This document shows, piece by piece, positions 1 to 49,371 of a DNA stretch of 49,371 nt. Numbering within the stretch: position 1 is the stretch's first letter; every line of letters begins with the position of its first letter. Under the pieces are notes generated by a model, which saw nothing but the letters and a program-made list of their open reading frames with translations, had not been told where the DNA came from and made no database searches. The position numbers and the translations under genes were made by a program. This stretch comes from Microcaldota archaeon. GTDB lineage: Archaea > Micrarchaeota > Micrarchaeia > Anstonellales > SKW190. Location: the NCBI GenBank assembly GCA_026414265.1, contig JAOAJI010000006.1, positions 1 to 49,371 on the forward strand, read 5' to 3'.

Positions 1-2423
1 GGAGAGATGTATCTAAGATTCAAATCTGGTTTACCAGTTTTGATCTTTAAGACATTTTCAAGTAAAGAATAATTGTCTTTGTCATAAGCTGATTGAAAAT
101 ATCCATTTAGCGCAACACTACCTGGCATAAATTTAGGACCTGAATAAGACTTACAATCAGCTGTTATAGGCAAAACTTTAGATACTGGATTTGAACATTC
201 ATAGGCATAGTTTCTTGTATAATTTATGGACATTTCACAACCAAAAAAGTAATCACCTGTTTTACCAGAGTGCTTACCTAACTCATGAAGCACGTCATTG
301 CCTACATCATATGGTGATTTATTCATCTCATAGAAATAAAGCAAATAATTAGTTGACCTTTGATATATTTGCTTAAGATCGATGTCAGTATCAATGTAAT
401 TAACTTTACAATTAGCTGGAATTGCATCACATACATCATTTACAGAAAAATCTTCAACTACGTTAAAACAATTATCTGGCACGTTTGAACACGATGTTCT
501 ACAACTTTCAGATAAAAAGTTAAGTGTTCCTCCTCTGTTTATCTTTGTCCTGCATTCTAAAGGACAAGCACTGTACGCCTGATCTAAGCAAGATTTTCCT
601 CCTTCTTCAACACTGAACCTGAATCTGTCAGGACAAGCATTAATGTCACAATTTACACAGTTTGGGTACAGATTTTCAGGCCTCTTTGTTTTATGTTCTC
701 TGGTATTGTTGAGCCTACAGCCCAAAGGGCACTTGAGCTTAACATCTACGTTTTCTTCTTTGAATAAGTTAGGGTCATCAGTACAATCAAGACCAGAAGA
801 AGAGAACACAAAATTAGGAATTGTATAAGCTGTATTGGTCAATGATGAAGGATGTACATTAAGATCAAAGTAACCTGGAGGGTATTTAATCCTACATTGA
901 ACAGGGCACTTGTTTGATGCTGCAGAAGAGAACCCATCTTTATTATAACAATTTTCTTCACAATATTCGAACCCAAAAACATTAGAAGAATAAGGTAAAC
1001 TGTTTTCTCTCATGTATTTTTCTCCTTCTGCCTCTCTTAAAGCAGAAGGCATGGCGGAATAATTAACTGGTGATGGAATTCTATAAGCAAAACAAAAAGA
1101 GCTGCATTTAAGGCAATTCCTCTCAAACTGCTGACATGAAGGTATATGATAAGGATAAGGGATCTCTCTACATTCTTGTGGGCATCCGTTAAAACAATCA
1201 CTCTGAACTTTATTATCAGTAATATAATATTCTTCATTTTTTATACATTGAACAAACATGCTTTTTGGCAAAGTTTTTACATTACCTGAAACATCGGTCA
1301 AAGTAATAGTAGTTGAATCATTCCAAACTTGATTTATTGTGTATGCATATACTCTGTTTACATCTTTATAGTTGTAAGGTATTGGAGATCGATTCCCCAT
1401 GGCATAATAAATCAAAAATAACTCTTTTGTGTTAGCGTTATAGCCATAGGCAAAAGGTCCTCGAACAGTGCATTCTGCTGGACAGTACGAATTATTTGAT
1501 ATACTAGAAGGATAATATGTGTCAGCCCACATTTGCCAAGCCATAACATAAGATAACGGCATAGCGATGAAAACCATTGAAGAAGCAGAAATTAATAACC
1601 CTCCTAGCTTCCTAGTCAAGAAAAAAGACCTAAATAAAATTCCTATTAAAAATAGAACTGGTGCAACATACATATAAGATATGATCAAAAAAAATTGTTG
1701 TGCTCTTATAAAAGAAATCAAAGTCATTAAATGACCGAATAAATTTTGATAACGCTTAGAAAAGAATATGTATCCTGCATTCGGTCTCTGTAATACACCA
1801 AAAAAAACACCCACCCATAAATTCGTATACCTCCCTGAAGTCTGGCTCGCTAATGAAGAGAAATGTCTACTTCTGCTTATGAATATGTCCATAAGATCAT
1901 ATGAGTAATTATAGAATCTATCCAAATAAAGCATGCTTAATATGAACGAACAATCTACATTGTTTGCTCTTATTCCAAAACTATAATACCTGTTCTCTAT
2001 GTAAGTACGCTCAACATTAGTACACTTAACAGGAACGCCATTGACATTTATCTGAACAAAATTGTCAATTGTAAGATTAATGAAAGCAATCACACCAAAA
2101 ATTGTCAGGATTATTATCATGTTTATTATAGCTTGCTTAATTTCTACTTCTGCAAAAGTTTTAACTTTATAATTTGAGAAGCTATGCCCTACTGCAAAAG
2201 CAATACCTGCTATCAAAACAGATAAAATTATAATAGCCACAGACATCTGAAAAATTAGTTCAGGACGTGAAAAATCAGCAATCTGAACATTTAAACCACT
2301 AATCACATCAGTTCTGTTATAGAAATAAGACCTTTCATACTGTGAATAAAAATTTGATATCAGAATAGTTAATGTAAAGAGTATGAACATAAAAATTATT
2401 TTTAATCTTATAAAAGCATGCAC
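1..2423 (-). CDS. Partial (runs off left edge) large polytopic membrane protein with Cys-rich extracellular regions; GTG start at 2423 or ATG at 2390
   Basis: Hand translation of the reverse strand from 2423 to 1 is open. N-term VHAFIRLKIIFMFILFTLTILISNFYSQ is signal/TM-like, followed by several hydrophobic segments and then a long Cys-rich tail. It is absent from the ORF track, presumably because it has no stop inside the window. Confidence 0.85.
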   Translation of the reverse strand, partial: MHAFIRLKIIFMFILFTLTILISNFYSQYERSYFYNRTDVISGLNVQIADFSRPELIFQMSVAIIILSVLIAGIAFAVGHSFSNYKVKTFAEVEIKQAIINMIIILTIFGVIAFINLTIDNFVQINVNGVPVKCTNVERTYIENRYYSFGIRANNVDCSFILSMLYLDRFYNYSYDLMDIFISRSRHFSSLASQTSGRYTNLWVGVFFGVLQRPNAGYIFFSKRYQNLFGHLMTLISFIRAQQFFLIISYMYVAPVLFLIGILFRSFFLTRKLGGLLISASSMVFIAMPLSYVMAWQMWADTYYPSSISNNSYCPAECTVRGPFAYGYNANTKELFLIYYAMGNRSPIPYNYKDVNRVYAYTINQVWNDSTTITLTDVSGNVKTLPKSMFVQCIKNEEYYITDNKVQSDCFNGCPQECREIPYPYHIPSCQQFERNCLKCSSFCFAYRIPSPVNYSAMPSALREAEGEKYMRENSLPYSSNVFGFEYCEENCYNKDGFSSAASNKCPVQCRIKYPPGYFDLNVHPSSLTNTAYTIPNFVFSSSGLDCTDDPNLFKEENVDVKLKCPLGCRLNNTREHKTKRPENLYPNCVNCDINACPDRFRFSVEEGGKSCLDQAYSACPLECRTKINRGGTLNFLSESCRTSCSNVPDNCFNVVEDFSVNDVCDAIPANCKVNYIDTDIDLKQIYQRSTNYLLYFYEMNKSPYDVGNDVLHELGKHSGKTGDYFFGCEMSINYTRNYAYECSNPVSKVLPITADCKSYSGPKFMPGSVALNGYFQSAYDKDNYSLLENVLKIKTGKPDLNLRYIS

Positions 2424-2429
2424 GAATAA

Positions 2430-3428
2430 TCACCATAACATATTTTCAATAAATGAATCAATCATTCTCATTCCTTTTATTAATGAATTTATTGAAATTA
2501 TAGAAAGTACAATTATTAGGTTTGGTAAAAAAAAAGCTTCAGGAAAGTACAAAGAATATTTTTCATATCTAATAAATTTATTAGACACTGAAAAGCATTC
2601 TAGAAATTCATTAGATATCAAGTCATTGATTTTGCTTTCATGAAATGCGTAGTTCGCATAAATAAAAGGCACAAAGAAATAGACAGATATTCCAATCGCA
2701 AAAAATGCGTTACCGAAATCTCTTAAACCTGGAATCAACTTAAAGATTAGCCCTATTATAAAAATCATAAGCAAGAAATTTACACTTAATAAATCTAGTA
2801 TAATTCTTTGAATGGTAATACTGACTTGTGCGGTAACCAAGAAATTTATGTATGCATCTCTAAGTATGTATGTCGCTTTATTATCAGATGAAGGTAAATC
2901 CAATCTGCCTTCTCCTTCCCAAATAAACCATCCCCTGTAAGAATATTTGGCAGAGTTGGCCCAGTTGTCAACTGCTTGGTAATTTAATTCTTTAATTAGA
3001 TTCCTTTGATAGTTATCTATTTTTTTAACAAAGTTAATGGCCACAGCATGATAGTCTATATTAGGGTCTTTTATCATTGAACAAACTGGTATGTAAATAA
3101 GATCTACTACTATAATAAGAGCTATTACCAATAAAATATAAGTTATTTCTTCTTTTACTCTTACTAGCAGATGTACATTATGTGTTGCTTGTGCAACAAT
3201 ATACAAGACGGCAGTTGTAAAAATTATAAGAAGACCTAAAACTATGACCAACCAACTTTGTTGAAAATTAACTAGGTTTATAATTATTGAGTTGTTCATA
3301 CACTGAGAAAAGTATATGTTCGCCAATGCAAAAACAAAAAATATTAGTTTAATTAAAGTAAATTTGTCAAATAACAATTTTTGAGATATTACTTTGATTG
3401 TTATTTCAGATAATCCTAGTAATCCCAT
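2430..3428 (-). CDS. Polytopic membrane protein of unknown function (332 aa), paralogous-looking to both neighbours
   Basis: ORF track; multiple hydrophobic segments; overlaps the upstream 1717-aa ORF by 23 bp; shares motif FKLIPGLRDFG..FFAIGISVYFFVP with neighbours. Confidence 0.85.
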   Translation of the reverse strand: MGLLGLSEITIKVISQKLLFDKFTLIKLIFFVFALANIYFSQCMNNSIIINLVNFQQSWLVIVLGLLIIFTTAVLYIVAQATHNVHLLVRVKEEITYILLVIALIIVVDLIYIPVCSMIKDPNIDYHAVAINFVKKIDNYQRNLIKELNYQAVDNWANSAKYSYRGWFIWEGEGRLDLPSSDNKATYILRDAYINFLVTAQVSITIQRIILDLLSVNFLLMIFIIGLIFKLIPGLRDFGNAFFAIGISVYFFVPFIYANYAFHESKINDLISNEFLECFSVSNKFIRYEKYSLYFPEAFFLPNLIIVLSIISINSLIKGMRMIDSFIENMLW

Positions 3429-6400
3429 ACAGAGTCACATCACCACTTAAAGCTATAGATATACTTCTTGCAGCACTTATTATCATGAATAGTACAATTA
3501 AATAAGTAACTAGTGTAGCAATAGAACTGTAAAGAACTACGTCCATCAACTCCTTCAATTTATCCAAATACAAGAGCCTAAAGTCGCCTTGTGCAGCCTG
3601 TGAAATATAATTGTTTAATGCAACAGACATAGCATTTGTAAATGCGTATTGCACTGAAACATAAAATAATGTAACTATCCATTTACATAGTGGATAAGGG
3701 ACCCATGGTTGCAATGGAGGGCATATAATATTTGCCCAGTTTACTTCACCTATAAAAGTAAAGACTTGTATACCTTGATTACATACTGTTCCATAGCCAG
3801 GTGGATTTGCAACAGGTGGCACCCTTGCACCACTTCGTTCAACTACATCTATATAAGCGCCAACCGTTCTTATAGAATTGCTTATGTAGTCCATCATTAA
3901 AAATTGGAAAAAATATACGCCTAAAGGCAAAAATATTTGCATTGATATAAATAGTGAAATTAACATTGTCCCTATTGAGCGAGTAAAAGGCACAACCTTA
4001 AGCATAAAACCAAATGCCAAAAGAAATAGACCAAAACCTTGTAAAATAATTAATAAAAATTTAATTGAACTGTTAAAAGCCATTAATAACAACAACTGAT
4101 TTGACAAACTTATTATACCTTCTGCAACAGGCATTAATCCAGATAATGGAGTAAGTGAATTCCAATTAGATACAAACCCAAACCTGGCGTTAGAATAATC
4201 ATATGAAAACGTAAATAATTTAACCATGTTAGCGTAGTTCTCAACTACAATATCATAAATAACTGTATAATGGAAATTAATTTGATCTAATGTAAACACT
4301 GCAAAATTTACAAAATTTGAATTGTTAGGCAAAACAAAGTTTGAAGTTATGTTAAATATCCCTAGAATAAGTATGAATTGTATTAATGAATTACCTAATT
4401 CGATAAATTCATTTCTTACAATCATTTCTAATTGGGTCATCCCCAAACCTTTTGAAACAATGTAAACAACCACAAGAGAGAACAATACACTTAAGATAAT
4501 TATTGGAAAGCAGATTGACAAAGAATTAGGGACATTAGGTATTATTGGGTTCGTTAAAGCTGGATTGTTTATATTTTTTATATTACATATGGCACGCCCG
4601 CTTGCATCTGTAACACAATTGTTTTCACAATCATATATTATATATCTTAGATTGTTGCCATCACAGGTTGCCTCTAAAATTCTATTAGTTCCATCATTGG
4701 AACACTGATCATTGTAAAAAGTTATTAAGCCATTTTCAGTGACTTTTACATAACCTAAAGTTCCAGGAGAATTGCCGTCAGAATCAACACATGTTTTAGC
4801 AATAGGATTACAAGTGAAATAAGAAAAATCTAAGGTATATGGGCATCTGGTATTTGGAGGACAAGGTTGCTCAGACCTTATAACTGAAGAAGTTATTGGA
4901 TCACAGGAATATTTAATGACACTTATTTCATTTGGTGCACAATGATCTTTGTAAACTATATTATTGTAATAGACTATTGTTCTTCCATTAACATCTGTAA
5001 GTTGAATGCAGTTATTAGGACTTACCATGTAAGTAGTTGAACCAGGCGGAGCTGCTGAACCAGGCGGAGCTGTACCACAATAAGTACCTACTGCACCTGT
5101 ATATTCTTTTGAAGCGATATTATTACCATCGCACAAGTATTCTGTTACCTTGGCTCTTCTTGTACCATCTGGGTTAACTATTTCCACGCACACATCATGT
5201 TTAATTACACCAGCAGTTTTTACATAGCCATCAGTGTATGGAGAATCACCATCCGAATCATAACAATTAATGCATCGACCTTCTATGCATAACATGTTTT
5301 GATTTCTACAATCTATATTCTGACTTTTTACTTGTAGTTCTGTCTCATCACAATAAAACTCCTTCAATACGAAGTCATTAATACAATAATCAGTTTGCCT
5401 AGTAATGGTAAGTTCATCCGAACCAGCATATAGAGACGTAAAACCTTGTTCATTTTCATCAATCCCGTTGTCATTTTCACCGCATGAAAGCACTTGACAT
5501 TCTCCTTGACGGCATATATAATTTTGTGGACAGTTAATAATCTTGTCTAAAACCTCTACAGAAGTACTAGATCTACAATAGTATTCTCTCAAAGAATTTT
5601 CATTAATACAATAATCACCATTTTCATTAACAATGTCTCCTTCTTTTTTTATACCATAAGTATTGCCTTTCTTGAATTCATTTTCGCCATCATCAGTATC
5701 TATGCACATGTCAGTAGCATAACTACTCTGTTCACACTTTCCATTATTACATAATAACCCTTCAGGACATGAATATCTCTTATAAATTAGTTTATTACCT
5801 AAGCAAGTTGCTTCATCAATTTTTCTTAAATCACTTTGAACACATTTATCTTCTATTCTTTCAGTAAGGTTCTCGGCATAACCTGCTTCAACTAAAGGAT
5901 CTGAACTTCCTGCATCGGAATCTTCACAAAAAGATTTTTTACAAGCGCCATTAACACAAAAGTAATCTTCAGGACATGATATATATTCAGAAAATATAGC
6001 ATTACTTTCATCATTACAGTAATATTCCTGTAAAATTCTTTCATTAATACATGTGTCACTTTTTGTTTCAGTTCCGTTTGAAGTAGTCCCAGATACCATA
6101 CTTGGATTTTCTGCATCAGTGTCAGAATCAATACACCTGTTTTTAGGAACACATTCTCTTTTTGTACTGTCACACACGTGATTAGTTGGACATTCCTTTT
6201 TCATTGTTAAAACTCTGTTATCGCTCCCACAGTACGTATAATTCAAAAATCTTTCATCTATACAATAATCTTGTAGTGTGACCGTTCCATTAGTCGTTCT
6301 TTTTTGGTCATCATTTCTTGTGCATTGTTGACCAAGTACACATTGACCGTTTAAACATATTTGATTTGAATCACATACCATTTGTTCTACTTTGATTATA

Positions 6401-8559
6401 CTACCATCACAATATGTTTCATTAACTGTGTTTATGTTGTGACACACATCATCTAATCTGTTAGTTGAGTTGATTGAAAAAGATGCCTGTGTCTTAACCT
6501 TGCCGTTGTCGTTATCTATACACTGATTCTGTGTAGATACACATTTACCACCAGAACATATGTGGTTAGCTGGGCAATTTAAGTCAACAAATATTGGGTT
6601 GTCATTAGAACATATTGCTTCTTTTACGAAAGTTCCACCTTCTATAGGGCAGTAGTCTGTTATTATGGTAGAGCCTTTGGCAGCTTGACTCTTAAAGTAA
6701 ATACTATTTGGACCTAAGTCTAAGTCAACACATTGAGTATTAGCCACGCATCTACCATTATAACATAATTTATTTTCTCCACAATAAAATACCTCATAGG
6801 TTGCACTTTGACTACAAAAGCTCTCTGCAATATGAGTAGCGTTGACACATGAATCGAAATATGCAAAATCTTTGTCAGCAGTCTCTCCATATACATCAAG
6901 TATTTTACCTCCATCAGTATCTACGCATTCACCAAAACCAAGGTGTCTACATTTTCCTGATTGACAAATCATGTCACTTGCAATACAATCATACAAAGAA
7001 GAAGTAGGATTGCCATTAGAACAATAACTTTCGTTTATGTAAAATAAATTGTAACAAGAATCCTTCATGATAATGTTGTCTTTCTTTGCTTCACCATAAA
7101 CAGTAAGCTGGATACCTCCATCAGTATCTACACATTGATTGTAAACACACCTTCCACCAGAAGAATCTTGTAAACAAGCTCCATTATCGCACGATAAATT
7201 AGTAGAAATAATCACATTACCACTACAAGTGTATTCAGTTACGTGTGTGGAGTTCACGCACTTGTCTGTAAAAGAATGAGTCGTATTCGATACTGTCCCT
7301 ACTATATTCTTGTCATTACCATCAGTATCTGAACAAAGGCTGAGTGGGATACATCTTCCATTATCACATTTGTAATTTTCTGGACAGGTAGTATCTACAC
7401 TTCTAACGATAAATTGATCACAATAACCTTTTCTGATAGCTCGCACGTCTGACTCAGACAAACAATGATCAGTAAACGAATATCCAGAACTGTTGGATGT
7501 TGTTCTTTGTGTGTATAAATCAGGTGCTGATGGTCCTATACAATAGCCACAAAAAGCAGGAGAACTTTCGGAACCAAACCACGTAGAACATAAATAACCA
7601 TCTGGACAGGATAAAATAGCTTCCTTAATTGTTCTATCCGTGTTACATGAATATTCTCTAATTTTGGTAGAATCTATACAAATGTCATATTTTATTTGTG
7701 TTTCGTTGCTTGTTTTTCCAGGCAAAGTAACGGTTAAACCGTTATCTGTATCGGTACACGATACTTCTCTACATCTTCCGTCTTCACAAATATAGCCACT
7801 TGGACAATCCTGATTTGTAAATTTGATATTGTTATTAGCATCACAATAAAACTCCTGAACTCTGGTAGCACTCAAGCACACATCATTACTTGTAGATCCG
7901 CCTTTTGTTACGCTACCTTTATTGTATATATCTATACCATTATCTGTATCGCTGCATGTGTTTATATTGATACACTTTCCATTTGAGCACATCTCACCAG
8001 ATCCTGGACAATATATATGCTCTGAATTCAATTCCTTTTTCCACGAGAAGCCATCAAAAACATACTCACAATAATACTCATTCAGTTTAGCGTCTTGACA
8101 GAAATCTGAATAAGAAACGTAACCGTTACTAGCAGTACCTTTGTTATAATAATCTTTGCCTCCATCAGTATCAGTACAAACACTGCTTGGATCTATACAT
8201 GCAGAAGTACCATCAGAATAAGTTCTACACTGATAAGGAGAATTACATGACGTTGGTGCAGTCATAAGATCAAATTTGTTAGTTTTTGGCTTATTGTCTG
8301 AATAAAAACAATCGGCAGTACATAAACAATAGTATAATAAAGAGCACGTGTTACTATAAGTTACTCCATTTGCTATTATCTTTCCTGCAGAAGTGTCAGT
8401 AGGTTTTGTATAGATTATAGCATAATAAATAGGGTGGCCATATACATCAACGAACCTTTGATACCCAGGAGCCACATCACATTGTGCGTAAAGTAAATTT
8501 AAGGAAAACAGAAAAAATAGTAAGCACACTAATTCTATTGATTTAAGAGAAACCAACAT
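3406..8559 (-). CDS. Giant secreted/membrane protein: signal peptide, about 17 Cys-rich repeats (C-x-D-[TS]-D-[GN]...), C-terminal polytopic membrane domain
   Basis: 1717-aa ORF; N-term MLVSLKSIELVCLLFFLFSLNLLYAQC; repeated CxDTDGG...DxC...EYYC...CPxGYxCxxGxC units; C-terminal multi-TM block. Confidence 0.92.
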   Translation of the reverse strand: MLVSLKSIELVCLLFFLFSLNLLYAQCDVAPGYQRFVDVYGHPIYYAIIYTKPTDTSAGKIIANGVTYSNTCSLLYYCLCTADCFYSDNKPKTNKFDLMTAPTSCNSPYQCRTYSDGTSACIDPSSVCTDTDGGKDYYNKGTASNGYVSYSDFCQDAKLNEYYCEYVFDGFSWKKELNSEHIYCPGSGEMCSNGKCININTCSDTDNGIDIYNKGSVTKGGSTSNDVCLSATRVQEFYCDANNNIKFTNQDCPSGYICEDGRCREVSCTDTDNGLTVTLPGKTSNETQIKYDICIDSTKIREYSCNTDRTIKEAILSCPDGYLCSTWFGSESSPAFCGYCIGPSAPDLYTQRTTSNSSGYSFTDHCLSESDVRAIRKGYCDQFIVRSVDTTCPENYKCDNGRCIPLSLCSDTDGNDKNIVGTVSNTTHSFTDKCVNSTHVTEYTCSGNVIISTNLSCDNGACLQDSSGGRCVYNQCVDTDGGIQLTVYGEAKKDNIIMKDSCYNLFYINESYCSNGNPTSSLYDCIASDMICQSGKCRHLGFGECVDTDGGKILDVYGETADKDFAYFDSCVNATHIAESFCSQSATYEVFYCGENKLCYNGRCVANTQCVDLDLGPNSIYFKSQAAKGSTIITDYCPIEGGTFVKEAICSNDNPIFVDLNCPANHICSGGKCVSTQNQCIDNDNGKVKTQASFSINSTNRLDDVCHNINTVNETYCDGSIIKVEQMVCDSNQICLNGQCVLGQQCTRNDDQKRTTNGTVTLQDYCIDERFLNYTYCGSDNRVLTMKKECPTNHVCDSTKRECVPKNRCIDSDTDAENPSMVSGTTSNGTETKSDTCINERILQEYYCNDESNAIFSEYISCPEDYFCVNGACKKSFCEDSDAGSSDPLVEAGYAENLTERIEDKCVQSDLRKIDEATCLGNKLIYKRYSCPEGLLCNNGKCEQSSYATDMCIDTDDGENEFKKGNTYGIKKEGDIVNENGDYCINENSLREYYCRSSTSVEVLDKIINCPQNYICRQGECQVLSCGENDNGIDENEQGFTSLYAGSDELTITRQTDYCINDFVLKEFYCDETELQVKSQNIDCRNQNMLCIEGRCINCYDSDGDSPYTDGYVKTAGVIKHDVCVEIVNPDGTRRAKVTEYLCDGNNIASKEYTGAVGTYCGTAPPGSAAPPGSTTYMVSPNNCIQLTDVNGRTIVYYNNIVYKDHCAPNEISVIKYSCDPITSSVIRSEQPCPPNTRCPYTLDFSYFTCNPIAKTCVDSDGNSPGTLGYVKVTENGLITFYNDQCSNDGTNRILEATCDGNNLRYIIYDCENNCVTDASGRAICNIKNINNPALTNPIIPNVPNSLSICFPIIILSVLFSLVVVYIVSKGLGMTQLEMIVRNEFIELGNSLIQFILILGIFNITSNFVLPNNSNFVNFAVFTLDQINFHYTVIYDIVVENYANMVKLFTFSYDYSNARFGFVSNWNSLTPLSGLMPVAEGIISLSNQLLLLMAFNSSIKFLLIILQGFGLFLLAFGFMLKVVPFTRSIGTMLISLFISMQIFLPLGVYFFQFLMMDYISNSIRTVGAYIDVVERSGARVPPVANPPGYGTVCNQGIQVFTFIGEVNWANIICPPLQPWVPYPLCKWIVTLFYVSVQYAFTNAMSVALNNYISQAAQGDFRLLYLDKLKELMDVVLYSSIATLVTYLIVLFMIISAARSISIALSGDVTLYGITRII
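4580..8178 (-). repeat. Protein-level tandem repeat region, about 17 Cys-rich units of roughly 60-85 aa inside the 1717-aa ORF
   Basis: Units begin CTDTDGGKDYYNKGT, CSDTDNGIDIYNKGS, CTDTDNGLTVTLPGK, CSDTDGNDKNIVGT, CVDTDGGIQLTVYGE, CVDTDGGKILDVYGE, CVDSDGNSPGTLGY etc. Confidence 0.9.
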
Positions 8560-8645
8560 ATTTCTCAGATACTATTCACCCACAATCATTTTTCCTAATG
8601 ACAAGCCATATATATTAAAGAATTGAAGATTATATAGATTAGCTT

Positions 8646-10013
8646 ATGCAACGTTTATCTTGTAGGTTCAAAAACTCTATCACCTATTCAAAGGCTTTTG
8701 ATCTTAGCATATCTTTGCTTGGATTTGATATTAAAGATGTTATTGAAGAAGTTGGAAATAAGATTGCTGAAAAATTAAAAAAAGACAATTATAAGAAAGT
8801 CTTATTTTTGATAGGGCCTGGAAATAACGGCTGTGATGGATTAGCTACTATAAAAAACTTAAACACTACGAACGTAGACGTTTATTTGTATAAAAAAGGA
8901 GCAAATTTTTCTGAGCTTAACAAAAAATACTTGAAAGAACTTAAGAAAATTGTAAGATTAGTTGATTTAAACGAGATTAAAGACAAGGATTATGACTGTG
9001 TTGTAGAAGCTTTTTTCGGTACAGGCTTCAAAAGCGACTTAGAGTATGAAGCAAAAAAAGTAATTGCGCTCTGTAACAAAAAAAAAGCAAGAAAAATTGC
9101 AATAGATATTCCAATAAAGTCTTTTAAAGCAGAAAAAGTTTATTCAATACTAACAAAAAAAACAGAAAATGCTGAACTAATAGAACTAAATTTGCATCAA
9201 AAAATAAAACACAAGTATGTTAGTGCTCTGGATCTTTTGGACATAAAAACGTTTGAAAATGAAAGGAAGGGTTTAAATGGCAAAATACTGATAATAGCAG
9301 GCTCTGCTAAATATCTAGGTTCTTTGTATTTTTCATGCTATTGTGCATCTATGTTCTGTGATTTAGTGTATTACTATTGTCCTGAGCAACAAAGAAACAT
9401 GTCCAATGAAATTCCTGAAGCAATACCACTAGCTCAAGAAGAATTAAAGCAAAAACTTTTATCTGACTACTTTGACTCTATCTTGATCGGTCCAGGGATT
9501 ACAGCAGACAAAAAAGATGAATTAAAGGAATTACTAGAAATTTGCTTAAAGAAAAAAACTAAGTTGATTTTAGATGCTTATGGAATAGACCTTATCAAAG
9601 ATAAAAAATTAAACAATAATGTTTTGTTGACTCCTCACAAAGGGGAATTTAAGAGAGTGTTTGAAAAAGAACCTAACTTAAAAAACTTGATATTTTCTAG
9701 TAAAGAAAAAAATTGTAATATTTTATTAAAAGGGAAAGTAGATTTGCTCGTAACACCTGAAAGTAAAGTTTACAAAAACATATTAGGGAACAATGGCTTG
9801 ACAAAAGGAGGAACAGGTGATACTTTAGCTGGGCTTATAACAGCATTAGCATCACAAAACAATTTAATCAGTTCTACTAAAGCAGGTCTTTTACTTTTAA
9901 CGCATACAGCAGACATTTTAGAAAAAGAAATGGGAAAAAACTATTCTGTAAGAATTTTGATTGAAAAAATACCAAAGGTTTATTATGATTTAATTAGAAA
10001 GATTTATGGATAA
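8646..10013 (+). CDS. nnr: Bifunctional NAD(P)H-hydrate repair enzyme (YjeF-type epimerase + ADP-dependent dehydratase)
   Basis: N-terminal LFLIGPGNNGCDGLATIKNL; C-terminal GGTGDTLAGLITALA carbohydrate-kinase-like motif. Confidence 0.93.
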   Translation: MQRLSCRFKNSITYSKAFDLSISLLGFDIKDVIEEVGNKIAEKLKKDNYKKVLFLIGPGNNGCDGLATIKNLNTTNVDVYLYKKGANFSELNKKYLKELKKIVRLVDLNEIKDKDYDCVVEAFFGTGFKSDLEYEAKKVIALCNKKKARKIAIDIPIKSFKAEKVYSILTKKTENAELIELNLHQKIKHKYVSALDLLDIKTFENERKGLNGKILIIAGSAKYLGSLYFSCYCASMFCDLVYYYCPEQQRNMSNEIPEAIPLAQEELKQKLLSDYFDSILIGPGITADKKDELKELLEICLKKKTKLILDAYGIDLIKDKKLNNNVLLTPHKGEFKRVFEKEPNLKNLIFSSKEKNCNILLKGKVDLLVTPESKVYKNILGNNGLTKGGTGDTLAGLITALASQNNLISSTKAGLLLLTHTADILEKEMGKNYSVRILIEKIPKVYYDLIRKIYG

Positions 10014-10035
10014 ACTAATTTAGAGGGAGTAAATT

Positions 10036-11295
10036 ATGAAACTCGATTATTTGGTTGCAAGAGAAATTTTAGATTCACGAGGTAATCCTACTGTAGAGGT
10101 AGAGATGCATTGTAATGGAAAAATAGAAATTGCTTCGGCACCTTCAGGAGCAAGCACAGGCTCTTTTGAAGCAATAGAGCTAAGGGACGATGAAAAAGCA
10201 CGTTATCACGGAAAAGGAGTAAGGAATGTAGTCAATATGATAAATGGAAAAGTTAGAAAAAGTATCCTTTCGCAAGAATTCAATAGCTTGAGAGAATTCG
10301 ATGAATTTCTAATTAAATTAGATGGTACAGAAAACAAATCTAACCTTGGTGCAAACGCAACCACTGCATTATCTGTATGCTTCGCAAAGATTTATGCTGT
10401 TGTTAATAACATGCAGCTATACGAGTACATCAACAAAGAATTCCACAAAAATGTGTACAAAATTCCTGTACCTTTTGCTAACATATTAAATGGAGGTAAA
10501 CACGCAGGTAACAATTTAGCCATTCAGGAATTCATGATAGTACCATTAACTGAGAAATATTCAGAGGCTATGCAGGCAGTGAGCGAGATCTACCACGAAT
10601 TAAAAGGAATTCTTAAGAACAAATACGGAAGCCAAGCGATAAACGTTGGTGACGAAGGAGGCTTCGCGCCTAACCTGAACAACTGTGAAGAGGCTATAGA
10701 ACTCATTACACAAGCAATCCAAAATTTAGGTTACCAGAAAAACGTCAGAATCTCTTTAGACGCTGCAGCAAGTTCTTTTTACGAAAAAAAAGCATACAAA
10801 ATTGACGGGAAATCGCTTAGCGCAGACAATCTTTTAGACTACTATGTTGAGCTGGTTAAAAAGTATAAGTTGTTTTCTATAGAAGACCCGTTCAATGAAG
10901 ACGACTTCGAATCTTTTGCCAAATTATTGAAAGAAGTAAAAGGAAAATGTAGGATAGTAGGAGACGATTTAACTGTCACAAACAAAAAAAGAGTTGAACA
11001 AGCAGTAAAACAGAAAAGTATAGATACTCTGCTATTAAAAGTTAATCAAATAGGTACTGTTAGTGAAGCATTTGATGCTGCTCACATGATATTGAGTGCA
11101 AAAGGACAAGTAATTGTTTCTCACAGGTCAGGAGAGACTGAAGACAATTGGTTAGCTGATTTGGCTACTGGAATGCATGCTCTTGGTATTAAGCTAGGGG
11201 CGCCTGCAAGAGGCGAAAGAACAGCCAAATACAACAGACTTTTAAGAATAGAAACAAAAAACAGGCTGATAAAGTACATTGGCCATTACATTTAA
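10036..11295 (+). CDS. eno: Enolase (phosphopyruvate hydratase)
   Basis: AREILDSRGNPTVEVE, SGASTGSFEAIELRD, NVGDEGGFAPNL, LLLKVNQIGTVSEA, VSHRSGETED. Confidence 0.98.
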   Translation: MKLDYLVAREILDSRGNPTVEVEMHCNGKIEIASAPSGASTGSFEAIELRDDEKARYHGKGVRNVVNMINGKVRKSILSQEFNSLREFDEFLIKLDGTENKSNLGANATTALSVCFAKIYAVVNNMQLYEYINKEFHKNVYKIPVPFANILNGGKHAGNNLAIQEFMIVPLTEKYSEAMQAVSEIYHELKGILKNKYGSQAINVGDEGGFAPNLNNCEEAIELITQAIQNLGYQKNVRISLDAAASSFYEKKAYKIDGKSLSADNLLDYYVELVKKYKLFSIEDPFNEDDFESFAKLLKEVKGKCRIVGDDLTVTNKKRVEQAVKQKSIDTLLLKVNQIGTVSEAFDAAHMILSAKGQVIVSHRSGETEDNWLADLATGMHALGIKLGAPARGERTAKYNRLLRIETKNRLIKYIGHYI

Positions 11296-11331
11296 TTAAT
11301 TAAAAAATTTAAATAGTTTAATAAGCCATAA

Positions 11332-12222
11332 TTAGTGCTTGTAGTAGAAAGTAAGGCCATCATAACCTATTATAACATCAGACTCACTTATTTTTAATTC
11401 TTTAGAGAATCTACATATCTCGTCTTTTATCTCTTTTTCAAGATACCTGTTACTGATGTGAACTAAAACCAATTTTTTTGCATTACTCTTTTGAAATACT
11501 TCCAATGCATCTTTTATTGTTGAATGCTTGCGCTCAAGTGCAAGGTGCTTGTCTTTTGACAAGTAAGTTGCTTCATGGAATAATAGATCCACATCTTTAG
11601 AATGAGTGATTACGTTATCAGAGTATTGTGTATCAGAAGTATATACCATAGAGAACGATTTTCTCAATTGCGTCACTTCTTCTAATCTAATAATTTTATC
11701 AGAAACGATTATTTTGCCTTTTTCAAGAAGTTTTTTGAACATTAACCCAGGAATGTTTTCTAAACTAAGTGCTTTTAATTTTTCTTTCATGAAAACTCGT
11801 TTTGGCCTGAACTCGACTTTGAAACCAAACGAAGATTCTTCATGGTTTGTCTTAAAAGCAGAGATTTCAAAGTCCTTATGAAAATAGATTTTACCTTCCT
11901 CGAGTAATTTAAGGTCAACGAAATCAAACCTTTTAATTAACTTAAATCCTTTTGGTGCAAATACATTTAATTTGCCTTTGAAATCGTTCAAACGTAGAGT
12001 TTCAAGAAGACCATACAAGCCAAGAAAATGATCTAGATGCAAATGAGATATAAATATTGAATCTATGCTACCAAAAGGTACTTTGTGTCTAATTAGTTCT
12101 CTTTGTGTTCCTTCTCCTATATCAAACAAAAATACTTTGTCGTATTTCATTGCCAGGCATGGCATGGCTCTCTGTATGCTTGGTATAGTACCTCCTGAGC
12201 CTATCAAAACAATCCTAATCAT
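11332..12222 (-). CDS. rnz: Ribonuclease Z (tRNase Z)
   Basis: Metallo-beta-lactamase motif FISHLHLDHFLGLYGLLETLR; LGSGG-type N-term; HEATYL. Confidence 0.93.
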   Translation of the reverse strand: MIRIVLIGSGGTIPSIQRAMPCLAMKYDKVFLFDIGEGTQRELIRHKVPFGSIDSIFISHLHLDHFLGLYGLLETLRLNDFKGKLNVFAPKGFKLIKRFDFVDLKLLEEGKIYFHKDFEISAFKTNHEESSFGFKVEFRPKRVFMKEKLKALSLENIPGLMFKKLLEKGKIIVSDKIIRLEEVTQLRKSFSMVYTSDTQYSDNVITHSKDVDLLFHEATYLSKDKHLALERKHSTIKDALEVFQKSNAKKLVLVHISNRYLEKEIKDEICRFSKELKISESDVIIGYDGLTFYYKH

Positions 12223-12308
12223 CGTATGATATTAATATATGAAAGTTTTTATGGTTAAGTAGATAACATTTTAAAAAATTAAAAAAAGCTAAGACAAGGC
12301 ATTAGAGG

Positions 12309-13244
12309 CTACTTTTTTTGAGGCTTATTATCCTGTTGGCCAATATTTGTATCAGGATTTGCTATGTTTTTACTGAGTTTCTCTAGCATAGCTGTAAATT
12401 CCATAGGGATAACAAATTTCGTTGATGGTGCTTTTCCAACTTCTTCAAGTGCTTTTAACTGCCATAAAGTTAAGGCAGATCCCCTTAAGTAATTGTTTGC
12501 TGCATCAGCCACTATCCTTATGCTTTCTGCCTCTCCTTTAGCGAGTATAATTTTAGCCTGTCTTTGACCCTCGCTTTTCAATATTTCAGCTTCTTTCTGA
12601 CCCTCTGCTTCAAGAATAGCGCTCTGCCTGTTTCCTTCTGCCTCTAAAATCATCGCTCTTTTCGTTCTCTCAGCAGCCATTTGTTTGGTCATAGCATCTC
12701 TTATTGGTGCTGGTGGTTCTATCTCTTTTATTTCTACTGCTTCAGCCTTAACACCCCACTTGTCAGTAGATTCATCTAAAGTTTCTCTCAGTTTAGTGTT
12801 TATTACCTCTCTTTTTGAAAGGCAATCATCCAAGTTCATGTCACCTATGATGCTTCTCAAGGTAGTCTGAGCTAACCTGATAGTGGCATGCTGGAAATCC
12901 TCTACCTCTAAAACAACTCTTTGTGGGTCTATGACCCTGTAATAAATGACTGCGTCTACACCTACAGTAGCGTTGTCTTTAGTAATTACATCCTGCCTAG
13001 GCACTTCAAGGGTCTTTATTCTCAAATCAGTTATGCGCATCTCTTCAATAAATGGAATAACTATGACTAATCCAGGGCCATAAACACCTGCAAATTTTCC
13101 AAGTGTGAACTTGACTCCCCTTTCGTACTCTTTCAATACTCTAACTGAAATCGCCATTAAAACTACAAAACCTAAAGCAACGCCAATAACACATATAGTC
13201 GTTACCATATCATTGTCACCTTGTTGACATGAACATACAATCAT
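12309..13244 (-). CDS. SPFH/Band 7 (stomatin-like) protein; true start possibly 13208
   Basis: EYERGVKFTLGKFAGVYGPGLVIVIPFIEEMRITDLRIKTLEVPRQDVITKDNATVGVDAVIYYRV; AEAE/EGQ-rich coiled coil. Confidence 0.93.
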   Translation of the reverse strand: MIVCSCQQGDNDMVTTICVIGVALGFVVLMAISVRVLKEYERGVKFTLGKFAGVYGPGLVIVIPFIEEMRITDLRIKTLEVPRQDVITKDNATVGVDAVIYYRVIDPQRVVLEVEDFQHATIRLAQTTLRSIIGDMNLDDCLSKREVINTKLRETLDESTDKWGVKAEAVEIKEIEPPAPIRDAMTKQMAAERTKRAMILEAEGNRQSAILEAEGQKEAEILKSEGQRQAKIILAKGEAESIRIVADAANNYLRGSALTLWQLKALEEVGKAPSTKFVIPMEFTAMLEKLSKNIANPDTNIGQQDNKPQKK

Positions 13245-13257
13245 TAAAATTTTTTTA

Positions 13258-14697
13258 TTATTCTTGACCTTCTATTCCTTTCAAGCTATTTGAAAGTCCT
13301 TTAACATCCATCGGTAAAATTACATTTGTTTTTTCTGAAGAATTTAGTTTTTTCCACGTGTCTAATTCCCAAATTGTCAAGGCCACTCCACGCAATAACC
13401 TCATAGCTTCTTCTGAAATTATTTTAATGCTTTCAGCCTCTCCGTTAGCCAAGTTAACTTTAGCTTTTGCTATTCCTTCTGCAACTATTTCATATGATCG
13501 TTTTATTCCATCTGCGTTAATTATAGAAACTTCTCTCCTGCCTTCGCTTTCTATTATAATTGCTCGTTTAGTTCTCTCAGCCTTTATTTGTGTCATCAAC
13601 GCGTTTAATAAATTTTCGTCTATTGGTCTGATTCTGCCTATTTCAGCGTTTATGAACTCTATACCCCAATCGTGGCCATAATCAACTAACGAATCCCTAA
13701 TTCTTTTGTTTATCTCTTCCCTGTTGGTGTTTAAGTAATCAAATTCCATTGACCCTACTATGGACCTTAAAGCTGTCAAAGTAATGTTGATTGTAGCTAA
13801 TTCGTAAGTTGCAACAGAAAGTATAGTTTTACTCACGTCAACTATTCTGTAATAGATAGCAACTTCAATCAAAACATTTGCGTTGTCTTTTGTAATAACT
13901 TTTTGTAATGGCACTTCAATAGTGTGAATCCTCTTATCTGCTGCAGCTACTACATCCAGCAAAGGGATTATGAAGTTAAAACCTGGATTTAATTTTCTGA
14001 TCAATCTTCCAAATCTGAAGATTAAACCTTCTTCATATTGCATTACAACTACAAAAGACCTCATGATTAACAGAAATATTAGAGAGAAAAGTAGAGTAAT
14101 CATGAGCGGCACTGTTTTATTTAAATAAATTAGAAAAGCCAAAGGAAAAAATGAATAAACAACAAGCTTGAACCCCCTATACTGTCTTCTTTCTAAGTGG
14201 AAATCAATACCGTGAACTACAAAATGGGCTGATAAAAACGTAATATAACTCTCTAACATGTATTGGTAATTGAAAAAAAACAAGTACATGAGAATAAACA
14301 GAGAAATTGTCATGTCCTTGATAAAATGATTAACTCTGACTCTGTAGAAAGGAAGAAATGCTACTAATAAAACTAATGAAATGAAGAAAAAATGATTATA
14401 AATATGCATTTTAGCTACATCTATAATAACTGCTAAAACAGGCATAAGTAAAAGAGGCACAAAAGTCCTTAGTGAAGGATATAAAGAATGATAACTCCAA
14501 CTCTCTCTAATAAGGTCAGCTGACCTAGGTTCATTTGCAGGTCTGTCAACATAAATCACTCTTTTATATGGCTTGTATACATTATACATTTTGGAAGTAA
14601 ACAAAGTATCAGAAATCATATCTGAAGAAGTGTTGCTTGAAGTTTGAGTTTGCTTGCTTTCAGCAGTTTTTTGCTTTTTACTCATATAATTAATCAT
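13258..14697 (-). CDS. SPFH/Band 7 protein with extra multi-transmembrane N-terminal region
   Basis: C-terminal half QYEEGLIFRFGRLIRKLNPGFNFIIPLLDVVAAADKRIHTIEVPLQKVITKDNANVLIEVAIYYRIV; N-terminal ~200 aa with several hydrophobic stretches. Confidence 0.9.
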   Translation of the reverse strand: MINYMSKKQKTAESKQTQTSSNTSSDMISDTLFTSKMYNVYKPYKRVIYVDRPANEPRSADLIRESWSYHSLYPSLRTFVPLLLMPVLAVIIDVAKMHIYNHFFFISLVLLVAFLPFYRVRVNHFIKDMTISLFILMYLFFFNYQYMLESYITFLSAHFVVHGIDFHLERRQYRGFKLVVYSFFPLAFLIYLNKTVPLMITLLFSLIFLLIMRSFVVVMQYEEGLIFRFGRLIRKLNPGFNFIIPLLDVVAAADKRIHTIEVPLQKVITKDNANVLIEVAIYYRIVDVSKTILSVATYELATINITLTALRSIVGSMEFDYLNTNREEINKRIRDSLVDYGHDWGIEFINAEIGRIRPIDENLLNALMTQIKAERTKRAIIIESEGRREVSIINADGIKRSYEIVAEGIAKAKVNLANGEAESIKIISEEAMRLLRGVALTIWELDTWKKLNSSEKTNVILPMDVKGLSNSLKGIEGQE

Positions 14698-14746
14698 AAA
14701 AAAATATTATGAAACTATTTTTAACTATATTCTCTAAATTTTTTAT

Positions 14747-15160
14747 ATGGACTTTTCAATTCTTTTAATCATACTTGGTGCAATCGCACTTTTTGCTGAA
14801 CTTTTTTTACCATCAGGAATAGTAGGCGCACTGGGGATTGGTTTAATCGTAGCTGGGGCATTGCTGTTTCTAAATGTAGACACAAATATTTCGATGATAA
14901 TAGGCGCACTTTCAACGATACTATCTGTTATCGCGATATTGATATATGCAAAGCATCTTCAAAAAAAGCCGATAAAAACTGGTGCAGAAAGTTTGGTGGG
15001 AAAAGAGGCCAAAGTCTTGAAGAACTTCAAGGACGGCAAAGGACTTGTAGTTGTTGAGTCACAAACATGGACCTGTGAATCGATTAAAGGAAAAAACTAC
15101 AAAAAAGGACAAATTGTAAAAATACTTAATTACGAAGGCGTTCATTTGAAAGTAGAATGA
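14747..15160 (+). CDS. nfeD: NfeD-like membrane protein (stomatin partner)
   Basis: N-terminal TMs LFAELFLPSGIVGALGIGLIVAGALLFL; C-terminal OB-fold-like region LVGKEAKVLKNF..GKGLVVVESQTWTCES. Confidence 0.85.
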   Translation: MDFSILLIILGAIALFAELFLPSGIVGALGIGLIVAGALLFLNVDTNISMIIGALSTILSVIAILIYAKHLQKKPIKTGAESLVGKEAKVLKNFKDGKGLVVVESQTWTCESIKGKNYKKGQIVKILNYEGVHLKVE

Positions 15161-15175
15161 GCTAATAAGAATAAA

Positions 15176-16162
15176 TTACGTTACTAGTTCTGTTGCTTGT
15201 AAGCCAAAGATTGTAACCAAGTAAAACACATATAGTGCTATAAGAATCATACCTTCCTTGTTGCCTAGCTTTTTCGACGTTATAGCAAAGTATAAAAATA
15301 GTGAATTAGCGATTATTGCAAATAATAAAGCAGCTATAAATACGTTTAATGTTAAATCAATAGGATTGATTACTGCAGAACTGCCTAATACTATAGTTAA
15401 TGTTGTTAGATTTGCTCCTATGGCATCTCCTAAAGCTAAACCATATTTCTTTTTTCTTATTGCTTGTAAACTGACTGTCATTTCAGGCAATGAAGTACCA
15501 ACTGCTATCAAAGTAGCTCCAATAAAACTTTCTGCCAATCCTACCATCTCTGCCAATTTGACAGCGTATCTAACGACCATAGATGAACTAAAGAGAACTA
15601 TCAGAATTCCTACGAAAAAATACAAAAATTCTTGCAAAGCTTTGTGTTTGGTTACATGTTCAAGTTCATTTCGATTGTGAGAATTGTGATGGTTATCAGT
15701 CCCGTAATCCTTCAGATAGTTTCTAAAGTACCAAAAACCTATTCCCAACAAAATTATGCCTTCTATTTGCGTCAATGCATCGCCATAAAAATTAACGTGA
15801 AAAATTATGTAAACTGAAATAATCGTAGTTAAAATCAAGATTACAACAACTTGCTTGATCTCTTTCATCGTTATTGAAAAACCGTACAAAAATGCACCTA
15901 GACCTAATATTAAACATATATTGGCGATATTAGAGCCAAAAACGTTTCCTGCTGAAATTGAACCTTTGTTATTTATTGATGATATAATACCAACTGATAA
16001 CTCAGGTAAAGAAGTTGAAAACGCAACTAGAATTACACCTATTGCTAACGTACTTATTCCAAAAAAATCTGCTAATCTAGATGCAGATATAACAACGTGT
16101 TCTGCCGATTTTAATAATATTATGATAAACACTAACAACAAAGTTAATTCAACTAAAGCCAT
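15176..16162 (-). CDS. Calcium/sodium antiporter, CaCA family (YrbG-like)
   Basis: Duplicated alpha repeats: AFSTSLPELSVGIISSINNKGSISAGNVFGSNIANI and AVGTSLPEMTVSLQAIRKKKYGLALGDAIGANLTTLT. Confidence 0.93.
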   Translation of the reverse strand: MALVELTLLLVFIIILLKSAEHVVISASRLADFFGISTLAIGVILVAFSTSLPELSVGIISSINNKGSISAGNVFGSNIANICLILGLGAFLYGFSITMKEIKQVVVILILTTIISVYIIFHVNFYGDALTQIEGIILLGIGFWYFRNYLKDYGTDNHHNSHNRNELEHVTKHKALQEFLYFFVGILIVLFSSSMVVRYAVKLAEMVGLAESFIGATLIAVGTSLPEMTVSLQAIRKKKYGLALGDAIGANLTTLTIVLGSSAVINPIDLTLNVFIAALLFAIIANSLFLYFAITSKKLGNKEGMILIALYVFYLVTIFGLQATELVT

Positions 16163-16258
16163 TGTTTAAAAAATCTAGTTATAAATTTAAAAACACTCTT
16201 TACTTTCTATCATGTAGTGCAAATTTAAGTAACACAACAAAACTATGTTAAGATAGAT

Positions 16259-16369
16259 GCCGAGGTGGCGGAACCTGGTAACGCGCCAGACTTGAGATCA
16301 TTTTAAATTATTAAAAACATGAGATCTGGTTCCCTTACGGGATTCAGGGTTCAAATCCCTGCCTCGGCG
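16259..16369 (+). tRNA. tRNA-Ser(UGA) with 27-nt intron (about 16297-16323) at position 37/38
   Basis: Acceptor GCCGAGG/CCTCGGC, discriminator G, anticodon stem CCAGA-CTTGAGA-TCTGG after intron removal, long variable arm (type II), T arm CAGGG-TTCAAAT-CCCTG; no encoded CCA. Confidence 0.92.
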
Positions 16370-16432
16370 TTAACACAAAACAATATAAAAAAGATAGTTG
16401 TAAATTTTAAATTTCAATAACCATATTTCTAC

Positions 16433-16885
16433 GTGAAAAAAATTGAAAGTTCAATTTCACTCTTTATGGTTAAAGACCATGCATTAATATATTCGTTTTT
16501 ACATGAATACTTTCAAGAAAAAAACTTGCAAAGAAAAATTCTTGCCAGAAGAAGGTTCCTGAGATTGCTGTGGAGGTTAAAAACGCACTTTGATTGGGAA
16601 GAGCTTCTTCTGTTCCCTCATCTAAAAGAAAAAAATTCTAAAGACATAAAACAATTAATAAATGAACATCAAGAAATCAAGCAACTACTCAAAGTAATTA
16701 ACGATAAAACAGAAAATGATGACTTCAGCACTGAAAAAGAAGAAAAAGAACTAGAGAAGTTATTAAAAAGACATTCTGAATTCGAAGACAAAAAACTGTA
16801 TCCAAAACTTGATAAAAAACTGAATGAAAAAGAAAAGAAAAAACTGATAGAAGAAATGATATCCCAAATAGCTACTGATTATTGA
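16433..16885 (+). CDS. Hemerythrin/HHE domain protein
   Basis: KDHALIYSFLHEY, HFDWEELLLFPHL, INEHQEIKQLL, RHSEFEDKKLYP metal-ligand pattern. Confidence 0.85.
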   Translation: MKKIESSISLFMVKDHALIYSFLHEYFQEKNLQRKILARRRFLRLLWRLKTHFDWEELLLFPHLKEKNSKDIKQLINEHQEIKQLLKVINDKTENDDFSTEKEEKELEKLLKRHSEFEDKKLYPKLDKKLNEKEKKKLIEEMISQIATDY

Positions 16886-16945
16886 TTTTGATTTTCAACT
16901 TGATTAGCATTCAGTTATAAAAATTAGTATTAGTTATAGACTATT

Positions 16946-17653
16946 ATGCAAATCTCAGTGGTTTTAGTAGGAACAGAATATCCTGTTAACTTAGGCATGG
17001 TTGCAAGACTTTGCAAAAACTTTGATGCTAAAGAATTAGTACTTGTAAATCCTTTAATTAAAAAAAATGATCCAACTGCTATAATGTACGCTAAACATGC
17101 TGTAGACTACCTTGAAAATGCTAAAGTGGTCAATTCATTGGATGATATCAAAAATGACTATGAGTTAATGATCGCCACTACAGGTGTAGTAGATAGGTTC
17201 AGAAACACTTTTAAAACTTATTACACGTTACAGGAATTTACTAAGCTAAAACACAACTCCAACAACATTGCGTTTGTTTTTGGTAGAGAAGGAATAGGAT
17301 TAAACGAACAAGAGATTAATTTTTGCGATTTTATTGTTCATATACCAGCTTCAAATAAATATCCTGTGCTGAATTTGGCTAATTCTGTTGCAATAATTTT
17401 ATATGCTACATACAACTACAAACCACGCAAAATGAAACTCCTTGACGGAGAACAAAAAAACAGACTTTATGAATATTTCAATTTTTTGGTTGATTACTCC
17501 AACAAATACGGAAAACTAAGAAATCCAAACAAAATTAAAGTTGCGTTCAAAAGACTGTTCTCGACTAATTTCGTACCTGAAAAAGAAGCTAAAGCTATCA
17601 TAGGCATTTTTAGAAGAATAAAAGAAGAACTAGAAAAAAAAGAAAAAATGTAA
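16946..17653 (+). CDS. trmJ: SpoU/TrmJ-family RNA 2'-O-methyltransferase
   Basis: VLVGTEYPVNLGMVARLCKNFDAKELVLVNP; VFGREGIGLNEQEINFCD; IPASNKYPVLNLANSVAIILY. Confidence 0.9.
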   Translation: MQISVVLVGTEYPVNLGMVARLCKNFDAKELVLVNPLIKKNDPTAIMYAKHAVDYLENAKVVNSLDDIKNDYELMIATTGVVDRFRNTFKTYYTLQEFTKLKHNSNNIAFVFGREGIGLNEQEINFCDFIVHIPASNKYPVLNLANSVAIILYATYNYKPRKMKLLDGEQKNRLYEYFNFLVDYSNKYGKLRNPNKIKVAFKRLFSTNFVPEKEAKAIIGIFRRIKEELEKKEKM

Positions 17654-17683
17654 CAACACGAAAACAAAAATAATAAGCGTTGC

Positions 17684-17968
17684 TTATTTTCTCTTTTTGA
17701 CTGCATCTATAAGTTTCATTCTTATAGCGATGTCGTCTGGAGAAATCTGGTCTATTCTTTCAGCAACCTTGTCCTCTCCAATGAACTTAAGCCAACCGCC
17801 AAAGTGTTTACCTTCAGTATGATAAACCAAACTAGGTAAAGGCACTTGCCATAACATCTCTTCAAATTCAACAATGTTTTTGGCTTGTCCAACCACTGTT
17901 CCATTAGGTAATTTGAAAACAAATTCTGTTCCTGGAGGACAATCAACAACCTTTTTCTTTGTAGGCAT
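17684..17968 (-). CDS. Small conserved protein, DUF5752-like
   Basis: GTEFVFKLPNGTVVGQAKNIVEFEEMLWQV..LVYHTEGKHFGGWLKFIGEDKVAERI resembles DUF5752 from memory; start moved to internal MPTKKK. Confidence 0.6.
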   Translation of the reverse strand: MPTKKKVVDCPPGTEFVFKLPNGTVVGQAKNIVEFEEMLWQVPLPSLVYHTEGKHFGGWLKFIGEDKVAERIDQISPDDIAIRMKLIDAVKKRK

Positions 17969-18127
17969 ATAAACCACCCTCACATCAATGATAAAATAAT
18001 GAGACCTTTAATATAAAAGGTTATGCCTCAAAATACAGGAAATTCCGTAAATTATAAAATAAAGAAATGGAAGAAAGTGTTAGTGCAAAAATTTTTGCAA
18101 ATTTTTTATTCTAACTATATTGTTAGA

Positions 18128-18862
18128 CTACTTGTCTTTTCTTTTGTTGTCAAAACTAAAGTCTTCAAACAACGAAATTATACGTGCTTCTATATTGGGC
18201 ACGCTACTTTTTGTATCTGATATTAATTTTAAAGCACTGATGTAGCACTCATCGTATTTGAACTTTTCATGAAGTCTCTTTAAGTTTTTGTCTTCAAGAA
18301 TTTCAGAAAACTTTATTGTAGCATACAGTTCAAGTTCTTTTTCTGTAATTTGCCACAAAGGACAACAATAAACCATGCCTTTCCTTCTGTAAACCAGCAT
18401 ACTTGATAATTTTGGTAAAGTATTAGTTGATGAAAATATTTTAGCAATTAATTCGATTGCTATTTCGTCAGCACTTTTTGATAAAAAAATTAAATCAGGA
18501 GTTGACTTTATAACTGGACTTACTCGTTCATCTTTATCTCTAGTAGATAAATTAAACTTTGAGTTCAATAATTTACTTTTAATAGGTACCATCTTCATAG
18601 GATACTCTTTGATCAATTTTAAAACTAAATCTAATAGAACTATATTTGACAAAGAATAATCCAGTTTAACAGAGACTTTGATACCTGGCTTCAAAACCCT
18701 GAAATTTCTTACTGCCCTTTTAAATTTTTTATAAATATATTCTTCTAAATGAACGCCACACAAGTGCAGAGTCTTAGAAAGTTCATATGTTGAATTAGAA
18801 CCACATAGGTTGCACTTTTTTTTACTTTCTACCATAACCATCAACACATTGTTTACAACCAT
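18128..18862 (-). CDS. TtuA/Ncs6/TtcA-like protein with degenerate PP-loop (probable pseudoenzyme)
   Basis: N-terminal CNLCGSNSTYELSKTLHLCGVHLEEYIYKKFKRAVRNFRVLKPGIKVSVKLDYSLSNIVLLDLV aligns with TtuA Zn-finger + (A)VSGGKDS region, but the SGGKDS motif is lost. Confidence 0.75.
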   Translation of the reverse strand: MVVNNVLMVMVESKKKCNLCGSNSTYELSKTLHLCGVHLEEYIYKKFKRAVRNFRVLKPGIKVSVKLDYSLSNIVLLDLVLKLIKEYPMKMVPIKSKLLNSKFNLSTRDKDERVSPVIKSTPDLIFLSKSADEIAIELIAKIFSSTNTLPKLSSMLVYRRKGMVYCCPLWQITEKELELYATIKFSEILEDKNLKRLHEKFKYDECYISALKLISDTKSSVPNIEARIISLFEDFSFDNKRKDK

Positions 18863-18874
18863 TACTTTTTTATC

Positions 18875-19915
18875 TTATCTAAATGGTCTGTTAGTTCTTC
18901 TTGTTTTAGTTAAGTTTTCTAAGCTCATTAAGGTTATGATTCTGTCCATCTCAGATTGGTCGATCTTTGCCTTTAAATCTGCGTCTATCAATACGGCAGG
19001 ATAAGTATAATTCCTATTGATAGCACACAGTGAAGACAATATACCAGCTAAGTCGTTTATCTTTTGTAAGTCAACAACAGTCTCTATTCTTATTGGTTTA
19101 TCCAACAAAGACAGTCTCATGTAGAAAACATTTATATCAGCATTAAAATTGTGCTTCTCCAAATCCTTGAGGATTGGATTTACATAGCTCTTATTTGGTT
19201 GCTTTACCTCGTAAGAAAATACAGAGGTCCTGGAATTTTCAGGCATCAAATCAGATAAGAAAGCTATATCTGATGAATAAAGGCCCTTTAACATTTCATA
19301 TTTCTTTTTTGCTTTTTCAATTATCAACTTAGCTCTACTATCTTTTGCAATTGCACATAATATCTTGTCTTTTGATTTTGCAGAGTTAAAAAGTTTAGCC
19401 AGTTTATTTATAACTTCTGTATAAAGAGGATATAATTTAGACTCTTCTTCAGGTTTATCTACAGGTAATGGAATTATCGAACCATCTAAAATTAACATGT
19501 CTGCTTTATCGTCATTAATCAGATTCTGAGTTATCTCTATCTCTTCTTTTATTCTGTTGAGCGATTTGAAACAGCTCAGTTCATGAATGTCTAAACCTTC
19601 TTCAAAAATAATCTTATTCTCTATACCTAATGGATAGTAAAAAGTTTCAATCCTCTTGTTAGAACTATAAGAGATTATTGACGCTACACCCCTTACCACC
19701 AGTATATCTGCAGTCATAAATTCCTGCCACAACATCGAGGAATCTATTCCAGCAACCACTAAGTCTAAATCCTTGTTCCTAATCGGAATCAGAAACTCTT
19801 GTTCCTTCATTCCTTCAAGAATTATATTATTGTTCATTAATTCAATCAAAGCCATGTTTCGCTTTTCCTGGCGTGCACGTAACTTGTTTAGTAGTTCCTT
19901 AAGTTGCAAAAGCAT
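18875..19915 (-). CDS. nurA: NurA-domain nuclease
   Basis: VVAGIDSSMLWQEF, MLILDGSIIPLP, CAIAKDSRAKLI; NurA-like motif order. Confidence 0.75.
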   Translation of the reverse strand: MLLQLKELLNKLRARQEKRNMALIELMNNNIILEGMKEQEFLIPIRNKDLDLVVAGIDSSMLWQEFMTADILVVRGVASIISYSSNKRIETFYYPLGIENKIIFEEGLDIHELSCFKSLNRIKEEIEITQNLINDDKADMLILDGSIIPLPVDKPEEESKLYPLYTEVINKLAKLFNSAKSKDKILCAIAKDSRAKLIIEKAKKKYEMLKGLYSSDIAFLSDLMPENSRTSVFSYEVKQPNKSYVNPILKDLEKHNFNADINVFYMRLSLLDKPIRIETVVDLQKINDLAGILSSLCAINRNYTYPAVLIDADLKAKIDQSEMDRIITLMSLENLTKTRRTNRPFR

Positions 19916-19989
19916 AATTTAATATTCATGGGAATATTAATATAAATTCAGGAACCTGACTTGACAACAAATTATTAGAACCTGATAAT

Positions 19990-20358
19990 ATGCTAAACTT
20001 ACTAACCAAAAGCATTAAACAAGTCATAGTTGTTAGAAACGATATAAAGCTCAGTAAAGGAAAATTGGCTGCGCAAGTAGCGCATGCAAGCTTGAGCGCC
20101 TACAAAGAAGCAGTAAAGATGCGAAAAGGCATAGTTGACATATGGGAAAGAACAGGCATGGAAAAAGTAGTTTTGAAAGTTAATTCTGAAAAAGAGTTAC
20201 TCGAGCTTTACGAAAGAATTAAGCTTAAATTGCCTTGTGCGTTGATCAGAGATGCGGGTAAAACACAGGTGCCTCAGAATACCATAACCTGCTTAGGCAT
20301 AGGACCTTGGGAAGAAGAAATAATAGATAATTACACTGGCAATTTGAAACTACTTTGA
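19990..20358 (+). CDS. pth2: Peptidyl-tRNA hydrolase, Pth2 family
   Basis: KQVIVVRNDIKLSKGKLAAQVAHASLSAYKEA; IRDAGKTQVPQNTITCLGIGPW. Confidence 0.97.
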   Translation: MLNLLTKSIKQVIVVRNDIKLSKGKLAAQVAHASLSAYKEAVKMRKGIVDIWERTGMEKVVLKVNSEKELLELYERIKLKLPCALIRDAGKTQVPQNTITCLGIGPWEEEIIDNYTGNLKLL

Positions 20359-20464
20359 TGACAAAAAAACATAAATTTTAAATGCTTGCTGATAAAAAGC
20401 TGTTTATTATATAGCTTATTGCTTTTGCTTATGCTTATGCAAGAATAAAGAACAAGGTGTACGT

Positions 20465-20878
20465 ATGGAAAACTACCATGGAAAGTCGCCGACAACAAAA
20501 AGAGGAAGCGGTAAGAAGAAAAAAAAGTTCTCTGACAAGAAAAAAGCTTTGATAGGAAGAACGTTTACTGCGACTAAAGTTTCTAACAAAGACAAACGTG
20601 AATTGATTAGAGTTAAAGGAGGGAATTACAAAGTTAAATTAAAATACGCAAGCCATGCAAACATCTTAATGCCAGACGGAAAATATAAGAGAGCCAAAAT
20701 TTTGTCTGTGAGCAATACTCCTGCAAATAGACACTATGCAAGAGCGAATATCATAATAAAAGGCGCTGAAATAGTAACAGAGTTAGGAAACGCAGTTGTA
20801 TTAAACAGAGTAGGACAAGACGGCGTAGTGAATGCTAAGTTGATTGATAATCAGCAAAAACAAAAACCAGCACAATAA
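20465..20878 (+). CDS. rps8e: 30S ribosomal protein S8e
   Basis: KRGSGKKKKKFSDKKKALIGRTFTATKV..; ITELGNAVVLNRVGQDGVVNAKLI-like C-term. Confidence 0.93.
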   Translation: MENYHGKSPTTKRGSGKKKKKFSDKKKALIGRTFTATKVSNKDKRELIRVKGGNYKVKLKYASHANILMPDGKYKRAKILSVSNTPANRHYARANIIIKGAEIVTELGNAVVLNRVGQDGVVNAKLIDNQQKQKPAQ

Positions 20879-20917
20879 GTATCTCAACTAAGTATTCATC
20901 AAACATACATATAATTA

Positions 20918-21094
20918 CTAAGCCCTTCCAGAAGTCAAAGCTAACACTGTTGAAACAATTTTTATTACCACAACAGAGACTGTAATAAAGATAAGCACTT
21001 TCTTTGGATCTAACTTAATGCTACTTGCAGATAGTTCTGGGGTTATTCCCATTATACCTGCCATACCCATTGGGCTATACTTTCTTACCATAAA
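20918..21094 (-). CDS. secG: Preprotein translocase Sec61-beta/SecG-type subunit (start moved to internal MVRKYSPMG)
   Basis: Short single-TM protein MVRKYSPMGMAGIMGITPELSASSIKLDPKKVLIFITVSVVVIKIVS. Confidence 0.8.
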   Translation of the reverse strand, partial: FMVRKYSPMGMAGIMGITPELSASSIKLDPKKVLIFITVSVVVIKIVSTVLALTSGRA

Positions 21095-21171
21095 AAAACC
21101 TTTGTTCAATTTAAGTTTGAAAAACACGATTGTAATTGTTAATTGTCTTAAGATGATTATTTTTTTAAACC

Positions 21172-21206
21172 AATTGCAATGCCTAAATAATTGTAATGCC
21201 TAAATA
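21172..21206. repeat. Tandem 17-18 bp direct repeat aattg(c/t)aatgcctaaata in promoter region of tRNA-Gln
   Basis: Copies at 21172-21189 and 21189-21206 with one mismatch; second copy contains TATA-like taaatata about 20-25 nt upstream of tRNA. Confidence 0.75.
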
Positions 21207-21225
21207 TATCATTAAGATTATTTAA

Positions 21226-21298
21226 AGCCCTATCGTCTAGCGGTCAAGGATGCGTGGCTCTGGACCACGAGACGGCGGTTCGAATCCGTCTAGGGCTA
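21226..21298 (+). tRNA. tRNA-Gln(CUG)
   Basis: AGCCCTA/TAGGGCT acceptor, anticodon arm CGTGG-CTCTGGA-CCACG, T arm GGCGG-TTCGAAT-CCGTC; no encoded CCA. Confidence 0.95.
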
Positions 21299-21313
21299 TT
21301 CTCAAAAGTGATC

Positions 21314-22639
21314 ATGATGCCTTTATTTAACGACTATATTGAAAGCAGGAGACCTTCAGCAGTAAGAGAAGCACAGATTGAATTCAATAAAAGAAGTGAC
21401 AAAGACCAAGTTAAAGTCATAAACGTATCTATAGGAAACGTATCTTTGCCCATGCACCCTAAAATGAAGGAAAGAATGAACTCTTTAGGCAATAGTGAAA
21501 GCCCTTTTGCTCAAGGAATAGTTGAATACACCCCAATAACTGGCTTTTTAGAAACAAAAAAAGCATTTCTAAATGTATTGAGTGCAAGCGTAGATCATGT
21601 AAAGGATTTAGAAGTGATTGTAACAAATGGCGGAAGCGAAGCAATGGAACTCGTAATAGTAGCGACTACAGGTGTTCATAATGGCAAAGACAGACCGCTT
21701 CTTGTGATAGACCCTACATACACAAACTACAGGGGGTTTTGTGGACGGACTAACAGAAAGACTGTTGCGATAACACGTAAACTGAATCAGGATGGAAGTT
21801 ATAGCTTCCCTAAAAAAGAAGAAATAGAAGGAATAATAAAAAAATATGAGCCATCAGCAATGGTAATCATTCCTTACGACAACCCAGCAGGTCACTTGTA
21901 TACAGAACAACAGATATTAATGTTGGCAGAGCTTGCTGTCAAATATGACATGTGGATAATAAGTGACGAAGCCTACAGGGAGCTTTATTATTTGGACAAA
22001 AAACCTGTAAGTGTATGGAGTATAACTGAAGACCAAGTTAAAGGTATAAAAGGAAGAAGAATAAGTATAGAAACAGCATCTAAAGTATGGAATGCCTGCG
22101 GACTAAGAATAGGCGCTATAATCACTGACAATAAAAAACTCGCAGAAAAAATAGAATATGAATACTCTTCAAACCTTTGTGCAAACGCAATTGGGCAATA
22201 CATCTTTGGTGCTCTGGCTCACGTGAGTAAAGCAGACCTACATAAATGGTTCAAGCAACAAAAAGATTACTATAAAGATATAATTGTGAGTTTTACAAAC
22301 CAATTCAAAAAAGAAATACCTGACATCATCGTCTCTTCCCCAGATGCAAGTATTTATTCTGTAGTAGATGTTAGAAATATCGTTGATGAAAGCTTTGACT
22401 CAACTGATTTTGTATTATATTGTGCTTCTCGTGGCAAAGTATTTTTTGAAAACAGTTATTACACACTTCTGGTTACTCCTTTATCAGGCTTCTACGATAA
22501 AAACACTAAACCCAATCCTGGAAAAACACAAATGCGTATTTCGCACGTGAGACCAAAAGAAGAAATGCTAAAAGTGCCTAGGTTGTTCGCCCTTCTCCTA
22601 AACGAATACAAAAAACATAAACTTTCATTAAATAGATAA
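21314..22639 (+). CDS. PLP-dependent class I/II aminotransferase (true start after the tRNA, not 21254)
   Basis: YDNPAGHLYTEQQILMLAELAVKYDMWIISDEAYREL; ETASKVWNACGLRIGAI. The upstream ORF extension translates tRNA-Gln. Confidence 0.93.
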   Translation: MMPLFNDYIESRRPSAVREAQIEFNKRSDKDQVKVINVSIGNVSLPMHPKMKERMNSLGNSESPFAQGIVEYTPITGFLETKKAFLNVLSASVDHVKDLEVIVTNGGSEAMELVIVATTGVHNGKDRPLLVIDPTYTNYRGFCGRTNRKTVAITRKLNQDGSYSFPKKEEIEGIIKKYEPSAMVIIPYDNPAGHLYTEQQILMLAELAVKYDMWIISDEAYRELYYLDKKPVSVWSITEDQVKGIKGRRISIETASKVWNACGLRIGAIITDNKKLAEKIEYEYSSNLCANAIGQYIFGALAHVSKADLHKWFKQQKDYYKDIIVSFTNQFKKEIPDIIVSSPDASIYSVVDVRNIVDESFDSTDFVLYCASRGKVFFENSYYTLLVTPLSGFYDKNTKPNPGKTQMRISHVRPKEEMLKVPRLFALLLNEYKKHKLSLNR

Positions 22640-22728
22640 TAGATAACAACATTAAGAATGTTACCAAATTTGGTTATCTGACCTAATTGAAAAGAAAAAA
22701 CATGTGACTTTTTAAACATATTATGTAA

Positions 22729-24864
22729 ATGAAATTTTCAATGAGCAAAGGTAGTTCAGAAAAAAAAGAATTGGTTATATGCGAGAAACCAAACGTGGCT
22801 AAAAAAATTGCAGACGCGTTATCCAAGTTAGGAGATATCACTACACATAAATACAAAATTGTCACTTATTACGAAATTAAAGTTAAGAACGAAAATAAAA
22901 TCATTTACGTGGCTCCTGCTGCTGGTCATCTCTTCACTCTTAAAACAGATTCAAAAAACCTCCAGTACCCTGTTTTTGAAGTTTACTGGGACAAAGCATA
23001 TGAAAAAGGCAGAACTAATTTGAATTATTTAAAATCGTATATACAGCTTTTTGAAGATTTAGGTAGAAAAATAGATACTTGCATTTCTGCATGTGACTAC
23101 GACATAGAAGGAAGCTTGATTGGATACAACGTGATCAGATTCTGCTGTAAAAAAAATGATGGTAAAAGAATGAAGTTTTCCACACTGACTGAAGAAGAGC
23201 TATTACAATCATATCTTGAAAAAAACGACTTGGATTATAACAATGCGATAGCTGGAGAAACTAGGCACATACTGGATTGGTTCTATGGGATCAACCTCTC
23301 ACGCGCATTGATGAGCGCTCTTAAAACTGCTAAGAACTGGCATAAAATATTTTCCATAGGCAGAGTTCAAGGTCCAACGCTTCATCTAATTGTAGAACTT
23401 GAGAAAGAAATACTAAACTTTGTTCCTCAACCATACTATGTCATTACTGCAATAATAAAAAATACACTCTTTAACTACGAACAAGAAAAAATTAACGACA
23501 AAAATCTAGCTAAGGAAATCCTTGAAAAAATAAAAAAAGAAAAATATGCTTTGATTAAAAAAATAGAAAAATCCAAAGTTTATCAGAACCCGTATCCTCC
23601 ATTTGATCTGACAAGCCTGCAGACAGAAGCTTACAGAATTTATGGCTTCAAGCCAGCATATACGCTGGAAGTTGCTCAGTCACTATATGAAAAGTCTTAT
23701 ATATCTTACCCTAGAACATCATCACAAAAATTGCCTGAAAAACTTAACTTAAAAGGGATTATACTAAAACTCAAAAAAATAAATGAATACTCTGATTTGG
23801 TTGAGAAATTAGACACGACTAAAAAACTTAAGCCTTTTGAAGGACAAAAAACTGACCAAGCACACCCAGCGATCCATCCAACAGGCTATTACGGTAACAT
23901 GACAGATAACGAAAAAAAAGTATATGACTTGATAGTAAAAAGGTTCTTAGCATGTTTCCACAAACCTTGTATCAGGGAAAAAACTGTAGTTTTAGCAAAT
24001 ATAGCTGATCTAAATTTCATTGCAAAGGGAATGATAACTGTTGATAAAGGATGGGCAGAAATTTATAACTTCGTGAGGATGGATGAAGAAGAAATTGAGC
24101 AATTTGAAGAGAATAAGAATTACGAAATAAAAAAACCTGAGATGCAAGAAAAGTTTACAAAACCGCCTTCAAGATACACACAGGCATCGTTGATTTCGCA
24201 AATGGAAAAACTTAATCTTGGAACAAAAGCAACTAGGGCCAACATCATAGAAACTCTGTATGAAAGAGGATACATTGAAGGAAAAAACATTAAACCTACT
24301 AAAATAGGCATCATGGTTCATAACACACTCATGAAGTTCTCTAGCCTTATCCTAGACGTAGAACTTACAAGAGATTTCGAAAATAAAATGGACGCGATTA
24401 TAGAAAACAATGCAGATCACAAATCCATTATCGAAGAAGGGAAAAAAATATTAAGCAAAATATTAGCAGAATTCAAAAAACATGAAATAGAAATAGGAAA
24501 TGAACTAGCTAAAGCATTGACAGAAACTGAAGCTGAAAACAACTTGCTTGGAAAATGCAGTTCTTGCAATAACGGAGACTTGTTCATTCGTTACTCAATC
24601 AAACTAAAAAGAAGGTTCGTTGGATGCTCAAATTATCCTGCATGTAAGGCAACCTATAGTCTGCCTTTGAACGGAAAAATAGAGAAAACAGAAAAAGTAT
24701 GTGAATACTGCAAAACTCCAATCATAAGAGTGATAAGAAAAGGCAAAAAGAGTTATGAAATGTGTCTATCTATAAATTGTAAATCTAAAGAAGATTGGCT
24801 TTCGAACAATAAACATAAATACCTTAAAACAAAAGATAGTCACAAAAATAAAGAAGACAACTGA
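22729..24864 (+). CDS. topA: DNA topoisomerase I (type IA) with C-terminal zinc ribbons
   Basis: ELVICEKPNVAKKIADAL; ISYPRTSSQKLP; TQASLISQMEKLNLGTKATRANIIETLYERGYI; CSSCNNGDLFIRYS..FVGCSNYPACKATYSLP. Confidence 0.96.
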   Translation: MKFSMSKGSSEKKELVICEKPNVAKKIADALSKLGDITTHKYKIVTYYEIKVKNENKIIYVAPAAGHLFTLKTDSKNLQYPVFEVYWDKAYEKGRTNLNYLKSYIQLFEDLGRKIDTCISACDYDIEGSLIGYNVIRFCCKKNDGKRMKFSTLTEEELLQSYLEKNDLDYNNAIAGETRHILDWFYGINLSRALMSALKTAKNWHKIFSIGRVQGPTLHLIVELEKEILNFVPQPYYVITAIIKNTLFNYEQEKINDKNLAKEILEKIKKEKYALIKKIEKSKVYQNPYPPFDLTSLQTEAYRIYGFKPAYTLEVAQSLYEKSYISYPRTSSQKLPEKLNLKGIILKLKKINEYSDLVEKLDTTKKLKPFEGQKTDQAHPAIHPTGYYGNMTDNEKKVYDLIVKRFLACFHKPCIREKTVVLANIADLNFIAKGMITVDKGWAEIYNFVRMDEEEIEQFEENKNYEIKKPEMQEKFTKPPSRYTQASLISQMEKLNLGTKATRANIIETLYERGYIEGKNIKPTKIGIMVHNTLMKFSSLILDVELTRDFENKMDAIIENNADHKSIIEEGKKILSKILAEFKKHEIEIGNELAKALTETEAENNLLGKCSSCNNGDLFIRYSIKLKRRFVGCSNYPACKATYSLPLNGKIEKTEKVCEYCKTPIIRVIRKGKKSYEMCLSINCKSKEDWLSNNKHKYLKTKDSHKNKEDN

Positions 24865-24875
24865 TCAAATTAGAT

Positions 24876-25988
24876 TTACCTTCTTATCAGCAAATTGCTG
24901 TTCTTTGATAGTACTAATGCGATTTTGTTATCATGTGTAATGACATTCGCCTTTTCAATATCAATTATGTCATTGACTTTTAGACCTTCTACACGATGCT
25001 TCTCTATCAAAATATAACCATAAATTTCATCCTTGGTTTTTTCTTTTAATTGTGTATCTTGACTTTCACCTAATTCTGGGTTTTGTTGAAATAATGCATA
25101 CTCATCCTTTTTACTGTGTTCTCTTACCTTTATCATAGAAACATACATTACTTTTCTTCCTCGTCTCATTCTTGTTTCCCCAATTTCAACTACTTCAAGG
25201 TTTTCTAAATTAATGTTTCGCATACCCTCTCTAAGTTGCATCAGATTCAATTGCCTCTCACTCTTTTTCAATCTATACCAAGCAACATCTGCCGCAAATT
25301 TGAGCTCGCGTTCGTAATCTTTTAAGATCCTCTTTAATTCTGCTTTGAGCTGTTTCTGAGATGGATTGGTCTTGAGTATGAAATCGTATATGTGTTTGTA
25401 AACAGGTTTTTTTTCAATACTTAGTGATAAAGAATCTATTTTAGCTATTTGTTCTTCTGTTAAAGAATCTATGTCCAAGTTCTTTATGCCTTCAAAATAA
25501 GTACGTACCTCTTTCTCTTCATGCTCTTCAGCCTTCTTTAAAGGCAGAGAGTGGTCATCAGATGAAAGAATTTTTATTTTCAGATCTTTAAGGATGTCAA
25601 TCGCTTCTTTAGGTTGAACAACACAAGCTAATATTTCTTCTTCAAGTTCTTCAATTTCTTCAATTAATGCCTTTTCTTCTTTCTTTGTTGCCGTAAGAGC
25701 CTCAAATAATTTTTCATCCACTTCCTTTATTGTCGAAGACAGATACTCGCCTTTGGCATCCTCAATAACTTTTTTTGCAAGAGACCTTACTTCGTGATCA
25801 AGATCATGTGTAAGCTCGTACAAAACATATAATGCGCTTGGATTTTTTACGTGCTTGGCCAAGCCATTAATTGCTTGTATTCTTTTGTTTGGATCAGAAT
25901 CAAAAGACATTCTGGTAAAATACAAAATTTCTTCCTCAATATTAGAAATTTTAGATTTAGAATCCATATTTACCATCAAATATTGCAA
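24876..25988 (-). CDS. Hypothetical protein with HEAT-like N-terminus and coiled-coil middle
   Basis: DSDPNKRIQAINGLAKHVKNPSALYVLYELTHDLDHEVRSLAKKVIEDA resembles HEAT repeats. Confidence 0.75.
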   Translation of the reverse strand: MQYLMVNMDSKSKISNIEEEILYFTRMSFDSDPNKRIQAINGLAKHVKNPSALYVLYELTHDLDHEVRSLAKKVIEDAKGEYLSSTIKEVDEKLFEALTATKKEEKALIEEIEELEEEILACVVQPKEAIDILKDLKIKILSSDDHSLPLKKAEEHEEKEVRTYFEGIKNLDIDSLTEEQIAKIDSLSLSIEKKPVYKHIYDFILKTNPSQKQLKAELKRILKDYERELKFAADVAWYRLKKSERQLNLMQLREGMRNINLENLEVVEIGETRMRRGRKVMYVSMIKVREHSKKDEYALFQQNPELGESQDTQLKEKTKDEIYGYILIEKHRVEGLKVNDIIDIEKANVITHDNKIALVLSKNSNLLIRR

Positions 25989-26016
25989 AGCTATTACTAT
26001 TTCCTTTGTTAATCGC

Positions 26017-26520
26017 TTAATTTAAAACATCACCTAACAACTTTTTCATACTACTAATAATTTCTTTATCAGTAGATGCACTTTCTAAAGTACTCATGAA
26101 CTTGATAGCCAAGTTCTTTGCCTTTTTCTTGTCAAACAATATGGCCCTTTTTATATTCTTGTTAAATGATTCTATGTCTCTTTTATTTAAAGAACATAAG
26201 CCAAGCATGAAATACGATTCGGCAAAATCGTGTTTCTTTTCAATAGATTTTTTGAAAAAGTATTCCGCAGAATCAAAATCAAGTAAGTTAAAATAGCATA
26301 GACCTATGTAGTAGATTGTTAAACTATCTTCTTTTATTGCGTTAGCCTTTTTCAAAAAGTTAGCAGCTCTAAAATACTGCCCTGTTTCAAATAGTGCTAC
26401 TCCGAAACTATAGTTCAATTCCTCTGATTCAGGATTCTGTTTTAGTAATGATTCAAAACATTTTGCAGATTCATCATACTTTTTTAGCTGAAAATATCTT
26501 ATACAATCTTTAGCATTCAA
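26017..26520 (-). CDS. Tetratricopeptide (TPR) repeat protein
   Basis: Repeated helix pairs: YDESAKCFESLLKQNPESEELNYSFGVALFETGQYFRAANFLKKA; FNLLDFDSAEYFFKKSIEKKHDFAESYFMLGLC. Confidence 0.85.
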   Translation of the reverse strand: MNAKDCIRYFQLKKYDESAKCFESLLKQNPESEELNYSFGVALFETGQYFRAANFLKKANAIKEDSLTIYYIGLCYFNLLDFDSAEYFFKKSIEKKHDFAESYFMLGLCSLNKRDIESFNKNIKRAILFDKKKAKNLAIKFMSTLESASTDKEIISSMKKLLGDVLN

Positions 26521-26599
26521 TTAATTCCACCTTCTATTATTTTACTTTTTAAAATTGCAACATTTTATTATCTCTGAAAGAATTTAAAACATGCATTGA

Positions 26600-27376
26600 T
26601 TAAAAGCTTTTTACAAAAATGTTAGTCAGTTTTCCCAAACCTTTTGCAACTATGTCTACTCTGTCTCCATGCCTCACCGCTTTAACTCCACTTGGAGTGC
26701 CGGTTAAAATTACGTCACCAGGGAATAAAGTCATGTATTTTGAAACGTGTGAAATCAGTTTGTAAGCATTGTAGAATAACATTGACGTATTGGTCTTTTG
26801 TACCTCCGTGGAATTTAAATAAGTGATTACTTCCACACTCAATGGGTCTAATTCAGTTTCTATCCAAGGACCCAGAGGACAAAAACCGTCAATGCTTTTG
26901 CTTCTTGCCCACTGTCCATCCATGAACTGTAAATCCCTGGCAGTGACGTCGTTTGCAAGCGTATAACCTAGTATGCATTTCTCGGCTTCCTGTTCAGTGA
27001 CATTTTTGCAAGTCCTTGCGATAACTATAACAAATTCCCCTTCGATCTCCACTAGATTGGTCTGCTTTGGTATTGTTATTTTCTCTAAATGAGCGGTAAT
27101 TGAATTGACTCCTTTCAATGTAATCAAAGGCTCCTTTAGCTCAGGTACTGTCATCCCACGTTCTTTTGCTTCTTTGAAGTGTTCAAGGTAATTAAAACCC
27201 ATGGAAATTATGTTAGTGGGTTTTACAGGAGGTAAAAACTTTAAATCTTTAAACTTAACACTGAAAGTATTTTTGTAATTGTAAAACTCGTGCTCGTACA
27301 AGTGAGCTATTTCTTTATCGGCATCAAAAACAGCATAATATTCTTTATTGTTATAAACCACTCTTCCAAGTTTCAT
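26600..27376 (-). CDS. Fumarylacetoacetate hydrolase family protein
   Basis: EGEFVIVIARTCKNVTEQEAEKCILGYTLANDVTARDLQ; WARSKSIDGFCPLGPW; LFPGDVILTGTPSGV. Confidence 0.93.
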   Translation of the reverse strand: MKLGRVVYNNKEYYAVFDADKEIAHLYEHEFYNYKNTFSVKFKDLKFLPPVKPTNIISMGFNYLEHFKEAKERGMTVPELKEPLITLKGVNSITAHLEKITIPKQTNLVEIEGEFVIVIARTCKNVTEQEAEKCILGYTLANDVTARDLQFMDGQWARSKSIDGFCPLGPWIETELDPLSVEVITYLNSTEVQKTNTSMLFYNAYKLISHVSKYMTLFPGDVILTGTPSGVKAVRHGDRVDIVAKGLGKLTNIFVKSF

Positions 27377-27469
27377 GAGCTTAACCTAACAACGTACTTT
27401 CTTTAATAAGATTTCTAGTTTATCGTTTATTAAAGTATTCTTAATCAAGATACTCTTTCTCGTGATGCA

Positions 27470-28381
27470 ATGAATATTAATTTTAACTTTAAGATTGGAA
27501 ATTTTATAGTAAACAAAGACTTCATAGAATACAACGAAACTAAATGCGATGATCCAGAATGCATCAAAAAGAAAGTTAAAGACTTTTACAATAGATATCC
27601 TTTTCCTTATCTTAATGCCTTTGAAATTTACGAAAAAAATGATACACTTGTTCTAGAGGAAAATAAAAAACAAAACATGATTTTTGAAAAAATTGTTATT
27701 AATAAAATTCACGAAAAAATCATGAAAACTATACTCGCATCAGCTAACATGAAGCCAGAGGAACTAAAAAACAAAAGAATTCTTGATGCAGGCTGCGGCT
27801 CTGGCGAAAAAAGCATCTATTGTGCTTTACACAAAGCAAATGAAGTACTCGGAATAGACATGAGTGAGAATTCCTTAAAAATAGCAAATACTCTTAAAAA
27901 CTATTTGAACGTCGATAATGTGCATTTTGAAAATTTAGAACTTGAGAAACTCAACTTTGAAAACGAATTTGATTTGTGCATGTGTATTGGTGTATTACAT
28001 CATATCTATGAACACGAAAAAGTATTGAATAATCTTTTAAAATCACTCAAAAGAAATGGGATCATCATACTTGGCTTTTATTCATTTCTTCATCGTATCC
28101 CATACTACTTAAGAAAAGTGTATATCATGTACAAGTACAAAAGTAAAGATGCATACATAAAACATCTTAAGGAGCTTTATAAGCAGGATTATTTAGTAAT
28201 AAATAACATTGACAACTATTTACACGTTTATGAGAAAGCATTCAGGATAACATATCTTGTCCATGAACTTGAAGAAAAAGGCTTCAGAATAATAAATTTG
28301 AATGACCTTAAATTCACAAATTGTTTGAGATTGCTAATTCAAAGAAAGTATTTCTTTCTACTTGCTGCCAGAAAAATGTGA
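27470..28381 (+). CDS. Class I SAM-dependent methyltransferase
   Basis: KDFYNRYPFPYL N-term; RILDAGCGSGEKSIYCALHKANEVLGIDMSENSLKIA; CIGVLHHIYEHEKVLNNLLKSLKRNGIIILGFY. Confidence 0.9.
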   Translation: MNINFNFKIGNFIVNKDFIEYNETKCDDPECIKKKVKDFYNRYPFPYLNAFEIYEKNDTLVLEENKKQNMIFEKIVINKIHEKIMKTILASANMKPEELKNKRILDAGCGSGEKSIYCALHKANEVLGIDMSENSLKIANTLKNYLNVDNVHFENLELEKLNFENEFDLCMCIGVLHHIYEHEKVLNNLLKSLKRNGIIILGFYSFLHRIPYYLRKVYIMYKYKSKDAYIKHLKELYKQDYLVINNIDNYLHVYEKAFRITYLVHELEEKGFRIINLNDLKFTNCLRLLIQRKYFFLLAARKM

Positions 28382-28404
28382 ACAAGATTCATGGCAAAAC
28401 TTAG

Positions 28405-30252
28405 TCATGATTGTAGTTCTTTTAAGTCATTCAGCTCTATTCTCTTTCCGTACTGCTTCATAAGTTTTGATACATCGTTATTGAATTCTAACAATAATGA
28501 CTTAAGACGATTTTTATCTGTTATTCTACCATAAACCTCAAATACCTTTTCTGTGGAATTTGTTAGGATAAAAAGTTCTGAAGCCTCTTGCATAGCACTC
28601 CTGGTAAGCAAATTAGAATTAACAAGTTTCATGATCTCAGAAGTTAAGTCATAACATTTAGTCATATCAATTTTGTATTTGGATTGTATCATAGGTAATA
28701 CATTTAACAAATACCTTGCTAAAACCTTTTTTTGCTCTTTTGAATGACAAAGGGTAGCAGATAAATCAAGATAAATTTCCAAATACCTGCTTCTGATTAG
28801 CCTGTTTGCTGTTGCTTTGTCTTCCAAATCCTGTTCCAGTATATTAACAAATTCTTGTAAATTATAGGCCCTTGTACCTTTCAACAACTCGTCTAAAAAC
28901 TCATCAGTGAGATAAATCACAGGCACGTCTGTTTCTGGGTACATACGCTGTTCCCCAGGTAAAGGGCGCATGTATTCAGAATAAAGGTCCTTGTTTACTC
29001 TCCTAGTTTCTGGCAATAAATAATTCTTATTTAGTCTGTGAATAATTCTGGAAAAACTTTCATTAGCTGACTTTTCATTTGAGATAATCATTATGAACGA
29101 ATCATTTTCAGATAAGTTCAAGAAACTATAAAGCTTGGCTCTGTCAAGCCCGTATTTTGAAAGATCTTCATCTGAATGAATTATACCTTTTACCTCACTC
29201 GATTTCGCATAATGACTTAGTTCTGTGCCGAATCTGTAATTAGGCAATAGTTCATAAGAGAATTTGCCTTTTGAATCTTTGATGATTAAAACGTAAGCAC
29301 GTTTATCACTTTCTAACGCTTTGATAATCCATTCCTTTAATTTAGGATGCTCCTCCTTCAAATGGTCAGTAATATCTAATACTTTTTGTTCTACGTTAAA
29401 CCTAGACTCGCTCAAGAACTTCTTTAAGTTTTCTTGACGCGTGACCTCTAGCTCAACTATTTTTGGAATAGAATCCAAATCCTGTACACCTTTGAGCTCA
29501 CATCTAGGGCTACCAGGTATCGAAATGTTCAAATCTTGACGAATCGTACCTATACCTCTTTCAGCTATTCCTAGCACTCTCAATGTCAATCCTATGACCT
29601 CTGCAATTTCCTTTACATGCTCGAAATCTTTGGCTTCTGGTGCAGTAGCTATCTCTAACAGAGGGATGCCCAAACGTGATAAAGAGTAGTTTTTGGTACT
29701 GTTTATATTACCAACATCCTCTTGGCCTAAAATACCACAACTTTCTTCTTCCAAACATAAAGTCTGTATTTTGACTCTGCCCTTAGAAGTGTCAATGTAT
29801 CCGTCAAAACCAACTAATATCGTCCTTTGGAAACCTGATGTGTTACTACCATCTAAAACAGTTTTACGCATGACAAAAAGTGTATCAAAGATTTTACAGT
29901 TGAACGCTTTTGCAGCTATTAATGCAAATCTTAAAGCCTCTTTGTTAACTTCCAAAGGTGGCTCTTCGTCCAACTCTACTAAGCATGAATTCGAAGATAG
30001 ATAATACTTGTATTCCATGTTCCTTTCTATCTCTAATTTAGCAGCTGCGTCTATTTCACCGAGCTCGCTTCTTACAATGTGCATCTGCCTGTGATAATAA
30101 TCATGTAAATCAACACCTGAACTACTACAATTACAAAAAAGTTTGTGCGTCTTCAACCTCTGGTGAATTTCTATACCGCACATAAACCTTTGATTATGAT
30201 CTTTTTCCATAGGATCAACTTGTATATTAATGACAATTTTACGTACTGACAA
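28405..30252 (-). CDS. gatE: Glutamyl-tRNA(Gln) amidotransferase subunit E (likely start about 30210)
   Basis: RFMCGIEIHQRLKTHKLFCNCSS; MRKTVLDGSNTSGFQRTILVG; LPGEQRMYPETDVPVI. Confidence 0.96.
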   Translation of the reverse strand: MSVRKIVINIQVDPMEKDHNQRFMCGIEIHQRLKTHKLFCNCSSSGVDLHDYYHRQMHIVRSELGEIDAAAKLEIERNMEYKYYLSSNSCLVELDEEPPLEVNKEALRFALIAAKAFNCKIFDTLFVMRKTVLDGSNTSGFQRTILVGFDGYIDTSKGRVKIQTLCLEEESCGILGQEDVGNINSTKNYSLSRLGIPLLEIATAPEAKDFEHVKEIAEVIGLTLRVLGIAERGIGTIRQDLNISIPGSPRCELKGVQDLDSIPKIVELEVTRQENLKKFLSESRFNVEQKVLDITDHLKEEHPKLKEWIIKALESDKRAYVLIIKDSKGKFSYELLPNYRFGTELSHYAKSSEVKGIIHSDEDLSKYGLDRAKLYSFLNLSENDSFIMIISNEKSANESFSRIIHRLNKNYLLPETRRVNKDLYSEYMRPLPGEQRMYPETDVPVIYLTDEFLDELLKGTRAYNLQEFVNILEQDLEDKATANRLIRSRYLEIYLDLSATLCHSKEQKKVLARYLLNVLPMIQSKYKIDMTKCYDLTSEIMKLVNSNLLTRSAMQEASELFILTNSTEKVFEVYGRITDKNRLKSLLLEFNNDVSKLMKQYGKRIELNDLKELQS

Positions 30253-30258
30253 AATAAC

Positions 30259-31995
30259 TTAGTGCAAAAAGTCATTTATTGTTGTCTGTTTCTTCTTAGA
30301 ATGGTGATCATAGGTATCTTTATGCTTCTCTGTATCAATGGAAGTCAATTCATTGGACATGGTTGAGTCATTTGCTTTAGTTATATCTGTATTAGTTGTT
30401 GGAACATGTGAGTTAGTATTCGTAGAGGTATTTTGTTCAATTTTTTCTTTTAAATGCAGATCAGATTGCTCGTTTTTTAGACTGTAATCTTTTTGTAAAT
30501 TTTTTATTAGAGAGCTCATCTTTTTTTCTTTTCTGAACGAAGACCAAAAATAGTATTCGTCTCTCGTTCCTTTAGCGATTAAAATATATATTTCTCCTAT
30601 TTTTGCTCTTCCAGCCCTTCCCTTACGCTGAATCGAACGAATTTCAGAAGGTACAGGCTCATAAAATATTACAACGTCAACAGAAGGTATGTCTAACCCT
30701 TCTTCGCCTATTGAAGTAGAAACCAAAACATCAAAAGCGTTGTTTCTAAACCTTTCTATGACTTCCTTCTGTTTCTTTTGTGAAAAGCCTTTGCCTTTAC
30801 CCAAAAACAACTCGGCTTTTATCGAATTCGAGTTCAGATATTCTGAGATCTTTTCTACTTGAACCCTGTACTGGGCAAAAACTATCACTTTCTTGCCAGA
30901 TAAGTTTTTCAAGATTTGTAAAAGAAAGTTCAATTTTGGATGCTCCTTATTTTCAACCAATTTGATTGCTCTTTTTATATCCTGGTTATTGAGCAATTTC
31001 ATAACTGCTCTGGTTTTCTTTCTGGTTGATAAAGAATTATAGTAGTTTATTAAAGAATACACGCCTTGGGTCTCCAAAAGTTCTTGCATGTGTATGATAT
31101 TAAATAACATCGTGTAGGTAGTTATTGCAGTATATTTGACATTAGAAGACATGTTGAGTATCTTTTGTCTTAATTCCTTGAGCCCTTTTTTAGACTTATA
31201 ATTCCCTATAATCCCGTAATTTTTTAGTTGCTCTGCCATGGTGTTTCCTAATTTTTTGAGTATGCTTATTGCTTCTAAGTATTCCTTATCCAGTTCTACC
31301 GCCAACCATTTAATCGTCTTTTTTTGAACGTATCTGCTGACATCAGGGTCATCATAACTCCTTATCTCTATGTTTTTTATGCCCAATACATTCAAAATTT
31401 CTTGGATTCGCTCTGGTTTACTACCTGGAGATGCTGTTAATGCAAGGATTAAACAATTTTTCGAATTAGCTATATTCGCTATTCGCGTATACGAATACTT
31501 GCCTATAGCCCTGTGGGCTTCATCAAAAACTACTAACGAATAAGGAAACTTAATACTATCTGGGTTTTTTAATAAATCACTTACAACAGTCTGCGGAGTC
31601 GAAATCACTATTCTTTTATCCCATAAAGAAGCGCGCTTTGATTTTTTTAGAGTACCTGTTAAAGCAACTATTTCATTTTCTTTTTCTAACTCAGGAAAGT
31701 AATCAGAAATTGTTGTTTTGTGCTGCTCAACAAGTGCTTTTGTTGGTGCAAGAAACAAAACCTTAACATCTTTGGATTTAGACAATAAATCTTTCATCAC
31801 AAGAAGAGCTATTAAGGTTTTACCTAATCCTGTTGGTAATACAACTAAGGTAGAACCTTTTCTTAAAACAGAATTTGCAATCGATAATTGATACAAGCGA
31901 GGTATGTACTTACTTTGAGCAGCAGAACTTTTAGTAATTAATAACTCGTAATTATCAGAAGCTCGTCGATCAGCTACTGTATTATTTTTATCCAC
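30259..31995 (-). CDS. hef: Hef/FANCM-type superfamily 2 helicase, lacking a C-terminal XPF nuclease domain; C-terminal PIP-box-like QTTINDFL
   Basis: PRLYQLSIANSVLRKGSTLVVLPTGLGKTLIALLVM; DEAH box; GEEGLDIPSVDVVIFYEPVPSEIRSIQRKGRAGR; C-term KKKQTTINDFLH. Confidence 0.9.
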   Translation of the reverse strand: MDKNNTVADRRASDNYELLITKSSAAQSKYIPRLYQLSIANSVLRKGSTLVVLPTGLGKTLIALLVMKDLLSKSKDVKVLFLAPTKALVEQHKTTISDYFPELEKENEIVALTGTLKKSKRASLWDKRIVISTPQTVVSDLLKNPDSIKFPYSLVVFDEAHRAIGKYSYTRIANIANSKNCLILALTASPGSKPERIQEILNVLGIKNIEIRSYDDPDVSRYVQKKTIKWLAVELDKEYLEAISILKKLGNTMAEQLKNYGIIGNYKSKKGLKELRQKILNMSSNVKYTAITTYTMLFNIIHMQELLETQGVYSLINYYNSLSTRKKTRAVMKLLNNQDIKRAIKLVENKEHPKLNFLLQILKNLSGKKVIVFAQYRVQVEKISEYLNSNSIKAELFLGKGKGFSQKKQKEVIERFRNNAFDVLVSTSIGEEGLDIPSVDVVIFYEPVPSEIRSIQRKGRAGRAKIGEIYILIAKGTRDEYYFWSSFRKEKKMSSLIKNLQKDYSLKNEQSDLHLKEKIEQNTSTNTNSHVPTTNTDITKANDSTMSNELTSIDTEKHKDTYDHHSKKKQTTINDFLH

Positions 31996-32041
31996 ATCAA
32001 GTAATTAAATACAAGTAATTTAATTTTTTATGTAGACATTT

Positions 32042-32064
32042 TTTCCAGTAGAAATAAAAATAAG
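32042..32064 (+). promoter_or_regulatory. Candidate ORB/mini-ORB-like sequence (tttccagtagaaataaaaataag)
   Basis: Close by eye to archaeal ORB core TTCCAGTGGAAAC; lies upstream of histone-fold gene and about 0.5 kb from cdc6; single copy, lacks G-rich tail. Confidence 0.35.
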
Positions 32065-32073
32065 TGATTTTAG

Positions 32074-32508
32074 TTGATTTCCATTTCTAGCGTACAGAAA
32101 TACTGCAAGCATAAGTCTAACATGAAGCTTTCTCAGAAGGCATTAGTATTACTAAGAACAAAAGTAATTGACATAATTAAAAAAATTACAAGAGATTCTA
32201 CTAAAATTTGTAGACAAACAAATAGAAATACTATAAAAATAGAAGACGTATTATTCTTTCACAAGTGTGACTTTAATACATCACAAAAGCAAGCATTTCA
32301 CTCACACTCAATAAAATGCGAAATCAAAAAAATTACAAAAGACAAATTCAGAATAGGAAAAAATGTCACAAAAATAATAAGTTTAATAATTCAAGAAAAA
32401 CTTTCTCAAATCCTTGATATAGCTTCAAAAATAACTAAACACAAAAAAAGAAAAATTATTCAAAAAGAAGATATAGAGTTTGCAATAAAAACACTCAACA
32501 TAGATTGA
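32074..32508 (+). CDS. Histone-like protein with two tandem histone folds (TTG start)
   Basis: QTNRNTIKIEDV and HKKRKIIQKEDIEFAIKTL each match the archaeal histone alpha2-L2-alpha3 signature (GRKTIKAEDIELA). Confidence 0.78.
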   Translation: MISISSVQKYCKHKSNMKLSQKALVLLRTKVIDIIKKITRDSTKICRQTNRNTIKIEDVLFFHKCDFNTSQKQAFHSHSIKCEIKKITKDKFRIGKNVTKIISLIIQEKLSQILDIASKITKHKKRKIIQKEDIEFAIKTLNID

Positions 32509-32598
32509 AAAGCACTTCTAAACATCTTTACTTATTACTCCATAAATATATCAACTCTAATGAGTTTTTGAAATCGGTTAAAAACCTAACTTAACATA

Positions 32599-33798
32599 TT
32601 GGTTTATGATTCTATGCCCATGCCATCATTCGAAGAAATTTTGAGTAAAGAACGACTCATCATAAACTCAGATGTACTATCTCCTCATTACCTACCTGAA
32701 AAGCTTCTACATAGGGACAAAGAAATAGAGTTTATAATGAAAGTCACAGCACCAGCTATAAAGAACCAGGCAATAAACAATCTCTTTATTTATGGAAAAA
32801 CAGGAACAGGGAAAACAGCGTGCATAAGATATGTTATGAAGGAATTTGAAAAATACAAGAACAATTCAATAATGACTTATGTCAACTGCAAAATTTACAA
32901 TTCGAGATACAAAGTAATGCAGAAAGCACTCAAAGAAATTTTCCCTGAACTTGAGAAGCTTGGCTTCGGGATCCAGTTCATATACGAGAAATTATTAGAA
33001 TTGCTAAATTCAGGCAAATCTATGATCATGGTATTGGATGAAATTGACATGGTAACTGATTTAGACGACTTGGTTTATACAATAACAAGAGCAAATGACG
33101 AATCTAAATCAGGCCATGCTAACATAATAGGCATTTCAAACAAACTATCTTTTAAAGAAAGACTGGACCAAAGAACAAAAAGTAGTCTATGTGAAGTCGA
33201 AACTGTTTTTTATTCGTATAACGCACAACAGCTAAAAGATATAATAAAACAAAGAGTCGAGATAGGCTTCAAACCTAATGTTGTAGAAGAATCTGCGATT
33301 AATCTTGCTGCAGCAATAACAGCTAACGACAATGGAGATGCAAGATACGCACTAACTCTTATATTAAGAGCAGGGCAAATAGCAGAACAAAAAGGACTTA
33401 CTTATGTTTCTGATAAAGAAGTAGAAGAGGCCAGAAGGTTCGTAGATAACGAAATCATAGGAGAAGTAGTTAAATCGTTGCCTGAACACCAAAAAATCGT
33501 ATTACTTGCTGTTGCGCAACTTACTATAGAAAAATCTAAACAACAAAGACTAACAAACTACGAAGATAACTGCTTTCTTTCAGGAGAAGTCTATGAAAAA
33601 TACTGCAAACTATGTAAAAGTATGAACAAACAGATAAGAAGTGCCAGATGGTACAGAGAATACTTACACGATCTAGAAATGCTAGGACTGATCACAATTA
33701 CAGAGACAGGCAAAGGCATGAGAGGACACAGCAGATTAATCAGAATAGGCTACATACCTGAAAGAATAATCGAGATGATAACATGGACAATGAAATGA
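32599..33798 (+). CDS. cdc6: Orc1/Cdc6 family replication initiator (TTG 32599 or ATG 32614/32620)
   Basis: HRDKEIEFIMK; NLFIYGKTGTGKTACIRYVM; MVLDEIDMV; C-terminal winged-helix-like region. Confidence 0.94.
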   Translation: MVYDSMPMPSFEEILSKERLIINSDVLSPHYLPEKLLHRDKEIEFIMKVTAPAIKNQAINNLFIYGKTGTGKTACIRYVMKEFEKYKNNSIMTYVNCKIYNSRYKVMQKALKEIFPELEKLGFGIQFIYEKLLELLNSGKSMIMVLDEIDMVTDLDDLVYTITRANDESKSGHANIIGISNKLSFKERLDQRTKSSLCEVETVFYSYNAQQLKDIIKQRVEIGFKPNVVEESAINLAAAITANDNGDARYALTLILRAGQIAEQKGLTYVSDKEVEEARRFVDNEIIGEVVKSLPEHQKIVLLAVAQLTIEKSKQQRLTNYEDNCFLSGEVYEKYCKLCKSMNKQIRSARWYREYLHDLEMLGLITITETGKGMRGHSRLIRIGYIPERIIEMITWTMK

Positions 33799-34367
33799 AT
33801 ATTAATGAACCGCATCACACAAAATTAAACGTAAAACTAATTGAAGATTTGGTTCATTACTTTCACGAAATCAATGTTTTAAAATTCAGAAAAAGAAAAG
33901 GCTGGGAAGAAATAAACATACTTGGAGATGCGTGTGAAACAATTTCTGCTCATTGCTTCAGAACTGCTATAATAGCCTATCATCTTGCATTGGTTAAAGG
34001 GATAGAAAAAGATGAAGCAGCTAAAATAGCCTTTTTTGCAATGATGCACGACATGGACGAAGTAAAGTTAAATGACATAACTCCAAGACAAAGTCAATAC
34101 ATTAAAGCAGATAAAAGAAAGGCTATCAAAGACGCACTTATGAACGATGAATTCATTCTTGAAGGGATAAAAAAATATTCAGACATAATTAAAGATGCTG
34201 ATTCGTTAGATATGCTACTACAAGCCAAAGAATACATGGACATAGGGAATAGATATGCATATGATTGGATACTAACGGCTAAAAAAAACCTAAAGTTAAA
34301 AGAATCAATTGTTATAGCAGAATTAGCAGAAAGTATTGACTCAAAAAAATGGGTTGTAAAAAAGTGA
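33783..34367 (+). CDS. HD-domain phosphohydrolase (5'-deoxynucleotidase YfbR-like)
   Basis: ISAHCFRTAIIAYHLALVKGIEKDEAAKIAFFAMMHDMDEVKLND. Confidence 0.88.
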   Translation: MDNEMNINEPHHTKLNVKLIEDLVHYFHEINVLKFRKRKGWEEINILGDACETISAHCFRTAIIAYHLALVKGIEKDEAAKIAFFAMMHDMDEVKLNDITPRQSQYIKADKRKAIKDALMNDEFILEGIKKYSDIIKDADSLDMLLQAKEYMDIGNRYAYDWILTAKKNLKLKESIVIAELAESIDSKKWVVKK

Positions 34368-34371
34368 ATTT

Positions 34372-35124
34372 ATGACGAAAAAAAATTTGGCTTTCATATT
34401 TCTACAAACTACAATTTTATTGATGCTATATACTATTTCAGGGTGTATGATAACAAAATCCACCAACTCACAAGTAGATTGTCAAGCAGCTTACAATGAG
34501 TATCAAACTTTGGTTTCAAATTACATTAATTATGATAGTTTACCTAAGTCAATGCCTAAAAACGAACTTCTTGTTGAACTGGTAAAAGCAGAAAATGCAG
34601 TTACAAACTGTTTACTAAAGGCAGCCAAAGCTCAAGCTGAAACAATTAGAAATAGTGGGTACGACCCATCTATGCCAGTTGACCAGAGAATAGACAAAGT
34701 CAGAAGCGCTCTTACTCCATGTTCAACAATTTTGCTAATAGCCACTCAGAGTTCGTCAAAAATAGATAGAGCAGAAGCTACGAAAAGGTTTGCACAGACA
34801 TCGCTATGTGTAACTGACGTTGCAGTAATCCTAAGAGACGATCTTGTCTGCAACGAAGCTAAAGCCCTTAAGTTCTTTGAAAATCATCAGCTACCAATGG
34901 AATGGATCGGCGGTGTACTAGGACATATTTTAAAAAATGATAATGATCCTCAGTTCTTCACTTCTGCAAGCAAAAATTTCGAAAAAGATTTTGGAGAGAA
35001 TCATTACAAAATTTGCTTGAAAGAAGTGCAAAGAACAAACCCAAATAATCAAAACATTCAATGTTATACAGGATTAATTATTCTTATTCTACCATTGCTT
35101 GCTATTCTAAAAAACAAATTATAA
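34372..35124 (+). CDS. Putative lipoprotein with C-terminal hydrophobic tail
   Basis: Signal peptide with lipobox-like ISGC; C-term YTGLIILILPLLAILKNKL. Confidence 0.75.
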   Translation: MTKKNLAFIFLQTTILLMLYTISGCMITKSTNSQVDCQAAYNEYQTLVSNYINYDSLPKSMPKNELLVELVKAENAVTNCLLKAAKAQAETIRNSGYDPSMPVDQRIDKVRSALTPCSTILLIATQSSSKIDRAEATKRFAQTSLCVTDVAVILRDDLVCNEAKALKFFENHQLPMEWIGGVLGHILKNDNDPQFFTSASKNFEKDFGENHYKICLKEVQRTNPNNQNIQCYTGLIILILPLLAILKNKL

Positions 35125-35148
35125 TATAAAAAGAAAAATAAACATGAC

Positions 35149-35451
35149 TTAGTTGTCAAGAATCTCTAGGGCTTTCCTTAAGCTCATACCTTCAACTATG
35201 CCCAGATCCTCTGCCCAACTTGTTACATGCCTTATTCTTGTTCTGGCTAACTCCTGTGGGCTTTTTACTCCTGGAATGACACATGCTATGTCTCCTACTT
35301 TCTCTGCAACTTTCTGGTCCAAGTAGCTACAAGCTATATAGCCTCTCTTAGCCTTTATTACACAAAAAGGCATGTTGCCTATCTCTATCCAAATCATTTT
35401 GTATGCTTTCCCATTTAACTTTAACCAATTCTCTTTTACGTCGCCCACCAT
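35149..35451 (-). CDS. DUF1805-like protein
   Basis: MPFCVIKAKRGYIACSYLDQKVAEKVGDIACVIPGVKSPQELARTRI. Confidence 0.75.
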   Translation of the reverse strand: MVGDVKENWLKLNGKAYKMIWIEIGNMPFCVIKAKRGYIACSYLDQKVAEKVGDIACVIPGVKSPQELARTRIRHVTSWAEDLGIVEGMSLRKALEILDN

Positions 35452-35597
35452 CTACCACCTTTGTTTGTTAACAGGAAACTGATTGCCTTGCCTTTATTAT
35501 TAACTTTTTTAATCATTACCACCCAGGTCTAATTTTTATTATTTATCTACCTCGAATCATCATCCATTGAATGAACATATATACGTCTTTGATAAAT

Positions 35598-35846
35598 TTA
35601 AACTTTTTCTTCTCTTTGCTTCATCAATTTGCTTTTTTTCTTTTCAAATATCCTCATTGCCTTAGCACATGATATACAATAATAAGCTTCAATGAAATGA
35701 AATGATTTAATATCGTCTTTTGAATTTAGATCTGTCGAGTATGTTACCCTTCTGTCGTATCTAACAGACTTGTCTCTCGGAACTCGGCGACCACAAGCAG
35801 CACAAATCATTAGTTTTTCTTTACCACGTCTTTTCTTTTTGGCCAT
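35598..35846 (-). CDS. rps26e: 30S ribosomal protein S26e-like
   Basis: MICAACGRRVPRDKSVRYDRR...YYCISCAKAMRIFEKKK; CxxC...CxxC and VPxDK motif. Confidence 0.72.
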   Translation of the reverse strand: MAKKKRRGKEKLMICAACGRRVPRDKSVRYDRRVTYSTDLNSKDDIKSFHFIEAYYCISCAKAMRIFEKKKSKLMKQREEKV

Positions 35847-35864
35847 TAAAATAACACCTTCATA

Positions 35865-36674
35865 CTAATTTTTCTTCTCAAAAAATTTAATATCAACAAA
35901 ATCTGTCGAATATAAATTTATGCCGATGTGTTTATATACGTTATTCAGAAATACAGAATCTTTGAAAAATGAAGTTTTCCCGTCAATAAATGGATTAAAT
36001 GAAGGTAATATGTATATTTTATGACTGAAAATTGCCCTATCTTTCAAATATTGCTCTATTTTATCCCTATGTTTAACGTATCGCTTTAGTAGAAATTCTT
36101 TATCAAATTTTACGTTATCGCATACAACAAAACATTTTTTTGTTATGTTAGAAAATCTTAATGCAGGATGTAAATGGCCCATGAAAATTTTGTCGGCAAA
36201 TATAAACTCTACTTTTGGATAAGAATTCCCGTGAAAAAAATAAGCTGATTTCTCGGAAGAATACTTTAAGGAAAAACCAGACGAAGAAAAAAATTCAAGA
36301 TTCATTTTATTTTTGAAAACCTTTTGTATTCGATGTAAATTTCCATCATGATTGCCTTTTATTATGAAAACTTTTGAATCTTTATCAAGCACTGAAGATA
36401 AATCATCAAAAAATGAAAATATCTCATCATCTATGACGTTAATTGAATGCTTAACGTCGCCAAGTATTACTATACCTTCAATCAACAATTTCTTCTTTTC
36501 CAAATATCTTATACACTTAGTGAGTTTTTCAAGAATAACTTCTGAAACTATTTTATGTCTCAGACCCAACTCTTCCCCTATACCTAAATGTAGATCAGTT
36601 AAAATAAGCAGTCTTTGGAAATATATTGAATCATAATCGAACAATAGCAAAACGTCTTTTTCGCCTTTCTCCAT
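35865..36674 (-). CDS. Calcineurin-like metallophosphoesterase (archaeal SbcD-related type)
   Basis: LLILTDLHLGIGEELG; VILGDVKHSI; VFIIKGNHDGN; IFMGHLHPAL. Confidence 0.88.
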   Translation of the reverse strand: MEKGEKDVLLLFDYDSIYFQRLLILTDLHLGIGEELGLRHKIVSEVILEKLTKCIRYLEKKKLLIEGIVILGDVKHSINVIDDEIFSFFDDLSSVLDKDSKVFIIKGNHDGNLHRIQKVFKNKMNLEFFSSSGFSLKYSSEKSAYFFHGNSYPKVEFIFADKIFMGHLHPALRFSNITKKCFVVCDNVKFDKEFLLKRYVKHRDKIEQYLKDRAIFSHKIYILPSFNPFIDGKTSFFKDSVFLNNVYKHIGINLYSTDFVDIKFFEKKN

Positions 36675-36693
36675 AAGTAAAACTTTTTAGCCA

Positions 36694-36765
36694 TGGACTT
36701 GGAGGGATTCGAACCCTCGGCCTCCTGCTTGCAAAGCAGGCGCGCTACCACTGCGCCACAAGCCC
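36694..36765 (-). tRNA. tRNA-Ala(UGC)
   Basis: Reverse complement GGGCTTG...CCTGC-TTTGCAA-GCAGG...GAGGG-TTCGAAT-CCCTC-CAAGTCC-A; includes the G3:U70 alanine identity pair; no encoded CCA. Confidence 0.96.
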
Positions 36766-36795
36766 TGAGAAAAAGATTATTCAAAGGATAAACTT

Positions 36796-37485
36796 TTATG
36801 AACTCTTCCTTTCAAATCTGTAAGTCTCATTAACAACTAGCTCTTCTACATCATCAAAGTGTCTTTTTATGACGTCAATCAAAGTGTATTTCTTTCTAAA
36901 GTATGCTTCTTCTAGAGATGCTGTTTTAAAAAGCAATGATAGCTTTTTTGCTTTTTCATCATAACTATAAGTAACATCTGACATCTCAAAATCGTCTATC
37001 AAAGCCTTCAATTTCTCATCTACTGTCTTATAAACATCCAATACCTTAACCTTGTATTTGAGCTCCATTCCTGCCAAAGGATGATTAAAATCTATTACTA
37101 CTCTACCACCAGAAACTGCTCTCACAACACCTAAAGAACCGTTTAAATCTACAGCCATTCCGACAGCAGGTTTGTAACCTCTTTTCTCGAACTCTGAAAC
37201 AGGCATTGTTCTAGTTAGTTCATTGTATCTCATTCCAAAAGCTTCTTCAGGCTTTACAACAAATTCTTTTTCGACATTCAGTTCCATCGAAGGAAGCTCT
37301 TTTTCTAAACCTTTTATCATATCGCCCTTTTCGTAAAAGACTAATCTTGGTTTGTACCTTTGCCTTTCATCGTAAATATTGCTATCCTTTGCAACCTTTT
37401 CATCTGTTGTTTCGAAAACTTGGTCGTTTGCACTTATTCTTCCAGTAAACTCAAGCCTTACCAAATCTCCTTTTTTCAACTCCAT
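36796..37485 (-). CDS. FKBP-type peptidyl-prolyl isomerase (SlyD-like); start moved to internal MELKKGD
   Basis: KKGDLVRLEFTGRISANDQVFETTDE; KPEEAFGMRYNELTRTMP; VVIDFNHPLAGMELKYKVKVLDV. Confidence 0.93.
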   Translation of the reverse strand: MELKKGDLVRLEFTGRISANDQVFETTDEKVAKDSNIYDERQRYKPRLVFYEKGDMIKGLEKELPSMELNVEKEFVVKPEEAFGMRYNELTRTMPVSEFEKRGYKPAVGMAVDLNGSLGVVRAVSGGRVVIDFNHPLAGMELKYKVKVLDVYKTVDEKLKALIDDFEMSDVTYSYDEKAKKLSLLFKTASLEEAYFRKKYTLIDVIKRHFDDVEELVVNETYRFERKSS

Positions 37486-37548
37486 AGAATAACCTCTTTC
37501 GTACCTATTGCTAGCTGATCTGCATAGCTTTAACACTAACTTAATATA

Positions 37549-37562
37549 TGCTTAATTAAGCA
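37549..37562. repeat. Perfect 14-bp palindrome tgcttaattaagca
   Basis: Reads identically on both strands; abuts a TATA-like gcatatattaa (minus strand) upstream of the FKBP gene. Confidence 0.8.
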
Positions 37563-37628
37563 GTTTTATAAAATTATGTATGTCTTTTAGCCAAAGTTGT
37601 TCTGAGTTAATCTATTTTTTGCGTGTTC

Positions 37629-37684
37629 ATAAATCAACTTTTTTCCAACTTTTTTAAAAAAGCCTAATCTATGTGTTGATTTAT
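37629..37684. repeat. Nested dyad: outer arms ATAAATCAAC (37629-37638) / GTTGATTTAT (37675-37684), inner T6A6 (37650-37661) on nearly the same centre
   Basis: Direct reading; noncoding region between FKBP gene and pyrophosphatase gene. Confidence 0.7.
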
Positions 37685-37821
37685 AAAATATTACTTGTGA
37701 GTAAGAAATAATTTTTTAATGGTAAAACCAACCTCATTTTCCTACACCTTTCTTTAGCAACACATGATAATTTTAAAAAAATTCCACATCAACTATTTTT
37801 TGTTTTAATCAGGGTGTATGT

Positions 37822-39945
37822 ATGACTTTGGACTTGTTGTTTTACTTCGCACCACTTACTGGATTCATAAGCCTTATTATGGCACTCTTGACTTACAACA
37901 GGATAAAAAAGCTTGAAACAGGAACTAAAGAAATGGTTGACATTAGCAATGCCATCAAAGAAGGAGCTATGGCTTATTTGAACAGGCAAAATAAAACAAT
38001 ATTGGTTTTTGGTTCAATAATATTCCTGCTATTTGTTTTGCTTGGATTCGCCGTAGAAAAATACTATTTAGGTATTGGAATTGCGTTTGTCCTTGGAGCG
38101 CTTTTGTCAGGAATAGCAGGTTATACTGGCATGATTATCACAACTTTAGGTAATGTGAGAACTGCAGAAGCTGCAAAAAAAGGTCTTAAAAGTGCTTTAG
38201 ACGTGTCTTTCAAAAGCGGTACAGTAATGGGATTCGCATTAGTTGGCTTTGGATTAATAGGAATTTCCTTGTTGTACGTTGTTCTGAATTACTTGATAGA
38301 CATTAACTTCTTTACTTATAAAGGCGACAAGCTGAACCTTTTAATGACCATGCTATCAGGCATGGCATTTGGTGCAAGCCTAATTGCAATGTTTGCAAGG
38401 GTTGGAGGAGGGATTTACACCAAAGGAGCAGACGTAGGTGCTGATTTAGTGGGCAAAGTAGAGAAAGGAATCCCTGAAGACGACCCAAGGAACCCTGCGG
38501 TAATAGCAGACAACGTTGGAGACAATGTAGGAGATTGCGCAGGCATGGGTGCAGACTTGTTTGAAAGCTATGTCGTTACTCTCATAGCAGCAATGCTACT
38601 CGGTAATGTAGTGTTTGGATTACCAGGAGTAATTTTCCCATTAGTGTTAGCAGCACTTGCAATGATCGCTAGCACGATAGGAAGCTTTTTTGTTAAGACT
38701 GAAGAACATGGAGACCCTCTGACAGCTTTAAACAATGGAATACTCATTACTGCGATAATTTCAGCTGTCTTGTTCTTCATTGCATCCAACGTATTGTTTT
38801 CGAATTACTTCAACCAGAGCTCGATGGGCATATTTATTGCTTCTGCAATAGGCATACTTGTTGCAATAGCTATTCTTTATATTACAGACTATTACACTAG
38901 CAACAAGCAGAAACCAGTAAAGGATATAGCTGAAGCCTCTGAGACTGGAGCAGGTACCAATATCATAACAGGCATATCTGTTGGCTTGGAAAGCACTGGC
39001 TTGTTCGTGTTCGTTATTTCAGTTGGAGTTATATTGGCATACCTTGCCTCAGGTATCTACGGAGTTGCGATTGCAGCAATGAGCCTCCTGTCATTGACTG
39101 GTATAATCATCGCTGTTGATACTTTTGGCCCAATTAGTGACAACGCAGGAGGAATAGCTGAAATGAGCAACATGCCAAAGGATGTCAGGAACGTAACAGA
39201 TAAATTAGATGCAGTTGGCAATACCACAAAAGCCACTACCAAAGGCTTTGCAATCGCCTCTGCAGGATTGGCTGCTTTAGCTCTGCTATTGGGTTATGCT
39301 AACGAAGTTAACATAGCAGCAGAAGCAAACAACTTGAAAGAACTGGCTTTTCCTGTAGATAGTATAACAAAACTACCTATTGTTAACATCATGGAACCTA
39401 CTGTGATCGTAGGGCTTTTCATCGGAGGAGTTTTACCTTTCGTGTTCTCTGCTTTTTCCATGAGAGCTGTTGGATTCGCAGCAAAAAGCATCGTAGAGGA
39501 AGTAAGAAGACAGTTCAGGGAAAAACCAGGGATAATGGAAAACAAAGAAAAACCAGATTATGCCAGATGCGTAGATATTTGTACAAAATCAGCAATAGAC
39601 CAATTACTGTTACCAGGAGTCATAGCTGTTGGTACTCCAATTTTAATTGGTCTACTCCTTGGTGTTAAAGGCGTCCTAGGGCTTTTAGTAGGTTCTTTAG
39701 TATCAGGAATGGCCATGGCAGTTTTCATGAGCAATACAGGTGCTGCTTGGGACAATGCAAAAAAATTAATCGAACAACAAGGAAGAAAAGGGACAGACAC
39801 TCACAAAGCTGCTGTTGTCGGAGATACCGTAGGAGACCCTTTCAAGGACACCAGCGGACCTTCTATAAATCCTTTGATAAAAATATTGAACACTTTGGCG
39901 ATTCTGCTAGTAGCTATATTCCTAAAGTTCGGTCTCAAATTATAG
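37822..39945 (+). CDS. hppA: Membrane-bound proton-translocating pyrophosphatase, predicted K+-independent type
   Basis: GGGIYTKGADVGADLVGKVEKGIPEDDPRNPAVIADNVGDNVGDCAGMGADLFESY; GNTTKATTKGFAIASA. Confidence 0.97.
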   Translation: MTLDLLFYFAPLTGFISLIMALLTYNRIKKLETGTKEMVDISNAIKEGAMAYLNRQNKTILVFGSIIFLLFVLLGFAVEKYYLGIGIAFVLGALLSGIAGYTGMIITTLGNVRTAEAAKKGLKSALDVSFKSGTVMGFALVGFGLIGISLLYVVLNYLIDINFFTYKGDKLNLLMTMLSGMAFGASLIAMFARVGGGIYTKGADVGADLVGKVEKGIPEDDPRNPAVIADNVGDNVGDCAGMGADLFESYVVTLIAAMLLGNVVFGLPGVIFPLVLAALAMIASTIGSFFVKTEEHGDPLTALNNGILITAIISAVLFFIASNVLFSNYFNQSSMGIFIASAIGILVAIAILYITDYYTSNKQKPVKDIAEASETGAGTNIITGISVGLESTGLFVFVISVGVILAYLASGIYGVAIAAMSLLSLTGIIIAVDTFGPISDNAGGIAEMSNMPKDVRNVTDKLDAVGNTTKATTKGFAIASAGLAALALLLGYANEVNIAAEANNLKELAFPVDSITKLPIVNIMEPTVIVGLFIGGVLPFVFSAFSMRAVGFAAKSIVEEVRRQFREKPGIMENKEKPDYARCVDICTKSAIDQLLLPGVIAVGTPILIGLLLGVKGVLGLLVGSLVSGMAMAVFMSNTGAAWDNAKKLIEQQGRKGTDTHKAAVVGDTVGDPFKDTSGPSINPLIKILNTLAILLVAIFLKFGLKL

Positions 39946-39991
39946 TTTTGCTATAGTTCTTTTTTTTATTTTTTCCTTTATCCGTTTCAAT

Positions 39992-40273
39992 CTAATCATT
40001 TGATATGCTATTCCACATCTGCCGCTTCTTGTTTAACAAATCCTTTGCCACAGACAATAATTGAGTAGAGAGCCTCAACGCCTCATCAGGAGAAAGCTTG
40101 ATAGCAAGTTGTGATTTTGAGTTGATGCTCCTTACAATAATTATTCCATCCCTTGGATAACCATTACTTTCAGTAGGCAGTTCGCTTTCGATTCTCAATA
40201 CGTTTTTATGTAATTCGCCTTTTTCGTCTTTCCAGAAATGAACTATTTCGTCTTCTATGATAGCCATGCGCAT
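39992..40273 (-). CDS. Hypothetical small protein
   Basis: 93-aa ORF flanked by intergenic space; no recognised family. Confidence 0.6.
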   Translation of the reverse strand: MRMAIIEDEIVHFWKDEKGELHKNVLRIESELPTESNGYPRDGIIIVRSINSKSQLAIKLSPDEALRLSTQLLSVAKDLLNKKRQMWNSISND

Positions 40274-40380
40274 AGCACCTTAATGATCAAAAGTTCTTTT
40301 GCCTTACTTCATAGAATATTGACTAGTTTATAAATCGAAGTAGAGCTGTTTTCCAGTTAAAAAGCAGATTATAAAGAGTA

Positions 40381-40692
40381 CTAACCTGTTATTTCGAATG
40401 TACCAAAACTCTTTATGTAACTCAGCATTTTAGGAGTCAATTCCATAAACTCTATTTTATCTACTCTTGCATTTCTTGGACCCTTTTTAGACCAAGAAAT
40501 TAATTCCTCTACTTTTTGTTTAGGACCATAACAACCTATTTCAACAGACCCATCATCCAGATTCTTCACATAGCCTTTTAATCCAAGTTTTTGTGCTACT
40601 GATTTACACGTAGCTCTGTAGAAAACTCCTTGGACTAAACCATATACCCTAAAAAGTACTATTGATTCATTTTCATTTACTGAAGCCTTCAT
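40381..40692 (-). CDS. acyP: Acylphosphatase
   Basis: [43 protein letters not shown]. Confidence 0.96.
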
Positions 40693-40725
40693 AATTATCT
40701 TATTAATCTTATTAATAAATCGTGC

Positions 40726-42357
40726 TTAAGAAGTTTTGTTGATAGATTGATTGTTTTTTGCAGTTACGTTAATCGGAAATCCTTCAAGAGAATCTTGACA
40801 CTCTCTAAACTCATCCGTCAGTCTCCAGGAACATTTGTTTAGCAAATTACAATAGCACTCGGCAAACACAAAACAAGCTGAGGCATTACCTGGATTTGTA
40901 CTAGTCAAGTTTAAATATGAATAATTAGATAAGCCATGCTTCGGCAAACAAAACTTACCATCGTAGATTCCACAATCGTTGTCACTATAGCATTCTATTT
41001 TTGGGGCTCTTGTTAAGTTGTAACATTTTGCTTTTAGCTCTGAATTAGACATGTACTGACATGCCCTATTATCTGTTTTGTATGCTGCGTTTGCATAACA
41101 ATCGTCCTTCAAACCACTGTCTTTCAAAAATTCACATGCAGAAATGTCGTTTTGGTATGTAAATGATACCGAAAGGCATAATCCTCTGATAGACTCGTTT
41201 GAAATTAACTCACAAGCTTTGACAAACTCTTTATCTCTGGCTACTCGAGATATACACTCGTCTATCTCCTTTATAGAGTCTTTTTCATAGCATTTGTTTA
41301 ATTCTCCTATAATCTCACTGTAAGTATAGAGTCTGTTGTCTATTTCAGTATTAGAATAGAGCTTTTTTGGTACGATGTCGTTTTCGCTTAATTTGATCTC
41401 TTTTATCGTAGAATTAGCTTTTTGGAATACTTTGTTGTCTCTTGAAATTTGCCAATTGATTAAAACAGGAAAATTCTCATAGTCTTGACATTGTAATATA
41501 TCCCATTTATAGAACATGATTTCACTATCTATTCCCAATTCGAGTCTAGTTGACATGTTTGCTAAAGTGTAATCTATCGTATAATTAACACACTTAACTT
41601 TGGTCCCATTTAGCTCAGTAGAAAATACGTCATAATACGAGACTAGTCCTTTTGAGGCTAGTTTTTTCAAATAATTCACAGTTCTGTTCAAATTTTCAAA
41701 GTTTAACTTATATGAATCACCGAACCTTTTCTCTTGCATGAGATAGTTCTTTGTATATGTAAAGTACGACTCATTGACAACTCTTGTACAATATTCTCTG
41801 GTATCAGAATAAATGCATACATAAGTTATGTTGTAATTAAGCTGAGTATTATTAGTAGCATTCGAAGTATAGTTTGCAAGATTTATAGGTATTAAGTAAA
41901 TTACTTTCAAATTTCTTAATGAATCTTTGAAGTAATAATAATCAACCTTGTATATTGTGTCATTAATTTTTATTTCTGGTGACCCAACACCTATCTTTCT
42001 ATAAAACTTAGTCCCTCTGAGTACATTGTCAAGAACTTCTTCGTAAATTATCGTTTTGTTTTCGTTTACAGTTCGTGATAAAAACATTTCTTCTAATTCC
42101 TTAAGGTCATAGAATTTCAAACTATTGTTAGTGTAGTTTGTTTGGTTTTTTTGGTCGTTATGGTTAGTTGTAGGATTATTCTGAAGATTCAAAAACAATA
42201 GTATAACCACTAACAACGCTAAGCCAATGATTATTAGATTTAAAATATCAGATAACTGTTTGTCTTTTGATATTGATTCTGTTTTATTTTCAGAATTGTC
42301 ATTAGCAATTTTATCCTTTTTTTCTTCTTCAGGCTTTTTTTCAGCCTCTTCGTTCAT
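40726..42357 (-). CDS. Single-TM surface protein: charged N-terminal cytoplasmic tail, TM, large extracellular region with Cys repeats near C-term
   Basis: ILNLIIIGLALLVVILLFLNL TM; many N-x-S/T sites; repeats DECISRVARDKEFVKACELISNESIRGLC / DISACEFLKDSGLKDDC / DNRACQYMSNSELKAKC. Confidence 0.8.
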   Translation of the reverse strand: MNEEAEKKPEEEKKDKIANDNSENKTESISKDKQLSDILNLIIIGLALLVVILLFLNLQNNPTTNHNDQKNQTNYTNNSLKFYDLKELEEMFLSRTVNENKTIIYEEVLDNVLRGTKFYRKIGVGSPEIKINDTIYKVDYYYFKDSLRNLKVIYLIPINLANYTSNATNNTQLNYNITYVCIYSDTREYCTRVVNESYFTYTKNYLMQEKRFGDSYKLNFENLNRTVNYLKKLASKGLVSYYDVFSTELNGTKVKCVNYTIDYTLANMSTRLELGIDSEIMFYKWDILQCQDYENFPVLINWQISRDNKVFQKANSTIKEIKLSENDIVPKKLYSNTEIDNRLYTYSEIIGELNKCYEKDSIKEIDECISRVARDKEFVKACELISNESIRGLCLSVSFTYQNDISACEFLKDSGLKDDCYANAAYKTDNRACQYMSNSELKAKCYNLTRAPKIECYSDNDCGIYDGKFCLPKHGLSNYSYLNLTSTNPGNASACFVFAECYCNLLNKCSWRLTDEFRECQDSLEGFPINVTAKNNQSINKTS

Positions 42358-42386
42358 AGAGGATCATCCTATCAAGGATTTCATAC

Positions 42387-42500
42387 TCACAATAAGCCTG
42401 CCCTTCTCTTCAACATTCTTTTTAGTCTTTTTCTTCGTTTCTTGAGCCACTTCCAGCGCATCCTGCCTTTCTTCTTCCACTTCCTTGGTCTAGAACCCAA
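42387..42500 (-). CDS. rpl41e: 50S ribosomal protein L41e (37 aa, TTG start), absent from ORF track
   Basis: Reverse strand translates [37 protein letters not shown], a very basic L41e-like peptide; GAGGTG Shine-Dalgarno-like sequence upstream of TTG. Confidence 0.85.
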
Positions 42501-42589
42501 AAAAACACCTCTAAGCATTACCTAAACGATGTTTTTTGAATATAAACCATAACTATTTAAAAGTTTAGCTAATTGTTAGCTTTACTACT

Positions 42590-42676
42590 ATGGACAAAGG
42601 AGACATAGCACTGATTTTGGCTATCATAGCATCGATAATTCTATTTCTGCTTACTTTAAATTATTTTTTGAATTAA
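42590..42676 (+). CDS. 28-aa single-transmembrane microprotein MDKGDIALILAIIASIILFLLTLNYFLN
   Basis: ATG..TAA open frame in otherwise noncoding gap; TATA-like atttaaaa about 27-30 nt upstream, consistent with leaderless transcript. Confidence 0.5.
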   Translation: MDKGDIALILAIIASIILFLLTLNYFLN

Positions 42677-42702
42677 TAGATACTAACCTTCTTTTTTTCT
42701 AA

Positions 42703-44229
42703 ATGATGATCCGTATGAATACTGATAAAATTAATTCTAACTCAAAAAAAGTCATTATAATTGGTGCTGGACCTGGAGGTTTATCAGCAGCAATGTTGTT
42801 AGCATACAGAGGTTTTGACGTAGAAGTTTACGAAAAAGATAGTGTGGTTGGAGGTAGAAACAAGCCTTTGAAGTTAGGCGATTTTACGTTCGATACAGGA
42901 CCGACTTTTCTATTGATGAAGTTCATTTTGGATGATTTGTTCAAGTCATGCAACAGAAACTCAGAAGATTACCTAAAGTTCGTTAAATTAGATCCCATGT
43001 ATAGAATCATACACAGAGGCAAAGAAGTCTTGATGAGTTCTAACAAAGAGAAGATGTTAGAAGAAATAAGGAAAAAATTCCCTGGTAATGAAGAAGGTTA
43101 TTATAGATATCTTAAGGATGAGCACATGAAGTACATACATTTAGAACCATGCTTAAGAAAGCCATATCTAAGCATAAAGGACATGATAACCAACCCTTTC
43201 TTAAAAGCTGTTCCTTACCTAGAGCTACATAGGTCTGTATACCAATCAATGGGGAAATATTTTAAAGACGAACTTTTAAGATTGTGCTTTACATTTCAGT
43301 CGAAATATTTAGGCATGTCACCTTGGGAATGTCCAGCCAGCTTCTCTATGCTGTCCTATGTAGAACACGCTTTCGGAATATACCATGTAATAGGCGGCTT
43401 GAACAAGATATCAGAGGCCATGGCCAGAGTAGCACAGGAACATGGTGCAAAAATTCATCTAAACACTAAGGTAAAAAAACTTATTAATCATGACAAAAAA
43501 GTTATTGGAATAGAACTCGAAAACAATACTAAAGTTTATGCTGATTACGTAGTGGTTAATGCAGATTTTTCCTATGCAGTAACCAACCTCATGGACAAAA
43601 ACTACGTGAAAAAATATTCTGAAGATAATTTGAAAAAGAAGAAGTTCTCATGCTCAACTTACATGATGTATTTATGTGTCGATAAACTCTATGATATTCC
43701 TCATCACAATATAGTTTTTGGAGACAATTATAAGGACTATGTAGAAGATATTTTTGTTAATTATAAACTACCAGGAGACTTGTCATTTTATGTACAAAAT
43801 GCTTGTATAACAGACCCTACTTTGGCGCCAAAAGGTAAATCAACTATATATATCCTAGTACCTGTTTCTAACTTAAGGGCAGCTATTGACTGGAAAGAAC
43901 AAAAATATAAGTTCAGAGATATAGTATTGGACCAAGTCGAACAAAAAACAGAACTCAAAGATTTAAGAAACCACATAATAAAAGAAGTGATTATCACTCC
44001 TGAAGACTGGCAAACCAACTTCAATGTATACATAGGCGCTACATTTAACTTAGCACATACACTTTTACAAATGCTGTATTTCAGGCCTCATAACAAATTC
44101 GAGTGCTTGGATAACGTGTATCTTGTTGGAGGAGGAACACATCCCGGTAGTGGTTTACCTACTATCTATGAATCAGGAAGGATAACAGCTAATCTTATTA
44201 CTGAAGATACAAAAAAAACAAAAAACTAA
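42703..44229 (+). CDS. crtI: Phytoene desaturase-like (CrtI family) FAD-dependent oxidoreductase
   Basis: KVIIIGAGPGGLSAAMLLAYRGFDVEVYEKDSVVGGRNKPLKLGDFTFDTGPTFLLM; C-term VYLVGGGTHPGSGLPTIYESGRITANLI. Confidence 0.88.
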   Translation: MMIRMNTDKINSNSKKVIIIGAGPGGLSAAMLLAYRGFDVEVYEKDSVVGGRNKPLKLGDFTFDTGPTFLLMKFILDDLFKSCNRNSEDYLKFVKLDPMYRIIHRGKEVLMSSNKEKMLEEIRKKFPGNEEGYYRYLKDEHMKYIHLEPCLRKPYLSIKDMITNPFLKAVPYLELHRSVYQSMGKYFKDELLRLCFTFQSKYLGMSPWECPASFSMLSYVEHAFGIYHVIGGLNKISEAMARVAQEHGAKIHLNTKVKKLINHDKKVIGIELENNTKVYADYVVVNADFSYAVTNLMDKNYVKKYSEDNLKKKKFSCSTYMMYLCVDKLYDIPHHNIVFGDNYKDYVEDIFVNYKLPGDLSFYVQNACITDPTLAPKGKSTIYILVPVSNLRAAIDWKEQKYKFRDIVLDQVEQKTELKDLRNHIIKEVIITPEDWQTNFNVYIGATFNLAHTLLQMLYFRPHNKFECLDNVYLVGGGTHPGSGLPTIYESGRITANLITEDTKKTKN

Positions 44230-44255
44230 CTTCGAGCTCTACTCGTTAATTAAAT

Positions 44256-45224
44256 TCATCTTGGAATACATCTGTATACCGTTGGACTTGTTGCAACCAG
44301 ATCACATTTTTGACCTATAGGACAGTCTGAATCGCTTGCACAATAACCAAACTTCAACTTACATAACTTGTTCACAGTGTCACAGTACTGATAAACTGCA
44401 CAATCTTTGTTTTCTCTGCAATGACCTGCTTTTAACACACATCTTTTCACTACTTGATCACAAACTTCATACGACTGACAATCCTTGTTAGAAGAACAAT
44501 AACCTTCTTGAGGAATGCAATAGTTGTTTTTAGAACAGTATTCGTGCCATTCACATTCTGCACTAGTAGAGCATCTTCCCTTTTCAGGTATGCATCTCTT
44601 TGAAACCAAATCACAGTATTCCCATGACTTGCAATTTTCTTTTGAATAACAATATCCTTTTTTGAGTTCACATGTTTTTGTTTTATTATCACAAGATTCC
44701 CATGACTTACAATGCATGTCAGAAGAACATCTCCCAGGTAGAGGAACGCATTTTTGAGTATTTAAATCACAGACCTCGTAGCTTTCGCAGTCAAATGAAT
44801 TGTAACACATGCCTTTCATAGGCCTACATACGTGTCTGTTTTCGTCACAAAATTCATTCTGTTTACATTGAGTATTATCTGAACAAAATCCTGGTTTAGG
44901 TTTACAATAATTAGAGCTAACATCACAAACCTGCCACTCAATATCACAATGCGCATCTGTTTTACATCTGTCCTTTTGTAGGACACATTTGTGAGTTTTT
45001 ATTTCACATTGTTCTAAGTCCTTACAATCTGCGTTAGATTCACAACTTCCAGGTAATAACACACACTTTCCTTTTTCTGCATCACACGTCTGATAATTTT
45101 TACAATCTTTATCTGTCTTACATTTTTTGGAAGAAGTTGTGGAACAACCAGAAAGTATGAGGAAATAAAATACTAACGTAAAAAATACGATTATTATTAA
45201 TAGTTTGTTTATATTGTGTCCCAT
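44256..45224 (-). CDS. Lipoprotein with 11 tandem Cys-rich repeats (start moved to MGHNINKLL)
   Basis: LVFYFLILSGCSTT lipobox; repeats of pattern C-x5-C-x5-C-x6-C. Confidence 0.88.
   Translation of the reverse strand: MGHNINKLLIIIVFFTLVFYFLILSGCSTTSSKKCKTDKDCKNYQTCDAEKGKCVLLPGSCESNADCKDLEQCEIKTHKCVLQKDRCKTDAHCDIEWQVCDVSSNYCKPKPGFCSDNTQCKQNEFCDENRHVCRPMKGMCYNSFDCESYEVCDLNTQKCVPLPGRCSSDMHCKSWESCDNKTKTCELKKGYCYSKENCKSWEYCDLVSKRCIPEKGRCSTSAECEWHEYCSKNNYCIPQEGYCSSNKDCQSYEVCDQVVKRCVLKAGHCRENKDCAVYQYCDTVNKLCKLKFGYCASDSDCPIGQKCDLVATSPTVYRCIPR
44259..45122 (-). repeat. 11 tandem ~26-aa (~78-bp) Cys-rich repeats
   Basis: CKTDKDCKNYQTCDAEKGKC, CESNADCKDLEQCEIKTHKC ... CSSDMHCKSWESCDNKTKTC ... CASDSDCPIGQKC; Dickkopf/EGF-like spacing. 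Confidence 0.9.
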
Positions 45225-45286
45225 GTAAGAGATGTTATAATTTAATGCTTTTAAACCTTTTGCAACTTTTAGCTGTCTACACAGAT

Positions 45287-47821
45287 TCAAGTCCGCCAGA
45301 ATCTGTGGGTCCTTATAAACTGCATCTGAGCTTGCAACAAAGCCAGTAAAAAATGTCTCTCATCTTCGTAATTTTTTTGTAGTATTCTCTTGGCGGTAGT
45401 AGTACTGATACCATATGTGGACAAAGCATAAACAGCTTTTTTACCATAAGTCCTTGTCAAAATTTCTGAATCCTTTAAAGAATTTACCTCTATCATCATA
45501 GACTGACATTTTGCACATTTGATTGTTTCTTGAAGTAAACTAACCTTAGAATACCATTTGTTTTTACAATATGTACAACATAAAAATACCTCTTTTTTGT
45601 CTAGGTTCTGTTTTAAAGAAGATACTGCATCGTAATGAGGGTCTTGATTATGGCCCTCAACAACCAGATTCATGCCCAAATAATCAAGAAATTCCAATGT
45701 CCTTATCGATAAATCATTGTAAACTCTGATATTTTGATTTAGATCATCTAATTTTTTTAGAAATCCAAAATCGAAATATTTAAATTTACAATAGTTTATT
45801 GCTTCTTCTCCAATTACGTTATCAGCTAAACTACGCGCATAATCAAATGAAATATAACCTCTAGGTTCATGTATAATTCCAAAATGTCTCAAATTTTGCG
45901 ACAGAGTATTAATGTATTGATTGGAATTAATTATTGCGTTTCTTGGATTTATTCTTTTTATTGCTAGCATAATCTTTTCTAAGTTCAAGAAGAGAGACTG
46001 GTCACTTATTACTATTCTGTAAGCGTCACTAAAAGATGATACTTTATAACCCATTTGAGTTAGTGCGTCCCTCAAGCAAATTTCAAAAGCACGATTCATT
46101 TTTGTACCCAGATGCGTATACAATACAAAAAGACTATTTTCTTTTGAAATCTCTACATAATAGTTCTCTACATTCAAATTTTTTCTTACCTGTTGAGCTA
46201 TGTTATAGTCGACAGGAATGTCTTCACCTATCCAATCAGGCACAGCTATCGCCATCTTTTCCTCTACTGCAATAACTTGTTTTTTTTCGTTATCTATTGC
46301 TAAACATCTCCAAGAAGTACCCTTGGTTAAAAAAATGTCGTCCACATTAAGTCTTTGAACAAACGTGTAATCTAAAGTGGCTATTTTTCTATTGTTGGCT
46401 GAATTAAGTAACGTGTATTGTTCATAAGAAGGAATAAAAGAACAGTTTTTTAGATAGTTGAGCTTACCTGAAAACCTTGGGAATATCTTACCTTGCCTAA
46501 GATCATAAAACAACAATCCATTATTGGATAACTGAAAAACTATTTCAGCTAGCTTTTTTATGTCTATGGAGTAACAATATGCATTCTTGAACAATTCATG
46601 CACTTCAAATATGGACAATCCTTGATTTTCATTTCTCTCATCAAAAGATTCAGCCAATAAACCTAAGACTTGGTGACCTATGACATCATAGCTGGACCTT
46701 AAAATATTTCTGTTTTCCACGTTATCATTTCCATAACTTTCAACTGCTTTTACCAAGGATATGGATTCAGCGTAATCCTCTATAGAAAGAGTGTATATAA
46801 TACAATTAGAGGTCCCTTCTATTGTGTGACTACTTCTACCAGCTCTCTGAATCAGTTTTTCTATCCTTTTTGGCGAAGAGATCTGTATAACCAAATTAAC
46901 ATCGCCTATGTCTATCCCCAACTCCAAAGAAGATGTGGCAACTATACATTTCACTCTACCTGACCTAAAGTCAGCCTCTGCTTCCTCTCTGACAGTTTTA
47001 CTCAGAGAGCCATGATGGATTCTGCAAGGAATTAGTTTAACAAGATATGAAGCCAATATTTCAGCCATTTCACGTGTGTTTGTAAATACTATGATCTTAT
47101 TTTCAGTAGACAGTTGTGAAATTTCTTCAACAATTTTGTTTAATGAAGATGGTTTCCTTACATCAAACACAAATTTTTTTTTGATGTTAGTCTCTACTAT
47201 AGTTACGGTTCTACCTATACCAGAAAGAAATTGTGATACCTCATTTTTATTAGATACTGTGGCACTTAAACCTATGCGTGTTAAGTTTGATTTAACTTTC
47301 CTCTGCAGTCTCTCCAAAGATAAAGAAATTTCAACTCCGCGCTTAGAATCAATTAATTCATGAATTTCATCTATAATCACATATTGCAATTGCGAAAAAT
47401 CGTAGTTCTTATTTACAAGTAATAACTGTAAAGTCTCTGGTGTGGTAATTAACAAATCTGGATTGTTATGTTCTAATCGCTTTTTTTCTTTTTCTGACGT
47501 ATCACCATGCCTCACAGCATAGCTGATTGATAAATCCTTTAAAAATTCAAACCTTTTGTACATGTCTCTGTTCAATGCCTTTAATGGAGTAATATAAAGC
47601 AGCTTTAAGCCTTTTACTTGTCTATCTATAGCAAAACAACATGGAATAATTGCAGCTTCAGTCTTGCCATAGCCAGTAGGCGCTATTATCAATGAGTTAG
47701 TACGATTCAATATCGGCTGGATCGCTAACTCTTGAACATCTGTCATTGACGGAAATAAAGTTAAATAGAAATTTTTTACTTTAGTAACAATCGTATCAAT
47801 CTCGTTGTCCATAAAGAACAC
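45287..47821 (-). CDS. Lhr-like DEAD/DEAH-box superfamily 2 helicase with C-terminal zinc ribbon
   Basis: SLIIAPTGYGKTEAAIIPC; LQYVIIDEIHEL; TSSLELGIDIGDVNLVIQISSPKRIEKLIQRAGRSSH; CTYCKNKW..CAKCQSM. Confidence 0.9.
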   Translation of the reverse strand: MFFMDNEIDTIVTKVKNFYLTLFPSMTDVQELAIQPILNRTNSLIIAPTGYGKTEAAIIPCCFAIDRQVKGLKLLYITPLKALNRDMYKRFEFLKDLSISYAVRHGDTSEKEKKRLEHNNPDLLITTPETLQLLLVNKNYDFSQLQYVIIDEIHELIDSKRGVEISLSLERLQRKVKSNLTRIGLSATVSNKNEVSQFLSGIGRTVTIVETNIKKKFVFDVRKPSSLNKIVEEISQLSTENKIIVFTNTREMAEILASYLVKLIPCRIHHGSLSKTVREEAEADFRSGRVKCIVATSSLELGIDIGDVNLVIQISSPKRIEKLIQRAGRSSHTIEGTSNCIIYTLSIEDYAESISLVKAVESYGNDNVENRNILRSSYDVIGHQVLGLLAESFDERNENQGLSIFEVHELFKNAYCYSIDIKKLAEIVFQLSNNGLLFYDLRQGKIFPRFSGKLNYLKNCSFIPSYEQYTLLNSANNRKIATLDYTFVQRLNVDDIFLTKGTSWRCLAIDNEKKQVIAVEEKMAIAVPDWIGEDIPVDYNIAQQVRKNLNVENYYVEISKENSLFVLYTHLGTKMNRAFEICLRDALTQMGYKVSSFSDAYRIVISDQSLFLNLEKIMLAIKRINPRNAIINSNQYINTLSQNLRHFGIIHEPRGYISFDYARSLADNVIGEEAINYCKFKYFDFGFLKKLDDLNQNIRVYNDLSIRTLEFLDYLGMNLVVEGHNQDPHYDAVSSLKQNLDKKEVFLCCTYCKNKWYSKVSLLQETIKCAKCQSMMIEVNSLKDSEILTRTYGKKAVYALSTYGISTTTAKRILQKNYEDERHFLLALLQAQMQFIRTHRFWRT

Positions 47822-47835
47822 TGCTTGATACTGTA

Positions 47836-48867
47836 TTAAAAAAAGTCATCTAATGTCTTTTGACCCTTAGGTATTTTTGTTATCTTATCTAAAGCTTTTC
47901 TCACCCTTTCTTCGGAAAAATCGTGCTCATGGCATAGAAATGAAACTATATTCTCTGAATCAATCTTTTTAAGTTGTAAAGCATCAATACTTACTTCTAC
48001 ATATTCCGGATTTAAATAAAAGTCTATTATTTCCAATATCGTATCGTAACCCTCTGCAAAGTTTATTTTTTCTTTCTCTACTAACTCGTTGAAAGTGTCG
48101 TATTTAGTAACAAGTTTGTATGCCTTTTTTGGTCCTATCCCTGAAATCCCTTCATTGAAGTCTGTACCTATTAGCACACCTAACCATACTAGTTTCTCTC
48201 TGCTCAAGTTAAGCTTCTGTTGTATTTCTTCCAATACTAACATTTCAGGTTCTATCTCTATTTCTCTGCCTTGAATTCTTCTCTTACCAGTTATAGATAA
48301 GTTTCGTACTAATCTAGTTGAACCAAAAAGTAGAGAATCGTAATCTTGAGAAGCTACTGCATAAACTAAATTTTTTCTTGAAAGAACAGATGCCAATGCT
48401 TCACCTTCAGAAGGAGCGTCTATGTAAGGAACACCCATATAACTCAAAAGTCTCTTACTCTCATTTATCATTGCAGAAGTCAAGTGCTCTTTCTGAGGAG
48501 CTAGTTTCTTTAAGAGTTCTTGGTCCTCAAGTTCTAATGCATGCTCGTATTCCATCTCTGCCTCTTTCCTTTTCTGCATCCTTTCTTTTTGAGTTTTTTC
48601 TTTCCATTTAGGGCTCTTGCCATCATATACAAAAACTGGCCTTATTCCTTCTTCCATCAATGACACAGTTCTATAAAATAAACCAGATAAATGGCCTGTT
48701 AAATTACCTTTTGAATCCATTAAAGGAGTGCCATCGTATTGCCTTACAGAAGCCAAAAACTGATGCAACAAGTTATACGCATCAAATGCGATTGTCTTGT
48801 ATGCTAAATCTTTGATAGAAATTTCGTGCACTACATCGTTCAATAAATCTTTAATCTTGACTCCCAT
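47836..48867 (-). CDS. fen: Flap endonuclease 1
   Basis: AFDAYNLLHQFLASVRQYDGTPLMDSKGNLTGHLSGLFYRT; APSEGEALAS; GTDFNEGISGIGPKKAYKL; C-terminal PIP box QKTLDDFF. Confidence 0.98.
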   Translation of the reverse strand: MGVKIKDLLNDVVHEISIKDLAYKTIAFDAYNLLHQFLASVRQYDGTPLMDSKGNLTGHLSGLFYRTVSLMEEGIRPVFVYDGKSPKWKEKTQKERMQKRKEAEMEYEHALELEDQELLKKLAPQKEHLTSAMINESKRLLSYMGVPYIDAPSEGEALASVLSRKNLVYAVASQDYDSLLFGSTRLVRNLSITGKRRIQGREIEIEPEMLVLEEIQQKLNLSREKLVWLGVLIGTDFNEGISGIGPKKAYKLVTKYDTFNELVEKEKINFAEGYDTILEIIDFYLNPEYVEVSIDALQLKKIDSENIVSFLCHEHDFSEERVRKALDKITKIPKGQKTLDDFF

Positions 48868-48943
48868 AAAAAAATTTTAATAAAAACTATTTTTATTTAG
48901 TCACATATAGTTCCTAAGCATATACACAGGAACATTAAAATGA

Positions 48944-49371
48944 TTATTGATTGCTATTTTTATCGAAATTTTTCAGAACAACATCTATTTCAGCAATTTT
49001 TCGCTCTAATTCACTTAATTCTAAATCGAATATGCGTTCTGTTCGTCTGATCAGTTCCTCAACTGAGTGCACATTCGCAGAGGTTAAACTAATATCATAA
49101 TCTAATAATTTTTGCATAACTCTCAAAACAGCTTCGTGAGCAATAACAGAAGGTAAAATAGAAATGCTTAAAGAAGAAATAGTAGTAAAGCCTAGCTTAT
49201 ATTTCAAATACAAGTACAGAGCACTAAACGTAGAAATTAACGTCCCAAAAGAAGTAAAAAGAGTAAGAGCTTCCTTTAGATTACTTCTCTTATCATAAAG
49301 AGTAAAACACTCTAAAAATTGTTGAGAATACTCTTTTCTGTAAGATTGTATGATATCATATAGCCTTGACG
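48944..49371 (-). CDS. Partial hypothetical membrane/coiled-coil protein (runs off right edge)
   Basis: The listed 89-aa ORF frame remains open to the window end: SRLYDIIQSYRKEYSQQFLECFTLYDKRSNLKEALTLFTSFGTLISTFSALYLYLKYKLG... Confidence 0.7.
   Translation of the reverse strand, partial: SRLYDIIQSYRKEYSQQFLECFTLYDKRSNLKEALTLFTSFGTLISTFSALYLYLKYKLGFTTISSLSISILPSVIAHEAVLRVMQKLLDYDISLTSANVHSVEELIRRTERIFDLELSELERKIAEIDVVLKNFDKNSNQ

Follow-up and report, generated by a model that had tools for sequence, protein, structure and literature searches.

In archaea, the Ced and Ted systems (CedA, CedA1, CedB; TedA, TedC, TedB), found in Sulfolobales and Thermoproteales, combine a VirB2-like pilin, a polytopic VirB6-like protein, and a CedB/VirB4-like ATPase, and a resemblance between CedA and CedA1 has been reported (PMC9905601). 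In bacteria, the rvh type IV secretion system (T4SS) of Rickettsiales, which are intimate cell associates, has VirB6 paralogs that lie in tandem beside VirB4, are highly diverged, and carry large extensions; there are five in Rickettsiaceae and four in Anaplasmataceae (PMC2653234, PMC7648143). The VirB6 assembly of R388 is a pentamer (PMC9259494). Patescibacteria (CPR) keep a T4SS-like core across a phylum of ultrasmall epibionts and have pilin arrays (PMC12102498). SPEARE-like proteins of nanohaloarchaea, which have been proposed to act in host contact, link giant domains outside the cell to a VirB4/TraG-like ATPase (PMC10266531). In ARM-1, cryo-tomography has shown a barrel of ~21 nm in the Micrarchaeota envelope at the docking site of a host nanotube (PMC11329633).

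It is an open question how DPANN archaea make physical contact with their hosts and draw nutrition from them, and the operon described in this study bears on it. No account of a Micrarchaeota T4SS or of a six-VirB6 set was found in the open-licence literature; the Ced/Ted paper mentions neither DPANN nor Micrarchaeota, and Ced/Ted from DPANN is unreported in the open-licence literature found. The window, which is the whole stretch of DNA analysed (49,371 nucleotides), is an entire contig (C83) of a genome of 1.18 Mb, 91% complete, from the Micrarchaeota, a phylum whose members are tiny symbionts. The operon that begins in it quite probably encodes a T4SS/Ced-like membrane complex for translocation at a contact site, with six paralogous P proteins in the VirB6/CedA position.

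Operon Organization

Open reading frames called with a simple script give three genes on the minus strand: gene A (3406..8559, 1717 aa), gene B (2430..3428, 332 aa), and gene C (3..2423, at least 807 aa), the last of which, as a feature, spans 1..2423 and has lost its 3' end at the contig edge. Genes A and B share 23 nt, and 6 nt separate B from C. The sizes, coordinates, and shared strand given in the earlier note are therefore right, and the tight packing and overlap that it took as a co-expression layout are present; its description of a three-gene cassette, however, reflects an artefact of the contig end, since the unit consists of six paralogs plus two further genes. Genes A, B, and C are P1, P2, and P3, the first three genes of an eight-gene operon in which six paralogs are followed by S7, a giant Cys-rich protein that is either secreted or anchored, with another giant protein, S8, next to it.

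Leftward extension, advised in the earlier note as a way to find more paralogs, leads to the end of another contig of the same genome (C50), where the operon resumes with the C-terminus of P3 (200 aa, ...LGGDIDIPGIGKVI), P4 (360 aa), P5 (342 aa), P6 (389 aa), and S7 (1498 aa); an S8-like gene (2396 aa) adjoins S7 on the opposite strand. The ends of C50 and C83 were compared for overlap and share no sequence, so a gap of unknown size lies between them and the join rests on the N- and C-terminal parts of P3 together with gene order.

Relatives of P2 are present in 55 of the 59 genomes of the same taxonomic order, several per genome and clustered. The layout common to the 20 loci read is P1, P2, P3, P4, P5, P6, S7, and often S8, and this order is fixed across the phylum, a positive outcome for the synteny check proposed earlier. 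In these 20 loci P1 has ~410 aa, P2 ~325 aa, P3 650-1580 aa, and P4, P5, and P6 325-1115 aa; a Cys-rich loop separates the last two transmembrane segments (TMs) of P3; S7 has 1000-1850 aa, one N-terminal TM, and 30-105 Cys; and S8, frequently downstream, has 1100-2100 aa. Large variable ectodomains had been noticed in the window, and between genomes both their size and their carrier do differ: the carrier is P1 here, with 1717 aa, and P2, P4, or P5 elsewhere, which is the variation expected of partner recognition. In many genomes there is also a second six-gene cluster, whose ectodomains are smaller; in this genome it lies on contig C30, where the contig end falls after P5.

A Pfam scan of S7 and S8 found no domain. 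The S8-like proteins (L189:2241-9431, which is C50 of this genome, and L124:13939-19542) are 1900-2400 aa long, lack any Pfam domain, and have a conserved YASGRNP(L)SxFD stretch as well as two hydrophobic segments; their genes adjoin six-gene clusters, either main or second ones. Elsewhere in the window (12309-14697), genes for two Band_7/SPFH-domain proteins of 311 and 479 aa lie next to each other on the same strand.

Sequence Features of P1, P2, and P3

The three window proteins have the membrane module in different places: at the end of P1, as the whole of P2, and at the start of P3. P1, which falls in the position-1 clade of the P family tree, has a signal-peptide-like N-terminus, a giant Cys-rich ectodomain (4540..8484, minus strand; aa ~26-1340), and a C-terminal membrane module (3406..4527, minus strand) with five hydrophobic segments by TM scan that is homologous to P2-P6 and to a singleton family; the protein has 113 Cys in all. 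The ectodomain contains the motif C-x-D-x-D 14 times at spacings of ~63-75 aa, with three larger gaps, and most repeats end with a C..CxxGxC motif, the repeat form being C-x-D-T-D-x-G ... CPxxYxCxxGxC. BLASTP with the ectodomain against all fetched Micrarchaeota loci gave no match, so it is particular to the P1 of this genome among these relatives. P2 is a minimal membrane module with six hydrophobic segments, seen in aligned orthologs, and its structure model has a mean pLDDT of 79 and a pTM of 0.71. P3 has a Cys-rich loop (3..1496, minus strand) between TM5 and the last TM, with CPxxCR repeats and 33 Cys, and the CPxxC motif of this loop is kept in orthologs.

The conserved basic motif after a TM that the earlier note pointed out is borne out, with one copy of [FL][KR]xx[PF]xxRxxG in each of the three proteins, all on the minus strand. 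These copies are LKVVPFTRSIG in P1 (3961..4002, aa 1520), FKLIPGLRDFGN in P2 (FKLIPGLRDFG; 2703..2744, aa 229), and FRSFFLTRKLGG in P3 (FRSFFLTRKLG; 1593..1634, aa 264), where the family hallmark is [VIL][LF]R[ST]FFxTRK. A Pfam scan of the three window proteins gave nothing above the cut-off, and a Claudin_2 identity was rejected, the match being weak and below the cut-off.

Paralogy and Subfamilies

P1-P6 are paralogous proteins with 5-7 TMs. All 15 pairs are homologous in hhalign comparisons of ortholog profiles (probability 99.6-99.9, E 8e-25 to 6e-37), including the pairs in the window: A/B with E=5e-30, A/C with 2e-31, and B/C with 5e-30, at probabilities of 99.8-99.9. Three unrelated polytopic families (five or more TMs) from the same genomes, used as a control, gave probabilities below 2 and E>0.02 against the P profiles. 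The proposal of one membrane module shared despite different ectodomains is thus confirmed. The singleton profile is also homologous to every P1-P6 profile (E 1e-20 to 2e-27).

The P family is present in 259 of 296 Micrarchaeota genomes and in 89 of the 97 of high quality, and in a search across 85,462 species every match with an organism name was from Micrarchaeota or was Micrarchaeota-like (“ainarchaeum” label). When only distinct clusters complete in the sequence read were counted, with duplicate loci from the same genomes removed, 40 had six P copies and 17 had one; nine others, with two, four, five, or seven copies, look mostly frameshifted or truncated. Trees were built from 147 membrane cores, with a maximum-likelihood tree of 91, sampling main clusters, second clusters, family f17, families f12/f13, and singletons; subfamily labels came from HMMs trained on main clusters and a few seed proteins. 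On the maximum-likelihood tree the seven labels (six positions and the singleton) need six changes, which is the minimum, while shuffled labels average 62. Support is 99/95 for position 3, 100/97 for position 5, 97/95 for position 6, 100/100 for singletons, 94/95 for position 2, and a weak 47/71 for position 1; position 4 is split, and long branches were marked as such. Genes A, B, and C belong to positions 1, 2, and 3, and on this phylogeny each operon position is an ancient subfamily.

Gene Context and Alternative Functions

The earlier note guessed at TrbL/VirB6-type proteins, and it is gene context that speaks for this. Single-copy P genes lie in a cassette with the order small VirB2-like pilin (2-3 TMs), P, a protein with 1-2 TMs (TM2), and a CedB/VirB4-type ATPase, the ATPase being near 12 of the 17 singletons. 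All 15 pilin-like proteins match Pfam T4SS_pilin (best 1.5e-7) and seven of the 15 match TrbC; R388 VirB2 matches the pilin profile with E=4.5e-6. The ATPases match HerA, CedB, CedD, and VirB4 models, and NCBIfam CedB at 1.5e-26, 1.2e-22, and 1e-18; a PilT/GspE-type ATPase, as in type IV pili or type II secretion, is absent from the operon. Pilins adjoin both singletons and six-gene sets in several lineages. Context and topology suggest that P proteins are VirB6/CedA-position proteins, forming a membrane pore.

The closest ATPase models, CedB and CedD, would also suit a T4SS/Ced-derived system of DNA exchange (conjugation or competence) among Micrarchaeota or from hosts, in which the ectodomains serve species recognition alone and have no role in symbiosis. 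Saccharolobus CedA and CedE are paired paralogs required for DNA import (PMC11868833), and Mia14 swaps genes extensively with its host (PMC5498576). However, in many genomes a single-copy Ced-like cassette exists separately from the one or two six-gene operons, which makes a different job probable for the six-gene form, and a cost of ~20 kb in genomes of ~1 Mb, together with retention across the phylum, fits an essential role in host contact better, although this is not decisive. DNA exchange as the function of the six-gene operon is an unlikely reading, but one to be taken seriously.

The VirB4/FtsK/HerA-type ATPase sought since the earlier note is inside the operon in two other lineages but is unlinked in this genome. 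In family f17 (L093, L096, L098, L136) and in single-contig genomes of f12/f13 (L192, L193, L196), two TM2 genes and then the ATPase come after the six P genes, and pilins usually precede them; the six-gene set there takes the place that P has in the singleton cassette. In the window's own taxonomic order, six-gene operons have no ATPase or pilin alongside. This genome has a pilin-P-TM2-ATPase cassette on contig C24 and a TM2-ATPase pair on contig C72, neither ATPase being linked to the window operon; the C72 ATPase groups with those of six-gene operons (support 100/99).

Linkage in the window's order to giant S7/S8, rather than to an ATPase, and the very large and variable ectodomains would also suit an anchor for a surface layer or adhesin, in which a T4SS pore family has been reused as a static scaffold for giant Cys-rich proteins and nothing is translocated. 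Such a scaffold is improbable: orthologs of the C72 ATPase, the one of the six-gene-operon clade, are kept, though unlinked, in nearly all of 39 relatives in the order (most at ~55-65% identity), and the ATPase is inside the operon in f17 and f12/f13.

In L194 (14134-17382; G074), six P and two TM2 genes are followed by a 520-aa gene without an ATPase match, so the ATPase of that operon must be elsewhere. On C30 of this genome, a protein of 712 aa (L123:10963-13101, minus strand) combines SLT transglycosylase and M23 peptidase domains; it is encoded divergently from the second six-gene cluster, 50 bp away. Three more SLT-domain genes are in tandem on C39 (50195-52226). Micrarchaeota are not known to make murein; the SLT/M23 murein hydrolase could have a bacterial partner as its target or could be a component like VirB1. 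It was rejected as a standard VirB1 part, with SLT in just 15 of 39 relatives and with flanks in G003 and G027 that show S8-like genes and no obvious VirB1.

Direct Comparison with VirB6 and TrbL

The other half of the TrbL/VirB6 guess, a recognisable likeness of the proteins themselves, found no match in Pfam, profile, or Foldseek comparisons. Pfam TrbL (PF04610) has no match in the whole genome, and hhalign of P gave a probability of at most 2 with R388-type VirB6 and at most 11 with monoderm CD1112 VirB6. In the same test two accepted VirB6 families gave a probability of only 22 with each other; they barely match, so the negative profile results are not evidence of absence. Profile searches of P2 and singletons against the PDB gave no credible match, and Foldseek, recommended earlier together with structure models, found nothing at E<=0.001 for P2 (pLDDT 79, good) or a singleton (pLDDT 73, fair), only generic helical bundles; for P2, VirB6 7o3v_J had rank 44 with E 4.4 and TM 0.30, which is not significant. 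The place of the P family as VirB6/CedA is taken from its matching neighbours, namely pilin, TM2, and CedB/VirB4 ATPase. An unrelated polytopic transporter family near T4SS-like genes by chance would explain why VirB6 and TrbL are not matched directly, but is very improbable, since the same four-part order comes back both in singletons that are divergent and, in two other lineages, around the six-gene set.

Proposed Mechanism

For a complex of the T4SS/Ced type, the most likely course is that one VirB6/CedA-position protein became six, to which giant ectodomains were added, giving a hetero-hexameric pore at the contact site. Single-copy P would form a homo-oligomeric pore, while P1-P6 would form one ring-like hetero-hexameric pore with every subunit in a fixed place. 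The unlinked VirB4-like ATPase on C72, acting from inside, may power transport or assembly. The Cys-rich ectodomains of P1, P3, and S7 are predicted to project outside the membrane, probably disulphide-bonded, and together with S7/S8 may form a collar that passes through the S-layer and either recognises a partner cell or docks onto it, so that the complex would move macromolecules between symbiont and partner.

A more specific proposal, made tentatively, is that a VirB6-type pore with one each of P1-P6, six-fold where the bacterial stalk is five-fold and collared by giant Cys-rich ectodomains and S7/S8, is a translocon dedicated to host contact and might correspond to the ~21 nm barrel of ARM-1, for which the P1-P6 complex is a candidate. 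Six genes need not mean a hexamer, because the VirB6 assembly solved for R388 is a pentamer (PMC9259494). A step from one pore subunit to six fixed ones would parallel the homo- to hetero-oligomeric ring step in other machines, and it predicts that five-fold symmetry gave way to six-fold. The operon is phylum-wide and easily recognised, and its named parts (six paralogs in fixed order, pilin, VirB4-like ATPase, and giant ectodomains) can be sought in existing cryo-tomograms, where a barrel is already visible in a Micrarchaeota envelope.

Comparison with Known Systems

The SPEARE-like proteins come from another DPANN phylum and share giant extracellular domains tied to an ATPase, but each is one fused protein with Ig-like repeats, and a six-paralog membrane set is not described for them. 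The Patescibacteria T4SS is likewise kept across its phylum, but has one VirB6, VirB4 and VirB3/PrgI homologs, and tandem VirB2, without a six-paralog set. Ced/Ted is archaeal and has the same three kinds of component, and the N-terminal stretch of P resembles pilin, weakly, as CedA resembles CedA1; however, CedA is one protein (two with CedE), while in Micrarchaeota there are six paralogs in fixed positions, of which some carry giant Cys-rich ectodomains, together with S7/S8. The rvh system is bacterial, with four or five copies and a recognisable VirB6/TrbL domain, whereas the P family is archaeal, has six members, and lacks a TrbL match; unlike those of rvh, its extensions are mainly Cys-rich and are found on P1 and P3 (sometimes P2, P4, or P5). 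The four to five tandem VirB6 paralogs of the Rickettsiales are the nearest parallel to the six paralogs of the Micrarchaeota.

Follow-up and report, generated by a model that had tools for sequence, protein, structure and literature searches.

A degenerate NcsA-type gene and its surroundings

The window, the whole stretch of 49,371 nucleotides analyzed here, comes from a MAG of the phylum Micrarchaeota (G000; 1.18 Mb, 90.7% complete). It carries on its minus strand a gene of 244 codons whose frame is intact, with no internal stop, as had already been recognized in the first-pass annotation of this DNA. We call its product B; the gene, its retained and altered motifs, and the two neighboring genes of relevance are collected in Table 1. 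The shared strand and the short gap to the nurA gene make it likely that nurA and B are co-transcribed, which implies no functional link between them.

Table 1. Features of the B gene and its neighborhood, in positions of the window
Feature	Position	Strand	Basis
Enolase gene, 7 kb from B	10036..11295	+	Head-to-head ncsA neighbor in 21 Micrarchaeota genomes
B: degenerate NcsA/TtuA-family protein, non-catalytic, 244 aa (putative subunit)	18128..18862	-	Intact ORF, family match, codon usage
C-terminal helices ECYISALKL...VPNIEARIISLFEDF	18158..18250	-	Alignments; model helices 205-218 and 224-236
CCPLWQITEKELELYA, equivalent of IKPLxxIPEKEIALYA	18320..18367	-	Second hmmsearch domain, residues 167-188
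LSKSADEIA at the TGHNLDDEA position	18458..18484	-	Alignment
Former PP-loop: VSVKLDYSLSN (residues 63-73) where VAVSGGKDSLA is expected; no ATP-binding motif	18644..18676	-	Alignment
Conserved helix KRAVRNFRVLKPG, after the zinc finger	18683..18721	-	Alignment; model pLDDT about 75-96 around the helix
N-terminal zinc finger C17-x2-C20 ... C35-x2-H38, 4/4 ligands kept	18749..18814	-	Alignment with TtuA/NcsA
NurA nuclease gene, directly upstream of B, 12 nt apart	18875..19915	-	Pfam PF09376, E=1.4e-15

Several other genes of the window deserve mention. A 1717-aa protein (3406-8559, minus strand) with many Cys-rich C-x-DTDxG...C repeats and a multi-helix membrane region at its end has no Pfam match, and the gene next to it (2430-3428) encodes what by appearance is a multi-helix membrane protein. 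Cys-rich repeats also make up a 344-aa lipoprotein-like protein (44256-45290, minus strand), which is matched by DUF5885 in five stretches. Two tandem genes at 12309-14697 (minus strand), with a third adjoining at 14747-15160, were named by reading as stomatin/prohibitin-like and NfeD-like, respectively.

The affiliation of B with the NcsA/TtuA family of tRNA thiolases is unmistakable toward the N-terminus and weaker further on. Residues 16-68 are recognized by the NCBIfam TtuA model (E=4e-4), residues 17-83 align to solved TtuA chains (E=2e-4), and a profile of 23 Micrarchaeota NcsA proteins yields 45 bits across two segments, 12-94 and 167-188. The first-pass annotation had placed B in the TtuA/Ncs6 family on the basis of an alignment running nearly the full length of TtuA-like enzymes. 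Profile searches of all three kinds recover that family match, but it is confined to the parts of the protein just named, and the assignment itself can be narrowed: the Micrarchaeota NcsA profile gives B a slightly higher score than a TtuA-type profile does, and this difference, together with the synteny of a counterpart in a second genome described below, supports a probable derivation from the NcsA (U34) rather than the TtuA (U54) branch. The ordinary NcsA proteins of relatives share at most 36% identity with B across its N-terminal 80 residues. A Pfam search with B alone returned no match, and the Ctu2 domain, sought in B with Pfam, was not found at E<=10.

Much of the motif reading made at first sight holds under alignment, namely the N-terminal CxxC...CxxH zinc finger, the ERAIRRHRML-like helix, the segment equivalent to TGHNLDDEA, and the C-terminal YISALKLI stretch, which aligns with the ECPYA..AFR...YPGTK..ILNSF region of the family. 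LDYSLS stands in B at the SGGKDS position; the replacement of VAVSGGKDSL had been correctly seen, although the interval assigned to it, 18644-18664, covers just part of the segment. The central catalytic CxxC, described earlier as not evident, is indeed absent, as the region bearing this FeS-binding motif is deleted in the alignment. The first reading had omitted the lack of the C-terminal zinc ribbon, upstream of which the aligned protein ends, and had not noticed Cys206, which falls at the third FeS-ligand position (C of CPYA) in one alignment. As judged from these alignments, a [4Fe-4S] cluster on three cysteines in the manner of NcsA is not possible in B, with one FeS position perhaps retained as Cys206. 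Because the PP-loop, the FeS CxxC, and the C-terminal ribbon are all absent, B is not an NcsA enzyme. AlphaFold modeling from the single sequence was uninformative (pLDDT 32). Supplying an alignment of NcsA homologs gave a model with a pLDDT of 66, in which confidence is limited to the zinc finger, the first beta-alpha-beta unit, and helix 168-184; its top 17 PDB matches are TtuA or NcsA structures, a result that is partly circular since the alignment was itself made from this family.

A retained gene rather than a decaying one

The loss of the ATP loop and the FeS CxxC, along with a very long tree branch (4.5 changes per site), might suggest that B is a decaying ncsA pseudogene whose frame is open by chance. 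However, when ncsA genes were allowed to drift neutrally in simulation to <=40% identity, they acquired 9-12 stops on average and never reached zero, the number seen in B. The codon preference of B is likewise that of a gene, being 0.25 bits per codon (the range in 23 window genes is 0.20-0.41) and exceeding that of shuffled sequence by 5 standard deviations. Moreover, all four zinc ligands have been kept in both lineages that possess such a protein, while the catalytic motifs were lost. We therefore reject the pseudogene reading on the grounds of the simulation and codon usage and regard it as very improbable. The earlier opinion that the gene is retained rather than decaying is thus upheld, with the second lineage encoding the same kind of protein as an additional argument. 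That B is homologous to NcsA/TtuA, non-catalytic, and retained is, taken as a joint claim, secure. The accompanying suggestion that B is a non-catalytic paralog kept by the genome, perhaps as a subunit that binds tRNA, also finds support, as it fits the family profile searches, the simulation, the codon usage, and the presence of the finger-less paralog to which we now turn.

A finger-less catalytic paralog in the same genome

The whole genome encodes a sole other NcsA/TtuA-type protein, here called A (P0001; G000:C34:3317-4267), on a different contig from B and with no operon shared between them. A carries the SGGKDS motif, the CxxC, the CPCS cysteine, and the C-terminal CxxC..CxxC ribbon. 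Its first 30 residues contain no Cys, and the N-terminal zinc finger is gone. The intact paralog for which the first-pass annotation had proposed a search thus exists, missing exactly the zinc finger that B keeps, and with it the genome has the catalytic homolog that accompanies a Ctu2-type protein. The remaining PP-loop matches in the genome were identified by reading as GuaA, NadE, and ArgG types. The N-terminal finger is kept in 39 of 41 homologs from other archaeal and bacterial genomes, one of them a variant; the two without it are an enzyme cut by a contig end and the enzyme of the second lineage with a B-type protein.

This second lineage is Candidatus Micrarchaeota archaeon WY4.bin88 (G098), from the same class as G000 and a different order. 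Its B-type protein (P0002, 217 aa) retains the zinc finger with all four ligands, has GVLLTGDAGSS at the PP-loop, and lacks both the CxxC and the C-terminal ribbon. The core of P0002 is still readable (LTGDAGSS for LSGGKDST, AGHSIEDF for IGHNLDDV, KHPGTKHKMLKS for KYPGTKFKILNS), and the protein exceeds the Pfam cut-off for the TtuA N-terminal domain. Like B it is basic, the pI of the two being 9.4-9.6. The sole NcsA/TtuA-type PP-loop enzyme of G098 is also devoid of the N-terminal finger.

We searched 301 Micrarchaeota genomes of a single class with the window protein as query and then with a two-sequence profile. Among the convincingly scoring matches, a stand-alone B-type protein was found in two of the 301, G000 and G098; the others were frames of ordinary enzyme length or were cut by contig ends. 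With a profile of the two A enzymes, the scores are 640 and 560 bits for G000 and G098 and at most 204 bits for any other of the 301 genomes. Finger-less A and finger-bearing dead B hence occur together in G000 and G098 and in no other genome of the phylum, as surveyed with profiles that were built from these two genomes and that more distant cases could escape. A candidate second B homolog in G001 has a spurious look, with a stop in frame and an antisense position relative to a longer ORF, and was discarded. Given that G000 (91% complete) is, like G098 (93%), a MAG, an intact ncsA missing from its assembly is strictly speaking possible.

The survey also brought out a further clade of finger-less TtuA-type PP-loop enzymes with no detectable B (G004:C4, G012:C116, G015:C23, and G041:C3; L075, L076, L079, and L077, respectively). 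The finger-less enzyme is the only copy in G004 and G012 and is accompanied by a full NcsA in G015 and G041. The existence of such enzymes means that a missing finger alone does not demand a partner, and the pairing of A with B is to that extent not proven.

Origin of the two proteins

In 21 Micrarchaeota genomes from several families, ncsA and the enolase gene are arranged head-to-head. This holds for 28 of the 28 loci with enolase in reach (seven are second copies of the same locus), and no other arrangement was seen. This association between a thiolase gene and one of glycolysis is very stable. In several Micrarchaeota NcsA proteins, an extra N-terminal stretch of ~70 residues resembling ThiS/SAMP sulfur carriers is fused to the enzyme (L083:664-1797 in G047, L011 in G006, L023 in G034, L082 in G057, L026 in G014, L084 in G051, and L101 in G073). 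Three of these extensions, when tested, matched Pfam ThiS (E=0.003) and SAMP2 (E=0.02-0.08) below the cut-offs, and the gene immediately upstream of ncsA in G030 encodes ThiS.

The B gene of G098 (minus strand) is head-to-head with enolase (plus strand), as is the intact ncsA in the 21 relatives, and the tree places the protein within the Micrarchaeota NcsA clade. Because of this locus and this placement, G098's B is ncsA itself, hollowed out in place. The B of the window most likely descends from the former ncsA of its genome; the enolase gene 7 kb away is a suggestive hint of such an origin and nothing firmer. On its long branch, AU tests reject neither a single B clade, nor a position of the window's B in the Micrarchaeota NcsA clade, nor its grouping with A. 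The two A proteins, at 37% identity, pair in the trees with 94% SH-aLRT support, again on long branches.

A proposed two-subunit tRNA thiolase

NcsA is a dimer whose terminal zinc domains have been proposed to clamp the tRNA (PMC10067955), and the eukaryotic form of this dimer is believed to combine a catalytic Ctu1 with a dead Ctu2 (PMC10067955, PMC10450187). The best-supported mechanism for A and B, which we consider slightly on the probable side, is that together they constitute an archaeal two-subunit tRNA thiolase; as members of the family are dimers, a heterodimer is the most likely form of the inferred contact. B would be a non-catalytic subunit derived from a former ncsA, the gene of a wobble-uridine tRNA thiolase. 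It would have dispensed with ATP binding, the FeS cluster, and the C-terminal ribbon and would keep the N-terminal zinc finger and helical frame for docking to tRNA and partner. In taking the place of one protomer, it may supply the zinc finger missing from A and position the tRNA, a role that we infer for B, while catalysis would fall to the finger-less PP-loop enzyme A, which would activate and sulfurate a tRNA uridine, probably U34. More broadly, in some Micrarchaeota a homodimeric thiolase may have been replaced by a heterodimer with reciprocal losses, each functional site persisting in one subunit only, a generalization that we hold to be evenly poised.

An alternative that we judge unlikely, though it deserves consideration, is that B is a retained former NcsA working without A, with A acting as a homodimeric thiolase; B might, for instance, have a regulatory role, bind RNA through its zinc finger, or serve as a free chaperone that binds tRNA. 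The finger-less enzymes of G004 and G012, which make do without a detectable B, would sit well with such independence, as would the want of an operon with A and the presence of nurA as the upstream neighbor. Yet it leaves unaccounted for the restriction of finger-bearing B and finger-less A to exactly the same 2 of 301 genomes and the correspondence between the part kept by B and the part lost by A; B has, moreover, kept the C-terminal core helices besides the finger, and not the finger alone. A separate issue, which concerns only origin and is compatible with a heterodimer, is whether A and B represent one shared ancient invention, inherited or transferred as a pair. We entertain this tentatively and with some doubt: each A protein has the other as its nearest relative and one clade for both B proteins is not rejected (AU p=0.55), but G098's B falls among NcsA proteins from other families that lie outside the order of the window, and sits in the ancestral ncsA locus, which fits separate degeneration once A was present.

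As to the target of the A/B pair, we lean toward the wobble uridine U34, since the m5U54 methyltransferase is missing: none was found above the family cut-off in G000 or G098, whereas G001, which has a finger-bearing TtuA-type enzyme, has one above it. Action on U54 as in TtuA-type 5-methyl-2-thiouridine synthesis, rather than on U34, is an improbable alternative that draws on the published residues separating U54 from U34 enzymes (PMC10067955), as A is TtuA-like at two specificity positions that are Glu/Arg in NcsA, and on the slightly better score of A with the TtuA-type profile (218 bits versus 208). Besides the missing methyltransferase, it is opposed by the third specificity position, which is Arg in the G000 enzyme as in NcsA, and by the occupation of the ncsA locus by G098's B. 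The sulfur-carrier ThiS family was sought in G000 and G098 and not found, a result without discriminating value.

Comparison with known systems

Among characterized structures, B resembles NcsA (PDB 6scy) in its N-terminal zinc finger, first beta-alpha-beta unit, and C-terminal helices, as well as in the chromosomal locus that its counterpart occupies in G098; it differs in having no PP-loop, FeS CxxC, or C-terminal ribbon. The best PDB matches of B in both sequence and fold are to the m5U54 2-thiolase TtuA (PDB 3vrh, 5mko, 5gha), from which it differs by the same three losses and by its slightly better fit to the NcsA profile. In the published account, a single self-sufficient NcsA carries out tRNA thiolation in archaea, and the division into a catalytic and a non-catalytic subunit is a eukaryotic step (PMC10067955). 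We found no description of a degenerate NcsA or an Ncs2-like partner from archaea in the open-access literature, by which absence is not proven. If our proposal is true, an archaeal A/B pair with cleanly divided sites would show that the split of the thiolase is possible in archaea. Attempts by the authors of the former study to produce a recombinant Ctu1/Ctu2 complex failed (PMC10067955); the A/B pair would offer a compact system for asking what a dead subunit does, and the placement of the N-terminal zinc finger on a separate chain from catalysis would permit a direct test of the purpose of this finger.

The closest parallel lies with the eukaryotic cytosolic U34 thiolase, in which Ctu2/Ncs2 is the non-catalytic subunit (PMC10067955, PMC10450187); Ctu2 is a paralog of Ctu1 that lacks the FeS cysteines and keeps its zinc sites (PMC10067955). 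B, too, is a degenerate paralog of a catalytic PP-loop subunit, has no FeS cysteines, and exists beside a catalytic homolog, and both Ctu2 and B keep the N-terminal zinc site. In contrast to Ctu2, B is archaeal and lacks the C-terminal zinc site that Ctu2 retains, and, unlike Ctu1, Ncs6, and NcsA, each of which has been described as having a zinc-finger domain at either end, A has no N-terminal finger. An origin independent of Ctu2 is argued by the position of G098's B within the Micrarchaeota NcsA. The division of labor that we propose for A and B would match that of the eukaryotic Ctu1/Ctu2 (Ncs6/Ncs2) pair and would have been reached independently of it.
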